The notes beneath the pieces were generated by a model. That model worked only from the letters and a program-made list of their open reading frames with translations, ran no database searches and was not told where the DNA came from. This document shows positions 1 through 64,000 of a stretch of 64,000 nucleotides of DNA, one piece after another. The position numbers and the translations under genes were made by a program. The stretch is from Aureimonas frigidaquae (GTDB lineage Bacteria; Pseudomonadota; Alphaproteobacteria; Rhizobiales; Rhizobiaceae): contig NZ_BBWR01000007.1 of the NCBI RefSeq assembly GCF_001463905.1, positions 62,001 through 126,000 of the forward strand, given 5' to 3'. How positions within the stretch are numbered: the stretch's first letter is position 1; each line of letters opens with the position of its first letter.

Positions 1-189
1 TGAAGAGCTGTGTCCGTCGCCCTGTAATGCAGCGGGGCGGTCAGTCGTCTCCCCGCCGATCCGGCCCTTCTTGTAAGCTACATTCAGCGGGCGCATCGCT
101 GTTTGTTCGAGTAACGGCTTTCGGGCTTTACTCTCATGCCCTCTACGGCGTGACGGATCGGCTGCCATCGCGGGCAGGCCATCGCGCCT

Positions 190-1257
190 TCAGCCACGCG
201 CGGGGAGCCAGCCGCCGAGGTTTTCCTCGATGATGGTGGTCAGCGCGGTGATGTGCGGGGCGTCGTCGTTCAGGCAGGGAATATAGGTGAAGCGCTCGCC
301 GCCCGCATGTTCGAAGGCCTCGCGGATCTCGCCGTTGATTTCCTCAAGCGTCTCGATGCAATCGGCGCTGAAGGCGGGGGAGGCGACGGCGATGTGCCGG
401 ATGCCCTGGCGCGCCAGATCGGCCACATGCTCCACGGTATACGGACGCAGCCATTCTTCAGGGCCGAAGACGGATTGGAAGGTCGTGTCGATGCTGCCCT
501 TGTCCCAGCCCAGGCGCTCGCGCAGGAGGCGCGTCGTCTTCTGGCACTGGCAGTGGTACGGATCGCCCTGCATGAGGTACCGCTTGGGCATGCCGTGATA
601 GGAGGTGATGAGCCGTTCCGGGCGTGCATCCAGCCCCGCATAGACACGCTCGACCGATTGGGCGAGCGCCTCGACATAGAGCGGATGCTCGAAATAGGCG
701 TCCACCACCCGCGACGCCGGTTGCCGGAACTGCTTCATCAAGGCCCGGAAGAACTGGTCGTTGGCCGTCGCGCTCGTCGCGCCGGCATATTGCGGATAGA
801 GCGGGACGTAGAGGATGCGGGTGCATCCGGCATCCACCATGCGCTGCACGACACTGTCCACGGATGGATTGCCGTAGCGCATGCAGAACTCCACCATGAC
901 CTTGTCGCCATGGCGCTCGGACATGGCTTTTGCGACCGCGGCGGTCTGCCGTTTGGTGATGGTCAGGAGCGGGCTTTCGTTCAGCTCCTCGTTCCAGATG
1001 CTCTTGTAGTTGGCGCCGCTGGAAAAGGGCCGCTTGGCCAGGATCACCGTCTGGAGGATCGGCTGCCACTTCCACCGCGGATAGTCGATGACCCGCTTGT
1101 CCGACAGGAATTCGCTGAGGTACCGGCGCATGGACCAGTAATCATAGCCATCCGGCGTGCCGAGATTGGCCAGGAGAATCCCGACCCTGGGCTTGGCCAC
1201 CGGCGGATGATCGGCCGGCATGGCGTCGGTGCGGCCAAGGGTGCTGGGCTGGTTCAT
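190..1257 (-). CDS. hemH: Ferrochelatase
   Basis: Inserts Fe2+ into protoporphyrin IX, the last step of protoheme synthesis, at the cytoplasmic face of the membrane. The 355-residue product shows the family start LLANLGTPDG, the conserved SYHGMP motif with the metal-binding His near residue 221, and the acidic CIETLEEI segment near residue 302. I chose the ATG at 1257 because a GGAAGA ribosome site lies just upstream; an in-frame ATG at 1296 would add 13 residues unlike the family, and it falls inside a small inverted repeat (1286-1306). The gene follows the sugar kinase on the same strand with an 86 bp gap. Family assignment is firm. Confidence 0.95.
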   Translation of the reverse strand: MNQPSTLGRTDAMPADHPPVAKPRVGILLANLGTPDGYDYWSMRRYLSEFLSDKRVIDYPRWKWQPILQTVILAKRPFSSGANYKSIWNEELNESPLLTITKRQTAAVAKAMSERHGDKVMVEFCMRYGNPSVDSVVQRMVDAGCTRILYVPLYPQYAGATSATANDQFFRALMKQFRQPASRVVDAYFEHPLYVEALAQSVERVYAGLDARPERLITSYHGMPKRYLMQGDPYHCQCQKTTRLLRERLGWDKGSIDTTFQSVFGPEEWLRPYTVEHVADLARQGIRHIAVASPAFSADCIETLEEINGEIREAFEHAGGERFTYIPCLNDDAPHITALTTIIEENLGGWLPARG

Positions 1258-1343
1258 GATGTCTTCCGGTTGGAGGTCGGCGGGTTCCAGCCCCATTTAG
1301 GCTGGATACCGTCCGCGTTCCAGACGGAACCGCCACCCATCCG

Positions 1344-2300
1344 TCAGGCCGCCAGCGGCCCGAGGCCGAGATCGGCCCGCCGCGGCAGGTCGGCGCCGCG
1401 CCGCGAGCAGGTGATGGCCGCCGCACGAATGGCAAAGCCGATCACGGCCTCGACATCGCCGACCGACATGGCATCCACGGCGGCGCGGCTCAGATTGCCG
1501 TCTTCCTTCAAGCGGGCCAGGGTGGCGGCCTGGAACGTATCGCCCGCGCCGACCGTGTCGACCACGGTCACGGGCAGGCCCGGCACCTGGACCACATGGC
1601 CGCCGCTCGTCGTGGCAAGGGCTCCGTTCTCTCCGCGCGTGATGACGGCGAGGGCTGGCCCGGACGCGATCCAGTCCGACAGGACGCTGTCCAGCGAACG
1701 GCCGGGATAGATCTGCTGAAGGTCTTCCTCGCTCGCCTTGATGAGCGTCGCCTTGGGCAGCGTGCGGGCCACGCGGTCCCGCCAGATGTCGAGATCCGGC
1801 TCCACCGAGGCGCGGATGTTGGGATCGTAGCTGATGAACCGCCGGCCGGATTCCTGGCCGATCAGGTGCAGCAGCGCCGAGGCCGTGGGTTCCGACACGG
1901 TCGAGTAGGACGAGATGTGGATGGCGTCGAGCTCGTCCGGGAAATGCTCCGGCACATCGGCCACCTCGACCGAGCGGTCGGCGGTGCCCTCGATGTAGAA
2001 GTCGTAATTGGGCGTGCCTTCCGGCGTGAGCGACACGATGGCAAGGGTGGTGGCACGGTTCGTGGGGATCAGGAACCGCTCGTCGATCCCTTCCGCCTTC
2101 ATGAAGGCGCGAATCCGCCGGCCGAAGAGATCGCCCGACATCTTGCTGAAGAAGGCGCTCGCATGGCCGAGCCGCGACAGGCCGAGCGCCACGTTCAGCG
2201 TGGAGCCGCCGACGCGTCCCTCCAGCGCCACCGAGGCAGGATCGCCCCCCTCGGACTTTTCGAACATGTCGAAAAGCGCATCACCGCAACTCAGGAACAT
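1344..2300 (-). CDS. PfkB-family carbohydrate kinase, probably fructokinase
   Basis: ATP-dependent phosphorylation of a sugar, probably fructose, in the cytoplasm. The 318-residue protein has the PfkB N-terminal signature region (GGSTLNVALGLSRLG) and the C-terminal VDTVGAGDTF motif, whose Asp is the catalytic base. Length is normal for the ribokinase family. It is divergent from the asparaginase gene and lies upstream of hemH on the same strand. Substrate cannot be fixed from sequence; annotated relatives are usually called fructokinases, but other hexose or nucleoside kinases share these motifs. Confidence 0.85.
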   Translation of the reverse strand: MFLSCGDALFDMFEKSEGGDPASVALEGRVGGSTLNVALGLSRLGHASAFFSKMSGDLFGRRIRAFMKAEGIDERFLIPTNRATTLAIVSLTPEGTPNYDFYIEGTADRSVEVADVPEHFPDELDAIHISSYSTVSEPTASALLHLIGQESGRRFISYDPNIRASVEPDLDIWRDRVARTLPKATLIKASEEDLQQIYPGRSLDSVLSDWIASGPALAVITRGENGALATTSGGHVVQVPGLPVTVVDTVGAGDTFQAATLARLKEDGNLSRAAVDAMSVGDVEAVIGFAIRAAAITCSRRGADLPRRADLGLGPLAA

Positions 2301-2446
2301 GGAACCCCCAACAGCCCGACCAATCCTTCATGGCCTAGCAAAATCGGCGCGGATGGGAAATGCCTTGAGGCGCCGTTGCACAGGCTGCTAAGCGGTGTCG
2401 CCGGGCAGCGCCAAAGGCAGCGCCAAGGGATGCAGAGGACAGGCCG

Positions 2447-3460
2447 TTGAACGATCCCATCATCATCGACGTCACGCGCGGCAGCCTTGTGGAAAGCCGG
2501 CACCGCGTGCATGCGGCCGTGGTCGAGGCCGACGGAGCCTGCGCCTTCCAGGCCGGCGATATTGCGGCGGCGGTTTTTCCGCGTTCGGCCGTCAAGGTGC
2601 TGCAGGCCCTGCCTTTGATCGAGACCGGGGCTGCGGATGCCGCCAACCTGTCCCCGGCCGAACTTGCGCTGGCCTGTGCATCCCATTCCGGCACGCAAGA
2701 CCATGTCAGCGCTGTCCGGGCCATGCTGGCCAAGGGCGGGCTGACCGGCGCCGAGCTGGAATGCGGCTGCCATTGGCCCTTCGATCTGAAAGTGGCGCTC
2801 GATCTTGCCCGCGCCGACGGCACGCCCACGCCGCTGCACAACAACTGCTCGGGCAAGCATGCCGGCTTCCTGTGCACGGCCGTCCATATGGGTGAGGAGA
2901 CGGCCGGCTATGTGCGCGCCACCCATCCGGTCCAGGAGCGCGCCCGCCGTGCCATCCAAGAGACGATCGGCGCCGAGCTTTCGAGCGATGCCTGCGGCAT
3001 CGACGGCTGTTCGATCCCGACCTATGCCGCGCCGCTCGAAGCCTTTGCGCGCGGCTTCGCACGGCTGGCGACCGGAGAGGGCGTGGATGGCGAGCGCGCG
3101 CGCGCCGGGCGCCGCCTGATCGATGCCTGCATGGCCCACCCCTTCGAGATGTCGGGCCCCGGCCGGGCCTGCCTGAAGCTGATCGAGGCGGGGCAGGGCC
3201 GCGTCTTCGCCAAGACGGGCGCCGAGGGCGTGTTCTGCGGCGCGGTGCCGGAGCTCGGCTTCGGCTTTGCCCTGAAGGCGGAAGACGGGGCCACGCGCGC
3301 TGCGGAAAGCGCCGTCGCGGCGCTCCTGGCCGCCATGCTGCGGAAGGTCGATGCGGAGCTGGCGGCGCGTTACGACGAAATGTCGCGTGCGCCCTTGCGC
3401 AACTGGGAAAAGATGGCGGTGGGCGAAGTGCGGCCGGCACGGGCGTTGAACCTGCGCTGA
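2447..3460 (+). CDS. Class 3 (Rhizobium etli type) L-asparaginase
   Basis: Hydrolyses L-asparagine to aspartate and ammonia. The 337-residue protein belongs to the asparaginase II family unrelated to the E. coli enzymes. Landmarks correspond to those described for the R. etli enzyme: a Ser-x-x-Lys pair (RSAVK, Ser47/Lys50), a second Ser in CASHSG, the metal-site segment NNCSGKHAG (Cys and Lys), a further Cys in IDGCSIP, and a late Lys in GFALKAED. The start is TTG at 2447, the only start codon that includes the conserved N-terminal strand. It stands alone, divergent from the sugar kinase and upstream of the pqq operon. Confidence 0.88.
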   Translation: MNDPIIIDVTRGSLVESRHRVHAAVVEADGACAFQAGDIAAAVFPRSAVKVLQALPLIETGAADAANLSPAELALACASHSGTQDHVSAVRAMLAKGGLTGAELECGCHWPFDLKVALDLARADGTPTPLHNNCSGKHAGFLCTAVHMGEETAGYVRATHPVQERARRAIQETIGAELSSDACGIDGCSIPTYAAPLEAFARGFARLATGEGVDGERARAGRRLIDACMAHPFEMSGPGRACLKLIEAGQGRVFAKTGAEGVFCGAVPELGFGFALKAEDGATRAAESAVAALLAAMLRKVDAELAARYDEMSRAPLRNWEKMAVGEVRPARALNLR

Positions 3461-3560
3461 CGCGGAAGACGCCGGCAGCCGGCAACACGAAATCTCGCCT
3501 TTACGTGATCCGCCAGACCTTTAATATGGCGTGCGAGTGGGCACCTATAGCGGGATGTCG

Positions 3561-3576
3561 CGTGGACGGGTCCACG
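3561..3576. promoter_or_regulatory. Inverted repeat in the pqqA leader
   Basis: A perfect 7 bp inverted repeat with a 2 nt spacer (CGTGGAC-GG-GTCCACG) ends 25 bases before the pqqA ATG. The pqqA ribosome site GGGAG lies just downstream. It could be a DNA operator or a leader hairpin; no regulator is identified. Confidence 0.45.
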
Positions 3577-3601
3577 TGCATTTTGAAATGGGAGTAACGA
3601 T

Positions 3602-3679
3602 ATGGCTTGGAACAAACCTTCGATCGTCGAAGTCTGCGTTGCAATGGAAATCAACGGCTATATGCCGATCGAATTCTGA
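3602..3679 (+). CDS. pqqA: PQQ precursor peptide PqqA
   Basis: A 25-residue peptide whose Glu and Tyr side chains are cross-linked and excised to form the redox cofactor pyrroloquinoline quinone. The sequence contains the required E-x-x-x-Y arrangement, Glu16 and Tyr20 in EINGY, within a normal PqqA (starts MAWNKP, ends MPIEF). A GGGAG ribosome site precedes the ATG. It is first in a pqqABCDE operon, directly followed by pqqB and a strong hairpin. Identification is secure despite the small size. Confidence 0.97.
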   Translation: MAWNKPSIVEVCVAMEINGYMPIEF

Positions 3680-4636
3680 TTGCCGGAGCAGTCTGAGAGC
3701 CGCGGGCGGCTTGACGGCCGCCTGCGGTTGACGATTCTGGGGGCCGCTGCCGGCGGTGGTTTCCCCCAGTGGAACTGCCATTGCGACATTTGCCGGCTGG
3801 CCTGGAACGGCGATGCGCGCGTCAGCGCGCGGACGCAATCATCCATCGCCGTCACCGGTGACGGGGTGCACTGGCTTCTCGTCAACGCTTCGCCCGATCT
3901 GCGCAAGCAGATCCTGTCGACGCCCGAACTCGCCGCCGGCCGCCATCTTGGCCCCGACGACAGGCGGGGTTCGCCCATCGCCGCCGTTCTGGTGACCAAT
4001 GGCGACGTGGATCATGTGGCCGGGCTGCTCACGTTGCGCGAACGCCAGGCCCTGACCCTCTACGGCACCGCAGGAGTGCTCGACGTGATCGACGCCAATC
4101 CGATCTTCAACGTTCTGGCCCGGGACGCGGTCGCCCGCGTGGCGGTGCCGTCCGGCACGCCCTTCGAGCCGGTGCCGGGGCTTGAGGTCGAATTGTTTCC
4201 CGTGCCGGGCAAGGTGCCGCTCTATCTGGAGGGCGACGTCGTGGATGTCGGCGCCATGGGCGATATGACGACGGGCATCCGCCTGACGGCTGGGGGCCGC
4301 ACGGCCTATTACATTCCGGGCTGCGCCGCTGTGGACGACAGGCTGCGCGACAGGCTGCGCGATGCCGATCTGCTCCTGTTCGACGGCACCGTCTTCACGG
4401 ATGATGAAATGGCCGCGGCCGGCGTCGGCGCCAAGACCGGGCGCCGCATGGGCCATGTCCCGATCAGCGGTGCGGGCGGCAGCCTCGACGCCTTCAGCGA
4501 CCTGTCCATCGGTGCGCGGGTCTATGTTCACATCAACAACACCAATCCGATCCTGGTGGAGGGCTCGGCCGAGCGCGATTGCGTGGAGGCAGAGGGATGG
4601 ATGGTGGCGCATGACGGGCTGGAGCTCGTCCCATGA
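3680..4636 (+). CDS. pqqB: PqqB, metallo-beta-lactamase-fold PQQ synthesis protein
   Basis: Works in PQQ synthesis; family members are reported to be hydroxylases acting on the tyrosine of the PqqA-derived intermediate. The protein shows the canonical PqqB start region LTILGAAAGGGFPQWNCHC and the metallo-beta-lactamase-like NGDVDHVAGL. Start is uncertain. TTG at 3680 abuts the pqqA stop and gives 318 residues. TTG at 3728, right after a strong hairpin, gives 302 residues and better fits usual PqqB N-termini. The last 4 bases overlap pqqC (ATGA). Confidence 0.93.
   Translation: MPEQSESRGRLDGRLRLTILGAAAGGGFPQWNCHCDICRLAWNGDARVSARTQSSIAVTGDGVHWLLVNASPDLRKQILSTPELAAGRHLGPDDRRGSPIAAVLVTNGDVDHVAGLLTLRERQALTLYGTAGVLDVIDANPIFNVLARDAVARVAVPSGTPFEPVPGLEVELFPVPGKVPLYLEGDVVDVGAMGDMTTGIRLTAGGRTAYYIPGCAAVDDRLRDRLRDADLLLFDGTVFTDDEMAAAGVGAKTGRRMGHVPISGAGGSLDAFSDLSIGARVYVHINNTNPILVEGSAERDCVEAEGWMVAHDGLELVP
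3700..3727 (+). terminator. Hairpin between pqqA and the pqqB core, possible attenuator
   Basis: Arms 3700-3710 and 3717-3727 form an 11 bp GC-rich stem with one G-U pair and a 6 nt loop. No U-run follows, so it may be a partial terminator, an RNA stability element or a translation block rather than a full terminator. A TTG codon that could start pqqB lies directly after it at 3728. Excess pqqA-only transcript is known in methylotrophs, which fits such an element. Confidence 0.5.
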
Positions 4637-5388
4637 CGGCCCTGCTCGACCCGCATGAATTCGAGGCTGCGCTGCGCCAGATCGGCGCGGAGCGCTACCA
4701 CAACCTGCACCCTTTCCATAAACTCCTGCATGGGGGCCATCTGACCCGTGAGCAGGTGCAGGCCTGGGCCCTGAACCGCTATTACTACCAGTCGAAGATC
4801 CCGGTGAAGGATGCGCTCATCCTGAGCCGCCTGGACAGCCCCGAATTGCGGCGCGAATGGCGGCGGCGCATCATCGATCACGATGGCGATGGGACGGAGC
4901 CCGGCGGCATCGAAAAGTGGATCGCGCTCGGAACGGGCGTCGGGCTGGACCGAGGCTACGTCATCTCCGGGAAGGGCATTCTGCCGGCCACCCGTTTCGC
5001 GGTGGATGCCTATGTGCATTTCGTGGCCGAGCGCAGCCTGCTGGAGGCCGTGGCATCGTCCCTGACCGAGCTCTTTTCCCCCAATGTGATCGGCGAGCGG
5101 GTGGCCGGCATGCTCGCGCATTACCCCTTCGTCACCCCTGCGACGCTCGCCTATTTCGACAAGCGGCCGGTGCAGGCCAAGCAGGATTCCGATTTCGCCC
5201 TGCGCTACTGCATCGACAATGCGCGCCGGCCGGAAGACCAGGAGGCGGTGCTGGACGCGCTGCGTTTCAAGTGCGACGTCTTGTGGGCGCAGCTCGACGC
5301 CTTGTACTTCGCCTATGTCGAGCCGGGGCTGACCCCGCCGCAGGCCTGGCGGCCGGGCGAGGGCCAGGCCGGGGGAGATCGGGCATGA
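4633..5388 (+). CDS. pqqC: Pyrroloquinoline-quinone synthase PqqC
   Basis: Cofactor-free oxidase that catalyses the final ring closure and oxidation to PQQ. The 251-residue protein is all-helical, with the HNLHPFHKLLHGG and NRYYYQSKIPVKDA blocks typical of the family, and DHDGDG further on. Length is standard. The start codon overlaps the pqqB stop and its own stop overlaps the pqqD start, indicating translational coupling through the operon. Confidence 0.97.
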   Translation: MTALLDPHEFEAALRQIGAERYHNLHPFHKLLHGGHLTREQVQAWALNRYYYQSKIPVKDALILSRLDSPELRREWRRRIIDHDGDGTEPGGIEKWIALGTGVGLDRGYVISGKGILPATRFAVDAYVHFVAERSLLEAVASSLTELFSPNVIGERVAGMLAHYPFVTPATLAYFDKRPVQAKQDSDFALRYCIDNARRPEDQEAVLDALRFKCDVLWAQLDALYFAYVEPGLTPPQAWRPGEGQAGGDRA

Positions 5389-5663
5389 GCGCGCTGCCCG
5401 GCACGCGCGTGCCCCGCTTTCCGCATGGCGTGCGCTTCCGCGAGGACAAGACACGCGGCCGCTTCATCCTGGTCGGGCCCGAGCGCATCTTCGAGGCCGA
5501 TGGCGTGGCGACGGAAATCCTGAAACGGGTGGACGGCCAGCGTTCGCTCGATGCCATCATCGGCGAACTCGTCGAAGCCTTCGCGGCCGATGACGCAACG
5601 ATCCGCCCCGATGTCGAGGCCTTCCTGGCAGACCTCGAGCAAAAGCAGCTGGTGCTCCTATGA
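5385..5663 (+). CDS. pqqD: PqqD peptide chaperone
   Basis: A 92-residue RiPP recognition element that binds PqqA and presents it to the radical SAM enzyme PqqE. Family features visible are the N-terminal segment [16 protein letters not shown] and the middle [14 protein letters not shown]. It overlaps both neighbours by 4 bases (ATGA at 5385 and at 5660), a normal pqqC-pqqD-pqqE arrangement. In some methylotrophs PqqC and PqqD are fused; here they are separate. Confidence 0.96.
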
Positions 5664-6805
5664 ACGAGATGCCCCATCCGCGCCCCGTCCCCGCGCAGCC
5701 GCCTGCGGCGCCGGCGCCGATCGGCCTTCTGGCGGAGCTGACGCATCGGTGCCCGCTGCGCTGCACCTATTGCTCCAACCCGCTGGAGCTCGAAACACGC
5801 TCGTCGGAACTGTCGAGCGACGACTGGAAGCGCGTCTTCGACCAGGCGGCAGAGATGGGTGTCATTCACGTCCACCTGTCGGGCGGGGAGCCCACCGCGC
5901 GCCGCGATATCGTGGAACTGACGCGGCATGCGGCGGCCGCGGGGCTCTACACCAACCTCATCACCTCCGGCATCGCCGTATCGGACGCCATGCTGGATGC
6001 GCTGCTGGAGGCGGGGCTCGACCATATCCAGCTGTCGATGCAAGGCGCAGATGCACAGGTGACCGAACACGTCGGCGGCATGAAGGGCGCTTATGAGCGC
6101 AAAGAGGCCTTTGCCGGCGCGGTGGTGGCACGCGGCTTTCCGCTGACCCTGAATGCGGTGATCCACCGGCAGAACATCCACCAGGTGCCGGCCATGATCG
6201 AGAAGGCCGTCCATCTGGGTGCCAAGCGGCTCGAAGTGGCCCATACGCAATATTACGGCTGGGCCCTGCGCAACCGGGCACAGCTCATGCCCCGCCGGGA
6301 GGATGTCGACCGCACCATCGAGGAGATCACGCAGGCGCGCGAACGGCTACAGGGCAAGCTCGCCATCGATGCGGTGTTTCCCGACTATTATGCGCGCTAC
6401 CCCAAGCTCTGCAACGGGGGCTGGGGCCTGCGCACCTTCAGCGTGACGCCGTCGGGCACCATGCTGCCGTGCCATGCCGCGCAGACGCTGCACCATCTGG
6501 AATTCTGGTCCGTGCGCGATCATGCGCTGGCCGATATCTGGGAGCGCTCACCCGGCTTTGCCGCCTATCGCGGGACAGGCTGGATGAAGGAGCCCTGCGC
6601 AAGCTGCGAGCGCAAGACGGTGGACCTCGGCGGTTGCCGCTGCCAGGCGCTGGCCTTGACGGGCGATGCCGCCAATGCCGATCCGGTCTGCGTCAAATCG
6701 AGCTTCCACGACATGGTGGCCGGGCTTGCGGTGACGGAATCCGCCGTCGCCGACCCGCGGCCGGCGACGTACCGCCAGTTTTCCAAGGGCGAGGCTGCCG
6801 GCTAG
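5660..6805 (+). CDS. pqqE: Radical SAM PqqA-crosslinking enzyme PqqE
   Basis: Forms the Glu-Tyr carbon-carbon bond in PqqA using S-adenosylmethionine. The 381-residue protein has the radical SAM cluster motif [11 protein letters not shown] near residue 32, the SAM-binding [10 protein letters not shown], and a C-terminal SPASM region with Cys pairs in [18 protein letters not shown] that bind auxiliary Fe-S clusters. The first 20 residues are Pro/Ala-rich. It ends the pqq operon, converging on the CorA-like gene with a 4 bp overlap of the stop codons. No PQQ-dependent dehydrogenase is encoded in this window. Confidence 0.97.
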
Positions 6806-7992
6806 AGCCACTTCTTGTAGCGGAAGAAGGCCAGCGGCAGCACGGCCGAGATGATCATGCCGGCCAGTGCCAGCGGGTAGCCAAGGCTCCAGTCGAGTTC
6901 CGGCATGTCGTGGAAGTTCATGCCGTAGATGGATGCGATGAGCGTCGGCGGCATGAAGCCCACCGCCGCCACCGAGAAGATTTTGATGATGGCGTTCTGC
7001 TCGATGGAGATCATGCCGACGGACGTGTCCAGAAGGAAGCTCGTCTTGTTGTTCAGGAAGGCGGCGAAGTCGTTCAGCGACTGCACGTCGCGCGACATGG
7101 CCTTGATGCGGGTCCGCAGCTCCTTGGGCGCCTTGCGCCTGTCGAAGGCGAGCTGCGCGAAGGGCAGCATGCGGTCGAAGGTAGCCAGCGCTTCCCGCGT
7201 GCGGGAGGCAAGGTCCGCGCAACGGCCGATCTGCCGCAGCATGTCCTTGTAGGTGGCGCTGGCGATGGGCGCGCGCTGCTCGGACGACTGGAAGATATCC
7301 CGCGCCGTGTGGTCGAGATCGGTCGCCGTGCCCTCCAGGAGATCGGCCACGCGATCCACCACGGCTTCGAGAAGCCCCAGGAAGATCACCTCCGCGCGCG
7401 GGGGCTTGGGGCCGCGCCGCGGCTTGGCATTGGGTGCTTCCGATCCGGTCGGATCGCCCGGCTCGGCATGTGCCTCCGGCGCCGCGCCCCCGGCGCTCTC
7501 CCCGGCGGTCACGACGTCCGGCACGACGTCAGGCACGATGTCCGGCCTTGGCATGGTCTCGGGCGCGGCGCGGGCGGCTTTGGCCGGAGGGCGCTGGGGC
7601 AGCGGCAGATCGTGCGACAGGGGCTCGCGGCACAGCTTGGCGGCGTAGAGTTCGAAACTCTTGGGCTCGCTGTAGCGCAGCGTGACGAGGGTCGCCCCCG
7701 ACAGGATGAAGACCACGGGCGCGAAATGCGCGACGCCCGTCGACTGGCGTCCATGCGGCAGGACGATGGTCATGAAGTCGGCGCCGTCTTCGGAGTAGAG
7801 CCGGCTCGACACCTCGATCTCTCGCATTTCCTCCGGGGTCGGCACGTCGATGCCCAAATGGTGCTCGATGGCTCCGACCTCTTCCTGCGTGGGGTCGAGA
7901 AGGTCGAGCCAGATGGCCGCCTGTGGAAATTCAGCGCCATGGGACGTCACGGGGCGCATGCGCCCCTCGGAAAAGACGTAGGACAGGATCAT
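6802..7992 (-). CDS. CorA-family divalent metal (Mg2+) transporter
   Basis: Inner-membrane metal channel of the CorA family. The 396-residue protein ends in two membrane helices around the signature YGMNF loop, followed by [11 protein letters not shown]. The N-terminal half is the cytosolic alpha/beta domain. Odd feature: a stretch of roughly 75 residues rich in Pro, Ala and acidic residues (about residues 125-200) separates the alpha/beta domain from the helical funnel and includes a DNA tandem repeat at 7510-7545. The 116-residue protein gene lies 14 bp upstream, so the two probably form an operon. The transported ion is not certain. Confidence 0.88.
7510..7545. repeat. Three 12 bp tandem repeats inside the CorA-like gene
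   Basis: Three near-identical copies of CACGACGTCCGG (one base changed in copy 2, one in copy 3). They are in frame and encode a VPDV-type repeat in the Pro/Ala-rich insert of the CorA-like protein. Confidence 0.8.
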
Positions 7993-8006
7993 CGGATCAG
8001 CGCCGG

Positions 8007-8357
8007 TCAGGCGAACTGGGCGAGGGCCGGCACCGATGCGATGGCCCGGTCCACCGTTTCGTCGCCGGCATGTTCGCGCGCAGCAGTCACCAGCGTTTCG
8101 GCGATGTCGCGGATCTGGCCCATATCGAGACCGAGGCCCATCAGCCGGGCGCCCAGTGTCATGATGCCGCCGCTGCCGTCATATCCGCTCGCCGAACCGA
8201 GCGCATCGGCCGCGCCGGGCGTTGCGGCGATCATGGAGTCGATCGAGTCGTCCTCGCTCTCGACCTGCATGTAGGCCAGGATATAGCCTACCGCCTGCCG
8301 GGCGTTCGCTTCGGAGATTTCGGAGGCGGCTGCTATACGTAAGAAGAGGTCGTCCAT
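8007..8357 (-). CDS. Hypothetical 116-residue protein
   Basis: I do not recognise the family with confidence. The protein has a helical N-terminus (MDDLFLRIAAASEISEANA), a Gly/Ser-rich centre (SASGYDGSGGIMTLGARLMGLGL) and a helical C-terminus; the layout is loosely like DUF2780 proteins. No signal peptide or membrane segment is evident. An AGGA ribosome site lies 9 nt before the ATG. The CorA-like gene starts 14 bp downstream on the same strand, and the HerA-like gene is divergent. Confidence 0.7.
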   Translation of the reverse strand: MDDLFLRIAAASEISEANARQAVGYILAYMQVESEDDSIDSMIAATPGAADALGSASGYDGSGGIMTLGARLMGLGLDMGQIRDIAETLVTAAREHAGDETVDRAIASVPALAQFA

Positions 8358-8454
8358 GGCGGTCGTCCTGGTATTGTACCATCATCCGGCGGCCGCCGGG
8401 CGCGGCGGGACCATGGCAAAGCCCGGGGGCAAGGGCAAGCGGAGGGTTTGAGAA

Positions 8455-9987
8455 ATGGAAGAGGAAGGCCAGCTCCTTCTCGGAGCCAGCGTCGCCGATG
8501 GCACGCCCGTGCCCGAGTATCTGGCGTTGCGTTACGCCAATCGCCACGGGCTGGTGACGGGCGCGACGGGCACCGGCAAGACGGTGACCCTCCAGGTCCT
8601 GGCGGAGGCCTTTTCCAATGCGGGCGTGCCCGTCTTCTGCGCCGACGTGAAGGGCGATCTGTCGGGCCTTGCCCTGCGGGGCGAGCCGAAGGACTTCCTC
8701 GTCAAGCGGGCGGAGGAGATCGGGCTGTCGCCCTATGTGAACGACTACGTGCCGACGATCTTCTGGGACCTTTTTGCTGAAAAGGGCCATCCGGTCCGCA
8801 CGACGGTATCGGAGATGGGGCCGCTGCTCCTGTCGCGCCTGATGGATCTGACGGATGCCCAGGAAGGCGTTCTCAACATTGCCTTCCGCATTGCCGACGA
8901 ACAGGGGCTCCTGCTCCTGGACCTGAAGGATCTGCAGGCCATGCTGGCGCATGTCGCGGGCGAGGCCGATGCCATATCGGCCCGTTACGGCAATGTCGCC
9001 AAGGCCTCGGTCGGCGCCATCCAGCGCCAGCTCCTCGTCCTGGAAAATCAGGGCGCGGCCAACTTTTTCGGCGAGCCGGCCCTGTCGATCGACGATCTGA
9101 TACGCACCGACCGCGAGGGGCGGGGCTATGTCAGCGTCCTGTCCGCCGACCGCCTGATGCGCAGCCCCCGGCTCTATGCGACCTTCCTGCTCTGGCTCCT
9201 GTCGGAACTCTTCGAGGAACTGCCGGAAGTCGGCGATGCCGAGAAGCCCAAGCTCGTCTTCTTCTTCGACGAGGCGCATCTTCTGTTCGACGATGCGCCC
9301 AAGGCGCTGGTCGACCGGATCGAGCAGGTGGTGAAGCTGATCCGTTCCAAGGGCGTCGGCGTCTACTTCGTCACGCAGAACCCGATGGACGTTCCCGAAT
9401 CGGTGCTGGCGCAGCTCGGCAACCGGGTGCAGCATGCGCTGCGCGCCTATACCCCGCGTGAGGAAAAGGCCGTGCGCACCGCGGCCGATACGTTTCGACC
9501 CAATCCCGCCTTCGATACGTTCGCGGCCATCACGCAGCTCGGCGTCGGCGAAGCGCTCGTTTCTACCCTCGGCAAGGGGGGCGTTCCGACCATCGTACAG
9601 CGCTGCCTGATCCGCCCGCCGGCCGGCCGGCTCGGCCCGATCGAGGGTGCCGAACGCCGCCAGATCATGGCGGCAAGCCCTGTGCTGGGCCGTTACGACA
9701 CACCGGTGGATCGGGAATCGGCCTTCGAAATCCTGGCCGCACGGACCGCCGAGCGCGAGGAACTCGCCATGCGCGAGAAACAGGCCGAGGCAGAGCGGCG
9801 CATCCCCGTGCCGAGCCTGCCGCCGCAAGGGGGGCAGACGACTGCGCCCCGGACGCGGACGGCGTCCGGCTACCAGCGCCAATCCGTGACCGAGGCGATC
9901 ATGAAGTCGGTCGGCCGTACCGTCGCCACCCAGGTGACCAACGCGGTGCTGCGCGGCATCCTGGGTGGGTTCAAACGCGGCCGCTGA
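8455..9987 (+). CDS. HerA-like (DUF853/YjgR) ATPase
   Basis: Predicted hexameric RecA-fold ATPase related to HerA helicases; the biological role of this subgroup is not settled. The 510-residue protein has Walker A GATGTGKT near residue 40, Walker B LVFFFDEAHLLF, and a sensor region YFVTQNPMDVPESVLAQLGNRVQHALRAYTP. The C-terminal tail is basic. A GGAGGG ribosome site precedes the ATG. Its stop codon abuts the stop of the convergent L,D-transpeptidase gene. No nuclease gene (nurA-like) is adjacent, so a HerA-NurA resection system is not supported. Confidence 0.88.
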   Translation: MEEEGQLLLGASVADGTPVPEYLALRYANRHGLVTGATGTGKTVTLQVLAEAFSNAGVPVFCADVKGDLSGLALRGEPKDFLVKRAEEIGLSPYVNDYVPTIFWDLFAEKGHPVRTTVSEMGPLLLSRLMDLTDAQEGVLNIAFRIADEQGLLLLDLKDLQAMLAHVAGEADAISARYGNVAKASVGAIQRQLLVLENQGAANFFGEPALSIDDLIRTDREGRGYVSVLSADRLMRSPRLYATFLLWLLSELFEELPEVGDAEKPKLVFFFDEAHLLFDDAPKALVDRIEQVVKLIRSKGVGVYFVTQNPMDVPESVLAQLGNRVQHALRAYTPREEKAVRTAADTFRPNPAFDTFAAITQLGVGEALVSTLGKGGVPTIVQRCLIRPPAGRLGPIEGAERRQIMAASPVLGRYDTPVDRESAFEILAARTAEREELAMREKQAEAERRIPVPSLPPQGGQTTAPRTRTASGYQRQSVTEAIMKSVGRTVATQVTNAVLRGILGGFKRGR

Positions 9988-10698
9988 TCAGACGGTGACG
10001 CCGCCGCTCGCCTGATTGACGATGACGGTCGCGCCATCCTGCGCGCGATCGTAGAGATCGATGATGTCGTGGTTCATGAAGCGCACACAGCCCGAGGAAA
10101 CCGCCTTGCCGATCGTCCACCATTCCGGCGTTCCGTGCAGGCGGTACAGCGTGTCGCGGCCGTCCTGGAACAGATAGAGCGCACGGGCACCGAGCGGGTT
10201 CGTCAGGCCGGGCTCCATTCCCGTGCGATAGACTTCCAGCTCCGGCTGGCGGGCGATCATTTCCGACGGCGGTGTCCAACGCGGCCAGCGTCGCTTGTAC
10301 TGGACGCGCGCCCGGCCGTCCCAGGAGAAGCCCTGGCGGCCGATGCCCACGCCGTAGCGCATGGCCGTTCCGCCCGGCTGGACCAGATAGGCGAAGCGCG
10401 ACGGCGTATCGATGATGATCGTTCCGGGCGCCTCGGGGCCGTTATAGGCGACCTCACGCCGCAGGAACTGCGGATCCATCCGGTTGAGATCGATGGCGGG
10501 GATGGTGAACTCGCCGTCGTTGATCACCCCGTAGGCGGCTGCATATTCGGGCGGGATGTTGCCCCGGCTCGGCGTGGCATCGGCGATGCTGGCGCGGTTG
10601 GTCGTGGTGCAGCCCGCAAGAGCAAGTGCTGCACCCGCGCCGAGGCCCGCCAGAAGATGGCGCCGCGACAGCGTCGAGCTTGCGATGGTTTGGGTCAT
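9988..10698 (-). CDS. L,D-transpeptidase (YkuD domain) with Tat-type lipoprotein signal
   Basis: Periplasmic enzyme that cross-links peptidoglycan (3-3 links) or attaches proteins to it. The 236-residue protein starts with a twin-arginine-like segment (SRRHLLAGLGAG) ending in ALAGC, a probable lipobox. The YkuD catalytic block is intact: HGTPEWWTIGKAVSSGCVRFMN, with catalytic Cys and upstream His. The ATG at 10698 has an AGGGCGGG ribosome site; a longer in-frame start at 10776 would bury the signal. A weak stress-promoter-like match (GGAAC-N17-GGTT) lies at 10745-10770. Confidence 0.9.
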   Translation of the reverse strand: MTQTIASSTLSRRHLLAGLGAGAALALAGCTTTNRASIADATPSRGNIPPEYAAAYGVINDGEFTIPAIDLNRMDPQFLRREVAYNGPEAPGTIIIDTPSRFAYLVQPGGTAMRYGVGIGRQGFSWDGRARVQYKRRWPRWTPPSEMIARQPELEVYRTGMEPGLTNPLGARALYLFQDGRDTLYRLHGTPEWWTIGKAVSSGCVRFMNHDIIDLYDRAQDGATVIVNQASGGVTV

Positions 10699-11034
10699 GT
10701 CCCGCCCTGAAAGAAACGCGTTGGTCCTGAACAATGCCACCGTAAACCTGCAAAGGTTGCGAAATGTTCCACGCACGCCGGTTTTGGCAACCGGGCGGCA
10801 CAGGCTTTATGACCGGCCTTCAGTCGATCGGCGCCCCGCCAGCCCGCCCGGACGGGGTAGTTCACCTTTGCGAAGGGGAAGAAAAATTCCGCTGCGCCGG
10901 CGCAAATGGAAACGGCTTCCGGCTGACAAGTGCGACAATCCACCCTAGTTAAGGCGTGGCTTGGTCCGTGATCGGTCGGCCAGCCGGCCGGATGAACCCG
11001 GACCACATACGCGATCAGAAGGGAATCGACGAAC
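10699..11034. other. Intergenic region upstream of sod and the L,D-transpeptidase
   Basis: About 336 bp between two divergent genes. I see no convincing gene, only short reading frames without family features. The right end carries the sod ribosome site (AGAAGGGA). The left end carries the transpeptidase ribosome site and a weak GGAAC-N17-GGTT element on the minus strand. Confidence 0.6.
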
Positions 11035-11637
11035 ATGGCTTTCACCCTGCCTGAGCTGCCCTACGCCTACGATGCGCTGGGGCCCTACATGTCCAAGGAA
11101 ACGCTCGAGTACCATCACGACAAGCACCACCAGGCTTATGTCGACATGGGCAACAAGCTGGCGGCCGAGGCCGGGCTTGGCGACGCCTCCGTGGAAGAGG
11201 TGGTGAAGCAGTCCTACGGCAAGAACCAGCCGCTCTTCAACAATGCCGCCCAGCACTACAACCACATTCACTTCTGGAAGTGGATGGCCCCGAACGGTGG
11301 CGGCAAGTCGCTTCCGGGCAAGCTGCAGACCGCCTTCGACCAGGATCTCGGCGGCTACGACAAGTTCCGCAACGACCTGATCGAGGCGGGCAAGGGCCAG
11401 TTCGGCTCCGGCTGGGCCTGGGTCTCGGTCAAGGACGGCAAGCTCGAAATCTCCAAGACCCCCAATGGCGAGAACCCGCTCGTCCATGGCGGCACGCCGA
11501 TCCTCGGCGTCGATGTCTGGGAGCATTCCTATTACATCGACTACCGCAATGCGCGGCCGAAGTACCTCGAGGCCTTCGTCGACAATCTCATCAACTGGGA
11601 TTACGTCCTCGAGCGCTACGAGGCAGCGGCGCGCTGA
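11035..11637 (+). CDS. Fe/Mn superoxide dismutase
   Basis: Dismutates superoxide to oxygen and hydrogen peroxide in the cytoplasm. The 200-residue protein carries the four metal ligands in family context: His in LEYHHDKHHQAYV, His in NNAAQHYNHIHFW, and Asp and His in ILGVDVWEHSYYIDY. Iron versus manganese use cannot be decided with certainty. It is a single-gene unit followed by a strong terminator. Confidence 0.96.
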   Translation: MAFTLPELPYAYDALGPYMSKETLEYHHDKHHQAYVDMGNKLAAEAGLGDASVEEVVKQSYGKNQPLFNNAAQHYNHIHFWKWMAPNGGGKSLPGKLQTAFDQDLGGYDKFRNDLIEAGKGQFGSGWAWVSVKDGKLEISKTPNGENPLVHGGTPILGVDVWEHSYYIDYRNARPKYLEAFVDNLINWDYVLERYEAAAR

Positions 11638-11665
11638 GCCTTCGGGCGTCATCGCACGGTTTGCG

Positions 11666-11699
11666 AAAGGCCCTCCCGGCAGCCGCCGGGAGGGCCTTT
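11666..11699. terminator. Bidirectional terminator after sod and oligopeptidase B
   Basis: A perfect 15 bp inverted repeat with a 4 nt loop (arms 11666-11680 and 11685-11699). The arms begin AAA and end TTT, so it works as an intrinsic terminator in both directions, for sod on the plus strand and the convergent peptidase on the minus strand. Confidence 0.9.
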
Positions 11700-11704
11700 G
11701 CACA

Positions 11705-13804
11705 TCAGGAAGCCTGTCCTGCGACGGCGATGGCGAAGGCCTGGACCAGCGCCGTTTCCTCCAGCCGCGCGAAGCGGCCGGATGCGCCGCCATGGCCCGC
11801 TTCCATGTTGGTGCGCAGGAGCAGGGGGCGGCCGCCATCGCCGCGTTCGGCCCGCAGCCTGGCCACCCATTTGGCCGGTTCCCAATAGGTCACGCGCGGA
11901 TCGGTCAACCCCGCCAGCACGAGCATGGCCGGATAGTCACGATCGGCGACGTTGTCATAGGGGCTGTAGCCGGCGATGCGGTGATAATCCTCCACGGACT
12001 CGATCGGGTTGCCCCATTCCGGCCATTCGGGCGGCGTCAGCGGCAGCGTGTCGTCGAGCATGGTGTTGAGGACGTCCACGAAGGGGACCTCCGCCACGAT
12101 GCCGCCGAAGGCTTCGGGCGCCATATTGGCGATGGCGCCCATCAGCATGCCGCCGGCCGAGCCGCCATGCGCCACGATCCGGTCGTGGCGCGTGAACCCT
12201 TCCGCGACCAGATGACGGGCGACGGCGATGAAATCGGAAAAGGTGTTTTCCTTGTGCTCGCGCCGGCCGTTCTCGTACCAGGCGAAGCCCTTGTCCTTGC
12301 CGCCCCGCACATGGGCGATGGCCCAGACGAAGCCGCGATCGACCAGCGACAGGGCATTGGCGTTGAAGGAAGCCGGAATGGTGATTCCGTAGGCGCCATA
12401 GCCGTAGAGAAGGCACGGCGCGCTGCCGTCCAGCGGCGTATCGCGCCGGTAGAGGAGCGACACGGGCACGCGCTCGCCATCCGGCGCGGGCGCCATGATG
12501 CGCCGCGTGACATAGGCCGAAGGATCGTGACCGGAGGGGACTTCCTGCGTCTTCAGAAGGTGCCGGGCCCGCGTCTCCACATCGTAGGAGAAGGTCTGCG
12601 TCGGCGTCGTGAGGGAGGAATAGGTGAAGCGGATCTCGTTCGTGTCGAATTCGTAGGTGCCCGACAGGCCGAGCGAATAGGCTTCCTCGCGGAAGGCGAT
12701 CGCATGCTGCGCGCCGTCGGCCAGGCGGTGGATCACGATGCGCGGCAGGCCGTCGCGCCGCTCCAGCCAGATCAGGTGCCGCTTCAGGACGAAATGCGAC
12801 AGGATCAGCCGGCCGGGCTCGTGCGGGACGAGGTCCTGCCATTGCGCGCGGCCCGGCTCCTGCGCCGGCGCGGTGACGATCTTGAAGTCCTTGGCGCCGT
12901 CGGCGTTGGTCAGGATGTACAGCGTGCCGGCGGCTTCCTCGACGCTGTATTCCACGCCCGTCTCCCGCTCGGCCACCAGCCGCGGCGCGGCGTCGGGGCG
13001 GTTGGCGGGAATGAGCCAGACCTCGGATGTCTCGTGATCGTGCAGGTCGATCGTCACGAAGGCCTTGGACTGCGTTTCGCCGGCATTCATGAAGAAGCCG
13101 GCATCCGTTTCCTCGAAGACGAGGCGGTCGTCCTCCGCCGGCGTGCCGATCCGGTGGTAGAAAAGCTTGTCGGGCCGGTGATTGGCGTTCATCCGCGCAT
13201 AGAAGAAGCCGTCGGCGCCGGCCGACCACGTGGCCGAACCGGCCGTCTGGGACAGGAGGACCGGATCGTCCGTGCCGCTCGACAGGTCCCGGACGGCGAT
13301 GGTGTAGAATTCGGAGCCCTTGTCGTCATAGCTCCAGGCGATGCGGGCATGATCGGGCGCATGCTCCACGGCGCCGAGCGAGAAATAGGCGCGCTCCCCC
13401 GCCTCGACCGGCACATCCAGAAGCACCTCCTCCTGGCCACCCTGGCGCGGACGGCGGATGAAGCGGGGATATTCGGCGCCATGCTGGTAGGAGACGCCGT
13501 AGGCATAGGGGCCATCGGGGGCGGGGACGGAGGAATCATCCTCCTTGATCCGCCCGCGCATCTCGGCGACGAGCGTTCGGCGCAAGCCTTCCGTTCCGGC
13601 AAGAACCTTCTCCTGATAGGCGTTCTCCGCCTCCAGATAGGCGCGAATGTCGGCATCCAGCAGGGACGTGTCGTGGAACATCTCCTGCCAGTTGTCGGCG
13701 CGCAGCCAGGCATAGGGGTCGGTGCGCGTCACCCCATGGATCGTCTGGGTCACGGGGCGCTGTTCGGCCTTCGGGGCAGGGAGGCCGTCTTCGATGGTCA
13801 GCAT
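11705..13804 (-). CDS. ptrB: Oligopeptidase B (S9A prolyl oligopeptidase family)
   Basis: Serine peptidase cleaving short peptides after basic residues. The 699-residue protein has an N-terminal beta-propeller and a C-terminal alpha/beta-hydrolase domain. The nucleophile elbow is GGSAGGMLMG, with the Asp in GLTDPRVTYWEP and the His in EAGHGGASGR near the C-terminus. I chose the ATG at 13804 (MLTIEDGL); upstream in-frame sequence is Arg-rich and unlike the family. It lies downstream of msrB on the same strand. No signal peptide is seen, so it is probably cytoplasmic. Confidence 0.93.
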   Translation of the reverse strand: MLTIEDGLPAPKAEQRPVTQTIHGVTRTDPYAWLRADNWQEMFHDTSLLDADIRAYLEAENAYQEKVLAGTEGLRRTLVAEMRGRIKEDDSSVPAPDGPYAYGVSYQHGAEYPRFIRRPRQGGQEEVLLDVPVEAGERAYFSLGAVEHAPDHARIAWSYDDKGSEFYTIAVRDLSSGTDDPVLLSQTAGSATWSAGADGFFYARMNANHRPDKLFYHRIGTPAEDDRLVFEETDAGFFMNAGETQSKAFVTIDLHDHETSEVWLIPANRPDAAPRLVAERETGVEYSVEEAAGTLYILTNADGAKDFKIVTAPAQEPGRAQWQDLVPHEPGRLILSHFVLKRHLIWLERRDGLPRIVIHRLADGAQHAIAFREEAYSLGLSGTYEFDTNEIRFTYSSLTTPTQTFSYDVETRARHLLKTQEVPSGHDPSAYVTRRIMAPAPDGERVPVSLLYRRDTPLDGSAPCLLYGYGAYGITIPASFNANALSLVDRGFVWAIAHVRGGKDKGFAWYENGRREHKENTFSDFIAVARHLVAEGFTRHDRIVAHGGSAGGMLMGAIANMAPEAFGGIVAEVPFVDVLNTMLDDTLPLTPPEWPEWGNPIESVEDYHRIAGYSPYDNVADRDYPAMLVLAGLTDPRVTYWEPAKWVARLRAERGDGGRPLLLRTNMEAGHGGASGRFARLEETALVQAFAIAVAGQAS

Positions 13805-13878
13805 GGGATACTCTGTCAGGGGGGGCGAAGGGGCATGCGGATGCCGCCGGCGCCGGCCGGCGGCAAGGGGCTTGTGGC

Positions 13879-14301
13879 TTACCGGCCCGCGTCGGGCTCG
13901 AACTCCAGGGCATAGCCGTTCATGCAGTAGCGCAGGCCCGTCGGGCGGGGGCCGTCCTCGAAGACATGGCCGAGATGGGCGTCGCAATCGGCGCAGCGCA
14001 CCTCGGTGCGGACCATGCCATGGGACCGGTCCTGAACCTCCTCCACGGCCTGCGGCTCGACGGGCGTGTAGAAGCTCGGCCAGCCGGTGCCGGAATCAAA
14101 CTTGGTATCGGAGCGGAAGAGCGGCCGGTGGCAGCAGACGCAAGCGTAGAGGCCATCGGCCTTCTGGTCCCAGTTCGGCCCGGTAAAGGGGCGTTCGGTC
14201 CCGTGCCCGCGCGCGACGGCATATTGCTCGGGCGTCAGTTCGGCGCGCCACTCGGCGTCCGTCTTCTCCACCTTCAAGGGGCGATTGTCTGTCGCAGTCA
14301 T
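13879..14301 (-). CDS. msrB: Peptide-methionine (R)-S-oxide reductase MsrB
   Basis: Repairs methionine-R-sulfoxide in proteins. The 140-residue protein has the zinc-binding Cys clusters (CVCCHRPLF and [12 protein letters not shown]), the [11 protein letters not shown] block and the catalytic Cys in RYCMNGYAL. Length is normal for a stand-alone MsrB. It is divergent from the mrp operon and upstream of oligopeptidase B. Confidence 0.96.
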
Positions 14302-14502
14302 GGTCCTGTCTCCCGGTTCGGGTACTGTCTGTCCCTAGGTAGGGGGCGCGGAGCCGCCACTCAAGCTCGGGGCGCACCGGGCTATGCTCTGACAAAGGAT
14401 GAAGCCTGCGTGAATATGGCCTGAATGGCTTGAAGAATCGGCGCCAAAACCTAACATGAGCGGTGCGGCGCAGTGGCAATATGAGTTGAGGGGACCGAGT
14501 GC

Positions 14503-16890
14503 ATGGAAGGACAAACGGGGCAGCTTTTCTTCCTGGCTGTCGCGCTACCCTTCATCGCCGCAACGCTTGCCTCTCCGATCCATCGCCTGCTCGGCCGTTT
14601 CTCGGCCTATGTTCTGGCGCTGTTCCCAATTTTGGCTTTCGCCCTCATTTTCGGGGTGTCCGAGCAGATCCAGGGGCGTGAGATCATCTTGTTCGGGTTC
14701 GACTGGATCCCGACCTTCGATGTCCGCTTCTCCTTCCGGCTCGATGGGCTGTCCTATGCCTTCGCGCTGCTGATCCTGGGCATCGGTGCACTGGTGACGC
14801 TGTATTCCGGTGGCTATCTCGTCAAGAGCGACAAGCTCGGCCGTTTCTACGCCTATATCTTCATGTTCATGGGGGCCATGCTCGGTCTGGTCCTGGCGGA
14901 CGACCTGATGACGCTGTTCGTCTTCTGGGAGCTCACCTCGATCACCTCATTCCTTCTGATCGGCTTCCAGCACGAGCGTGAGGCGGCGCGTCGCGGGGCG
15001 ATCCAGGCTTTGATCGTCACGGGCGGCGGTGCCCTGGCGCTGCTCGCGGGCCTCATCCTCATCCGCGCCACGACCGGGCTGACCTCGCTCAGCGAGCTGA
15101 TCGACCAGCCGCGCGCCATCATCGATGGCGGCGCCTATGTGCCGATCCTGATCCTCGTGGCGCTCGGCGCCTTCACCAAATCGGCGCAGATGCCGTTCCA
15201 CATCTGGCTTCCCAATGCCATGGAAGCGCCGACGCCCGTTTCGGCCTATCTCCACTCGGCCACGATGGTGAAGGCCGGCATCTACCTCTTGATGCGCTTC
15301 TTCCCCGTCATGGGTGACACGGTGTTGTGGGAGGTGCTGCTGGTCACCGCCGGGAGCATCACCCTGGTCGGCGGCGCCGTGCTGGCGCTGCGCCAGGCCG
15401 ATGTGAAGCTCATGCTCGCCTATACGACCGTCGCCTCGCTCGGCCTTCTCGTGCTCCTGATCGGGATCGGCTCGGAGATCGCGCTGGAAGCCGCCGTCCT
15501 CTACGTCATCGCCCATTCGCTGGCGAAGGCCTGCCTGTTCATGGTGGCCGGCTCCATCGACCATGGCGCCGGCACGCGCGATATCCGCGCCCTTGGGGGC
15601 CTGGCCCGGACCATGCCTTTCACCTTCGGGGCGGCGCTTCTGGGTGCGGCCGCCATGGGCGGCCTGCCGCCGCTCTTCGGCTTCCTCGCCAAGGAAGAGG
15701 TCTATGCCGCGGCCACGCAGATCACCAATCTGCCCTATGCCGGTGCGATGACGCTGGTGACACTGGCCGGCAACTGCCTGATGTTCGCAACGGTCCTCGT
15801 CGTGGCGCTCAAGCCCTTCACGGGAACGCTGCCGAGCGGGCTTCGGCGCGCGCATGAAACCGAGTTTCTCGTCTGGTCGCCGCCGCTCCTCCTCGGCGTG
15901 CTGGGCTTCCTGGCCGGGCTGTTCTCGGAAGTCACCCACCAGTTCATCTCCAATCCGATGGCGCCCCCCTCGCTGGAGGAGGCGGTGGCGATCACCATTT
16001 CGGTCGGCTTCCACTTCGGCGCACCGCTGATCCTGTCGGTCGTTACCGTCATCGTCGGCGTCCTTCTCTATCTGCGCTCCAAGGATGTGCGCGCGCGCAT
16101 CGCGGCGGGGCTGGCGGCGATCGGCTGGGGTCCGGACCGGGGCTTCGACCAGCTCATCCGCGGGCTGATCATCGTTTCAGCGGCGATCACCAATTTCCTG
16201 CAGCCGGGCCGGCTGGACTATTACATGCGCATGACCTTCATCGTGATCATCGGCCTTCTCTGGATCACCATGGTCTCTACCGGCGGGCTGCCCTCGGTGC
16301 CGGAATGGCCGATGCTCTATTTCTACGAATGGATGCTGCTCGGCATTCTCGTGCTCGGCGTCGTGGTGGTCGCGGTGGCGCCCAACCGGCTCGCCGCCAT
16401 GCTGTCGCTTGGCATTCAGGGCCTGGCCGTCGCGCTTCTGTTCCTGTTGCTCGGCGCGCCGGACCTGTCCTTCACGCAGTTCATGGTCGAGATCCTGTCG
16501 GTGGCGATCCTCGCCCTCGTCATGACGCGGCTGCGTCTGCAGCCGGCCGACCGCCGGCCCTGGCGCGAGGTGGCGCCAGAGCTCCTGCTGGCGGCCCTGG
16601 GCGGGGCGGGGCTGTCGCTCTTCCTCATCTCGGTCACGCAGACCAGCATGGATACGTCGCTGTCCGATTTCTATACGCGCTACTCCTATGTCATCGCCCA
16701 TGGCCGCAACATCGTGAACGTGATCCTGGTGGACTTCCGCGCCGTGGATACGTTCGGAGAGATCGCCGTCGTGCTCACGACGGGCGCCGCCATCCTGGCG
16801 CTGGTGCGCATCCGCGTGTCCAAGAAGGACAGGCAGCAGGTGGCAGGGCGCAAGAAGAAGCGGCCCGCGGCCACGGAGCACACATCATGA
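14503..16890 (+). CDS. mrpA: Na+/H+ antiporter subunit MrpA
   Basis: Large membrane subunit of the multi-subunit Mrp antiporter, homologous to NuoL. The 795-residue protein has about 20 predicted helices, including the conserved proton-channel segment [26 protein letters not shown] near residue 240, and a C-terminal region ending in a basic tail. A GAGGGGA ribosome site precedes the ATG. It overlaps mrpB by 4 bases. In many alphaproteobacteria MrpA and MrpB form one chain; here they are two frames. Confidence 0.95.
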
Positions 16891-17303
16891 GAACGGTCAT
16901 CTTCCGGGTGATGGCGCCCTATCTCACCAGCCTCATGTTCCTGTTCTCGCTCTTCGTGCTCCTGCGCGGGCACAACGAGCCGGGCGGCGGTTTCATCGGC
17001 GGGCTCATCGCCGCCTCCGCCATCGCCGTCTACGGCATGGCCGTCGGCGTGGAATCGGTGCGGCGCGCGCTGCACTTCCACCCCATCGCCTATGCCGCCT
17101 TCGGCCTGATCGTGGCAACGCTGGCCGGGATGGCCTCGCTCGTCATCGGCTATCCGTTCATGACGGGCCTGTGGTGGTTCCCGGAGTTCCTGGGCAATCC
17201 GCCCATATCGACGGCGCTCTTCTTCGATATCGGGGTCTATCTCGTCATCGTCGGGTCGATCTCGTCCATCGCCCTGTCGCTGGAAGAGAGGTATGTCGAC
17301 TGA
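16887..17303 (+). CDS. mrpB: Na+/H+ antiporter subunit MrpB
   Basis: Membrane subunit of the Mrp complex, 138 residues, with four predicted helices and the conserved block [15 protein letters not shown]. Its ATG overlaps the mrpA stop (ATGA at 16887) and its stop overlaps the start of mrpC. The reading frame differs from mrpA, so it is a separate protein unless the sequence has an indel. Confidence 0.95.
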
Positions 17304-17680
17304 TGGAGACCGCCCTCGCCGTGGTGATCGGCATCATGTTCACCTTCACCATCTACCTGCTCCTGTCGCGCTACATCATCCGCATGCTGCTCGGCGTCGT
17401 GCTGCTCGGCAACAGCGTCAATCTGTCGATCTTCGTGGCCGGGCGGATCGGGCCAATCGCGCCGCCGCTGATCCCCGGCGGGCTGGACATGCCGCCCATG
17501 GCGATCGCCAATTCCGTGCCGCAGGCGCTCGTGCTCACCGCGATCGTCATATCCTTCTCGTTCTTCGTCTTTCTGCTGGTGCTGACCTATCGGGCGTATC
17601 AGGATCTGGAAACCGACGACACGCAGGATATGCGCGTGGCCGAGCCCGAGGACGAGGGGCTGCCGCCCCTCGGCTACTGA
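17303..17680 (+). CDS. mrpC: Na+/H+ antiporter subunit MrpC
   Basis: NuoK-like membrane subunit of 125 residues with three helices and the conserved LLGNSVNLSIF segment; PQALVLTAIVISF follows. Its start shares one base with the mrpB stop. A 73 bp gap with a strong hairpin separates it from mrpD, the only sizeable gap in the operon. Confidence 0.95.
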   Translation: METALAVVIGIMFTFTIYLLLSRYIIRMLLGVVLLGNSVNLSIFVAGRIGPIAPPLIPGGLDMPPMAIANSVPQALVLTAIVISFSFFVFLLVLTYRAYQDLETDDTQDMRVAEPEDEGLPPLGY

Positions 17681-17705
17681 GACACCGCCACGCGCGGAAC
17701 AGATT

Positions 17706-17727
17706 GCGGCAGGCCCCGGCCTGCCGC
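17706..17727 (+). terminator. Hairpin in the mrpC-mrpD gap
   Basis: Perfect 10 bp inverted repeat (GCGGCAGGCC-CC-GGCCTGCCGC) 27 bp before the mrpD start. No U-run follows, so it is more likely an RNA-stability or partial attenuation element than a full terminator. Confidence 0.5.
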
Positions 17728-17753
17728 GCAAGAGACATGACTGAAGAGGTTCG

Positions 17754-19454
17754 ATGACCGCGACACAGAGCATGGAAGAGATGATCCGGCAGGCGATGGT
17801 CCTGGACCAGTCCAGCCTTGCCGGCTGGCTGCTGATCCTGCCCATTCTCATCTGCTTCCTGTTCGGCGCCGGGCTCCTGATGCTGCGCCGGCAGATGAGC
17901 TGGCACCCGCCGGTGGCGGTCAGCGGCCTCGTGCTCCTGCTCCTGGCGGATCTCGCCCTCTTTGTCGAAGTCTATCGCAACGGGACCATTTCGATGGCCA
18001 TGGGCGGGTGGCGCCCGCCCTTCGGCATCGTCTTCGTGGCCGATATGACGAGCGTCCTGTTCCTGTCGGTGGCCGGCTTCGTGGGGCTCGCCTGCGGCAT
18101 CTACGCCATCGCCTCCATCGACGAGGAGGAGCGGCGCTACGGCTTCTATCCCTTCCTCTTCATCCTGATGGCGGGCGTGTCAGGCTCCTTCCTGACCGGC
18201 GATATCTTCAACCTCTATGTCTGGTTCGAGGTGATGCTGATCGGCTCCTTCGGGCTCCTGATCCTGGGTTCGGAGCGCGAGCAGCTCGATGGGGCGACGA
18301 AATACTGCTTCCTCAACCTGATCGGCGCGACGGTCTTTCTTCTGACCATCGGCTATCTCTACGGCATCTTCGGCTCGCTCAACATGGCCGACATCGCCGT
18401 CAAGGCGGCGGCCTTCGAAGGCAACGGAACGCTGCTGACGGTCGGCGCGCTGTTCCTCGTCTCCTTCTCCATGAAGGCGGCGGCGTTCCCGCTGAACTTC
18501 TGGCTGCCGGCCTCCTACCACACGCCGCGTTTCGTCGTGTCGGCGCTCTTTGCCGGGCTTCTGACCAAGGTCGGCATCTATGCGTTGATGCGCGTCCAGC
18601 TCATGCTGTTCCCGCCGGAGCGCGTCGGGCTCGGCATCCTCATTGCGTGGATGGCCGGCCTGACCATGATGGCCGGGGCCCTCGGCGCGCTGGCGCAGAG
18701 CGATCTTCGGCGCATGCTGAACTACGTCGTCATCGCCGGCATCGGCACGATCCTGGCCGGCATGTCGATTCCGCCCTTCCTGGAAAGCACATCGGCCATC
18801 GTCACCACGGGCGCGGCCGGCGTCCTGCGCGAGGGCTCGCAGCAGGGCAACGGGCCGATGCTGATCACGCTTGCCACCGGGCTTGCCGGCTCCATCTATT
18901 ATGCGATCCACTCCATCGTCGTCATGACGGCGCTGTATCTGGCGGCGGGCGTGGCGGCATTCCGGAACGGCTCCTCCTCGCTGCACGAAATGGGCGGGCT
19001 CTGGCGGCGCAACCCCGTCTTCTCGGCCATGTTCCTGGTGCTGTTCCTGGCGGTGGCCGGCCTGCCGCCCTTTTCGGGCTTCTGGCCGAAAATGCTCCTG
19101 GTGCGGGCATCGCTTGCCGCCGAACTGCCGTGGCTGGCGGCGGCGATCCTCGTCTCCGGCCTGCTCCTGACCATTGCCTGCATGCGCGCCTTCGCGCTCG
19201 CCTTCTGGCGCCCGCTGCCCGCGCTCGCGGCCGCGCAGGACGTGGGCGAAGCCCGTCAGATCGCCGAGGAAACCTTCCGGGCGCCGCCGCCGGGCACGCC
19301 GCTCGCCCTGGTGCCGCTGGTGGCGCTGTGCGTCTTCGTCGTGGTGGCCGGCATCTGGCCGGAATGGCTGGCCGAGTTCACCTTCCAGGCTGCAATCGAC
19401 CTGTTGCAGCCGAGCGGATATCTCTCCTCGGTCCTCGGTGAGGTGGCGCCATGA
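17754..19454 (+). CDS. mrpD: Na+/H+ antiporter subunit MrpD
   Basis: NuoN/NuoM-like membrane subunit, 566 residues and about 14 helices. It includes the [21 protein letters not shown] segment with the conserved Lys, and [13 protein letters not shown]. The N-terminus carries a hydrophilic start before the first helix. It overlaps mrpE by 4 bases. Length is somewhat above the Bacillus homologue. Confidence 0.95.
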
Positions 19455-19924
19455 CACTCTTCGTCGTCAACATCGTCCTGGCGCTGGTCTGGGTCATCGT
19501 GACCGCGACCTTCAGCCTGACCAACCTGATCTTCGGTTTTATCCTGGCGGCCTTCACGCTGGGGCTGATCCGCGAGCAGATCGGGACGGGCGGCTATCTG
19601 CGCCGCAGCGGGCGTGTCGCCTCCCTGTTCCTGTATCTCGTATCGGAAATCTTCATGTCGGCCTGGCGCGTGGCCATTTCGGCCCTGCGGCCCAAGCTCG
19701 ACCTGAAGCCCGGCGTCTTCGTCTACCGCATGATGGTCGATCGGGATTACGAGATCGCCATGCTGTCGGGGCTGGTCGGGTTGACGCCGGGCTCGCTCGT
19801 GCTCGATGTGTCGGACGATCACTCCACCCTCTATATCCATGCGCTCGACTGCACGGACCCGGACGGCGAGCGCCGCCGCATCGCCCGCGGCTTCGAGCGC
19901 AAGCTTCTGGAGGCGCTGCGATGA
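19451..19924 (+). CDS. mrpE: Na+/H+ antiporter subunit MrpE
   Basis: A 157-residue Mrp subunit with two N-terminal helices and a cytoplasmic alpha/beta domain ([26 protein letters not shown] is the typical MrpE signature). Its start overlaps mrpD and its end overlaps mrpF by 4 bases each. Confidence 0.95.
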
Positions 19925-20301
19925 CCTTCCTCGAATTTTCCGAAATCGTCCTGGACTGGGCGCTGTCCATCGCGCTCCTGTTCATCGGCATCGCCTTCGT
20001 GCTGACCATCATCCGCATTTTCAAGGGCCCGACCCTGCCGGACCGGGTGCTCGGCCTGGATGTGCTGACCGCCGGCTCCATCGGCTTCATCGCCATCATC
20101 GGCATCGATACCGGCTTCACGCTTTATGTCGATGTGGCCATCGCGCTCGGGCTCGTCGGCTTCCTGGCGACCATCTCCTTCTCGCGCTTCATCATGGTGC
20201 GCGGCGATACGGAGCGTTCGCCGGTCAAGCCGGGGGAGGTGAGCGAAGAGGATGGCAAGCATATCCGCAAACCCATCGGGCGGCGGGAGATGCTGCGATG
20301 A
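19921..20301 (+). CDS. mrpF: Na+/H+ antiporter subunit MrpF
   Basis: A 126-residue membrane subunit with three helices. The family block [21 protein letters not shown] is clear. The hydrophilic C-terminus is charged. It overlaps mrpE and mrpG by 4 bases (ATGA). Confidence 0.95.
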
Positions 20302-20666
20302 GTGGCATCGGCAACATCGTGGCAAGCCTTTTCGTCGTGTTCGGATCTGGCTTCACGCTGGTCGCCGCTATCGGCATCCTGCGCTTTCCCGATTTCTACA
20401 CGCGCATCCACGCCGCGGCCAAGGCCGGCACGGTGGGCTCCGTCCTGATGCTGATGGCGCTCGCCATCGTCTCCAACGAGACGGCCGAAGTGTTGCGCGC
20501 GCTCGCCGCCATCATCTTCCTTCTGATGACGGCGCCCATCGCCGCGCATCTTCTGGGCAAGGCCGCGCAATCGGCCGGCTACCGCATGGGGCCGGACTCG
20601 ATCCGCGACGAGCGCGCGCAGGGCGAGGGCTCTTCGATGGATGAATCGGACACGCTGACCGGCTGA
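20298..20666 (+). CDS. mrpG: Na+/H+ antiporter subunit MrpG
   Basis: Final Mrp subunit, 122 residues and three helices, with the signature [20 protein letters not shown]. It closes a seven-gene operon that should confer Na+ and alkali tolerance and pH homeostasis. It is convergent with cysQ, 25 bp away. Confidence 0.95.
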
Positions 20667-20691
20667 CGCATGGGGTCAGGCGGGCGGGCTG

Positions 20692-21483
20692 TCAGGCGCG
20701 CGCCGCACGGCCGACCGCCACGAAATGCGGATTGGTGAGGCACGCCGTCCCGTCTTCCTTCGTCCGGCCATAGACGAGGGGCGATCCCGCAAGGTCCCGC
20801 ACATCGCCGCCGGCGGCGCGCAAGACCGCTTCTCCGGCCGCCGTGTCCCATTCCATGGTCGGGCCGAGACAGGGGTAGAGATCCGCCGCGCCTTCGGCCA
20901 GCCGGCAGAACTTGATGGAAGACCCCATGCCGGTGACGCTGGAGGGGCGCGCCGCGTTCAGGAAAGCCTGCGTGGCTTGCGTCAGATGCGAGCGGCTTAA
21001 CGGCGCCGCCGGACCCTCGGGCGGAGCCTCCCGCACGGCGATGCGCTCGCCCGTCTGCCCCGCGCGCCAGCGCCAGGCACCGCCGGTATGGCCGAGATAG
21101 GTTTCCCGCAGCGCCGGGGCGTGGACCACGCCGACAAGCGGGCGCCCATCCTCGACATAGGCGATGTTGACGGTGAACTCGTCCCGGCCGGCAACGAACT
21201 CGCGCGTGCCGTCCAGGGGATCGATGAGGAAGAATCCGCCAGCCCGCGCAAGGCCCGTATGCCCGGCGGCGCAGGCTTCCTCGGCCAGGAAGGGCGTGGC
21301 CGGAAAGGTTTCGTTGAGGGCGCGGATGATGATGCCCTCCGCCGCATGGTCGGCGTCGGTCACGGGCGAGCTGTCGGCCTTGTGGTAGGCCGCGCAGCGC
21401 GCGCCGCGCAGCGCCAGGATGGCGCGGCCGGCAGCCTCGGCGGCGTCGCGGAACAGATCCGCCATTCTGGACATATCGACCAT
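20692..21483 (-). CDS. cysQ: 3'(2'),5'-bisphosphate nucleotidase CysQ
   Basis: Hydrolyses 3'-phosphoadenosine-5'-phosphate to AMP, supporting sulfate assimilation. The 263-residue protein has the inositol-monophosphatase-fold metal motifs DPLDGTREF and MEWDTAAGEAVL. ATG at 21483 is chosen; ATG codons at 21474 and 21465 are also possible. An upstream in-frame start at 21597 would add residues lacking family features. Convergent with mrpG. Confidence 0.9.
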   Translation of the reverse strand: MVDMSRMADLFRDAAEAAGRAILALRGARCAAYHKADSSPVTDADHAAEGIIIRALNETFPATPFLAEEACAAGHTGLARAGGFFLIDPLDGTREFVAGRDEFTVNIAYVEDGRPLVGVVHAPALRETYLGHTGGAWRWRAGQTGERIAVREAPPEGPAAPLSRSHLTQATQAFLNAARPSSVTGMGSSIKFCRLAEGAADLYPCLGPTMEWDTAAGEAVLRAAGGDVRDLAGSPLVYGRTKEDGTACLTNPHFVAVGRAARA

Positions 21484-21568
21484 GGGGCCGCACGAACCTG
21501 TACAAGCGACACGAGGAAAGTTAACTCCTGATCGGCTTTGCCCGACCCTGTCAAGGATGATGGTCCAG

Positions 21569-21949
21569 ATGACGCGCCCCGACCCTGCGAGCACCATACT
21601 GATCGTCTTTGCCGGCCTGTTCGGCGCGGGCGGCGTGGCCGGCGCCGCCTATGCGGCGCATGCGACTGCCGCGCCGCAGGCCGCAATCGCGGCGGCAATC
21701 GCGCTGGTGCATGCGCCGGCGCTTCTGGCGCTTGCGCTCGCACCGGCGCATGTCATTGCGCTGCGCGCCATTCCCGGCGCCATGATGGTGTCCGGCGTTC
21801 TCCTGTTTTCCGGCGATCTCGCCACGCGGATCGCCACGGGCGGACGGCTTTTTGCCAATGCGGCGCCGAGCGGCGGCATGCTGTTGATGGCCGGTTGGCT
21901 TGCGCTCGCCATACTGGCGCTCGCCGCGCTGTTGCGCGGCCGGCGCTAG
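21569..21949 (+). CDS. DUF423-like small membrane protein
   Basis: A 126-residue integral membrane protein with four predicted helices, unknown function. The overall pattern (GLFGAGGVAGAAYAAHA near the start, PGAMMVSGVLLFSGDL in the middle) is typical of DUF423/YwdK proteins. The ATG at 21569 has an AAGGA ribosome site 11 nt upstream; earlier ATGs at 21557 and 21560 overlap that site. Its end overlaps the convergent K+ channel gene by 4 bp. Confidence 0.75.
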   Translation: MTRPDPASTILIVFAGLFGAGGVAGAAYAAHATAAPQAAIAAAIALVHAPALLALALAPAHVIALRAIPGAMMVSGVLLFSGDLATRIATGGRLFANAAPSGGMLLMAGWLALAILALAALLRGRR

Positions 21950-22746
21950 ACGGCGCCTTCATCCGGAATCTTCAGGATATGGCCGCAGGCCTTGCAGTGG
22001 ACCGCATCGGAATCGTGGCGTGACAAGCCGCATTCGGGGCAGGGGAACGTCACCTTGTGGGGCCGGAACAGGGCCTGGGCCAGCCGCACGAACAGGGTGA
22101 TGCCGATCAGCATGGTGGCGATGGCCGTCAGCTTGCCGCCGGGGCCGGGCAGGGTGATATCGCCGTAGCCCGTCGTGGTGACGCTGGCCACCGTGAAATA
22201 GAGCGCGTCCACATAGCCCGCGAGCCCCGCACCATCGCGGAAGAAGAAGGTGTAGATGAAGCCCGTCGCCACGAAGAGGAAGGTGACGAGGTTGACCACC
22301 GCGCGTCCCGCATCCTCCCATTCTTCCAGCCCGTGCCGATGCAAGGGACGCCATAGCATGCCGCTGCGCGACAGGGTCCACAGGCGCAGGATGCGCAGGA
22401 AGCCGAGATTGGCGAGCGAGAAGGGAAAGAGAAGCGTCACCAGGATGAACAGATCGACCAGCGTCGTCGGCTGGCGCAGCCAGCGGACGAGCTCGGTCGA
22501 GGCCAGCGCGCGGGCCAGCATATCGGCCGTCAGAATGGCGGCGACGGCGTAGTCGATCCACAGGAAGTTCTGCAGATCCCGCAGGATGGGGGAGACGATG
22601 AAGAACAGGATGATCGACAGATCGATGACGATCATCCCTGTCTGGAAGCGCTGCGCCCGTATGGACCGCCCATGATAGAGCCGTCGCAACCTGTCCCGCA
22701 GGGCCGGAAATCCGCCCGCCCGATCTGACGCCTGTTCCTGGCCCAC
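21946..22746 (-). CDS. Six-helix K+ channel with C-terminal zinc ribbon
   Basis: Voltage-gated-type potassium channel in the inner membrane. It has about five helices, then a pore loop with the selectivity filter TTTGYGD near residue 200, a last helix, and a C-terminal tail with two CxxC pairs (CPEC and CKAC, 11 residues apart) that probably bind zinc. An Arg-containing helix (FLRILRLWTLSR) resembles a weak voltage sensor. GTG at 22746 is chosen for its GAGGGGAG ribosome site, giving 266 residues; ATG at 22833 would add 29 Cys-rich residues. Confidence 0.88.
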   Translation of the reverse strand: MGQEQASDRAGGFPALRDRLRRLYHGRSIRAQRFQTGMIVIDLSIILFFIVSPILRDLQNFLWIDYAVAAILTADMLARALASTELVRWLRQPTTLVDLFILVTLLFPFSLANLGFLRILRLWTLSRSGMLWRPLHRHGLEEWEDAGRAVVNLVTFLFVATGFIYTFFFRDGAGLAGYVDALYFTVASVTTTGYGDITLPGPGGKLTAIATMLIGITLFVRLAQALFRPHKVTFPCPECGLSRHDSDAVHCKACGHILKIPDEGAV

Positions 22747-22864
22747 GCAACGCAACTCCCCTCGACGCCCTTCGCAGGATGTCCTGCCGCAGGCGCAACA
22801 GGAAGATGCTGCAAGTGCAAAATTAATGATCATGCTGCATGTGCGATGAACAAAGCGACGTTTT

Positions 22865-22880
22865 TTGACCTTGTGATCAA
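22865..22880. promoter_or_regulatory. RutR-type operator upstream of preT
   Basis: TTGACC-N6-TCAA palindrome. It matches 12 of the 14 defined bases of the E. coli RutR consensus TTGACCAnnTGGTCAA, as I recall it. It lies 73 bp before the preT start. The same half-sites recur at 26414-26429 before the carbamoylase gene, and a RutR-like gene sits between the two operons. Confidence 0.65.
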
Positions 22881-22952
22881 AAAATATCGTTGACCGCCTA
22901 TCCAGTTTGGACCCATTCTAGGTTCCAGAACCCGTACCGGGAGGTCGCAGGC

Positions 22953-24314
22953 ATGAACGAGACGCCGCCCATCCGCCCCGATATCGCCGCCGCCCGGCTG
23001 AGCCCGGCGGAACTCGATCGGAACTTTGCCGACATCCATCCAGCCCTGTCGCCGCATGATGCGGCGGTTGAGGCCGATCGCTGCTACTTCTGCTACGATG
23101 CGCCCTGCATGGATGCATGCCCGACGGGCATCGACATCCCGCTCTTCATCCGCGAGATCCAGGCCGGCAATCCGCTGGGGGCGGCGCGCACGATCTTCTC
23201 CCAGAACATTCTGGGCGGCATGTGCGCCCGCGTCTGCCCGACGGAGGAGCTCTGCGAAGGAGCCTGCGTGCGACAGGCGGCCGAGGAGCGGCCTGTGCGC
23301 ATCGGCCTGCTGCAGCGCCACGCGACCGACACGATGATGGCGACGGGCCGCCAGCCTTTTGCGCGCGCGGCACCCACGGGGCGGCACGTGGCGGTGGTCG
23401 GCGCGGGCCCTGCCGGGCTGTCCTGCGCGCACCGGCTGGCCATGCTGGGCCATTCCGTCACCCTGTATGATACGCGCAGCAAGCCGGGCGGCCTGAACGA
23501 GTTCGGCATCGCCAGTTACAAGGCCGTGGATGATTTTGCCCAGCGGGAGGTGGATTACCTCCTGTCAGTCGGCGGCATCAGCCTGCAAACGGGGACGGCC
23601 CTCGGCCGGGACATCTCGCTCGAAGCGCTGAGCGCTACGCATGATGCGGTCTTCCTCGGCATCGGGCTTGCCGGCGTGAACGCGTTGGGCGTGGACGGCG
23701 AGGGCGCGCCCGATTGCCGCGATGCGGTGGACTGGATCGCGACGTTGCGCCAGGCCGGCGACCTCGGCGCGCTGCCGATCGGGCGCCGCGTCGTGGTGAT
23801 CGGCGGCGGGATGACGGCCGTCGACGCGGCGGTGCAGGCCAGGGCGCTCGGGGCCGAGGAGGTGACGCTGGCCTATCGGCGCGGGCGCGATGCCATGAAT
23901 GCCAGCCTATACGAGCAGGAGCTTGCGGCGCGGCGCGGCGTGCGGATCCTGTGCCATGTGCAGCCACGGCGCGTCCTGTCGCATGGCGGCGTCGTCCAGG
24001 GGATCGAACTGGAGCGCACGCGTGAGGAGGGTGGCCGGCTGATCGGGACCGGCGCCACCCTGACGCTGGAGGCCGACCAGATCTTCAAGGCGATCGGCCA
24101 GACGCTCCTGGCTGCGCCGCAGGACGGCGCCGGGTTGCCGGCGCTGGAGGCGGGGCGGATCCGGGTGGATGCCGAGTTGCGGACCAGCATGCCGGGCATC
24201 TGGGCCGGCGGCGACTGCATCACCGGCGGGCTCGACCTGACCGTTGCGGCGGTCGAAGACGGCAAGCGCGCCGCCATGTCCATTCACGCCGCGCTCCTGC
24301 GCGAACGGCCTTAA
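22953..24314 (+). CDS. preT: NAD-dependent dihydropyrimidine dehydrogenase, subunit PreT
   Basis: Electron-input subunit that passes electrons from NAD(P)H to PreA for reduction of uracil and thymine. The 453-residue protein has N-terminal Fe-S Cys clusters (CYFCYDAPCMDACPTGID, CARVCPTEELCEGAC), an FAD-binding GAGPAGLSCA and an NAD-binding GGGMTAVDAA, as in the glutamate-synthase beta-subunit family. ATG at 22953 follows GGGAGG. preA begins 13 bp downstream. A RutR-type palindrome lies in the promoter region. Confidence 0.95.
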   Translation: MNETPPIRPDIAAARLSPAELDRNFADIHPALSPHDAAVEADRCYFCYDAPCMDACPTGIDIPLFIREIQAGNPLGAARTIFSQNILGGMCARVCPTEELCEGACVRQAAEERPVRIGLLQRHATDTMMATGRQPFARAAPTGRHVAVVGAGPAGLSCAHRLAMLGHSVTLYDTRSKPGGLNEFGIASYKAVDDFAQREVDYLLSVGGISLQTGTALGRDISLEALSATHDAVFLGIGLAGVNALGVDGEGAPDCRDAVDWIATLRQAGDLGALPIGRRVVVIGGGMTAVDAAVQARALGAEEVTLAYRRGRDAMNASLYEQELAARRGVRILCHVQPRRVLSHGGVVQGIELERTREEGGRLIGTGATLTLEADQIFKAIGQTLLAAPQDGAGLPALEAGRIRVDAELRTSMPGIWAGGDCITGGLDLTVAAVEDGKRAAMSIHAALLRERP

Positions 24315-24327
24315 GGAGGGTACCGCG

Positions 24328-25668
24328 ATGGCCGATCTGTCCAGCGACTTCATCGGGATCCGTTCTCCCAACCCTTTCTGGCTCGCCTCCGCGCCGCCGA
24401 CCGACAAGGAATACAACGTTCAGCGCGCCTTCGAGGCGGGCTGGGGCGGCGTGGTCTGGAAGACGCTGGGCGAGGGGCGGCCCGTCGTCAATGTGAACGG
24501 GCCGCGCTACGGCGCGATCCACGGGCCCGACCGCCGGCTCCTCGGCTTCAACAATATCGAGCTGATCACCGACCGGGAGCTGGATATCAATCTGGAGGAG
24601 ATCGCCCGCGTCAAGCGCAACTGGCCGGACAGGGCCGTCGTCGTGTCCCTGATGGTCCCCTGCGAAGAGACGAGCTGGCAGGCGATTCTCGCCCGTGTGG
24701 CAGAGACCGGTTGCGACGGGGTGGAGCTGAATTTCGGCTGCCCGCACGGCATGAGCGAGCGCGGCATGGGCTCGGCCGTGGGCCAGGTGCCCGAATATAT
24801 CGAAATGGTGGCGCGCTGGTGCAAGGCGCATTCGAGCCTGCCGGTCATCGTCAAGCTGACGCCCAACATCACCGATATCCGCTATCCCGCACGCGCTGCA
24901 CGGCGCGGTGGCGCGGATGCGGTGTCCCTGATCAACACGATCTCGTCCATCGTCTCGGTGGATCTGGACGCGTTTTCCCCCGTACCCTCCATCGACGGCA
25001 AGGGCAGCCATGGCGGCTATTGCGGCCCGGCGGTCAAGCCCATCGCCCTCAACATGGTGGCCGAGATCGCGCGCGATGCGCAGACGGCCGGCATGCCCAT
25101 CTCTGGCATTGGCGGGGTAACGACCTGGCGCGATGCCGCCGAGTTCATCGCGCTCGGTTGCGGGACGGTCCAGGTCTGCACCGCGGCCATGACCTATGGC
25201 TTCAAGATCGTGCAGGAGCTCGCCTCCGGCCTGTCGGACTGGATGGATTCCAAGTCCTTTGCGCGGATCGAGGATTTCCGGGGGCGTGCGGTCGGCAACG
25301 TCGTCGACTGGCAGTATCTGAACCTCAATTACGTGACCAAGGCGCGGATCGACCAGGCGCTGTGCATCCAGTGCGGCCGCTGCCATATCGCCTGCGAGGA
25401 CACCTCGCACCAGGCCATCACCTCCATGCTGGACGGCCGGCGGCATTTCGAGGTCATCGATGCGGAGTGTGTCGGCTGCAATCTCTGCGTCAATGTCTGC
25501 CCGGTCCAGGATTGCATCACCATGGATGAGATCCACGGCGTGGACCCGCGCACCGGCCGCCCGGTGCCGGACAGTTACAGCAATTGGACCGTGCATCCCA
25601 ACAACCCGATGGCGGCGCCGGCCGGCGACCATGCCTCCGGCATCCCGATCCTCGATGCGGCGGAATGA
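24328..25668 (+). CDS. preA: NAD-dependent dihydropyrimidine dehydrogenase, subunit PreA
   Basis: Catalytic subunit that reduces uracil or thymine to the dihydro form, the first step of reductive pyrimidine degradation. The 446-residue protein has an FMN TIM-barrel resembling dihydroorotate dehydrogenase (NFGCPHGMSERGMG with the likely catalytic Cys region) and a C-terminal ferredoxin domain with two 4Fe-4S motifs (CIQCGRCHIAC, CVGCNLCVNVCP). An AAGGAGG ribosome site is present. It converges on the RutR-like gene, 4 bp apart. Confidence 0.96.
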   Translation: MADLSSDFIGIRSPNPFWLASAPPTDKEYNVQRAFEAGWGGVVWKTLGEGRPVVNVNGPRYGAIHGPDRRLLGFNNIELITDRELDINLEEIARVKRNWPDRAVVVSLMVPCEETSWQAILARVAETGCDGVELNFGCPHGMSERGMGSAVGQVPEYIEMVARWCKAHSSLPVIVKLTPNITDIRYPARAARRGGADAVSLINTISSIVSVDLDAFSPVPSIDGKGSHGGYCGPAVKPIALNMVAEIARDAQTAGMPISGIGGVTTWRDAAEFIALGCGTVQVCTAAMTYGFKIVQELASGLSDWMDSKSFARIEDFRGRAVGNVVDWQYLNLNYVTKARIDQALCIQCGRCHIACEDTSHQAITSMLDGRRHFEVIDAECVGCNLCVNVCPVQDCITMDEIHGVDPRTGRPVPDSYSNWTVHPNNPMAAPAGDHASGIPILDAAE

Positions 25669-25672
25669 GCGT

Positions 25673-26287
25673 CTATGCCGGGCCGGGTCGCAGGCCCCGC
25701 AGGACAAGGGTCAGGATCGTATCGGCGGCTGCGCCCGACGCATCCGCCGCCGGCCCGGTGATCGCCTCCACCTGCACGGCGAAGTCGGCATAATGCTGCG
25801 TCATGGCCCAGATCATGAAGATCAGATGGGTGGGGTCCATCCGGTGCAGGCGGCCGGCATCCATCCAGCCGGCGATCACGCCCGCCTTGTCGGCGACGAG
25901 CCGGCGCAGCCGCCCGCGCAGGACATCGCCGATCACCGGCGCGCCGGCCAGCACCTCGTTGGCGAAGAGGCGGGAGGCTTCCGGCGCCTCCAGCGACATG
26001 CGCAGCTTGATGCGGATGTAGCGCGCCAGCTCCAGCTCCGGCTCGCCCGCAGGGTCCAGGGCTTCGAGCGGCTCAAGCCAGGCATCGAGCGTGCGCTCCA
26101 GGACGGCGGCGTAAATGTCGTCCTTGCGGCGGAAATAATAGAGGAGGTTGGGTTTGGACATGCCGGCCGCCGCCGCGATCCGATCCACCGTCGCGCCCTT
26201 GAAGCCATCGGCCGAGAAGACGGGAAGGGCGGCCGCCAGGATCAGTTCGCGATTGGCGCGCTGGATGCGCGTGGGCTCCTTCACCAT
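25673..26287 (-). CDS. RutR-like TetR-family regulator of pyrimidine degradation
   Basis: TetR-family transcription factor of 204 residues. The N-terminal helix-turn-helix reads TVDRIAAAAGMSKPNLLYYF; the C-terminal half closely follows E. coli RutR, including RLHRMDPTHLIFMIWAMTQHYADFAVQVEAITG. RutR binds uracil and thymine. It lies between the preTA operon and the divergent carbamoylase-dihydropyrimidinase operon, and both have TTGACC-N6-TCAA palindromes upstream, so it probably represses both until pyrimidines appear. ATG at 26287 follows GGAGGGG at good spacing. Confidence 0.9.
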   Translation of the reverse strand: MVKEPTRIQRANRELILAAALPVFSADGFKGATVDRIAAAAGMSKPNLLYYFRRKDDIYAAVLERTLDAWLEPLEALDPAGEPELELARYIRIKLRMSLEAPEASRLFANEVLAGAPVIGDVLRGRLRRLVADKAGVIAGWMDAGRLHRMDPTHLIFMIWAMTQHYADFAVQVEAITGPAADASGAAADTILTLVLRGLRPGPA

Positions 26288-26413
26288 GATGACCATCCCC
26301 TCCACCCCTGCCGCCGCCGGCCTGGCCTATGCCTACACATCGAGCACATTTCAGGTTGCGCAAACCGCAGGCAATCGCATTGACCCTTGCCACCCGACCT
26401 TCTAGCCTGTGGT

Positions 26414-26429
26414 TTGACCGGACAGTCAA
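26414..26429. promoter_or_regulatory. RutR-type operator upstream of the carbamoylase operon
   Basis: TTGACC-N6-TCAA palindrome (TTGAC-N6-GTCAA core), matching about 11 of 14 defined consensus bases as I recall them. It lies between the divergent regulator and carbamoylase genes, so it could serve autoregulation and pathway control together. Confidence 0.6.
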
Positions 26430-26477
26430 GAACAACCGGGCGTGCCCGGCAAGGACACCATGCAGGGACGCACATCG

Positions 26478-27725
26478 ATGAGCCTATCCACCAACCTCCA
26501 GATCGATGCCGACCGCCTGTGGCAGGCCCTGGACGACATGGCCAGGATCGGGCCGGGGATCGCCGGGGGCAACAACCGTCAGACCCTGACGGACGAGGAC
26601 GGGGAAGGGCGCCGGCTGTTCCGGCAATGGTGCGAGGCCGCGGGCCTTCGCGTCGATGTGGACAGTATGGGCAACATGTTCGCGACCCGGCCGGGCGCCG
26701 ATCCCGATGCCACCCCCATCTGCCTGGGCAGCCACCTGGATACGCAGCCGACAGGCGGGCGCTATGACGGGGTGCTGGGCGTCCTCGCGGCGCTGGAAGT
26801 GGTGCGCACGCTGAACGACCTTGGCATCGCCACGCGCCGGCCGATCGTCGTGATCAACTGGACGAACGAGGAGGGCGCACGCTTCGCCCCCGCCATGATC
26901 TCTTCCGGCGTCTTCGCCGGAGTCTACCAGGAAAGCTGGGCCAAGGACCGCGTGGATGCACAGGGGCTGCGCTTCGGCGACGAGCTGCGCCGGATCGGCT
27001 TTGAGGGGGAAACGCCTGTCGGCACCCATAAGGTGGGCGCATTCTTCGAGCTGCATATCGAACAGGGCCCAATCCTGGAGGATGAGGGGATCGACATCGG
27101 TGTCGTCACCCATGGGCAGGGCCTCTACTGGCTGCGCGTGACACTGACCGGGCAGGAAAGCCATACGGGCTCCACACCCATGGGCAAGCGGCGCAATGCC
27201 GGGCTGGCGCTGGCGCGTACCGTGGAACTGGTCCACGAGACGGCGATGGCGCATCAGCCGGCCGCAGTGGGTACGGTCGGCCACATGGAAGTCCACCCCA
27301 ATTCGCCCAACATTATCGCCGGTCGGGCCGTCGCCACGATCGACATCCGCTCGCCGCATCGCGACACGCTGGAAGCCATGCGGGAGGCGATCGTGTCCGG
27401 CATCGATGCGCTTGCCGAACCGCTCGGGGTCAAGGCCGAGATCGAGATCGTCGGCCATTTCGACCCCGTGGCCTTCGATCCGGAATGCGTCGCGGCAGTC
27501 CGGCGGTCGGCCGATCGGCTCGGGCTCAGCCATCGCGATATCGTCTCGGGCGCCGGACACGACGCCTGCTACATCAACCGCATCGCTCCGACGGCCATGA
27601 TCATGTGCCCCTGCGTCGGCGGGCTTTCCCACAACGAAGCCGAGGCGATCACCCGGCAATGGGCCGGGAACGGTGCGAATGTCCTTCTGAACGCCGTGGT
27701 GGACGCGGCCGGCGTCGTCGCCTGA
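26478..27725 (+). CDS. Zn-dependent N-carbamoyl-beta-alanine amidohydrolase (hydantoinase/carbamoylase family)
   Basis: Third enzyme of reductive pyrimidine degradation; cleaves N-carbamoyl-beta-alanine to beta-alanine, CO2 and ammonia. The 415-residue M20-type hydrolase shows the metal motifs LGSHLDTQPTGGRYDG and NEEGARFAP, the HIEQGP block, and GAGHDACYINRIAP near the C-terminus. The start may be ATG at 26478 or 26460. It is followed after 22 bp by the dihydropyrimidinase gene. Substrate is inferred from the pathway context; allantoate or other carbamoyl amino acids are alternatives. Confidence 0.9.
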   Translation: MSLSTNLQIDADRLWQALDDMARIGPGIAGGNNRQTLTDEDGEGRRLFRQWCEAAGLRVDVDSMGNMFATRPGADPDATPICLGSHLDTQPTGGRYDGVLGVLAALEVVRTLNDLGIATRRPIVVINWTNEEGARFAPAMISSGVFAGVYQESWAKDRVDAQGLRFGDELRRIGFEGETPVGTHKVGAFFELHIEQGPILEDEGIDIGVVTHGQGLYWLRVTLTGQESHTGSTPMGKRRNAGLALARTVELVHETAMAHQPAAVGTVGHMEVHPNSPNIIAGRAVATIDIRSPHRDTLEAMREAIVSGIDALAEPLGVKAEIEIVGHFDPVAFDPECVAAVRRSADRLGLSHRDIVSGAGHDACYINRIAPTAMIMCPCVGGLSHNEAEAITRQWAGNGANVLLNAVVDAAGVVA

Positions 27726-27747
27726 TTCACAAGATAAGGAGCAAGAC

Positions 27748-29196
27748 ATGACGGTGGTCATCAAGGGCGGCACGGTCGTGACCGCGGACAGGACTTTCGT
27801 CTCCGACGTGCTGATCGCGGGCGAGCGCATTGCCGCCGTCGGCGAGGGGCTGGAGGGCGATACGGTCATCGACGCCTCGGGCGCCTATGTCATGCCGGGC
27901 GGGATCGACCCGCATACCCATATGGAAATGCCCTTCATGGGAACCCACACGGCGGACGATTTCGATACAGGCACGGCGGCGGCGCTGGCCGGCGGCACCA
28001 CGATGACGGTGGATTTCTGCCTGCCGGCACCCGGCCAAGGCCTGATGGATGCGCTCGGCCAGTGGCACCAGAAGGCCGGAAAGGCGCGGGGGGACTATTC
28101 CTTCCACATGGCCATCACCTGGTGGGACCGGACCGTTTTCGAGGAGATGCCGGCGGTGGTCGCCGAGGGGGTCAACAGCTTCAAGCACTTCATGGCCTAT
28201 AAGGGCGCCCTGATGGTGAACGACGACGAGATGTTCGCCTCGTTCCAGCGCTGCGCGGAGCTTGGCGCCCTGCCGCTCGTCCATGCCGAGAACGGCGATA
28301 TCATCGCCTCTTTGCAGCAGAAATTCATGGCGGCCGGCAATGACGGGCCGGAGGCGCACGCCTATTCCCGCCCCCCGGAGGTCGAGGCGGAGGCGACCAA
28401 CCGGGCCATCATGATCGCCGATCAGGCTGGCGTTCCGCTCTATGTGGTCCACGTGTCCTGCGAGGCGGCGCACGAGGCGATCCGACGGGCGCGCCAGAAG
28501 GGGATGCGCGTCTTCGGTGAGCCGCTGGTCCAGCATCTGACGCTCGACGAAAGCGCCTACCAGAACGCCGACTGGGACTATGCGGCCCGCCGCGTCATGT
28601 CGCCGCCCTTCCGCGACAAGGTCAACCAGGACTCGCTTTGGGCGGGGCTTGCCGCCGGATCGCTTCAGGTGGTGGCGACCGACCACTGCGCCTTCACCAC
28701 GGCCCAGAAGCGCATGGGGCTCGGCGACTTCACCAAAATCCCCAACGGCACCGGCGGGCTGGAGGATCGGCTTGCGGTCCTGTGGACGCATGGCGTCGGG
28801 ACGGGGCGCCTGACCATGAACGAGTTCGTCGCGGTCACCTCCACCAACATCGCCAAGATCCTGAACATCTATCCACAAAAGGGCGCCATCCTGCCCGGGG
28901 CGGACGCCGACCTGGTGATCTGGGACCCTGCCGCCACGAAGACCATCACGGCCGCGCGGCAGCATTCGGCCATCGACTACAACGTCTTCGAGGGCATGGA
29001 GGTCCGGGGCCTGCCGGTCATGACCCTGTCCCGCGGCAAGGTGGCCTTCCGTGCGGGAGAGGTGCTGGCGCAGCAGGGCGACGGCCAGTATGTGCGCCGG
29101 CCGGCCAATGCGCCCGTCAACCGTGCGCTCAGCACCTGGAAGGACCTCGTCGCCCCCCGGCGCGTAGAGCGCGGCGGCATCCCCGCCGGCGTCTGA
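27748..29196 (+). CDS. hydA: Dihydropyrimidinase
   Basis: Second enzyme of the pathway; opens the dihydrouracil ring to N-carbamoyl-beta-alanine. The 482-residue cyclic amidohydrolase has the metal-binding DPHTHMEMPF, the Lys that is carboxylated in SFKHFMAYKGALMV, and TDHCAFTTAQK. An AAGGAG ribosome site precedes the ATG. With preT, preA and the carbamoylase it gives the complete uracil-to-beta-alanine route. No pyrimidine permease gene is in the window. Confidence 0.95.
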   Translation: MTVVIKGGTVVTADRTFVSDVLIAGERIAAVGEGLEGDTVIDASGAYVMPGGIDPHTHMEMPFMGTHTADDFDTGTAAALAGGTTMTVDFCLPAPGQGLMDALGQWHQKAGKARGDYSFHMAITWWDRTVFEEMPAVVAEGVNSFKHFMAYKGALMVNDDEMFASFQRCAELGALPLVHAENGDIIASLQQKFMAAGNDGPEAHAYSRPPEVEAEATNRAIMIADQAGVPLYVVHVSCEAAHEAIRRARQKGMRVFGEPLVQHLTLDESAYQNADWDYAARRVMSPPFRDKVNQDSLWAGLAAGSLQVVATDHCAFTTAQKRMGLGDFTKIPNGTGGLEDRLAVLWTHGVGTGRLTMNEFVAVTSTNIAKILNIYPQKGAILPGADADLVIWDPAATKTITAARQHSAIDYNVFEGMEVRGLPVMTLSRGKVAFRAGEVLAQQGDGQYVRRPANAPVNRALSTWKDLVAPRRVERGGIPAGV

Positions 29197-29480
29197 CCGC
29201 TGGGCCGGCGCGCGTCTGCAATCGAGGGAATGCAGCCGAGGGGTGCGGCCGGCGCCGGCTGGCAGATCAAGGGTTTGATCGCTTCAAAAGCTTTGCGCAA
29301 GGCTCGCTCCGGCGCGAACGCGCGCCTCAAGCCCGTGGCAAGGTCTGTACCCCATGGTGCCGATAGCGGGTCCAGTGACCCGTGGCAGGGCCGCAGAGGC
29401 CGTGCCGAAGGCATTTCATGTGCGTGGTCGGCCCGCTCGCTCAGGGCCGGCGCGTCCGCCGGCCGAGGGAAGCAGCGTTC

Positions 29481-29930
29481 ATGGGTTATCATGCCATGCC
29501 GCAATTGGATGAGAGCTGCCCGAACCAGGACCGGGAACGGCTGCTGGCAGTCGCCCTGCGGCCGGTGATCGCGGAGCTGCGGCTGGTCGAGCCGGGTGAC
29601 TACATCGCCTTCCTGCGCATGGACGTGCCCGGCAACATCGCCGATATCGTCGACAGTTCCAGCCAGCTCCACCTGGCGCCGGGCGCTCTGACCTTCGCCT
29701 CGAGCGGGGAGGCGCGGGTGACATGGTCGACGCCCCCGGTGGTCGAGCTCGATCTGAAGTTCCGCGATGCGGACACGGAAGTCCATTTCAGCCTGGCGCT
29801 GGGCGCCGGCGCCGCCGCCATCCGCATCGACCATTTCCCGCGCAGCGACGAGACGGAATCGGACGCCGCGCAGACGCTGCGCCTGAAGGCCGCCCTCCAG
29901 CGCGCGCGGCTCCCCTACGGCAACGCCTGA
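29481..29930 (+). CDS. Hypothetical 149-residue protein
   Basis: I do not recognise a named domain. The protein is soluble, with no signal or membrane segment. The centre is beta-rich (FLRMDVPGNIADIVDSSSQLHLAPGALTFASSGEARVTW) and the end is charged. ATG at 29481 follows GAGGGA; earlier in-frame sequence is Arg-rich and implausible. It stands alone, 284 bp after dihydropyrimidinase and 272 bp before the response regulator gene. Confidence 0.72.
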   Translation: MGYHAMPQLDESCPNQDRERLLAVALRPVIAELRLVEPGDYIAFLRMDVPGNIADIVDSSSQLHLAPGALTFASSGEARVTWSTPPVVELDLKFRDADTEVHFSLALGAGAAAIRIDHFPRSDETESDAAQTLRLKAALQRARLPYGNA

Positions 29931-30051
29931 CCGACCCGCCCGTCGCGCTGCCTGCCTGCGCTCCGCGGCGGAAGGACCTGTTGCGCAAAAGACTCAGAAC
30001 CCGCCATCCCGAGGGAAAAAGAACGGACCCCGGATTTTTTTTCAGGTGGCC

Positions 30052-30066
30052 TTAACAGTCCGCTAA
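30052..30066. promoter_or_regulatory. CtrA-box-like site upstream of ftcR
   Basis: TTAA-N7-CTAA, one base off the alphaproteobacterial CtrA consensus TTAA-N7-TTAA, about 140 bp before the ftcR start. A single near-match can arise by chance. Confidence 0.3.
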
Positions 30067-30202
30067 CGCTTGTCCTGCAATGAGTTGGCTACCCTTGCGG
30101 AATCGATGTCTGAATCCCCTAGTGAATTTTGGGGATAGGCGGGATTCCCCCTCTCCGATTAACAATAAATCAGGTTTTCAAAACTGATTCGGCGGGGGTT
30201 CC

Positions 30203-30871
30203 ATGATCGTTGTGGTCGACAATCGTGAGCTTGTCACGAACGGGTACAAGTCTCTTCTTGGTGGAGAAGGGGTCTCTTCTGCGGGCTTTCATGTGAACGA
30301 GTTCCAGGATTGGGTGCAGACGGCATCCGATACTGACGTCTCCGCAGTAGAAGCCTTCCTTCTGGGTGATTTTCCCGAGCGCAATGCCATCACGCGACTC
30401 GTGCGGGGGCGCACCAATGCGCCGCTGATCGCCCTGGCCGAAACAAGGGCCCTGGCATCCACCTTGGATCTGTTTGCCGCAGGCATCGACGACGTCGTCG
30501 CCAAGCCGGTTCACATCAAGGAAATCCTGGCGCGCGTCGGCGCCATCCGCCGCCGCGACGTGACGGACCGCAACCGGCTGGAAGCGGATGAAATCTGCGT
30601 CTTCAACGATGGCCGCGATGCGGAAGTGGCTGGCGAGTCGCTCGTCCTGCCGCGGCGCGAGCGCCGGATCCTGGAATATCTGGTGGCCAACAAGGGCCGC
30701 CGCGTATCCAAGCAGCAGCTCTTTTCGGCGATCTACGGCATCTTCGACGAGAATGTCGAAGAGAACGTCATCGAGAGCCATATCTCCAAGCTGCGCAAGA
30801 AGCTGAAGATGCGGCTCGGCTACGATCCGGTCTCGTCCAAGCGTTACCTCGGCTACGGCATCGGCGTCTGA
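30203..30871 (+). CDS. ftcR: FtcR/Rem-type flagellar response regulator
   Basis: OmpR-like transcription factor of 222 residues, closely resembling Brucella FtcR and Sinorhizobium Rem, which switch on flagellar genes. The receiver domain (residues 1-115) is atypical: the acidic pocket has VVVDNRE instead of two adjacent Asp, though an Asp in LLGD and the Lys in AKPVH are present. The DNA-binding domain (about 125-222) has RRERRILEYLVANKGRRVSKQQLF and VEENVIESHISKLRKKL. No flagellar gene is nearby, unlike the usual location in a flagellar cluster. An imperfect palindrome precedes the ribosome site. Confidence 0.85.
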   Translation: MIVVVDNRELVTNGYKSLLGGEGVSSAGFHVNEFQDWVQTASDTDVSAVEAFLLGDFPERNAITRLVRGRTNAPLIALAETRALASTLDLFAAGIDDVVAKPVHIKEILARVGAIRRRDVTDRNRLEADEICVFNDGRDAEVAGESLVLPRRERRILEYLVANKGRRVSKQQLFSAIYGIFDENVEENVIESHISKLRKKLKMRLGYDPVSSKRYLGYGIGV

Positions 30872-30882
30872 CGCCATAGGCG

Positions 30883-32439
30883 TCAGCGGACGGCCATCGT
30901 CCGGCATGCGATGCTGCGGGCGGCCAGAAGCACGCAGGCGACATCGGCCTCTTCATGATCCCGGAAGCCTGCGAAGCGGGCCCGGTACAGAACCACCGAT
31001 CCGGCCGCACTTTCGGTGACGATCGGCAGTTTTTCGTCCAGCATCCCATCGGCGCCCTGCCGCGCCTCCGCCAGCATGTCCATGGCGATGGCCATGGCGG
31101 GCGTCGCGGCGATCTGGATGATCCAGCGCTCCGGGCCATCGGCCGCAGCGGGAGCGGCGGCCGATCGAGCCTCTGCCTGCGGCGTGGCCGAGGCCACGGC
31201 AAGGGATGCCATCTCTCTGGATGCCGGCGCCGGCACGGGCTCCGAGATATCCTCTGCAGGCTCGATATCGGTCAGCGCCGAAGGCAGCGCATCGGTCCCC
31301 ACCTCCGAATCATCATCGGCCACGAGCGCCAGGGCTCCGGTGCCCTGCAGGGCATGGGCCGTTTGCGCCGGTTCCGATTCCCGCAGCATCTGCGCCATGG
31401 CGCGCGTGGCGCCGCCGGGCGCCGAGGCCAGGATAAGCGCGGGCTCACGCTGCGCGGCGCGGGGCACCGGAACGTCGGCGGCCGATGCCACGGCCGTCAC
31501 GGGTGCCGCTGCCTCTGCTGCCACTGCGGCCGTTGCCGTGGCCTTTGCCGGTGTCGATGCCGCCACGACGGAGCCGACCGTGGTCTGCCAGTCGATGCCC
31601 TTGGCCGAGGCCATCAGCGGCTCGGCCGGGCCGTCGCTGGCGCGGGGCAGGGTTTCTTCGATCAGCTTGACCATCTCCCGGTCCCGGGCGGCCACGGAGG
31701 TGCCCCCCAGAATGACCGCCACGATGCTCTTGCGACCGCGTACGACCGAGGTGGCGAGGTTGAAGCCGGCTGCGTTGGTAAAGCCTGTCTTCAGGCCATC
31801 GAGGCCCTTCACGCGCCCCAGCAAATGGTTGTGGCTGCGGATGGTCTGACCCTGGAACGGGAAGCTCTGGACGGAGAAGAGGCCGTAATATTGGGGAAAG
31901 TCCCGGCGCAGCGCCAGGCCGAGCCTGGCGAGGTCCCGGGCCGTGGTCACATGTTCCTTGTCCGGCAACCCATGCGGGTTGCGAAAGACCGTGCTGCGCA
32001 TGCCGAGCGCATGTGCGCGCTCGGTCATCATCCGGGCAAAGCCCTGTTCGGACCCGCCGAGATATTCGGCGACGACCGACGATGCATCGTTGGCCGACCG
32101 CGTCGCAAGGCCCAGCAGCGCGTCGTGCGCGCTGATCGTGCTGCCGGCGCGCAGCGCCAGCTTGGATGGGGGCCGCGCCGCCGCATAGGCCGAGACGGGA
32201 AGCTGCGTGTCCATCCGCATGCGCCCGGCCTTGAGCGCATCGAAGGCCATGTAGAGCGTCATCATCTTGGTGAGGGAGGCCGGGTAGCGGCGCGCATCGG
32301 CATTGACGGCCTTCAGCACGGACCCGTTATGCGCGTCGATCACGATGACGGCGTAACGGTCTGCGGCCAGAGCCTGGCCTGTCGGCAGCGCCAGGACCGT
32401 CATCAGCAACAGGAGAAGAGTCAGAAACGGGCGGTGCAC
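30883..32439 (-). CDS. D-alanyl-D-alanine carboxypeptidase (PBP5/6 type) with SPOR domain
   Basis: Trims the terminal D-Ala of peptidoglycan stem peptides in the periplasm. GTG at 32439 with a GAGG ribosome site gives 518 residues beginning with a signal peptide (FLTLLLLLMTVLALPTGQALA). The S11 motifs are intact: SLTK, SAN and KTG. A Pro/Ala-rich linker of about 150 residues leads to a C-terminal SPOR-like domain (RWIIQIAATPA to ACRTM), which would bind denuded septal peptidoglycan. Convergent with ftcR. Confidence 0.9.
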   Translation of the reverse strand: MHRPFLTLLLLLMTVLALPTGQALAADRYAVIVIDAHNGSVLKAVNADARRYPASLTKMMTLYMAFDALKAGRMRMDTQLPVSAYAAARPPSKLALRAGSTISAHDALLGLATRSANDASSVVAEYLGGSEQGFARMMTERAHALGMRSTVFRNPHGLPDKEHVTTARDLARLGLALRRDFPQYYGLFSVQSFPFQGQTIRSHNHLLGRVKGLDGLKTGFTNAAGFNLATSVVRGRKSIVAVILGGTSVAARDREMVKLIEETLPRASDGPAEPLMASAKGIDWQTTVGSVVAASTPAKATATAAVAAEAAAPVTAVASAADVPVPRAAQREPALILASAPGGATRAMAQMLRESEPAQTAHALQGTGALALVADDDSEVGTDALPSALTDIEPAEDISEPVPAPASREMASLAVASATPQAEARSAAAPAAADGPERWIIQIAATPAMAIAMDMLAEARQGADGMLDEKLPIVTESAAGSVVLYRARFAGFRDHEEADVACVLLAARSIACRTMAVR

Positions 32440-32544
32440 GCAAAAAGCCTCTCGACAGGCCGTGCGCCAGCATCGATCGGCGGTATCACGGGCCTGTGAA
32501 CCCTTTAGCAGCCGACCGCTTACCAAAGGCTTACACCGGCCGGA

Positions 32545-32856
32545 TCAGGGCTTGTGCTCGAGGAGGACGGTCGCTTCCTTGGTGATGCGCCCCTTCACCT
32601 TGTCGGCCAGGGCGGCAAGGAACATGGGCAGGTCGATTTCTACATGGACGTGATCGTCCAGGACATCGAGCCGGCCGTTGATGGCCTGTCCCATCATGCG
32701 GGCGCGAAAATCCAGGTGGTCGCCGGTCCAGACATCCTCGAACTTGATCATGCCGCCGGTTGCGTCCGAGCGGATGCGGTCGAAACCGCCGATGATCCGC
32801 TGACGGGCGGCGTCCCGCGACAGCTTGTGGGGGATGTCGAGCTTCACGGTCTCGGC
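32545..32856 (-). CDS. Polyhydroxyalkanoic acid system family protein
   Basis: A 103-residue protein resembling the putative polyhydroxyalkanoic acid system family (N-terminus KLDIPHKLSRDAARQRI, C-terminus ADKVKGRITKEATVLLE). Function is unknown; the family name comes from neighbours of PHA genes elsewhere. No PHA synthase or phasin is encoded here. ATG at 32856 is chosen; ATG at 32871 adds five residues. Confidence 0.78.
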   Translation of the reverse strand, partial: AETVKLDIPHKLSRDAARQRIIGGFDRIRSDATGGMIKFEDVWTGDHLDFRARMMGQAINGRLDVLDDHVHVEIDLPMFLAALADKVKGRITKEATVLLEHKP

Positions 32857-32953
32857 CATGCGTGCCTCCATGGTTCGGCACTTCTATGGCGGGTTCGGGC
32901 CACGCTGGCAACAGCCGCGCGCCCCGAACCGATTTGCGAAGGGAAGGCGCGCC

Positions 32954-34309
32954 TCAGGCGGACGCGGCCGCCGTCGAACGCTGCCCGCCGGAGCGGCGCC
33001 GGCGATTGCCGTTGCCGTTGCCGTTGCCGCCGTTGCGCTTGCCTTCGGCCGGGGCGGCATGGTGCCGTTCGCCACCCTGCTTGGGCTTCTGGCCCTGCGG
33101 GCTGCGGCCGGCGGGGCGGCGCTGCGGCCGGCCGCGCCGGGGCGCTTCGTCGGACGGCGCGGAGGCGAGCGTCGCGTCGTTGACGTAATCGGTCTTCTGC
33201 ACGTCGAAGCGCAGCCCGGTCAGCTTCTCGACGCTGCGCAGCTTGGCGCGCTCGGCCGGATCGCACAGCGTGATGGCGATGCCGGACTTGCCGGCCCGCG
33301 CGGTGCGCCCGATGCGGTGCACGTAGCTTTCCGGCTCTTCCGGCAGGTCGAAGTTGATGACATGGCTGACATCGTCGACATGGATGCCGCGGGCCACGAT
33401 ATCGGTGGCCACCAGCACCTTCAGCTTGCCGGCATGAAAGTCGTTCAGGGCCTTCTGCCGGGCCGACTGGCTCTTATTGCCATGGATGGCCAGCGCCTCG
33501 ATGCCGGCCTTTTCCAGATCGGCGGTCAGCTTGTTGGCGCCGTGTTTGGTCCGCGTGAAGACGACCGTCTTCTCGAAGCGGGGCAGGGCGTCGATCAGCC
33601 AGAGCTTCTTGGCCTTTTGCGGCACCAGGAAGACGCTCTGGTCGATCTTCTCGACGGTCACGACTTCCGGGGTCACCTCGACGCGCACCGGCTTGGACAG
33701 GATGCGCCCGGCCAGTTCCTCGACGTTCTGCGGCATGGTCGCCGAGAAGAGGAGCGACTGACGCTCGGTCGGCAGCATCTTCACGATGCGCATGACATCG
33801 CGCACGAAGCCCATGTCCAGCATGCGGTCGGCCTCGTCCAGGACGACGTGCCGGACCTGCGCCAGGCTCAGCGCCTTCTGGTCGATCAGGTCGAGCAGGC
33901 GCCCGGGCGTGGCGATGACGATATCGACGCCGCGGCGGGCGGTTTCGATCTGCGGGCGGATGGAAACACCGCCGAAGATGGACATGTGGCGGATCGGCGT
34001 GCCGGCCGAATAGGCCTTCACATTTTCGGCGATCTGGACGGCGAGCTCGCGCGTCGGCGCCAGGAACAGCGCCTTGCAGGTGCCGGGAGCCGGCCGGCCG
34101 CCCTTGCGCAGGATGGCATCGATAACGGGAAGCCCGAAGGCGGCGGTCTTGCCGGTGCCCGTCTGGGCGATGCCGAGCACGTCGCGCCCGGCCATGACGG
34201 ACGGAATGGCCTTGCCCTGGATCGGGGTCGGCGTGACGATGCCCATTTCACGGAGGGCGGCGAGCAGCGCTTCGGACAGGCCGAGCGCCTCGAATTGGGG
34301 TTGGGTCAA
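32954..34309 (-). CDS. rhlE: DEAD-box RNA helicase, RhlE-like
   Basis: ATP-dependent RNA helicase for ribosome assembly or RNA turnover. The 451-residue protein has the full motif set: Q motif with [18 protein letters not shown] (I), PTRELAVQ (Ia), TPGRLLD (Ib), DEAD (II), SAT (III), [17 protein letters not shown] (V) and [10 protein letters not shown] (VI). The C-terminal 75 residues are basic, with a Gly-Asn run encoded by a hexamer repeat. TTG at 34309 is chosen because it gives the canonical N-terminus ([15 protein letters not shown]), preceded by AGG. Confidence 0.9.
33005..33028. repeat. Hexanucleotide repeat in the rhlE 3' end
   Basis: Four tandem GTTGCC-type units (the first differs by one base), encoding Gly-Asn repeats on the minus strand. 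Unit loss or gain would keep the frame. Confidence 0.8.
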
Positions 34310-34547
34310 GAAATACCTGTCGATGGTGCAGGAGCGTCTTGCACCTGCGAAATGGCCGAACGTCTTCGCGCGGAAGCGACAATTCGGCACGGAACCGTGG
34401 CCGGACCTTGTGAAGGCCAGGCGGGCGCACGTGCGACATGAAACATGGACGGGCGCAGCGCGATCACGGCGTGACGCCCTGCATATCGCCTCTTTCGCAC
34501 TGCACGTCAAGTGAAAGCGCCGGGCTGGGCGGAAAGACCCGCCGCCG

Positions 34548-36362
34548 TCAGCCTTCCAGTTCGGCGCGCAGCATCTCCAGTTCCAGCCACTGATCCTCGG
34601 CGGCGGCCAAGGCTGCGCGCTTGTCCGAGATGGTCTTGGCCAGCGCGTTGAAGCGGGTGGGATCGCGGTTGAAGAGCTTGGGATCGGCCATCTCGACCTC
34701 GGCGCGGCCGATCTCGGCTTCGAGCTTCGCCATTTCCTTCGGCAGATTCTCCAGCGCGAATTTCTGCTTGTAGGACAGCTTGGCCGAAGCCCGGCCGGCC
34801 GGCTCGGTTGCCGCCGCTGCCTTGCCGTCCGGCCGTGCCTTGGCGTCCACCTTTCGGGCCTGGTCGCGGGCGCCGTTCTTCTGTGCCAGCATGTCGGAAT
34901 AGCCGCCGGCATATTCGAGCCAGCGGCCGTCCTCGTCCGGTGACAGGACGCTGGTGACGGTGCGGTCCAGGAAGTCACGATCATGGCTGACCAGGATGAC
35001 CGTGCCGGGATAGTTGGCGATCAGTTCCTGCAGGAGGTCGAGCGTCTCCATATCCAGATCGTTGGTCGGCTCGTCGAGGACGAGCATGTTGGCGGGCGTC
35101 GCCAGGACCTTGGCCAGAAGCAGCCGCGCCCGCTCGCCGCCAGACAGGTTCCCGACCGGCGTGCGGATCTGCTCGGGCTGGAAGAGGAAGTCCTTGAGGT
35201 AGCCGGCGACATGGCGGGCTTCGCCATTCACCATGACCTGGTCGCCACGCCCGTCGGTCAAGGCCTCCACCACGGGAACGTCGTCCCGCAGCCGCGCGCG
35301 CTTCTGGTCCAGAAAGGCGATGTCGAGCTTGGTCCCCAGCCGGATCTCGCCGGAATCGGGCGGCGTCTCGCCGATCAGCATGCGGATGAGGGTCGTCTTG
35401 CCGGCGCCGTTCGGGCCGACCAGGCCGAGCCGGTCGCCGCGTTGGATCCGCGTGGAAAAATCGCGCACCAGCACCCGCTCGCCATAGGCCTTGCTGACGT
35501 TGCGCGCCTCGATCACCAGCTTGCCGCTTTCCCGGACATCGCCCGAGGACATTTCGACCGTTCCCACGGCGCGCCGCGCATCGCGCCGGTCGGCCCGCAT
35601 CTGATGCAGATTGGCGAGCCGGCGCTCGTTGCGGGTCCGCCGGGCCGTGACGCCGTAGCGCAGCCAATGCTCCTCGCGCTCGATGCGCCTGTCGAGCTTC
35701 TGGAGCTGGATCTCCTCTTCCTCGAGCTGCTTGTCGCGCCAGGCTTCGAACGCACCGAAGCCTTCGTTGATGCGCCGTGCGACGCCGCGGTCGATCCAGA
35801 CGGTGGCCTGCGTCGTGCGCTCGAGGAAGCGCCGGTCGTGGCTGATGATCACGACGGCGCTGCGCATGGCGCGGATCTCGTCCTCCAGCCATTCGATGGT
35901 CGGCAGGTCCAGATGGTTGGTCGGCTCGTCCAACAGGACGATGTCGGGCTCCGGCGCCAGCACGCGGGCCAGCGCGGCGCGGCGCGCCTCGCCGCCCGAA
36001 AGATCCTGCGGCCGGGCCTGCGGCGACAGGGAAAACCCGTCGAGTAGCCGGGTGACGCGCCAGGGATCGTCGGCCGGGCCGAGACCTGCCGATACGTACT
36101 CCTCAACCGTCAGCGCATTCCCGAAATCGGGCTCCTGCGCCAGGTAGCGGATCGTTGCGCCCGGTTGGCGGAAGACCTCGCCCCGGTCTGGCTCCACCAC
36201 GCCCGCGGCGATCTTGAGAAGGGTCGACTTGCCCGATCCGTTGCGCCCCACCAGGGCGATCCGGTCCTGCGGTAGGACGTTCAACTCCACCCCCGCCAGG
36301 AGCGGCGTGCCGCCGAAGGTCAGTCGGATGTCGTCGAGGCGAAGGAGAGGGGGAGAAGCCAT
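34548..36362 (-). CDS. ABC-F family ATPase, Uup-like
   Basis: Soluble protein with two ABC ATPase domains and no membrane domain, expected to act on the ribosome. The 604-residue chain has Walker A GRNGSGKST and GPNGAGKTT, signature motifs LSGGEARRAAL and LSGGERARLLL, and Walker B with DEPTNHLD and DEPTNDLD. A charged linker joins the domains and the C-terminal part (after about residue 530) looks like the coiled coil typical of Uup. Which ABC-F subgroup it belongs to is not certain. Confidence 0.92.
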   Translation of the reverse strand: MASPPLLRLDDIRLTFGGTPLLAGVELNVLPQDRIALVGRNGSGKSTLLKIAAGVVEPDRGEVFRQPGATIRYLAQEPDFGNALTVEEYVSAGLGPADDPWRVTRLLDGFSLSPQARPQDLSGGEARRAALARVLAPEPDIVLLDEPTNHLDLPTIEWLEDEIRAMRSAVVIISHDRRFLERTTQATVWIDRGVARRINEGFGAFEAWRDKQLEEEEIQLQKLDRRIEREEHWLRYGVTARRTRNERRLANLHQMRADRRDARRAVGTVEMSSGDVRESGKLVIEARNVSKAYGERVLVRDFSTRIQRGDRLGLVGPNGAGKTTLIRMLIGETPPDSGEIRLGTKLDIAFLDQKRARLRDDVPVVEALTDGRGDQVMVNGEARHVAGYLKDFLFQPEQIRTPVGNLSGGERARLLLAKVLATPANMLVLDEPTNDLDMETLDLLQELIANYPGTVILVSHDRDFLDRTVTSVLSPDEDGRWLEYAGGYSDMLAQKNGARDQARKVDAKARPDGKAAAATEPAGRASAKLSYKQKFALENLPKEMAKLEAEIGRAEVEMADPKLFNRDPTRFNALAKTISDKRAALAAAEDQWLELEMLRAELEG

Positions 36363-36417
36363 GGCGGCTTCTTATCCGATGCCTTATCGCGTGGAAAGCG
36401 CGCCTTGGCCTAGACCC

Positions 36418-39400
36418 TCAGCCGAGACCCTTCGCCCGCGCCTCGGCAAGCTCGGCCTCCAGCATGGCCTCCCGCTCCGCATTGGGGCGGGAGAACCGTG
36501 CCAGCGCCAGATAGGCGATCGGCGTCAGATACAGCGTGGCGATGGTGGACAGGCCGAGCCCGCCCACGATGACGTAGCCGAGCGATGCCCGCGCCTCTGC
36601 GCCCGCACCCGTCGACAGGATCAGCGGGATGCCGCCCACGATGGTCGCGCACATGGTCATCATGACGGGGCGCAGGCGAATCGATGCGGCTTCCTCCACC
36701 GCCGCCCGCACGCTGCGTCCCTCTTCGCGGAGCTGGTTGGCGAACTCGACCACCAGAATGCCGTTCTTGGCCATGATGCCGACCAGGAGCACCAGGCCGA
36801 TCTGGCTGTAGAGGTTGAGGCTCTCGCCGAAGAAGACGAGCGCATAGACCGCACAGGCCAGCCCGAACGGAACGGTGATGACGATGATCAGCGCCGACAC
36901 GAAACTTTCGAACTGCGCGGCGAGGACCAGGCAGACGATGACGATCGCAAAGCCGAAGACGAGGGCGAGTCCGGTGGAGGCCTGGAGCAGCGTCGCCGCT
37001 TCGGCCAAAGGCACCAGGCGCACGCCGTCGGGCAGATGCGGCCCGGCGAAGTCGGTCAGGTCCTGCCAGCCTTCGCCGAGCGAATAGCCGGGCTGCAGGT
37101 CCGCCGACATGCCGACGGCGCGGCTCTGATTCTCGCGCGAGAGGTTGGGCGCGATCGCCTCCTCGCTCAATGTGGCGATGGTGGAAAGCGGAACGAAGCG
37201 GCCATCGCCTGTCCGCAGGAAAATGCTGGACATGTCGGCCGGATCGTTGACCGGCTGGCTGGAGGAAATGAGCCGGATGGGGACGGAGCGGTCCTCCACG
37301 AAGGTGGTCCCGATCTCGCGGCCGTCGAGCAGGGCCTGGACCGCGGTGGCCAGTCCGTCGATGTCGATGCCGAGGTCGGAGGCGCGCTCGCGGTCGATGT
37401 CGAGCGAGAGCTGCGGCTGCGTCGTGTCGAAGGCCAGTTGCACTCGGCCCCAACGGCCATCGGCCGCCATGGCCTCTCGCAGGGTTTCCGCAGCGTCGGA
37501 CAGGGTGTCGTAATTGTTGCCGGCCAGGGCGAACTGAAGCCCGCGCCCGCCGCCGCGAATGCCGAGGGAGTTGGGCTGGATCACGCGGGCCTGAACGCCC
37601 GGGATCTGCGCGAAGGCCGCGTTGAGTTCTTCGGCGATATCCTGCTGGCTGCGGTCGCGCGCGCTCCAATTGGCAAGCGGCATGACCATGAAGGCCGAAT
37701 TGCCGGTGGCGATGCCGATTCGCGCATAGACGCTCGTCGCCTCCCCATGGTCGACATAGGGCATGACGACCGATTCCACCTTGCGCATCTGCGCGTCCAG
37801 ATAGTCGAGGCTCGTGCTCTGCGGCGCGGAGATCATCATCAGCACCGTGCCGCGATCTTCCGGCGGGGTGAGCTGCTGCGGAATCTCGCGGTAGGTGAAG
37901 ATCGCGCCGGCGGCAAAGACGAGCGCCGCGGCCACCACGACGACAGGATAGTCCAGCGACCAGCGCAGGCTTCGGGCATAGACATGGCCGAGCCGCGTCC
38001 CGAGCCGGGTCACGGCCTGCTTCAGGCGGCCGGGAGCGGCCTGGTCCTGCCGTTCGCCGATGATGCGCGATGCCAGCATGGGGCAGAGGGTGAGCGCAAT
38101 GAAAGAGGACAGCGTCACCGCGATGGCCAGGACGAAACCGAACTCCCGGAACAGCCCGCCCGCCACGCCGGGCAGGAAGGAGATGGGCACGAAGACGGCC
38201 GCCAGCGTGGCCGTGGTGGAGATGACGGCGAAGAACACCTCCCGCGTGCCCAGCACCGCCGCGGCCTGGGGCTTCAGACCCAGATCGCGCCGGCGCACGA
38301 TGTTTTCCAGAACGATGATCGCATCGTCCACGACCAGTCCCGTCGCCAGCACCAGCGCCAGGAGGGTGACGATGTTGATCGAAAAGCCGACCAGCCAGAC
38401 GCAGGCGATCACCCCGATGAGTGCGATGGGGATGGTGACGGCCGGAATGAGCGTCGCGCGCATGGACAGAAGGAACAGGTAGATCACCGCCACGACGATC
38501 AGGACGGCGAGCCCGAGCGTCAGCTGGACCTCATGGAGCGAGCCGTTGATGAAAACGGCCTCGTCGCTGATGACGACGACGCGCGTCCCATCCCGGAAGC
38601 CAGCATTGAGCTCGTCCGCCGCACGGCGCACCCCTTCCGAAATGGCGATGGAGGAGGCCCCCGCCTGGCGCACGACCTCCAGCCCGATCCCCGTCTGACC
38701 GTTCACGCGCAGCTTGGACGAGGCCTCGTCCGGGCCGAAGCGGACATTGGCCACATCGCGCAGGCGCGTGGTGCGATCCACCAGGAGATCGCCGAAGGAT
38801 TGCGGCGTGACGAGGCTCGCATCGGCCCGCACGACAAGGCGCTGATTGGCCGATTCCAGCGCGCCGGCCGGCACGTCCAACGCTGCATTGGACAGGGCGC
38901 TCGTCAGGTCCGCCAGGGTCAGGCCGCGGGTGGACAATTCGTCCGGCCGGATGTCGATGAAGACCTGCCGCTCGCGGTCGCCGCTGAGGGTCACCTCGGC
39001 CACACCTTCCACCGCCGCGATGCGATTGGAAATCTGGTCGTCCACAAGATCGGTCAGGTCCTCGATCCGCCGGTCGGGCGACAGGACGGCCAGCCGCATC
39101 ATGGCATCGGCGTCCGCATCGGCCTTGACGATGCGCGGCTCGTCGGCATCGTCCGGCAGGCGGTTGGCAATGGCTGCAACAGCGTTGGTCACGTCGCTGG
39201 CCGCCACGTTCAGGTCCGTCGAGGTCGAAAATTCGATGACGACGCGGCTCTGCCCCAGGCGCGAGGTGGACGAGATGGACACGACACCCGGCACGCGCGC
39301 CACGGCGTTCTCCACCTCGCTCGTGACCTGCCGGTCCATCACCTCGGGCGAGGCGCTCTCGAAACTCGTCGATACGGTGATGACCGGCCGATCGACATTG

Positions 39401-39534
39401 GGAAGCTCACGGATTTCCACCGCGCTGAAGGCGGCCAGACCCGCCACCATGATCAGCATGTTGATGACGAGCGTCAGCACCGGTCGCCGGATGAACAGGG
39501 AGGCCAGCCGCGTGATGCCGTCGCCCGCGCTCAT
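36418..39534 (-). CDS. RND-family multidrug efflux permease (AcrB-like)
   Basis: Proton-driven inner-membrane pump of 1038 residues. It has the RND layout of twelve helices and two large periplasmic loops. The start IRRPVLTLVINMLIMVAGLAAF, the helix-4 region with TGLVVDDAIIVLENI and the later GIMAKNGILVVEFANQLR are typical of hydrophobe/amphiphile exporters. Its ATG overlaps the stop of the membrane fusion protein gene by 4 bp. No TolC-like outer membrane gene is adjacent, so it probably uses one encoded elsewhere. Confidence 0.94.
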   Translation of the reverse strand: MSAGDGITRLASLFIRRPVLTLVINMLIMVAGLAAFSAVEIRELPNVDRPVITVSTSFESASPEVMDRQVTSEVENAVARVPGVVSISSTSRLGQSRVVIEFSTSTDLNVAASDVTNAVAAIANRLPDDADEPRIVKADADADAMMRLAVLSPDRRIEDLTDLVDDQISNRIAAVEGVAEVTLSGDRERQVFIDIRPDELSTRGLTLADLTSALSNAALDVPAGALESANQRLVVRADASLVTPQSFGDLLVDRTTRLRDVANVRFGPDEASSKLRVNGQTGIGLEVVRQAGASSIAISEGVRRAADELNAGFRDGTRVVVISDEAVFINGSLHEVQLTLGLAVLIVVAVIYLFLLSMRATLIPAVTIPIALIGVIACVWLVGFSINIVTLLALVLATGLVVDDAIIVLENIVRRRDLGLKPQAAAVLGTREVFFAVISTTATLAAVFVPISFLPGVAGGLFREFGFVLAIAVTLSSFIALTLCPMLASRIIGERQDQAAPGRLKQAVTRLGTRLGHVYARSLRWSLDYPVVVVAAALVFAAGAIFTYREIPQQLTPPEDRGTVLMMISAPQSTSLDYLDAQMRKVESVVMPYVDHGEATSVYARIGIATGNSAFMVMPLANWSARDRSQQDIAEELNAAFAQIPGVQARVIQPNSLGIRGGGRGLQFALAGNNYDTLSDAAETLREAMAADGRWGRVQLAFDTTQPQLSLDIDRERASDLGIDIDGLATAVQALLDGREIGTTFVEDRSVPIRLISSSQPVNDPADMSSIFLRTGDGRFVPLSTIATLSEEAIAPNLSRENQSRAVGMSADLQPGYSLGEGWQDLTDFAGPHLPDGVRLVPLAEAATLLQASTGLALVFGFAIVIVCLVLAAQFESFVSALIIVITVPFGLACAVYALVFFGESLNLYSQIGLVLLVGIMAKNGILVVEFANQLREEGRSVRAAVEEAASIRLRPVMMTMCATIVGGIPLILSTGAGAEARASLGYVIVGGLGLSTIATLYLTPIAYLALARFSRPNAEREAMLEAELAEARAKGLG

Positions 39535-40820
39535 CGGGCCGCCTCAGCGCCGGCCGCATGGGCAAGCCTCGGCCGGTCGGGACCGGCCAGCGCAGCACGG
39601 CCGCTGCCGCTCGGGGCCTCACGGTCGACGGTGGGGCCGGCCTCCGGCGTCTGCGGCACGTCGGGCAGGGCATCGGGATCCTCGACGCGGACGGGCACGC
39701 CGTCGCGCAGCTGCTGCACCCCTTCGGTGACGACAGGCTGGCCCGGCGCCAGCCCCTCGGCAGCCACCAGGACGCGGTCCACATTGCGCTCGATGATCTC
39801 GACCGGGACCTTGGCGGCGCGGCCGTCCGTGACCGTCCAGACATAGGCGCCGGCGCGTTCCCACTGGATCGCGAGCGCATCGACGGAAATATAGTCCTGC
39901 CCTTCGAAGCCGATATCGACCGCAAAGGACATGCCCGGCCGCAGGCCATCTGCCTGATTGTCGATCGTGGCTTCGGCGCGCAGGGTCCGGCTCGTCTCGT
40001 CCAGGCGGTTGTCGAGGGCGGTGATCTCGCCGCTATAGCGCTGGCCGTCGCGCGTCGTCGGCACGGCCGAGACGGGGTGGCCGATCGCCAGTTGCGAGAC
40101 ATAGGCTTCCGGAATTTCGATCCGCATGCGGATGCGGCTGCGATCGTCCACGGTGGCGATCAGCGTGGTGTTGGAGACGTAGCTGCCCGGCTCGATCGTC
40201 ACGATGCCGACCCGGCCGGAGATCGGCGCCCGGATCTGCCGGTCCGACAGGGCGATTTCCGCCGCACGCAGATCGAGCATGGCCGCATCGGCGGCGCGCC
40301 GCACCTCGTCGAACTGGACCGAGGTGATGGAGGAAGAGTCCAGAAGTGTCCGGAACCGACGCACCTGGTCCTGCGCCGCTTCGAGCGCAATTCTGCGGCG
40401 ATCCACCTCCACGCGCTCGGCATCGTCCTGCAGAACGGCCAGGATCTGGCCCGCCTCGACCGTATCGCCCGAGCGCAGGCGGATATCCTGCACCAGGCCC
40501 GATGCGTCGGGCTGTATGGCGACGCTCGACAGCGCCTGGCCGGTCCCGATCACGCGCAGCCTGTCCCGCGTGCGGTCCGCCACCGCCGGGTCGGTGACGA
40601 CCAGCATCCGGGACAGGGCATCGCTGTCTTGCGCGGGCGTTGCGCCGACCCGCGTTTCGCCGCCGCGCGAGACGGCCTCTACCAGACGCACGAGCGGCCC
40701 CGGCAGGCTGTCCCGATGGCTGAGCAGAAGGCGACCGGGCGTCTCGAACGCCCAGAGTGCGACGACGCCGAGCATGAGGAGGACCGCGACGGTCCCCAGG
40801 GTCTGACGGATGATGGCCAT
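39531..40820 (-). CDS. RND efflux periplasmic adaptor (membrane fusion protein)
   Basis: Links the RND pump to an outer membrane channel. The 429-residue protein starts with one membrane helix (LGTVAVLLMLGVVALWAFE), then an extra hydrophilic segment of about 70 residues, a lipoyl-like region (GLVQDIRLRSGDTVEAGQILAVL), a coiled hairpin and a second lipoyl half (DRQIRAPISGRVGIVTIEPGSYVS). The C-terminus is Pro/Ala-rich. ATG at 40820 follows AAAGG. It forms a two-gene operon with the pump. Confidence 0.92.
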   Translation of the reverse strand: MAIIRQTLGTVAVLLMLGVVALWAFETPGRLLLSHRDSLPGPLVRLVEAVSRGGETRVGATPAQDSDALSRMLVVTDPAVADRTRDRLRVIGTGQALSSVAIQPDASGLVQDIRLRSGDTVEAGQILAVLQDDAERVEVDRRRIALEAAQDQVRRFRTLLDSSSITSVQFDEVRRAADAAMLDLRAAEIALSDRQIRAPISGRVGIVTIEPGSYVSNTTLIATVDDRSRIRMRIEIPEAYVSQLAIGHPVSAVPTTRDGQRYSGEITALDNRLDETSRTLRAEATIDNQADGLRPGMSFAVDIGFEGQDYISVDALAIQWERAGAYVWTVTDGRAAKVPVEIIERNVDRVLVAAEGLAPGQPVVTEGVQQLRDGVPVRVEDPDALPDVPQTPEAGPTVDREAPSGSGRAALAGPDRPRLAHAAGAEAAR

Positions 40821-40995
40821 CGGCGCCTTTCGGTCGGACCTTCGATGGAAGGTCGGAAACTTGTCGATCATACCATGTGCATGGGGCAGGCTGGGACAGG
40901 AACGGGCCCGTTGCACTGTCCGTGCCAGACAATACCGGCACAAGGGCGGCACAAGCGTTACGATTTGTATCCGCGGCCACACATCGCCAAAACGT

Positions 40996-41025
40996 GAAAG
41001 GCCCGGCGCGAGGGCCGGGCCTTTC
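40996..41025. terminator. Terminator after the PRC-barrel gene
   Basis: Perfect 12 bp inverted repeat (arms 40996-41007 and 41014-41025, 6 nt loop), starting GAAAGG and ending CCTTTC. It lies just after the PRC-barrel gene stop on the minus strand. Confidence 0.8.
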
Positions 41026-41044
41026 GTCGACGCCTGCGCGTCGG

Positions 41045-42616
41045 TTACTGCTGGGTCGTCGTTGCGCCGCTTTCGATCCGCATGGAGTCGCGGTTGTCGG
41101 CGTAGCTGTCGCGGTCGTATTCCGGCGCAGCCCCGAGTTGTTCCTGCGTGAAGGCGGTGGACAGATACATGGAGCCACCGGAGTCGCGCATGAACTGGAG
41201 GTTGTCCATCGCCACGGCGACCGGCTTCGCGCCGATGCCGAGGAAGCCGCCCACATCCACGATCACCGCGTCGACCTGGCCTTCCGGCGTCAGGGCGATA
41301 TCGCCCACGCTGCCGATGGAGCTGTCATCGGGGCCATAGACCGTGGTGCCGATCAGATTGTCGGCCGTCAGGTCCGCCCCGGCTACCGGCGTCAGATCGG
41401 CCGGACGGGCCGTTCCTTCCGTCGAAGCCGTGGTGGTCGTGTCGGTGGCGCCGGTTGCCGGAGCGGCAGCCATGTCACCGGCCGGGGCCGTCGTCGCCCC
41501 GCCAGCCGGTGCGGCGGCCATGCCGGTTGCGGCAGCACCGCCGGCAGCCATGCCGGTTCCAGCCGTGTCAGCCGGGGTGGCAGCGGCCGTGCGGGTCTCG
41601 TCACGTCCCTCGAAGGGGGCCGCGTTCTCCAGCGCCTCGCGGTCCACCGCCAGGCTCGCATGCTGCTCGCCTTCCGGATTGTTGGTCAGCGCCACCGCGT
41701 CGAAGGGCACGCCGACATTCTTCTGGCCGATGCCGAGGAAGCCGCCGACGCCGATCACCAGGCCGGCGATCGTGCCGTCCTCGTTGATGACGAGGTTGTT
41801 GATGCTGCCGATATTGTCGGAGTCCGTTGTCGGGCCGGTATAGACATTGTCTCCGACGAGTTCATCCGCCAGATATTGGTCGGCTGCGAGGGTGGTGAGA
41901 TAGTCGCCGCCCATGCCCGTATTGGCCGTCGCCGTGGCGACATCACCCATATCGTCGGTTTCCGGCGCGTCGGCCATCATGTCGTTTTGCGCAGCCGGAG
42001 CGGCCGGAGCGGCCTGCATGCCCGTGGCCGGAGCCATGGCGCCGCCATCGGCGGGAGCGGCCGTCATGCCGCCGGCCGGGGCCATGGCGCCGGTCGTGCC
42101 CGCGGCGTCGGCCGTGTCTTGCGTGGTGGTGAAGGTCGGGGCTGCGCTGATCTCGTCGACCGTGGCCGTCAGCATGGCCGTCGGCTCATTCTCCGCATTC
42201 ATGGACCATTCGAAGAGCTGGAACGGAACGGCGACATCGCGCGATTCATCGCCTAGCGCGCCGCCGGTGCGCAGGATGGCCGCGAGGACCGTTCCATCTG
42301 CGGAGACGACGAGGTTCTGGATTTCGCCAGCCTGCTGGTCGCCCGCGACGGACATCATCACCTCGGTGCCGATCATGTCGTCGGACAGGTGCTGATTGGC
42401 GGCCAGCGTGGTCATGTAGTCGAAAGCACCGGCCGGAGATGCGGCGGTCGTCTCACCCGTGGCCGGCGTGGTCGCAGCAGGAGCGGCCTCAGTACCCGTG
42501 GCCGGGCTGGTTTGCATGGCGGGGGCAGTCGTGGCCGGCGCAGTCGCATCCTGCGCCATGGCGCTCGTTGCCAGCACGGTTGCAAGGGCAGTCGTGGCAA
42601 GAAGTCTGCGGATCAT
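41045..42616 (-). CDS. Exported protein with three PRC-barrel domains
   Basis: A 523-residue exported protein: signal peptide (LLATTALATVLATSAMAQ), then three PRC-barrel domains at about residues 76-145, 247-315 and 417-485, joined by Ala/Pro/Thr/Met-rich linkers. Domains 2 and 3 share the segment VGGFLGIG. PRC barrels are small beta-barrels that bind other macromolecules; a periplasmic triple form has no defined role that I know. A GGGAGA ribosome site precedes ATG 42616 and an EcfG-type promoter match lies at 42676-42700. Confidence 0.85.
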   Translation of the reverse strand: MIRRLLATTALATVLATSAMAQDATAPATTAPAMQTSPATGTEAAPAATTPATGETTAASPAGAFDYMTTLAANQHLSDDMIGTEVMMSVAGDQQAGEIQNLVVSADGTVLAAILRTGGALGDESRDVAVPFQLFEWSMNAENEPTAMLTATVDEISAAPTFTTTQDTADAAGTTGAMAPAGGMTAAPADGGAMAPATGMQAAPAAPAAQNDMMADAPETDDMGDVATATANTGMGGDYLTTLAADQYLADELVGDNVYTGPTTDSDNIGSINNLVINEDGTIAGLVIGVGGFLGIGQKNVGVPFDAVALTNNPEGEQHASLAVDREALENAAPFEGRDETRTAAATPADTAGTGMAAGGAAATGMAAAPAGGATTAPAGDMAAAPATGATDTTTTASTEGTARPADLTPVAGADLTADNLIGTTVYGPDDSSIGSVGDIALTPEGQVDAVIVDVGGFLGIGAKPVAVAMDNLQFMRDSGGSMYLSTAFTQEQLGAAPEYDRDSYADNRDSMRIESGATTTQQ

Positions 42617-42675
42617 CGATGGTTCTCCCAATCCGTTTTATCGGCCGAAGGGCCATGTTTTGCATTCGACGACTT

Positions 42676-42700
42676 AACCGGAAGACAGAGGTTCGGTTCC
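42676..42700 (-). promoter_or_regulatory. EcfG-type promoter match before the PRC-barrel gene
   Basis: GGAAC-N16-GGTT on the minus strand, one base off the -10 consensus CGTT, about 60 bp before the gene start. Confidence 0.5.
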
Positions 42701-42716
42701 CCCGTTCACAGGAGTG

Positions 42717-42881
42717 TCAGGCAAAAACGATGACACCCAGAAGAAGGAAGATGAGAAGCCCGGCCAGGACGATGAAGATGAGGATCTTCGCGAGGCCGGC
42801 GGATGCCCCGGCCACGCCCCGAAAACCCAGAAGGCTCGCGATGGCGGCGACGATGAGAAGTATGACGATCCATTCCAGCAT
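42717..42881 (-). CDS. DUF1328 small membrane protein (YtjA family)
   Basis: A 54-residue protein with two hydrophobic helices. It begins MLEWIVILLIVAAIASLLGF, continues RGVAGASAGLAKILIFI and ends GVIVFA, the standard DUF1328 pattern. Function is unknown; the family is common in proteobacterial stress regulons. A perfect EcfG promoter lies 37 bp upstream. The PRC-barrel gene follows on the same strand after about 100 bp, with its own promoter match. Confidence 0.9.
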   Translation of the reverse strand: MLEWIVILLIVAAIASLLGFRGVAGASAGLAKILIFIVLAGLLIFLLLGVIVFA

Positions 42882-42917
42882 GGTATGTCCCTCGAGCGTT
42901 CGTGCGTCCTCCGCATG

Positions 42918-42942
42918 AACGATTGTCGCCGCAGCGCGTTCC
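42918..42942 (-). promoter_or_regulatory. EcfG (general stress) promoter of the DUF1328 gene
   Basis: GGAAC-N16-CGTTC on the minus strand, a perfect match to the alphaproteobacterial EcfG consensus GGAAC-N16/17-CGTT. The -10 is 37 bp before the DUF1328 ATG. The ecfG-nepR-phyR locus is 3-4 kb away. Confidence 0.78.
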
Positions 42943-42973
42943 GCTGACGGCCAGGGATCCGGAGGCGCTCCTT

Positions 42974-43885
42974 ATGCATGTGCAGGTTGTTCTGAACCGC
43001 AAGGGAGGGACGTTACGGACAGCGGATCTCGATATGCTCACGGCGCTGATCCGCGACGAGTTCGTCATGCACGGGCACCATGTCGAGATCGACCTGGTGG
43101 AAGGCAAGGAAATCGGCCGCGCCATCGAGGCCGCCGCTCGGAGGCCGGACCTAGATGTGCTGATGGTCGGCGGGGGCGATGGCACCGTGTCCTGCGCCGC
43201 TGCGGCGGTCATGGGAACGGGCATCGCGCTGGCGATCCTGCCGGCCGGGACGATGAACCTTTACGCCCGCACCCTGCAAATGCCCCTCGATCTGCCGGCC
43301 GCCATCAATGCCCTGGCCTCCGGCCGGCCGGTCGACGTCGATATTGCCACCGTCAACGACAGGCCCTTCGTCCACCAGTTCGCGGTGGGCATGCATGCGC
43401 GCATGGTGCGCACGCGCGAGCGGCTGGACTACGCATCGCGCATCGGCAAAATGTGGGCCTCGACCCGCGCCATCGCCATGACCATGCAACGCCTGCCGCT
43501 GGTGCGGCTGGACCTGGAGATCGACGGCAAGCCCGAACAGATCGAGACGCCGGCCGTGGCCGTGTCCAACAATATGTACGGCGCGGGCCATCTGCCCTTC
43601 GCCGACAATCCGCGCGGCGGCGTGCTCGGCGTCTATATCTGCGAGACGACGGACCGCCGTGCTGTCATGCGGCTGGGATGGGATGTCTGGCGCGGTCGGT
43701 GGCGGGAGAACCCGTCGCTGCGGGTGGTGACCGCCGAGAAGGTCGATCTTTTGTTTCCCGGCCTTGTCGGCGACCGCCGCGCCGTCCGCGACGGCGAACT
43801 CGAAACGCTTGAGCCGCGCTCGCACATCCAAATCCGCCCGGGCAAGCTTAAGGTTCTGGCGCCCGAGGAAGCAAGCTACCTCTGA
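42974..43885 (+). CDS. Diacylglycerol/lipid kinase family protein
   Basis: Predicted lipid kinase of the DAGK catalytic fold, 303 residues. The nucleotide-binding motif VGGGDGTVSCAAAAVMGTGIALAILPAGTMNLYARTL matches the family. The C-terminal half is a beta-sandwich. The lipid substrate is unknown. ATG at 42974 follows GGAGG. The upstream region is shared with the divergent DUF1328 gene and its stress promoter. Confidence 0.88.
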   Translation: MHVQVVLNRKGGTLRTADLDMLTALIRDEFVMHGHHVEIDLVEGKEIGRAIEAAARRPDLDVLMVGGGDGTVSCAAAAVMGTGIALAILPAGTMNLYARTLQMPLDLPAAINALASGRPVDVDIATVNDRPFVHQFAVGMHARMVRTRERLDYASRIGKMWASTRAIAMTMQRLPLVRLDLEIDGKPEQIETPAVAVSNNMYGAGHLPFADNPRGGVLGVYICETTDRRAVMRLGWDVWRGRWRENPSLRVVTAEKVDLLFPGLVGDRRAVRDGELETLEPRSHIQIRPGKLKVLAPEEASYL

Positions 43886-43892
43886 ACGGCAA

Positions 43893-43926
43893 AGGGCCCC
43901 GTGCCGCCCTTGGCGCACGGGGCCCT
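43893..43926. terminator. Terminator between convergent genes
   Basis: Perfect 12 bp GC-rich inverted repeat (arms 43893-43904 and 43915-43926, 10 nt loop). On the minus strand it is followed by TT, fitting termination of the hypothetical gene; it may also serve the lipid kinase gene. Confidence 0.7.
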
Positions 43927-43945
43927 GAGTGCATGCGCGCCTGGC

Positions 43946-44248
43946 TCAGGCGCGCTCGATGCCCCCATCGGCCGCGTCGTCGGCATCCGGCACGCCATAG
44001 GCATGGCCGCCGCCGGCAAGCATGCCGAGCGCTTCGTTGATCTGTTCCAGGAGCGGGTCGAACGTTCCGTCCCGATCCAGTTCCTCACCCGTGCCAAGGG
44101 CCGCACTCAAGGCGTGCAGCCGCTCGACGCGCTCTTCGATGGGCATGGTCGTGTCGTTCAGAATGTCTTCGATGTCCGCGGCGCTGACATCGTTCGCCGT
44201 GTCGGCCTGGGTGCCGACTTGCAAAGGGCGGGGGAAGGTGTCGGACAT
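43946..44248 (-). CDS. Hypothetical acidic 100-residue protein
   Basis: Unrecognised family. The protein is acidic and helical, with no signal or membrane helix; the central segment (VSAADIEDILNDTTMPIEERVERLHALSAALG) looks like a short helical bundle. It ends in a Gly/Asp-rich tail. The gene begins 13 bp after the stop of the membrane protein gene upstream, so the two are probably one transcript driven by the 44558-44582 promoter match. Confidence 0.75.
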   Translation of the reverse strand: MSDTFPRPLQVGTQADTANDVSAADIEDILNDTTMPIEERVERLHALSAALGTGEELDRDGTFDPLLEQINEALGMLAGGGHAYGVPDADDAADGGIERA

Positions 44249-44261
44249 CGGATCCGCCTCC

Positions 44262-44525
44262 TTATTGCCCGGGCGCGTTGTCTTGGCCCGGCGTCACCGT
44301 GCCGGTCTGCGACTGGCCTGCCGGCGGTGTGGCCGGTGCGACATCGCTCTGCTCGGCGCCACCGATATTCTGGTCCGGCAGAACGCGGCCGTAGAGCCCA
44401 AGGCCGGCAAAGACGATGAGCGCAAGCGCCAGACCGACCAGGAGTATCGTCAACGTGCGGCTGCCGCGGGCACCCTGCTTGGCTTCGGTAGACTTGATTT
44501 CTTCGACCATACGTTCCTCGTCCAT
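44262..44525 (-). CDS. Hypothetical single-helix membrane protein
   Basis: An 87-residue protein with a charged N-terminus (MDEERMVEEIKSTEAKQG), one membrane helix (LTILLVGLALALIVFAGLGLYG) and a Pro/Gly/Gln-rich tail that would face the periplasm. No family recognised. It leads a probable two-gene unit and has a near-consensus EcfG promoter 33 bp upstream. Confidence 0.72.
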   Translation of the reverse strand: MDEERMVEEIKSTEAKQGARGSRTLTILLVGLALALIVFAGLGLYGRVLPDQNIGGAEQSDVAPATPPAGQSQTGTVTPGQDNAPGQ

Positions 44526-44557
44526 GTCGCGGGACGCCCGTCGCCCCTAAGCCGGGA

Positions 44558-44582
44558 AACGACCGAAGGCCGAATTCGATCC
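44558..44582 (-). promoter_or_regulatory. EcfG-like promoter before the single-helix protein gene
   Basis: GGATC-N16-CGTTTC on the minus strand: perfect -10 and spacing, one mismatch in the -35. The -10 lies 33 bp before the start codon at 44525. Confidence 0.5.
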
Positions 44583-44601
44583 ACCGTGGCAGACACGAAA
44601 A

Positions 44602-44625
44602 ACCCGGCCATGGGGATGGCCGGGT
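44602..44625 (-). terminator. Terminator of the ElaB-like/DUF1469-like operon
   Basis: Perfect 10 bp stem (arms 44602-44611 and 44616-44625, 4 nt loop), followed on the minus strand by a run of five T in total, a standard intrinsic terminator for the upstream minus-strand pair. Confidence 0.85.
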
Positions 44626-44658
44626 CTGATGCTTGCATCGGTGCGACGCGGTGAGGGG

Positions 44659-45096
44659 CTAGAGGTTGCGGCGGGATGCGAAGGCTCGCAGCGCACCCCA
44701 GATGGCGACGCCCGCGACGGGAAGGATCAACAACCCCTTGCGCCGTTTCATCGACCGCAGGATGACCGGAAGGTTCGAAACGGCTGCGATGCCGGCGATG
44801 GATGCCACGTCACGTTGGAGCCGGTCCGAGGCCCGCTCCTTCGGTGGCCGCCCGATGATCAGGACGCCCACATACAGGGCGATGACAATCACGAGGAAGC
44901 CCAGCGCGAAGTAGAGCGCCGCGGGCAGGGTGCCGACGGACTGCGCTGCCCAGAGCCAGGCCGCGATCAACAGGAAGATCACGAGGAAAAGCGCCGCAAC
45001 GCCCATCAGCGCGTACAGCACGGCCATGCGCTTCAGGCGTGCGATGAAGATCCCCGCCTCTCCCGTCAGGAGCTTTGCGATGAGTGGCCCCAGCAT
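44659..45096 (-). CDS. DUF1469/holin-like membrane protein
   Basis: A 145-residue protein with two central membrane helices (AVLYALMGVAALFLVIFLLIAAWLWA and ALYFALGFLVIVIALYVGVLII) and a third hydrophobic stretch near the C-terminus. It resembles the phage-holin-superfamily-III/DUF1469 (YqjE-like) proteins. The gene starts 3 bp after the stop of the ElaB/YqjD-like gene, the same pairing as yqjD-yqjE in E. coli. Probably a stress-induced membrane protein. Confidence 0.75.
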   Translation of the reverse strand: MLGPLIAKLLTGEAGIFIARLKRMAVLYALMGVAALFLVIFLLIAAWLWAAQSVGTLPAALYFALGFLVIVIALYVGVLIIGRPPKERASDRLQRDVASIAGIAAVSNLPVILRSMKRRKGLLILPVAGVAIWGALRAFASRRNL

Positions 45097-45099
45097 GGA

Positions 45100-45438
45100 T
45101 TAGTTTTTGAAGATTCGAGCGTAGAAGTAGCCGATGGCCGCGGCGATCAGGACCGACTTCAGCGGCTCGGCGCGCACGCGCTCGCTCAACTGTTCCTCGA
45201 GCTCGCCGACGGTTTCCTGTGCCTGCCGGAAATACTGCTCGCCCGTTTCCTTGATGTCTTCCTTCAGCGCGAAAGCCTGGTCGCGGGCCGAGCTGGCACG
45301 GTTTCCGGCAACGCCCTTCAAGGTTTCCGTCACGTTGGCAAGATCCTCGCGGAGCTGCTTCACCTGGGCCTCGAGGTCGGCCTGGTTCGCATCCGACCGG
45401 CCCTTGCCGGCCGCTTCGTTGGGGTTGGTGGTGGACAT
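45100..45438 (-). CDS. ElaB/YqjD/DUF883-like membrane-anchored protein
   Basis: A 112-residue protein: a disordered N-terminus, a long amphipathic helix (ADLEAQVKQLREDLANVTETLKG onward), and one C-terminal helix (SVLIAAAIGYFYARIF) as a tail anchor. This layout is typical of ElaB/YqjD proteins, which tether ribosomes to the membrane in stationary phase in E. coli. ATG at 45438 follows GAGGGA. A candidate EcfG promoter lies about 70 bp upstream. Confidence 0.82.
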   Translation of the reverse strand: MSTTNPNEAAGKGRSDANQADLEAQVKQLREDLANVTETLKGVAGNRASSARDQAFALKEDIKETGEQYFRQAQETVGELEEQLSERVRAEPLKSVLIAAAIGYFYARIFKN

Positions 45439-45508
45439 AGACGAGTTCCCTCTCGAATGGGCGGGTTGAGCCTGGCGCCATGCATGCGACTGCGGGCACC
45501 TGGGACGT

Positions 45509-45534
45509 AATGTCCCATCTTGCCCGATGGTTCC
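45509..45534 (-). promoter_or_regulatory. Candidate EcfG promoter before the ElaB-like gene
   Basis: GGAAC-N17-CATT on the minus strand, one mismatch in the -10. It overlaps the intergenic space next to the ecfG stop codon. Confidence 0.42.
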
Positions 45535-45538
45535 AGCG

Positions 45539-46090
45539 TCACGCCGCGGGCGCGACACCGATGATCTGGGACGAAATGGAATCCGGACCGAATTCACCGT
45601 CGCCTTCGATTCCGAGGGTTTCCGACAAGCGGGTGCGGGCGCGGGAAACGCGGCTCTTTATGGTGCCGACCGCGCATTTGCAGATTTCCGCCGCCTCTTC
45701 GTAGGAAAATCCGGAGGCGCCTATCAGAACCAGCGCTTCGCGCTGGTCGTCCGGCAGGAGATCCAGGGCCCGGCGAAAATCCTGCAGGTCCAGATGTCCC
45801 TGCTGCTCGGGATGGCCGGCAAGCTGCATGGCGTGAATGCCATCCACATCCTGAACCTCGCGGCCCTTCTTGCGCATCTGCGTGTAGAACTCGTTGCGCA
45901 GGATGGTGAAGAGCCAAGCTTTGAGGTTGGTGCCGGGCTGGAACGTGTGCTGCTTGTCCCACGCCTTGACGAGCGTCTCCTGCACGAGATCGTCCGCGCG
46001 GTCGGACGAACCGGCCAGAGAAGCCGCGAAGGCGCGCAGGCTCGGAATGATGGCGATGAGGTCTTTCCTGAACTCAGGGCTGTCGCTCAT
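45539..46090 (-). CDS. ecfG: General stress response sigma factor EcfG
   Basis: ECF sigma factor (EcfG/sigma-T group) that directs the alphaproteobacterial general stress response. The 183-residue protein has region 2 (ADDLVQETLVKAWDKQHTFQPGTNLKAWLFTILRNEFYTQMRKKGRE) and region 4 (LPDDQREALVLIGASGFSYEEAAEICKCAVGTIKSRVSRARTRL). ATG at 46090 sits 4 bp after the nepR stop. NepR should sequester it until phosphorylated PhyR competes. Placement next to nepR and phyR makes the assignment firm. Confidence 0.94.
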   Translation of the reverse strand: MSDSPEFRKDLIAIIPSLRAFAASLAGSSDRADDLVQETLVKAWDKQHTFQPGTNLKAWLFTILRNEFYTQMRKKGREVQDVDGIHAMQLAGHPEQQGHLDLQDFRRALDLLPDDQREALVLIGASGFSYEEAAEICKCAVGTIKSRVSRARTRLSETLGIEGDGEFGPDSISSQIIGVAPAA

Positions 46091-46094
46091 GGCG

Positions 46095-46304
46095 TTACTC
46101 CCCCGTGCCGGACGTCTTGCTCTTCTTCTCGGCCGCGTCGAGCGCGTCCAGGAGTGACAGGAACCGGTCCGGAACCGGTTCAGCCGCGACATCCTCGTAA
46201 TAGGCGCGCAAGCGCCGGCCGATGGCATTGCTCGGGCCGAGCGGCGTGTCATCCTTGCCGGTATCCGTTGGTGAGCCGTCGGTCGGCTTTCGTTGATCGT
46301 CCAT
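46095..46304 (-). CDS. nepR: Anti-sigma factor NepR
   Basis: Small inhibitor of EcfG, 69 residues. The conserved core IGRRLRAYYEDVAAEPVPDRFLSLLDALD corresponds to the two NepR helices that bind both EcfG and PhyR. The N-terminus is disordered. ATG at 46304 is chosen; an in-frame ATG at 46316 is possible. It is first in the nepR-ecfG operon and divergent from phyR. I see no EcfG motif upstream. Confidence 0.93.
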   Translation of the reverse strand: MDDQRKPTDGSPTDTGKDDTPLGPSNAIGRRLRAYYEDVAAEPVPDRFLSLLDALDAAEKKSKTSGTGE

Positions 46305-46601
46305 TGAACCTCGCATGACGAAGCGCCCGCGTCCGGTCGATGCAGGAAAACCGGACATGGCCAAGCTTGCTTTGTATGTGTGCCGCCGATGCGGCTCAAC
46401 AAGAGTGCACGGCGCAACTTTATGTCCGACCGGCGGCAAGCCGAATATTTTCTCGAAGAGCGGCAGGCCTGCGCGCTGAGTCCGCAATAATTTTCGTGGG
46501 GGACGGCACTCTGTGTTGGAAATGCCGGCTGGCGCCCCATATCAGCCGCTGCTGTAGTAACATTATTTTCGGTTCTGTTGATCGGTCCGAGGGGAGTCTT
46601 C

Positions 46602-47396
46602 ATGTCGATGTCGTCGCGCATTGCGCCGCACATTCCCTATCTTCGCAGGTATGCGCGCGCCCTGACCGGGTCGCAGGCGAGCGGCGATGCCTATGTTGCC
46701 GCGGTTCTGGAGGCGCTGATCGCCGAGCCGAGCCTGTTCGATACACAGGAAAGCCCTCGCATCTCACTCTACAAGCTGTTCTCGTCGCTCTGGCAGTCGC
46801 TGGAGGTGAACATCCGCGAGGATGCGCCCGTTTCGGCCTGGGAGGAAAAGGCGTCCCGCAACCTTCGGGCCATTTCGCCGCTGCCGCGCCAGGCGTTCCT
46901 GCTTGTGGCCGTTGAAGGCTTCACGACCGACGAGGCCGCATCGATCCTGCGCGTATCGGACGAGGACTTCTCCCGCCTGATCGATCATGCGAGTTCCGAC
47001 ATCGGACGCCAGGTGTCGACCAACATCATGATCATCGAGGATGAGCCGCTCATCGCGATGGACATCGAGCAGATGGTCGAAAGCCTCGGCCACGGCGTCA
47101 CGGGCATTGCCCGCACGCACAAGGAAGCCCTGGCCCTGTTCGAGGAACAGAAGCCCGGCATGGTGCTGGCCGATATCCAGCTTGCCGATGGCAGTTCAGG
47201 CATCGACGCGGTGAACGACATCCTGGCCCGCGTTTCCGTGCCGGTGATCTTCATCACGGCCTTCCCGGAGCGTCTCCTGACGGGCGAGCGGCCGGAGCCC
47301 ACCTTCCTCGTCACCAAGCCGTTCAACCCGGATATGGTGAAGGCGCTCATTAGCCAGGCGCTGTTCTTCGAGTCGGACAAGAAGGCTGCGGCCTGA
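46602..47396 (+). CDS. phyR: Anti-anti-sigma response regulator PhyR
   Basis: Master switch of the general stress response. The 264-residue protein has an N-terminal sigma-like domain (about 1-135), mimicking EcfG without DNA-binding function, and a C-terminal receiver domain with MIIEDEPLIAMDIE, phosphoacceptor Asp in MVLADIQLAD and Lys in VTKPF. Phosphorylation frees the sigma-like domain to capture NepR. GAGGGGAG precedes ATG 46602. A hairpin follows the stop codon. Confidence 0.96.
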   Translation: MSMSSRIAPHIPYLRRYARALTGSQASGDAYVAAVLEALIAEPSLFDTQESPRISLYKLFSSLWQSLEVNIREDAPVSAWEEKASRNLRAISPLPRQAFLLVAVEGFTTDEAASILRVSDEDFSRLIDHASSDIGRQVSTNIMIIEDEPLIAMDIEQMVESLGHGVTGIARTHKEALALFEEQKPGMVLADIQLADGSSGIDAVNDILARVSVPVIFITAFPERLLTGERPEPTFLVTKPFNPDMVKALISQALFFESDKKAAA

Positions 47397-47404
47397 CGGA
47401 TCGA

Positions 47405-47430
47405 CGGCGCCTTCCATCCGGAGGGCGCCG
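47405..47430 (+). terminator. Hairpin after phyR
   Basis: 11 bp stem with one wobble pair (arms 47405-47415 and 47420-47430, loop ATCC), 9 bp after the phyR stop. No T-run follows, so termination may be partial and the kinase gene may be partly co-transcribed. Confidence 0.55.
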
Positions 47431-47585
47431 CATGAACGAGGACAAGCCCTGCGGGACGGTGCAGGGAAGGTGGCGGGCCGGGCGTATCATGGCATGAGGT
47501 TTCAGGCGACCATCGACGGAGCGACGAGGCCCATGCGGTCCGCTGGGGCGCACCTGCCTTGGCACCCTCACGGGGAGGCCGGGCC

Positions 47586-48563
47586 ATGGTAGCCTACAAG
47601 GCGCTGCGCGCACTGGCCAATACGGAACTCGTCGTCTTTGCGCAGGATACCGAGCTGCGGTATTTGTGGACATTCAATGCGGCGGGTTCATGGCTGGCCG
47701 CTGCCGCCGACGGTACCCGTGACGAGGATTTCCTGAGCCCCGACAGCGCGGAGCGGTGCAACAGCATCAAGCTGCAGGTCCTCGCCACTGGCCGTCCGGC
47801 CCGTTTCGAGCTCTGCACGGTCGAGGGCGGTCAAAACCGCTGGTTCGACGTGCGGGTGGATGTCGACCGTCCGGAGGGCGGGGACATTGTCGGGCTGATC
47901 GGCACGTCGCTCGAAATCACCGAGCAGAAGCGGCGCGAGGACACGCTCAAATCCCTTTTGCGGGAACTGTCGCACCGGTCCAAGAACCTTCTGGCAATCA
48001 TCCAGAGCCTGGCCAGCCAGACGGCGCGCCACTCCATCACCATTCCCGAATTTCTCGTCCGGTTCCGCGGGCGCATCCAATCGCTCGCCTCTTCGCAGGA
48101 TCTCGTGACGGATGCCGACTGGCGCGGCGCATCGCTGCAGAAGCTGGTGCGCAGCCAGGTGGACCGGTATGCCCCGGAAGGCATGCGGCAGATCCACCTG
48201 GAAGGGCCGGATATCTACCTGTCGCCGACAGCGGCTTTGCATGTCGGGCTGGCGCTGCATGAGCTGGCCGTCAACGCCGCATCCTTCGGCTCCCTGTCCG
48301 TGCAGGACGGGGTCGTCGACATCGGCGTGGCGCTGCAGGAGGCGCCGACCGGCAAGATCCTGGTCCTGTCATGGCAGGAGCGGAACGGACCGAAGGTCGG
48401 CGCCCGCAGCGATACGCGCTTCGGCACCTCCACGCTGGAGCGCATCGTGCCCAACTCGGTCGACGGCGTGGCGGAGCTGAGCTACCAGGCGGAAGGGTTG
48501 CGCTATCGGCTCGAAGTGCCCGATGCGCATTTCGAGATCATCGAGCAGCGCAAAGCTGTGTGA
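47586..48563 (+). CDS. HWE-family sensor histidine kinase with PAS domain
   Basis: Cytoplasmic sensor kinase of 325 residues without membrane helices. A PAS-like domain (about residues 10-115) ends with VGLIGTSLEITEQKRRED. The HWE features are present: phosphoacceptor His in LRELSHRSKNLLAIIQSLASQ, the N-box HELAVNAASFG with its His, and the W-x-E motif in LSWQERNGP. It lies 189 bp after phyR on the same strand, so it is a strong candidate for the PhyR kinase, like PhyK or LovK in other species. The input signal is unknown. Confidence 0.9.
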   Translation: MVAYKALRALANTELVVFAQDTELRYLWTFNAAGSWLAAAADGTRDEDFLSPDSAERCNSIKLQVLATGRPARFELCTVEGGQNRWFDVRVDVDRPEGGDIVGLIGTSLEITEQKRREDTLKSLLRELSHRSKNLLAIIQSLASQTARHSITIPEFLVRFRGRIQSLASSQDLVTDADWRGASLQKLVRSQVDRYAPEGMRQIHLEGPDIYLSPTAALHVGLALHELAVNAASFGSLSVQDGVVDIGVALQEAPTGKILVLSWQERNGPKVGARSDTRFGTSTLERIVPNSVDGVAELSYQAEGLRYRLEVPDAHFEIIEQRKAV

Positions 48564-48642
48564 CGGAGCTGGCAGGACTTTGAACCTGCCACACTTATGT
48601 GGGACAACCCGCCCCAGGGACGCAAGTTGAAAGGCATTTTCC

Positions 48643-48930
48643 ATGAAGAAGACACTCATCCTCGGCGTGACCGCCGCCATGCTCGCTCTGGCCGGCTGCC
48701 AGACGCCGAACCAGGACATCGTCGCTCCGGCGGCCGTTGGCGGCCTCGGCGGTGCAGCCATCGGCGCGGCTGTGGGTGGTGACGTTCAGGGCGCGCTCAT
48801 CGGTGGCGCGATCGGCGCTGCCGGCGGCGCTCTGCTCGGTGCGGCCACCAGCCGTCCGGGCGAATGCGTCTACCGCGACGGACGTGGCCAGCGCTACGTG
48901 GCCGAATGCCCGGCCGGCTATCGCGGCTGA
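48643..48930 (+). CDS. Glycine-zipper lipoprotein
   Basis: A 95-residue outer-membrane or envelope lipoprotein. It has a signal peptide with lipobox LALAGC, Cys19 being the lipidation site, then a glycine-zipper region (VGGLGGAAIGAAVGGDVQGALIGGAIGAAGGALLG) like the 17 kDa surface antigen/YMGG families, and a short C-terminus with two Cys (CVYRDGRGQRYVAEC). It has its own strong terminator. A 7 bp inverted repeat (48570-48591) lies upstream. Confidence 0.87.
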   Translation: MKKTLILGVTAAMLALAGCQTPNQDIVAPAAVGGLGGAAIGAAVGGDVQGALIGGAIGAAGGALLGAATSRPGECVYRDGRGQRYVAECPAGYRG

Positions 48931-48970
48931 GCGGCGCCACAAGCGGTCACACAAGGATCGATCGATCTGG

Positions 48971-49003
48971 AACGGCGCCCCTTCGGGGGCGCCGTTTTGT
49001 TTA
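48971..49003 (+). terminator. Intrinsic terminator of the lipoprotein gene
   Basis: Perfect 11 bp stem with a TTCG tetraloop (arms 48971-48981 and 48986-48996) followed by TTTGTTT. Classic form; it also faces the convergent HugZ-like gene. Confidence 0.93.
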
Positions 49004-49007
49004 ACGC

Positions 49008-49760
49008 TCAGGCGTCCTGCGCAGCTGCGCGCGCCAGGCCGACAAAGGCCATGTGATAATCCTTGCCCGCGCTGATGCTTTCCGCAAAATCGATCCGCAC
49101 GACGCTGTCGCCGCGCATGCAGTCGAAGCCGAACCGATCGATGGTGGCGATTCGCCACCCTTGCGTCGCTTCGCCCGAGCGGGCGACGATCCGGTCGATC
49201 GCGTCGGCATGATCCTCGTTCATATGGCTTGCAACGCGCGGCTCGGCATCGGCGATGTCGTCGCTCACGGCTTCTGTCAGCTCCGCGCGGGTCAGGATCG
49301 CGGCGCGGCCGAAGCCGCCATTCAGCGCGCCGCCCTCAAGGGCAATGCGCCACAGCGAGAAATCGGGAAAGTCGATATAGAGCCGCGCCTTGGGCTGGCG
49401 TTCGAGGAAGCGCCGGCGGATCCGGGCGTAGTCGGGATGGGCGGCATCGATCCGCTCGGCGCGGCCATGGACGGTGATGCGCGGATGCGCCAGGGGATCG
49501 CCCTTGCCCGGCTCCCCGAACAGGAGGCTGGCGCGCGGATCGGCCGCCAGGGCCCCCGCATGGGTGGCAAGGGTGGAGATGAGAATCACCGGGTCGCCCG
49601 TCATGTCCGGCGCCACCAAGGCGCGGCTGACATGCGGCCCACCGGACGCTGGATCGATGACCCCGAGCCCGGCATGGCGGGCCATGCGGATCAACCGCCG
49701 TGCTTCGTTCGCGATTGCTGGTGTGACGGGTTGCATCATTTCCGCGCGCGCATCTGCCAT
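49008..49760 (-). CDS. HugZ-like heme utilisation/pyridoxamine-phosphate-oxidase-fold protein
   Basis: A 250-residue protein with an N-terminal split-barrel FMN-binding-like domain (SRALVAPDMTGDPVILISTLATHAGALAADPRASLLFGEPGKGDPLAHPR) and a C-terminal DUF2470 domain (SHMNEDHADAIDRIV). Relatives include HugZ heme oxygenases and proteins of unknown role. ATG at 49760 follows AGGAGG. It is divergent from apbC, with a small palindrome between (49808-49824). Confidence 0.85.
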   Translation of the reverse strand: MADARAEMMQPVTPAIANEARRLIRMARHAGLGVIDPASGGPHVSRALVAPDMTGDPVILISTLATHAGALAADPRASLLFGEPGKGDPLAHPRITVHGRAERIDAAHPDYARIRRRFLERQPKARLYIDFPDFSLWRIALEGGALNGGFGRAAILTRAELTEAVSDDIADAEPRVASHMNEDHADAIDRIVARSGEATQGWRIATIDRFGFDCMRGDSVVRIDFAESISAGKDYHMAFVGLARAAAQDA

Positions 49761-49932
49761 GACGGGCCTCCTGTCGTTTCCGCGGCACGTCCATAGCATC
49801 GGTCGGCGGACAGCTGAACTGTCCCCGCATCCTATGCTGCGCATGAAAAAGCCGGTCCGCCAAACTGACAGCGCGTGTCCTTCGGTGCTAAAGCTGCCCC
49901 GGCCGACAGACCGGACAGGAGGAGCGCGCGCC

Positions 49933-51075
49933 GTGACCGATGCATTGAAGGACCGGATCCTCGACACGCTGCGGCGGCTGCCCGCGCCCGATGGCGGGGC
50001 CGATGTCGTGTCCCGCAACATGGTGTCGGATATCTTCATCGCGGATGGCAAGGCCTTCTTCTCGCTGACCGTCCCGGCCGCGGAGGCCGAACGCTTCGAG
50101 CCGCTGCGCCAGGAGATCGAGCGGCAGGTGGCCGCACTCGACGGCATCGGCTCGGCCATGGTGGCGATGACGGCCGAGCGCGCGCCGGGCGCTGCCCCGG
50201 CGCCCCGGCCGGCTGCTCCTGCCGCCCACCCGGTGCCCACCCGACCGGGCCCGGCCCGGAATGCCAGCGGCAAGGCGGGCGTGCCCGGGATCGACCGGAT
50301 CATTGCCGTCGCATCCGGCAAGGGCGGGGTCGGCAAATCGACGACAGCCGTGAACCTGGCGCTGGGCCTTGCGGCGCGCGGGCTGAAGGTCGGCCTGATG
50401 GATGCCGATATTTACGGCCCGTCCGTCCCGCGCCTGACAGGCCTGTCCGGCAAGCCGCAGACCGAGGGTGGCCGCACGCTCCTGCCCATGGAAGCCTACG
50501 GCATCAAGACCATGTCCATGGGCTTCCTGGTCGAGGAAGACACGCCGATGATCTGGCGTGGACCGATGGTCATGTCGGCTCTGACGCAGCTCCTGCGTGA
50601 GGTGGCATGGGCGCCGCTCGATATACTGGTGGTGGACATGCCGCCCGGAACGGGCGATGCGCAGCTGACCATGGCCCAGCAGGTGCCGCTGGCCGGCGCC
50701 GTCATCGTCTCGACCCCGCAGGATCTGGCGCTGATCGATGCGCGCAAGGGCCTTGCCATGTTCCGCAAGGTCGAGGTGCCGTTGCTCGGCATCGTGGAGA
50801 ATATGAGCTACTTCATCGCGCCCGATACGGGCCGGCGCTACGACATTTTCGGCCATGGCGGCGCCCGTACCGAGGCAGCGCGGCTGGGCGTTCCCTTCCT
50901 GGGGGAGGTGCCCCTGGAAATGGGCATCCGCGAAAGTTCCGATGCCGGCCGTCCGGTCGTGGCGACTGCCCCCGACAGCGTGTCGGCCATGGTCTACCGG
51001 GAGATTGCCGACAGGGTCTGGGACAGCCTGGAGGGCCGCACCCAGCCGGCTGCGCCGACGATCCTGTTCGAATAG
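49933..51075 (+). CDS. apbC: Mrp/ApbC-family Fe-S cluster carrier ATPase
   Basis: P-loop ATPase that delivers Fe-S clusters. The 380-residue protein has an N-terminal MIP18/DUF59 domain (about 1-85), a Pro/Ala linker, and the ATPase domain with the deviant Walker A GKGGVGKST, LMDADIYGPS and VDMPPGTGD. Odd point: at the usual CxxC of ApbC (ENMSYF..CPxC..G) the sequence reads ENMSYFIAPDTGRRYDIFGHGG, so both cluster-binding Cys are absent. GTG at 49933 follows AGGAGG. Confidence 0.92.
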   Translation: MTDALKDRILDTLRRLPAPDGGADVVSRNMVSDIFIADGKAFFSLTVPAAEAERFEPLRQEIERQVAALDGIGSAMVAMTAERAPGAAPAPRPAAPAAHPVPTRPGPARNASGKAGVPGIDRIIAVASGKGGVGKSTTAVNLALGLAARGLKVGLMDADIYGPSVPRLTGLSGKPQTEGGRTLLPMEAYGIKTMSMGFLVEEDTPMIWRGPMVMSALTQLLREVAWAPLDILVVDMPPGTGDAQLTMAQQVPLAGAVIVSTPQDLALIDARKGLAMFRKVEVPLLGIVENMSYFIAPDTGRRYDIFGHGGARTEAARLGVPFLGEVPLEMGIRESSDAGRPVVATAPDSVSAMVYREIADRVWDSLEGRTQPAAPTILFE

Positions 51076-51097
51076 CCTGCTCGGATACTATGGCGGC

Positions 51098-52039
51098 TCA
51101 GTAGCCTGCGGATCTGTCCACCAGTCCCGTCAGGGCGCCGCCGGCCCGATGGCGGGTGATCTGGTCCGCGATCAGCGCCGAAAGAACATCCGGGTCCGAC
51201 GCCGCGGCGATATGAGGCGTCACGAAGCAGCGCGGATGGCGCCAGAGCGGGCTTGTCGGCGGCAGCGGCTCTTCCTCGAAGACATCGAGGGAGGCCTCCA
51301 TCAGCAGGCCGGATTCCAGTGCCGCCAGGATGTCGGCATCCTTCTGCAACCCGCCGCGCCCGGCATTGATGAGGACGGGCCCGCCAAGTGGCGTCCGGCG
51401 CTTCATACCGCCCAGGAAGGCCGCGTCGATCAGGCCGCGCGTCTCGTGCGTCAGGGGCAGGAGCACCACGACGATGTCGCTTTGCGCAAGGCAGGCCGCC
51501 AGCCCGTCGCGGCCGGAATGCACCTCGACCCCCTCCAGACGGCGCGGCGTGCGGCTCCAGCCGCTGACCTTGAAGCCGAGCACACGCAGCTTGGCGGCGG
51601 CATCGCGCCCCAGCTCGCCGAGCCCCAATATGCCGACCCGTAAGGCATGGGCCGCAGGCTGCGGCAGATCCTCCCAGCGCGCAGCGGCTTCCAGGTCCCG
51701 ATAGGCCCGCCCCTGGCGCAGATGGTCCAGCACGCGCCAGACGATGTACTCGCTCATGCGGCCCGTCAGATCGTCGGAGACGATCCGCACGATGGGCACG
51801 TCCGGCAGGGTCGGATCCGACAGGACATGATCGACGCCCGCGCCGAGCGAGAAGACGGCCTTCAGCTCCGGCAACGCGTTCAGAAGCCCCGGCTCCTGAT
51901 GCCAGACCACGGCATAATCGACCGTCGCGTCCTGCCCCGGCTCGAGCGCGGTGACGACCGCGTCCTGCGGCAGCCTGGATGCCAAAGCGGATCGCCACGT
52001 CGGCGCGGAGGCGCCACTTGTCGCCACCAGGATCGTCAT
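51098..52039 (-). CDS. ghrA: Glyoxylate/hydroxypyruvate reductase A-type dehydrogenase
   Basis: NAD(P)H-dependent 2-hydroxyacid dehydrogenase reducing glyoxylate or hydroxypyruvate. The 313-residue protein has the Rossmann motif VGILGLGELGRDAA, the Arg in INAGRGGL, and the catalytic Glu and His in FEEEPLPP and FVTPHIAA. Its N-terminal half (FSLGAGVDHVLSDPTLPDVPIVRI) is typical of GhrA. It is last in the yej operon; its start overlaps the Nudix stop by 4 bp. Confidence 0.9.
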   Translation of the reverse strand: MTILVATSGASAPTWRSALASRLPQDAVVTALEPGQDATVDYAVVWHQEPGLLNALPELKAVFSLGAGVDHVLSDPTLPDVPIVRIVSDDLTGRMSEYIVWRVLDHLRQGRAYRDLEAAARWEDLPQPAAHALRVGILGLGELGRDAAAKLRVLGFKVSGWSRTPRRLEGVEVHSGRDGLAACLAQSDIVVVLLPLTHETRGLIDAAFLGGMKRRTPLGGPVLINAGRGGLQKDADILAALESGLLMEASLDVFEEEPLPPTSPLWRHPRCFVTPHIAAASDPDVLSALIADQITRHRAGGALTGLVDRSAGY

Positions 52040-52692
52040 GATGGAGTTCCCGTTATGCTGTCGGCCAGAACGCGGGCCATGGGCCGGCCCTTGCGGTCGA
52101 ACCAGTGCAGGGCGGTGATGAGCGGGCCGTTCATCAGCTTGCCCTCGTCCATCGCCTCGAGCAGCGGGGCGACCGGTGCGGCGAAAGGCAGGATATCCTC
52201 GTGTTCCTCCGCCAGGCCGGCGGACAAGGGAAGCCGCGAGGCGTCCACGATGGCCATGAAGTAATGCAGCATCTCGTCGCAGAGGCCGGGCGAGGAGAGG
52301 GCGGAGAAGATCGGGGCGATGGCCAGCGCCTCGAGCCCGGTTTCCTCCCGCATCTCCCGCGCGGCCGTGTCAGCCGTGCGCTCGCCATCGTCGATCAGCC
52401 CGGCCGGCAGCTCCAGCGGTGCGGCGCCCGGCGTCATCAAGGCCGCGCCGATGCGGAACTGGCGGATCAGGACGATCGCGTCGCGCACCGGATCATAGGG
52501 AAGGATGATGGCGGCAGACCGGCAGCGCAGAACCTCGCGCCCCACATTCTCGTAGCGGCGGGTGCCGTCGAGGCTGTCATAGGACACGATGAACCTGTCG
52601 AGCGGGCGGAAGCCATCGGCCAGCCGCTCGCAACCATTGATGGAGAAATCCAGCGCCTGATCGGCCAGCCGGCGGCGATCGGCGACGCTCAT
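52036..52692 (-). CDS. Nudix hydrolase, ADP-ribose/GDP-mannose pyrophosphatase type
   Basis: A 218-residue Nudix enzyme. The Nudix box GLIDDGERTADTAAREMREETGLEA fits G-x5-E-x7-REUxEExGU, preceded by VLIRQFRIGAALM, as in ADP-ribose and GDP-mannose pyrophosphatases. Substrate is uncertain. Its ATG overlaps the yejF stop and its stop overlaps the ghrA start, so it is translationally coupled to a peptide transporter operon. Confidence 0.88.
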   Translation of the reverse strand: MSVADRRRLADQALDFSINGCERLADGFRPLDRFIVSYDSLDGTRRYENVGREVLRCRSAAIILPYDPVRDAIVLIRQFRIGAALMTPGAAPLELPAGLIDDGERTADTAAREMREETGLEALAIAPIFSALSSPGLCDEMLHYFMAIVDASRLPLSAGLAEEHEDILPFAAPVAPLLEAMDEGKLMNGPLITALHWFDRKGRPMARVLADSITGTPS

Positions 52693-54329
52693 TGAGACAC
52701 CGCCAATCCCGGTGTCGCCTTGACGTCGAAGGCCGCCGCCATGAGAGCCTTGGTGTAGTCGCTCCTCGGTCGCTCGAAGATCTCTTCAGCGGGCCCGGAT
52801 TCCACGACCTTGCCGTTGCGCATCACGATCAGATAATTGGCCAAAGCACGCACGACCTTCAGATCGTGGCTGATGAACAGATAGGCGAGGGCGTGCTTCT
52901 GCTGCAGGTCCCGCAAAAGATCGACGACCTGCGCCTGCACGCTCATGTCGAGGGCCGAGGTCGGCTCGTCCAGCATCACGAAACGCGGGTTGAGCACCAT
53001 GGCGCGCGCAATGGCGATGCGCTGGCGCTGGCCGCCGGAAAATTCGTGCGGGTAGCGGAACCGCAAGGCGGGATCGAGGCCCACCTCACGCAAAGCCGAG
53101 ACGACCCGCGCCTCCCGCTCGACGGCACTCAACTGCCGTTGATGGATGGACAGGCCCTCCGCGACGATCTCGGCCACCGACATGCGCGGCGACAGCGAGC
53201 CGAAGGGATCCTGAAAGACGATCTGGATGCGGTCACGCAAGGGGCGCATATCGGCGAAGGAGCGGTCGTCGATGCGCGCGCCGTCGAACAGGATCTGCCC
53301 CGTGGAGGAGATCATCCGCGTCAGCGCGAGGCCCAGCGTCGTCTTGCCCGAACCCGATTCCCCCACCACGCCGACGGTCTGGCCGGCCCGAACGGCGACA
53401 TCGATCCCGTCGACGGCCTTCACATGATCGCTGACGCGGCGCAGAAGGCCCGTCCGCACCGGGAACCACACCTTCACGCCGCGCCCTTCCATGACGATGG
53501 GGGCGTTTTCGTTGGCCGCCGGCGGCTTGCCCTTGGGCTCGGCGGCCAGGAGATGCTTGGTGTAGGAGTGGCGCGGATGGTCGAAGACATCCTCCGTGCG
53601 GCCCTGTTCCACCAGCTTGCCCTTGAACATCACGCAGACACGGTCGGCGATGCGCCGCACGATCCCGAGATCATGCGTGATGAAGAGCATGGCCATGCGC
53701 CGCTCGACCTGGAAGGACTTCAGGAGTTCCAGGATCTGCGCCTGCACGGTGACATCCAGCGCGGTCGTCGGCTCGTCGGCAATGAGGATGTCCGGCTCGT
53801 TGGCCAGGGCCATGGCGATCATGACACGCTGACGCTGCCCCCCCGACAATTGGTGCGGGTAGGATTGCAGCCGCTTCTCCGGCTCGCGGATGCCCACCTG
53901 CGTCAGGAGCTTGAGCGTCTCGGCACGCGCGGCCGCATCGGACAGGCCGCGATGGATCTTCATGATCTCGCCGACCTGCCGCTCGATCGTGTGCAGCGGG
54001 TTCAGGGAGCTCATCGGCTCCTGGAAGATCATGGAGATGCGGCTGCCACGGATCTTGCGCAGGGCCGTCTCGTCCGCATGCAGAAGGTCCTGCCCGCGAT
54101 AGAGGACCTGCCCGCCCGGGTGGCTGGCCGCCGGATAGGGCAGGAGCCGCAGCACCGAAAGGGCCGATACCGATTTGCCGGAGCCCGATTCACCCACCAG
54201 GGCCAGGGTTTCGCCCGGCGCGATATGGAAGGACACGCCATCCACCGCAATCGTCGTGCGTTCGCCCTGATGGAACGCGACGGACAGGTCGCGGACATCG
54301 AGCAGCGGAGCCTGCCCGGACGCGTCCAT
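52689..54329 (-). CDS. yejF: Dual ATPase of a microcin C/oligopeptide ABC transporter (YejF-like)
   Basis: Provides ATP hydrolysis for the YejBE permease. The 546-residue protein contains two full ABC domains: Walker [13 protein letters not shown] and [12 protein letters not shown], signatures [12 protein letters not shown] and [12 protein letters not shown], and Walker B with DEPTTALD and [11 protein letters not shown] at 54329 is chosen because AGGTGA lies 5 nt upstream; an earlier ATG at 54353 would overlap the exporter gene by 8 bp. A CDF exporter gene separates it from yejE. Confidence 0.92.
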
Positions 54330-54345
54330 TCCGGTCACCTCATCC

Positions 54346-55374
54346 TCATGCATGTTCGGGGCTTTCGACTGGAGGTCGTTGGGGCGTGTGGAAACAGTCC
54401 GCATCGCCATCGGCGCAGGGGCCCGTCTCTACCTCGACCGTGGTGTGGCCGATGGCGAAGGCCTCCGCCAGCCGGAGCTTGATCGCCGGCACCACGGTGG
54501 CGGGGTCGGCGCCCTCTGCCAGCCGCGCATGCAGCGTGACGAGGGAGCGGCGCGGCGTGATCGACCAGGCATGGACGTGGTGCACATCGATGACGCCCGG
54601 AACGGTGCGCAGGAGATCGGGACCGATCGCATCCACGGACAGATGGGCCGGCACACCCTCCAGGAGGACGTGCCCGGCATCGCGCACCAGGCGCCAGGCC
54701 GAGACGAGCACGATCAGGCTGACCAGCACCGACAGGATCGGATCAATCGGCATCCAGCCCGTGGCCAGGATCACCAGCGCCGCCACGATGGCCGCGACGG
54801 AGCCGAGGAGATCGCCCAGGACATGCAGGAGCGCGCCCCGGATGTTCAGGTTCTCGCGCTCGGCGCCGTGCAGCACCTTGAACACGGCGATGTTGACGAT
54901 GAGGCCCAGGACGGCGACGGCCAGCATGGGGCCGGCCAGAACCTCTTCCGGGGTCATCATCCGGCGCCAGGCTTCGACCACGATGAAGATGGCGATGACG
55001 AAAAGGGCGAGGCCGTTGACGAAGGCGACGACGACTTCGAAGCGTTCATAGCCGAAGGTGCGTTTCAGGTCCTGCGGGCGGCGCGCGAGCCGGAAGGCGA
55101 ACCAGCCGAGCCCGAGCGCGGCGAAATCCGTCAGCATATGCGCCGCATCGGCGATGAGGGCGAGCGAACCGGCGATGACGCCGCCGAAAAACTCGACCAC
55201 CATGAAGAGGCCGGTGGCGACGGCCGCGATGGCGATGCGCCGCTCGTTCACGCCGGCCAGGTGATCGTGCCCGCCGGCGCCATGCGAATGGCCATGGGCG
55301 TGGTTGTGAGCGTGCCCGTCCTCATGCCCATGCCCGTCCTCATGGTCGTGATCATGCGGATGATCGTGCCCCAT
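54346..55374 (-). CDS. Cation diffusion facilitator (Zn2+/Co2+ exporter) with His-rich N-terminus
   Basis: Proton-coupled exporter of divalent metals, 342 residues. The first 38 residues are a dense His/Asp/Gly metal-binding tail. Six helices follow, with the transport-site motifs in ALIADAAHMLTDF and ALLHVLGDLLGS, and a C-terminal cytoplasmic domain (VIDVHHVHAWSI). It resembles CzcD/DmeF. It sits inside the yej operon: 9 bp after yejE with an AGGAG ribosome site at the end of yejE, and just before yejF. Confidence 0.92.
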   Translation of the reverse strand: MGHDHPHDHDHEDGHGHEDGHAHNHAHGHSHGAGGHDHLAGVNERRIAIAAVATGLFMVVEFFGGVIAGSLALIADAAHMLTDFAALGLGWFAFRLARRPQDLKRTFGYERFEVVVAFVNGLALFVIAIFIVVEAWRRMMTPEEVLAGPMLAVAVLGLIVNIAVFKVLHGAERENLNIRGALLHVLGDLLGSVAAIVAALVILATGWMPIDPILSVLVSLIVLVSAWRLVRDAGHVLLEGVPAHLSVDAIGPDLLRTVPGVIDVHHVHAWSITPRRSLVTLHARLAEGADPATVVPAIKLRLAEAFAIGHTTVEVETGPCADGDADCFHTPQRPPVESPEHA

Positions 55375-55383
55375 GGCGCGCTC

Positions 55384-56565
55384 CTACCGGAAGCTCTTGC
55401 GCGGATCGAAGGCGTCGCGGACGGCCTCCCCCACGAAAACGAGCAAGGACAACATCAGAGACAGGACCACGAAGCCGGATATGCCGAGCCAGGGTGCCTG
55501 CAGGTTGTTGCGGCCCTGCGCCAGGAGCTCACCCAGCGAGGGGGAGCCCGGCGGCAGGCCGAAACCCAGGAAGTCGAGCGATGTGAGCGTGGTGATCGAG
55601 CCGTTCAGGATGAAGGGCAGGAAGGTCAGCGTGGCGACCATGGCATTGGGCAGGAGATGGCGCCAGATGATGGTCGCGTCCTTTACGCCGAGCGCGCGTG
55701 CCGCGTTCACATATTCGAAGTTGCGCGCGCGCAGGAACTCCGCCCGCACCACGCCCACGAAGGCGACCCAGGAGAAGAGCAGCATGATCCCGAGTAGGAT
55801 CCAGAAGCCAGGCGGCAGGATCGCCGCGACGATGAGCAGAAGATAGAGGACGGGGATCGAGGACCAGATCTCGATGAAACGCTGGGCGATCAGATCCACC
55901 CAGCCGCCGAAATAGCCCTGGATCGCGCCGGCCGTCACCCCGATCACCGCCGAGAAGACCGTGAGGACCAGGCCGAACAGCACCGAGATGCGGAAGCCGT
56001 AGATCAGCCGGGCGAGCACGTCGCGCGCCTGATCGTCCGTGCCGAGCCAGTTGTAGTTGCCGATGGTGCAGTTGGGATCGTCCACGCCGAGCGGGTAGCG
56101 CTGGCAGCGCTCTTCCTTGGAGAAGGTCCAGGATGGCGCGGAGGGCGCGGGGGTCGGCACCTCGTTGTTGACGGTGCGGTAGGAGTAACGGACCGGCGGC
56201 CAGATCATCCAGCCATTCTGGCCGATCTCGTCCTGGATGAAGGGGTCACGGTAATTGGTGACGGGGAGGAAGCCGCCGAAGACCTCTTCCGGATAGTCCT
56301 GGAAGATCGGAGCGTAATACTCGCCCTTGTATTCGATCAGGATGGGCTTGTCGTTGGCGACGAACTCGGCGAACAGCGTGACGAGGAAGAGCGCCAGGAA
56401 GAACCAGAGCGACCAGTAGCCGCGTCGGTTGGCCTTGAAGTTCTGCCAGCGGCGCGCGTTGAGCGGCGAAAGGCGCTGGCGCGGCGCCGCCGCCATGGCG
56501 GGGACCGTTTGGGCGATGCCAGCCGATGTTTCGCTGGCTTCCGTGGCGGGGGAGAGATGATCCAA
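55384..56565 (-). CDS. yejE: Oligopeptide/microcin C ABC transporter permease YejE
   Basis: Inner-membrane permease of 393 residues. It has one N-terminal helix, a long periplasmic segment typical of YejE (KPILIEYKGEYYAPIFQDYPEEVFGGFLP and the Cys-containing RCQRYPLGVDDPNCTIG), and five further helices. The ABC-permease EAA loop is seen around RALGVKDATIIWRHLLPNAM. It pairs with YejB, whose gene ends 3 bp upstream. Confidence 0.93.
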   Translation of the reverse strand: MDHLSPATEASETSAGIAQTVPAMAAAPRQRLSPLNARRWQNFKANRRGYWSLWFFLALFLVTLFAEFVANDKPILIEYKGEYYAPIFQDYPEEVFGGFLPVTNYRDPFIQDEIGQNGWMIWPPVRYSYRTVNNEVPTPAPSAPSWTFSKEERCQRYPLGVDDPNCTIGNYNWLGTDDQARDVLARLIYGFRISVLFGLVLTVFSAVIGVTAGAIQGYFGGWVDLIAQRFIEIWSSIPVLYLLLIVAAILPPGFWILLGIMLLFSWVAFVGVVRAEFLRARNFEYVNAARALGVKDATIIWRHLLPNAMVATLTFLPFILNGSITTLTSLDFLGFGLPPGSPSLGELLAQGRNNLQAPWLGISGFVVLSLMLSLLVFVGEAVRDAFDPRKSFR

Positions 56566-56568
56566 GGC

Positions 56569-57651
56569 TCAGACCTCCCGGCGCTCGAAGTCGATCCGCG
56601 GATCGATCCAGGTGTAGCAGAGATCGGAAATCAGCGTCGCCACGAGCCCGATCAACGAGAAGATGTAGAGCGTCGCGAAGACGACGGGATAATCGCGGCG
56701 ATAGATGCTTTCAAACCCCAGGAGCCCGAGCCCGTCCAGCGAGAAGATGGTTTCGATCAGCAGCGAGCCGGTGAAGAAGGCCGAGATGAAGGCCCCCGGA
56801 AAGCCGGCCACGATGATCAGCATGGCGTTGCGGAAGACGTGGCCGTAGAGGACCCGGTTCTCCGTCAGGCCCTTGGCGCGGGCCGTGGTCACGTATTGCT
56901 TGCGGATTTCGTCCAGGAAGGAATTCTTCGTCAGGAGCGTCGTCGTGGCGAAGGCGGACAGGGACAGGGCGATGAGCGGCAGCGTCAGGTGCCAGAAATA
57001 GTCGAGGATCCGCTCCGGCCAGGAGAGCTGGCTCCAATTGTCCGAGACGAGGCCGCGCAAGGGGAACCAGTCCAGGAAGGACCCGCCGGCAAACAGTACG
57101 ATCAGGAGCACGGCGAAGAGGAAGCCGGGAATGGCATAGGCCACGATGATGACGCCCGATGTCCAGACATCGAAGCTCGACCCGTCCTTCAAAGCCTTGC
57201 GAATGCCCAGCGGGATGGAAATCCCGTAGGAGATGAGCGTGATCCAGAGGCCGAGAGAGATGGAGACCGGCATTTTCTCCAGAATCAGGTCGATCACCGA
57301 GATCGAGCGGAAATAGCTTTCCCCGAAATCGAAGCGGGCGAAGTTCCAGATCATCAGCCCGAACCGCTCCAGGGGCGGCTTGTCGAAGCCGAACTGCTGT
57401 TCGAGTTTGGCGATGAAGGCCGGGTCGAGCCCTTGCGCGCCGCGATAGCCCGATGTGTCGGTGCTCGCCTGGTACTGCGTTTCACCGCCGCCGCCACCGG
57501 ACAGGCGGTCGCCCGCCTGGCCCTGCAGCGTGGCGATGACCTGTTCCACCGGCCCGCCGGGTGCGAACTGGATGACGATGAAGGAAATGGCCATGATGCC
57601 GAGCAGAGTCGGGATCATCAGCAGCAAGCGGCGTAGGATGTAAGCGCCCAT
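56569..57651 (-). CDS. yejB: Oligopeptide/microcin C ABC transporter permease YejB
   Basis: Permease of 360 residues. The N-terminus ([34 protein letters not shown]) is standard for DppB/YejB, and the C-terminal part carries the EAA-loop region [24 protein letters not shown] periplasmic insertion near residues 40-90 contains a Gly run. The gene follows the second solute-binding protein after 63 bp. Confidence 0.93.
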
Positions 57652-57714
57652 GTCGGCTGCGTTTCAACTCCGGTTCGCGGGACCCCCGCGTCGTCTGGGG
57701 GGAGGGACACGCCG

Positions 57715-59595
57715 TCAGGCGCGGCCGATGGCTTTGGCCTTCTCCTCTTCGTACCACCACAGGGATTCGACCGGGAAGCCGTAATCGGGCTTCTTCGGCA
57801 ACATTCCGAACATATCCCAGTAGGCGACGTTGCGGGAGGATGCGGCAATGTTCGGCACCCAGTCGAGCCGCGCCCGCAGGATCCGGTCCAGGCACCGCAT
57901 GAGCACGACGAGCTCGTCGCGCGATTGCGCCGCCCCGACGCGGGCGATGATGGCATCGACGGCCGGGCTCGCCATTCCGGGGTAGTTGTAGCCGCCCTGC
58001 ATCTCCCGCGTCCCGCTGCCGAAGAAGAGCTTCAGGCCCTCGGGCGTCGGCGTGGCGGAAAGCTGGAAGGCCGACAGCATCATGTCGAAATCGAAGCTGT
58101 TCTGGCGCGCCTGGTACTGTGCCGCGTCGACCAGCCGGAAATCGGCATCGACGCCGATGGCGCGCATATTGCCGATCATCTTGCCGTAGACACGGGTCTG
58201 TTCGGGATCGTTGATCATGTACTCGACACGCAGCGTCTCGCCCGCGGCATCGATGAGATGCTCGCCCTTGCGGACCCAGCCGGCCGCTGCCAGAAGGCGG
58301 CTCGCATCGCGCAGGAGCGCACGGTCGAAGCCGCTGCCGTCCGATACGGGCTGCACCCAGACCGGGCCGAAGACCTCCTGCGGCAGGTCGGCGGCCAGCG
58401 GCTCCAGAATGGCGCGCTCTTGGGCCGAGGGTGCCCCTTCCGCTACGAATTCCGAACCCTCGAAGCAGGAATTGGCGTGCCGCCGCAGCCCGAACATGAG
58501 GTTGGCGTTCGTCCACTCGAAATCGAAGCACAGGTTCAGCGCGCGCCGCACCCGCGGATCGGCAAAGCGCGCGCGCCGTTGGTTGAAGGCCCAGCACTGG
58601 AAGCGCGGTTGCCGGTTGTCCGGGAACTCCTTGCGGACGATCCGGCCGTCCCGGACGGCCGGAATGTCATATTCCGTCGCCCAGGCTTTGGTCGTGAATT
58701 CCTCGCGGCAGGTCACGTCGCCTTTCTTGAAGGCCTGCAAGGCAGCCTGCCTGTCGCGGTAGAACTCGATGCGCAGGGTCTGGAGATGATCGAGCCCGCG
58801 CGCGAAGGGCAGGTCTGCCGCCCAATAGTCCGCACGCCGCTCATATTCGATGTAGCGCCCCGCCTCGTAGCGCCCGACACGGTAGCGCCCGCTGCCGGGA
58901 ATTTCTTCCATGGTCACCCGCGCGAAGCTGCGCGCATCGAAGAAGCCCTTGCGCAGGATGGGAATTCCGGCCATCGCGCCCAGTGCCGCCGGCACCGTCT
59001 GCCGGCCGGAAAAGACGAGCCGGACGGTCCCTGCATCGAGCGCCGTGATGCTGGTGACTTCCGCCAGCGCCATGACAAGGCTCGGATGCCCGTCCGCCTT
59101 CAAGGTCTCGTAGCTGAAGACGACATCCTCTGCGGTGACCGGCTCGCCGGTGGCAAAGCGCGCCTCCGGCCGCAGGGCGAAGGTAAAGCTGTTGGCATCG
59201 GCGCTCATGGTCACCGTCTGCGCCAGGGCGCAGTAGATGGCGTCCGGCTCGTCGAGCGAGGAGACCATGAGCGAATCATAGAGCTTTTCCATGCGGGGCG
59301 GTGCATTGCCCTGCAGGACGAGCGTATTGAGCGTATCGAAAGTATCGGGCGCCTGGTTCAGGATCCAGTTCGGCACGGTCATGACCATCCGGCCACCCGT
59401 CGGCGCGTCCGGATTGGCATAGGCGAACTGCGTGTAGTTGGGCGCATAAGCAAGCTCGCCGAAGGCGGAGAGCCCATGCAGCGGCGTATCGGCCGCGTTT
59501 CCGGCAAAGGCGCGGCGCGGGGCCGTCAGCCCGGCGGCCGCACCAGAAAGAAGCAGCCCGTTGAAGCCGCGCCGGCTCAGCCAGAAGCCGGTCAT
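57715..59595 (-). CDS. yejA: Extracellular solute-binding protein, YejA-like (second copy)
   Basis: Periplasmic family 5 peptide-binding protein, 626 residues. The start has a twin-arginine signal (SRRGFNGLLLSGAAAGLTAPRRAFA). Features include GELAYAPNYTQFAYANPDAPTGGRM near the mature N-terminus and FADPRVRRALNLCFDFEWTNANLM in the centre, characteristic of YejA. The ATG overlaps the stop of the first yejA gene by 4 bp. Two paralogues may widen substrate range; the ligand is unknown. Confidence 0.92.
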   Translation of the reverse strand: MTGFWLSRRGFNGLLLSGAAAGLTAPRRAFAGNAADTPLHGLSAFGELAYAPNYTQFAYANPDAPTGGRMVMTVPNWILNQAPDTFDTLNTLVLQGNAPPRMEKLYDSLMVSSLDEPDAIYCALAQTVTMSADANSFTFALRPEARFATGEPVTAEDVVFSYETLKADGHPSLVMALAEVTSITALDAGTVRLVFSGRQTVPAALGAMAGIPILRKGFFDARSFARVTMEEIPGSGRYRVGRYEAGRYIEYERRADYWAADLPFARGLDHLQTLRIEFYRDRQAALQAFKKGDVTCREEFTTKAWATEYDIPAVRDGRIVRKEFPDNRQPRFQCWAFNQRRARFADPRVRRALNLCFDFEWTNANLMFGLRRHANSCFEGSEFVAEGAPSAQERAILEPLAADLPQEVFGPVWVQPVSDGSGFDRALLRDASRLLAAAGWVRKGEHLIDAAGETLRVEYMINDPEQTRVYGKMIGNMRAIGVDADFRLVDAAQYQARQNSFDFDMMLSAFQLSATPTPEGLKLFFGSGTREMQGGYNYPGMASPAVDAIIARVGAAQSRDELVVLMRCLDRILRARLDWVPNIAASSRNVAYWDMFGMLPKKPDYGFPVESLWWYEEEKAKAIGRA

Positions 59596-61631
59596 TGGCT
59601 GCCGCCGTCGAGTTGCGCCGGATCGGGGGCGACGACATCCGGCGTGCCCGGCCGAACCCACCAGGAGAAGGGGTCGAGCCCGGCATAGGCGGGCTGGCGC
59701 TCGGGCATTTCGAGCTTGTCCCAATAGGCCAGCCAGATATCGGGATTGTGCCATTGCGGAACGACATAGTTGTTCCACAGGAGCACGCGATCGAGCGCCC
59801 GCGTGGCGGAAACGAGGGCTTCCCGATCGGGCGCGAAGACGATCTTGTCGATGATGGCGTCCACGGCCGGGTTGCGGATGCCCGCCAGGTTGCGGCTGCC
59901 CGGCTGCGACGCCGCCGCGCTGCCCCAGAAATCGCGCTGCTCGTTGCCGGGCGAAAGCGACTGCGCGAACTGGCCCGTCACCACGTCGAAATTGAAGTTG
60001 TCGACACGCGCCTGGTACTGCGACGTATCGACGATCCGCACGTCGGTCCTTATGCCGAGCCGGCGGAGCTGGTTGGCGAAGGGCTCAAGGATGCGGCTGT
60101 CATTGGGGTCGTCGCCCAGGAACTCGATGCTCAGCACCTCGCCCGTATCGGCCTTGACGAGGTCCGAGCCACGGCGCTCGTAGCCGGCCTGCTTCAGAAG
60201 GTCGAAGGCTTCGCGCAGGAACTGGCGCTCCGCATTGGGGGCGCTGTAGTCGGGCAGGCTGTAGGCTTGCGCGAAAAGTTCGGGCGGCAGATCGCCGGCC
60301 AGCGGCTTCAGGATCTCCAACTCGTCCTCGCCCGGCAGGCCCTTGGCGGCAAGATTCGTGTTCTGGAAGAAACTGTCCGTCCGCCGATACAGCTCGTAGA
60401 AGAGCGTGCGGTTCATTTCCTGGAAATTGAAGGCCAGGACGAGCGCACGGCGCACGCGCGGGTCGGCGAATTTCTCGCGGCGTGTGTTCAGCACATAGGC
60501 CTGCATGGGCTGCACGCTGGCCGATGGAAGCGCCTCCTTCTTGACGCGGCCGGAGTTGAAGGCCGGGAAGGTGTAGCCTGTCGACCAGCGCCCGGCGCTG
60601 TTCTCGGCCCGGTAGTCGGCAAAGCCGCCGCGCTTGAAAGCTTCCCAGGCGGCATTGGCATCGCGGAAATAGGTGTAGTGGACCTTGTCGTAATTGTAGC
60701 GCCCGATGCGCGTGGGGTGATCCTTGGCCCAATAGTCCGGCACCCGTTCCCAGGTGATGGTGTTCCCGGTATCGAAGCTCGCCACGCGGTAGGGGCCGGA
60801 GCCGAGCGGCGGCTCCAGGGTCGGCTCCTCGATGTTGCGTTTGGCGCCCTGCGCGTTGGTGCCTTCCCAGTAATGGCGCGGCAGGACGACGAGATCGCCC
60901 ATGATGTTGGGCAACTCGCGATTGCCCGTCTGGTCGAAGCGGAAGGTGACTTCGCCCTCGCCGGTCACCTCGGCCGCCGTGACGTTGTGGTAGTAGTTGG
61001 CATAGAGCGGATAGAGGCGGGTGACCGTCTGGAAACTCCAGACGACATCGTCGGCGGTGATCGGCTGCCCGTCATGCCAGCGCGCCGCAGGATCGATGCG
61101 GAAGGTGACGGAGCTGTAATCGGCGGGGTAGCGCATGGCCTCCGCGATCAGGCCGTGGCTGACGCCCGGCTCGTCCAGTGCCTGGTCCATCAGCGTGTCG
61201 TAGGCGAGGCCGCCGCCGAAGGCCGCGAAGCCGGCCGCTGCCGTTCCCCGCAGGACGAAAGGGTTGAAGCTGTCGAAGCTGCCGGCGCCGGCCAGGTTCA
61301 GCGTCCCGCCTTTGGGCGCGTTCACATTGACGTAGTCGTAATGGGCGAAGCTGTCGCCGTATTTGGACGGCTCGATGATGCTGGACCATTCCCGCCATTC
61401 CCCTGCCGATGGGGCGGTGTCGTCAGCCTCGGCCTGCGGTCCCGGCTGGGCAGCGGGCTGGGCGCTGTCGGCGGCGGCGAGTTTCAGCAACCCGCCTTTG
61501 GATGGTTCGGTGCTGCCGGATCCGTCCCGCCATTCCCCCGCCGGAGCGGCGGTATCCTTTGCCGCGGCCGGCACGAGGAACTGGGCCATCATCAGTGCGG
61601 CGAGGGTGGGGGCGAGAATACGTCCGGTCAA
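59592..61631 (-). CDS. yejA: Extracellular solute-binding protein, YejA-like (first copy)
   Basis: Periplasmic family 5 peptide-binding protein, 679 residues, first gene of the transporter operon. TTG at 61631 is chosen: GGAGAG lies just upstream and the protein then begins with a clean signal peptide (ILAPTLAALMMAQFLVPAAA). The body has FADPRVRRALVLAFNFQEMNRTLFYE, as in YejA. Odd feature: residues 26-54 look like a shortened copy of residues 71-116, leaving an extra low-complexity segment before the real mature N-terminus. An ATG at 61793 is less likely. Confidence 0.9.
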   Translation of the reverse strand: MTGRILAPTLAALMMAQFLVPAAAKDTAAPAGEWRDGSGSTEPSKGGLLKLAAADSAQPAAQPGPQAEADDTAPSAGEWREWSSIIEPSKYGDSFAHYDYVNVNAPKGGTLNLAGAGSFDSFNPFVLRGTAAAGFAAFGGGLAYDTLMDQALDEPGVSHGLIAEAMRYPADYSSVTFRIDPAARWHDGQPITADDVVWSFQTVTRLYPLYANYYHNVTAAEVTGEGEVTFRFDQTGNRELPNIMGDLVVLPRHYWEGTNAQGAKRNIEEPTLEPPLGSGPYRVASFDTGNTITWERVPDYWAKDHPTRIGRYNYDKVHYTYFRDANAAWEAFKRGGFADYRAENSAGRWSTGYTFPAFNSGRVKKEALPSASVQPMQAYVLNTRREKFADPRVRRALVLAFNFQEMNRTLFYELYRRTDSFFQNTNLAAKGLPGEDELEILKPLAGDLPPELFAQAYSLPDYSAPNAERQFLREAFDLLKQAGYERRGSDLVKADTGEVLSIEFLGDDPNDSRILEPFANQLRRLGIRTDVRIVDTSQYQARVDNFNFDVVTGQFAQSLSPGNEQRDFWGSAAASQPGSRNLAGIRNPAVDAIIDKIVFAPDREALVSATRALDRVLLWNNYVVPQWHNPDIWLAYWDKLEMPERQPAYAGLDPFSWWVRPGTPDVVAPDPAQLDGGSQ
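61284..61556. repeat. Degenerate internal duplication in yejA
   Basis: Segment 61470-61556 resembles 61284-61421 at protein level: DTAAPAGEWRD...EPSKGGLLKLA against DTAPSAGEWRE...EPSK, then 17 extra residues, then GGTLNLA. The first copy lacks that 17-residue piece. DNA similarity is also visible in both flanks. Confidence 0.7.
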
Positions 61632-61776
61632 ATCACTCTCCGAATCCGGTGGCGGGAATGCGGTCAAGCTGCGGTCAGCTTTGTGGCGGGCTTGGGACGA
61701 GCCCCGTTCATGACGAAAGTTTAATCGGCATGGGGCCCACGGCAAGCACAGCCTGTGATGGCTGTTGCCTTCGGCA

Positions 61777-61808
61777 ATAAAAAAGGCCGGCACTCGCGTA
61801 CCGGCCTT
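61777..61808 (-). terminator. Intrinsic terminator of the cytochrome c gene
   Basis: 8 bp perfect stem (arms 61783-61790 and 61801-61808, 10 nt loop); on the minus strand the stem ends in a run of six T. It terminates the gene ending at 61833. Confidence 0.88.
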
Positions 61809-61832
61809 CGTGCAATGCCTCGAAGGAGGCCG

Positions 61833-62681
61833 TCAGGGATTGTTGCCCGTCGCCGGCGCGGCCGGCTGCTGCGAGGGGACGGCCTCTCCGGTGGAAGGAT
61901 CGGTCGTGGCCGGCGCCTGTGTGGAGCCCTGCTGCGTGGTCGACGTGCCGGGCTCGGTCACGGCGGGGACACCGTCGGCATCCTGCGTGGCGGCGCCGTC
62001 CTGACCGGATGCGGGCGCAGCCTCCTGGCCCTCGGCCGGAGCAGGCTCCTGACCGGCGGGCGCCGCGGCGCCATCGGCCGGAGCGGCTTCTCCCTCGGCG
62101 GCAGCGGCATCGTCACCGGCTGCTGCGGCAGGCGCAGCCTCCGGCAGCGGAGCCGGGTTGTCGGACAGGGTGCGCAGATAGGCGATCAGATTCGCGCGGT
62201 CCTGATCCTTGTTGATGCCGGCGAAGCTCATGGCCGTGCCGCTGACATACTGGCGCGGATTGTGCAGGAAGCCGTTCAGATGCTCGTAATCCCAGTGGAC
62301 GGAATGATCCTCGCTGAAGGCCATCATGGCGGAGGAGTAGGAGAAGCCCTCGTGAATGGCGATCGGCCGGTTCACGATGTCCCACAGATCGGGGCCGACC
62401 AGGTTCGGGCCGCCCTTCTCACCGCTGTGGCAGGCCTGGCAGCGCTTGAAGATGGCGGCGCCGGCCTCGGCATCGGCCTCCTGCATCAGCACTGCGATGG
62501 GGACGGCGGCCGGAGCCTCTGCATCGCCGCCGCCGGTCTGTTCCTGCGCCACGATGGCGAAGCCCTCGCGCTCGGGCAGCTCGGAGTGGAAGATCGCCTC
62601 GGCGAGCAGGCTGCCGCCGAACAGGACGAAGACCGCACCCAGAATGGCGCCGAAGATCTTGTTGGCCTCGAAGGAATTCAT
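61833..62681 (-). CDS. cycM: Membrane-anchored cytochrome c (CycM type) with long low-complexity tail
   Basis: Class I c-type cytochrome, 282 residues, anchored by one N-terminal helix ([23 protein letters not shown]). Heme attaches at CQACH (residues 81-85) and Met151 in SGTAMSFAG is the likely sixth ligand. CycM carries electrons toward the aa3 oxidase in Bradyrhizobium. Residues from about 174 to the end form an Ala/Pro/Gln/Glu-rich tail of roughly 109 residues that CycM normally lacks. ATG at 62681 gives the usual MNSFE start; ATG at 62702 adds seven residues. Confidence 0.92.
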
Positions 62682-62949
62682 GGACTGGGCGGCTCCCATC
62701 ATCAGCCGGCGATGGCACCGACGAACGGTTCTAAAATTCGCGCGGAAGCTATGTCTTTTGCCCTTTCAAGGCAACACCTGTAGACCGCTCCCGAAGCTTG
62801 GCGACTCGCCCGGCCGCGGCACTGTGCCGTGGCCGCCGCGGGGTCCAGCTTGGAAGTCTTCTTACATTGCCCTGCGCCACGATCAAGCGGTAGTGCCGGG
62901 GGAGCGCTCAAAAGAAGGGGACGGTCGTCGTCCGCAGGAACCATCAGCC

Positions 62950-64000
62950 ATGCGTCCAGTGATTCTCATTCCCGCACGCCTCGCCTCCACCCGGCTGCCC
63001 GGCAAGCCCCTGGCCGATATCGGCGGCGCCCCGATGATCGTGCGCGTCTGCGAGCGCGCCGCGGCCACCGGGATCGGCCGCATCGTCGTGGCGACCGATT
63101 CCGAGGACATCGCCGCAGCCGTGCGCAGCGCCGGCTATGAGGCGGTCCTGACCGTCGGGGACCACATGTCCGGATCCGACCGCATCCACGAAGCGCTGGG
63201 GCAGATCGATCCGGACGGAGCCTACGATACGGTGATCAACCTTCAGGGAGATCTGCCGACGATCGAGCCGGCGACGATCCGCGCCGTGATCGAGCCGCTG
63301 GCCGACCCGGCCTGCGACATCGCTACGGTGGCGGTGCCCTTCACCGGCGGGCCGGATGCCGCGGACCATAGCGTCGTCAAGCTCGTCGGCACGCCGATCG
63401 CGCCCAACCGTCTGCGCGCGCTCTATTTCACGCGGGCGACGGCGCCGGCCGGCGCGGGACCGCTGTTCCACCATGTGGGCATCTACGCCTATCGCCGCGC
63501 CGCGCTGGAGCGATTCGTTTCGCTCGGCGCCTCGTCCCTGGAGCTGCGCGAGAGCCTGGAGCAGCTGCGTGCGCTGGAAGCCGGCATGCGCATCGATGCG
63601 GTGACGGTGGATGCCGTGCCGCTCGGCGTCGACACGGCCGCGCAACTCGAGCTGGCCCGGGCCGCCTATCTGCCGCGCCAGCGCACCAACCGCATCTCAT
63701 TCCAGGGCGAACCGGGGGCCAATTCCGACACGGCCTGCCGCAACATGTTCCCGGACATGGAGCCGCTGCCCTGCGCCACCTTCGAAGACGCGCTCGCGGC
63801 GGTCAACCGGGGGGATGCGGACCTGGCGATGATTCCCATCGAGAACACGATCGCCGGCCGGGTGGCCGATATCCATCACCTTTTGCCAGTGTCCGGGCTG
63901 CGGATCGTCGGCGAGTATTTCCTGCCGATCCGCTTCCAGCTGATGGCCAAGCGCGGCACGCGGCTGGACGATGTGCGGGAGGTCCACAGCCATATCCACG
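62950..64000 (+). CDS. kdsB-pheA: KdsB-PheA fusion: CMP-KDO synthetase joined to prephenate dehydratase (partial)
   Basis: One open frame of 350 codons that runs off the window. Residues 1-240 are KdsB, which activates KDO as CMP-KDO for lipopolysaccharide: [36 protein letters not shown] and [16 protein letters not shown]. After a linker LPRQR the frame continues from residue 246 as PheA, which makes phenylpyruvate: [21 protein letters not shown], then [13 protein letters not shown]. No stop and no ATG or GTG start near the junction separates them. In rhizobia the two are adjacent separate genes beside cycM. A true fusion or a lost stop codon are both possible; the C-terminus is not visible. 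Confidence 0.88.

Follow-up and report, generated by a model that had tools for sequence, protein, structure and literature searches.

In the AroQ-PheA P-protein, known from E. coli and other bacteria, prephenate dehydratase (PheA) carries a second enzyme at its N-terminus, one that performs the preceding step of the same pathway. A rare natural fusion in phenylalanine synthesis joins chorismate mutase to cyclohexadienyl dehydratase, a different dehydratase family from PheA, and its parts likewise share one pathway. Fusions of the AroQ-PheA type arose from neighbouring genes, and the PheA fusions treated in the available portion of the source have chorismate mutase as the partner and, in one case from Shewanella, a DAHP-synthase pseudogene (PMC1173090), while exported chorismate mutase-cyclohexadienyl dehydratase fusions are reported, in the accessible part of another account, in only nine species (PMC10520331). 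Stand-alone KdsB and PheA proteins of the Hyphomicrobiales and other Alphaproteobacteria belong to the same families as the gene considered here and share its order, direction and flanks, with a stop separating the two genes.

In Aureimonas, by contrast, kdsB and pheA form one continuous KdsB-PheA reading frame, a single gene with two functions, seen here in a window (the whole stretch of A. frigidaquae DNA analysed) of 64,000 nucleotides. As in the P-protein, PheA follows another enzyme on the same chain, but this partner, KdsB, belongs to another pathway, unlike the parts of both fusions above. A sequence-only reading of the window had called the two pathways unrelated, which is a fair description though not an absolute one, since both the Kdo and the phenylalanine pathways begin with a phosphoenolpyruvate condensation. 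It is unusual for a fusion across different pathways to become fixed; the present one unites, genus-wide, the apparent sole housekeeping copies of an outer-membrane enzyme and an amino-acid enzyme; in annotation the gene needs two functions assigned. The same reading knew of no bifunctional enzyme of this kind, and we could not find the pairing described either: no account of a KdsB-PheA enzyme emerged from the literature searched, which was largely without subscription papers and comprised, for some queries, 15 of 6,170 and 15 of 192 entries. The available portion of one paper mentions kdsB and pheA apart (PMC2912261).

The fused gene and its two halves

The fused gene occupies 62950..64000 on the plus strand, where the window ends inside it after 350 codons and one base. 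On the same contig (G000:C7:124950-126554, plus strand) the full gene comprises 534 codons including the part past the window, its TAA lying 554 bases beyond the window end. No stop interrupts the frame from 62950 to 63999. It runs from the ATG through a complete KdsB domain (residues 1-240, 62950..63669; NF003948, TIGR00466 and Pfam CTP_transf_3), which closes with Tyr240 at 63667-63669, into a linker of residues 241-245 (LPRQR, 63670..63684) that begins with the CTG of Leu241 at 63670, and on into the prephenate dehydratase domain, which starts with Thr246 at 63685 (63685..64000; Pfam PDT and NF008866). The putative ACT domain would be encoded past the window end. The sequence-only reading had traced this same course, and its coordinates proved exact; its remark that the junction has no usual start also held, as the 20 codons that precede the PheA core (Phe251) in A. 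frigidaquae contain no in-frame ATG, GTG or TTG.

The frame is open 5' of ATG 62950 too, for 732 codons in all. All 21 Aureimonas genomes have an ATG at the aligned position, and the DNA upstream of it is taken up by a divergent gene on the minus strand (61833..62702), named by eye as of cytochrome c type and carrying a CxxCH haem motif. The intergenic stretch at 62703..62949 is, from the gene layout, the presumed promoter region of the fusion on the plus strand. Two neighbouring large genes on the minus strand, 57715-59778 and 59592-61793, appear by eye to encode extracellular solute-binding proteins of peptide transporters.

Both halves match their families at equivalog level. The KdsB half scores 365.6 bits against NF003948 (cut-off 281), residues 1-240 covering profile positions 4-243 of 248, and 178.1 bits against TIGR00466 (cut-off 155.2). 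The PheA match starts at residue 245-249, with Pfam PDT spanning 249-349 of the part inside the window, and this half scores 474.6 bits against NF008866 (PRK11899; cut-off 359) over profile positions 4-280 of 283. Pfam PDT is present in all 21 fused genes of the genus, in which the KdsB motifs Q99 G100 D101 and G226 V227 D228 are invariant; both align with solved KdsB chains, and their Asp residues are those we take to be the metal-binding residues of KdsB. Equally invariant (21/21) is T416 R417 F418 of PheA, presumably its active-site Thr-Arg-Phe motif. With the Pfam ACT model, just two of the 21 genes pass E 0.001, and the ACT region of the phenylalanine-bound structure 6vh5 is covered by both the alignment and the fold match of the fusion. 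No chorismate mutase domain was found in the 21 members, whose Pfam matches are PDT, CTP_transf_3, NTP_transf_3 and ACT only.

Within the genus, pN/pS is 0.37 for the KdsB half and 0.30 for the PheA half, values that come from counts without correction, synonymous differences being near 0.45, and both halves are constrained. The linker codons 238-248, at 0.94, are free to evolve while their length is kept. The fusion is a union of two intact enzyme families, a predicted CMP-Kdo synthetase and a predicted prephenate dehydratase.

Among 19 sequences of solved structures matched at E 1e-10, none covers both halves. An AlphaFold2 model of the fusion protein of Aureimonas sp. Leaf324, built from an 18-row alignment, has a mean pLDDT of 82 (57-81 in the other four models) and shows two domains joined by a short loop; its pTM of 0.57 gives no relative domain orientation. 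KdsB ends with a helix at 230-239 and PheA opens with a strand at 248-252, the join falling in between. In Foldseek, the KdsB half matches E. coli KdsB (3k8e, target TM 0.87, 44% identity) and the PheA half the phenylalanine-bound prephenate dehydratase 6vh5 (target TM 0.90, 69% identity). With about 55% identity, the Leaf324 PheA half also matches GqqA (7am0) from Komagataeibacter; this prephenate dehydratase is reported, in the available portion of the source, to be an N-acyl-homoserine lactone acylase (PMC8192741).

Fused in Aureimonas, no fusion seen elsewhere

A genome search for KdsB-PheA chains found the fusion, free of internal stops, in 21 of 21 Aureimonas genomes, A. frigidaquae included; it is fixed genus-wide and not confined to one strain. 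The other 20 proteins are 65-82% identical to that of A. frigidaquae over the full length. Twenty of the fused genes have 75 nt from the KdsB Gly-Val-Asp to the PheA Phe-Gln-Gly, the remaining one 78 nt, and the junction is in frame and stop-free in every case.

Outside the genus the two genes are adjacent and separate, as the sequence-only reading had stated for rhizobia. Among the best 80 of 569 relatives, all of them named loci, the six from Aureimonas (L055-L060) are fused and the other 74 of 74 are split, and in 33 of 40 genomes outside the genus kdsB and pheA lie, by eye, at most about 200 nt apart on one strand. The flanks agree between fused and split loci: 79 of the 80 named loci carry a homologue of the divergent cytochrome-c-type gene in the same position and orientation, and homologues of nudC, HIT and dnaX (named by eye) stand behind the pair in six of six Aureimonas loci and in part of the others. 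Relatives in which the two genes are separate between the same flanks, a case that the sequence-only reading had set against a fusion, do exist, but only in other genera, where this is likely the ancestral state.

Wider surveys gave the same picture. Among the matches listed for 394 genomes of the family (8 of them Aureimonas), 67 of the 386 others have one that spans the junction, always with one or more stops in it; junction-spanning matches that carry a stop number 41 among those listed for 397 genomes of the order and 17 among those listed for 385 genomes of the class, and A. frigidaquae is the only stop-free genome among the matches listed in the latter two surveys. These counts were made by eye on overlapping sets, and fusions with a long linker would escape them. 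No fusion outside Aureimonas was seen in the genomes examined.

At the level of single junctions, a kdsB stop is present in 142 of 142 distinct split junctions (9 + 59 + 37 + 26 + 11), with spacings of 78-225 nt; L042 is a further split junction, at 508 nt. The spacing motif is absent in 19 loci, of which the 14 named ones are split, as are L163 and L177 (both from G071, stop present) and L212; L203 and L217 hold only one of the two proteins. Certain candidates for fusion outside the genus were rejected. Two genomes with equal open-frame lengths (G033, G048) are both split on reading the DNA. Several class-level genomes showed long open frames; of 16 loci whose DNA was read, 15 are split and the last, L217, has only a PheA match.

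Origin of the fusion

The step that joined the genes can be followed in 28 genomes from 11 other genera, 27 of them next after Aureimonas by DnaX similarity and one (G078) added by hand, none of which holds a fusion. In 20 of the 26 distinct junctions from these related genera the pheA start overlaps the kdsB stop (ATGA, GTGA or TGATG), and 21 of the 26 are 2 mod 3 out of frame; among split junctions of other genera at large, frames 0, 1 and 2 are all found. The spacing in the fused genes does not exceed the shortest split spacing, 78 nt. The sequence-only reading had proposed loss of the kdsB stop as the fusing step; the fusion itself stands, whereas stop loss alone was set aside on the spacing and frame in related genera. 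Because of the overlap, the frame offset and the short fused spacing, a frame-changing deletion that removed the pheA start fits better than stop loss alone, and on these comparisons of sequence the fusion probably needed such a deletion. The ancestral state would have been a neighbouring kdsB-pheA pair, probably overlapping and translationally coupled, from which a short deletion in the ancestry of Aureimonas may have taken away both the stop of kdsB and the start of pheA, leaving the two genes in one frame. Because the pair is still split, and mostly overlapping, in related genera, the passage from translational coupling to fusion is traceable.

Whether this occurred once was examined by phylogeny. 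In a first tree of 84 rows the 21 fused genes form one group (SH-aLRT 97). With the related genera added they do not, and two changes are needed: g126, a genus with split genes, is placed next to G009/G020, a deep pair with the fusion, on long branches and with a support of 81. The split pairs of g126 are L176 and L194 (genomes G216 and G145, respectively). This placement could mean that the fusion split again later, or be an artefact of the tree. On 55 rows, the AU test does not reject a tree constrained to unite the fused genes (p-AU 0.41). A single origin is likely from the trees, with two origins, or a single origin with a later split, as less probable alternatives.

Product of the fused gene and rival readings

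Searches for further copies of either family bear on what the gene does. No second PheA match was found in the 21 Aureimonas genomes at E 0.001, and the fused gene is the only full-length KdsB in 20 of them; second KdsB matches in G003 and G001 are weak and partial only. The exception is A. frigidaquae itself, whose second full-length KdsB is 56% identical to that of the fusion and whose genome also contains the Kdo transferase WaaA family. Given no other PheA and, in 20 of 21 genomes, no other full-length KdsB, the fused gene very probably does both housekeeping jobs.

The reading held with considerable confidence is that one gene yields one bifunctional protein of 534 residues, predicted to consist of two complete enzymes whose domains work independently. 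The N-terminal KdsB would make CMP-Kdo for lipopolysaccharide and the C-terminal half would act as prephenate dehydratase with a regulatory ACT region, the main consequence of fusion being 1:1 production of both enzymes. We infer single-chain translation, both activities and the deletion route. We take the fusion to be structurally harmless and fixed, retained because a join placed after the final KdsB helix and ahead of the first strand of PheA would harm neither domain.

A regulatory gain from the fusion is possible. In its specific form, a putative allosteric protein whose ACT domain senses phenylalanine and alters KdsB activity too, it is improbable; if true, the supply of a lipopolysaccharide sugar precursor would be tied to amino-acid status. 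The fusion protein allows a direct test of cross-regulation against mere tolerance.

Of the rivals to the one-chain reading, the first is that PheA is also, or only, made separately from an internal start, either a rare CTG near the junction or an ATG or GTG inside kdsB. Candidate codons do occur: besides the CTG at 63670 in A. frigidaquae, a CTG placed 11-12 codons ahead of the PheA core is preceded in five genes by a stretch strongly resembling a ribosome site (duplex -5.9 to -8.7), and in a sixth gene such a CTG lies 18 codons ahead (duplex -6.5); seven genes carry an in-frame ATG 22 codons before the core and four a GTG at 24, one of these four also a TTG at 18, and one gene has an ATG at 10 codons. 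No such position, however, is conserved over the 21 genes, 19 of which lack ATG, GTG and TTG within 20 codons before the core. An independent PheA start would, moreover, leave the frame free, as in other genera where all frames occur; that all 21 fused junctions are in frame counts against separate initiation. This rival is distinctly improbable.

It is very improbable that the whole chain is made and then cut by a protease in the linker to give two free enzymes. The linker codons are under little constraint and the linker is a loop in the model, as cleavage would allow, but no conserved cleavage motif is visible there and the length of the linker is nearly invariant. The case that one half is enzymatically dead and carried along by the other is more improbable again: it could draw on the second KdsB of A. 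frigidaquae, yet the other 20 genomes have no such copy, none of the 21 has a second PheA match, and both halves are constrained and score above their equivalog cut-offs. An assembly or sequencing error, such as a base error or indel hiding a stop near the junction, which the sequence-only reading had envisaged, is of negligible probability and is refuted by the congeners, since 21 different assemblies show the same stop-free junction, and three of these (G003, G005, G007) consist of a single contig each.

The stand-alone second KdsB of A. frigidaquae lies outside the window on another contig (G000:C2, locus L034, 9685-10425, minus strand). Within L034 8678-11393 it stands between KdsA-like and KpsF-like genes, in what appears by eye to be a capsule polysaccharide locus.
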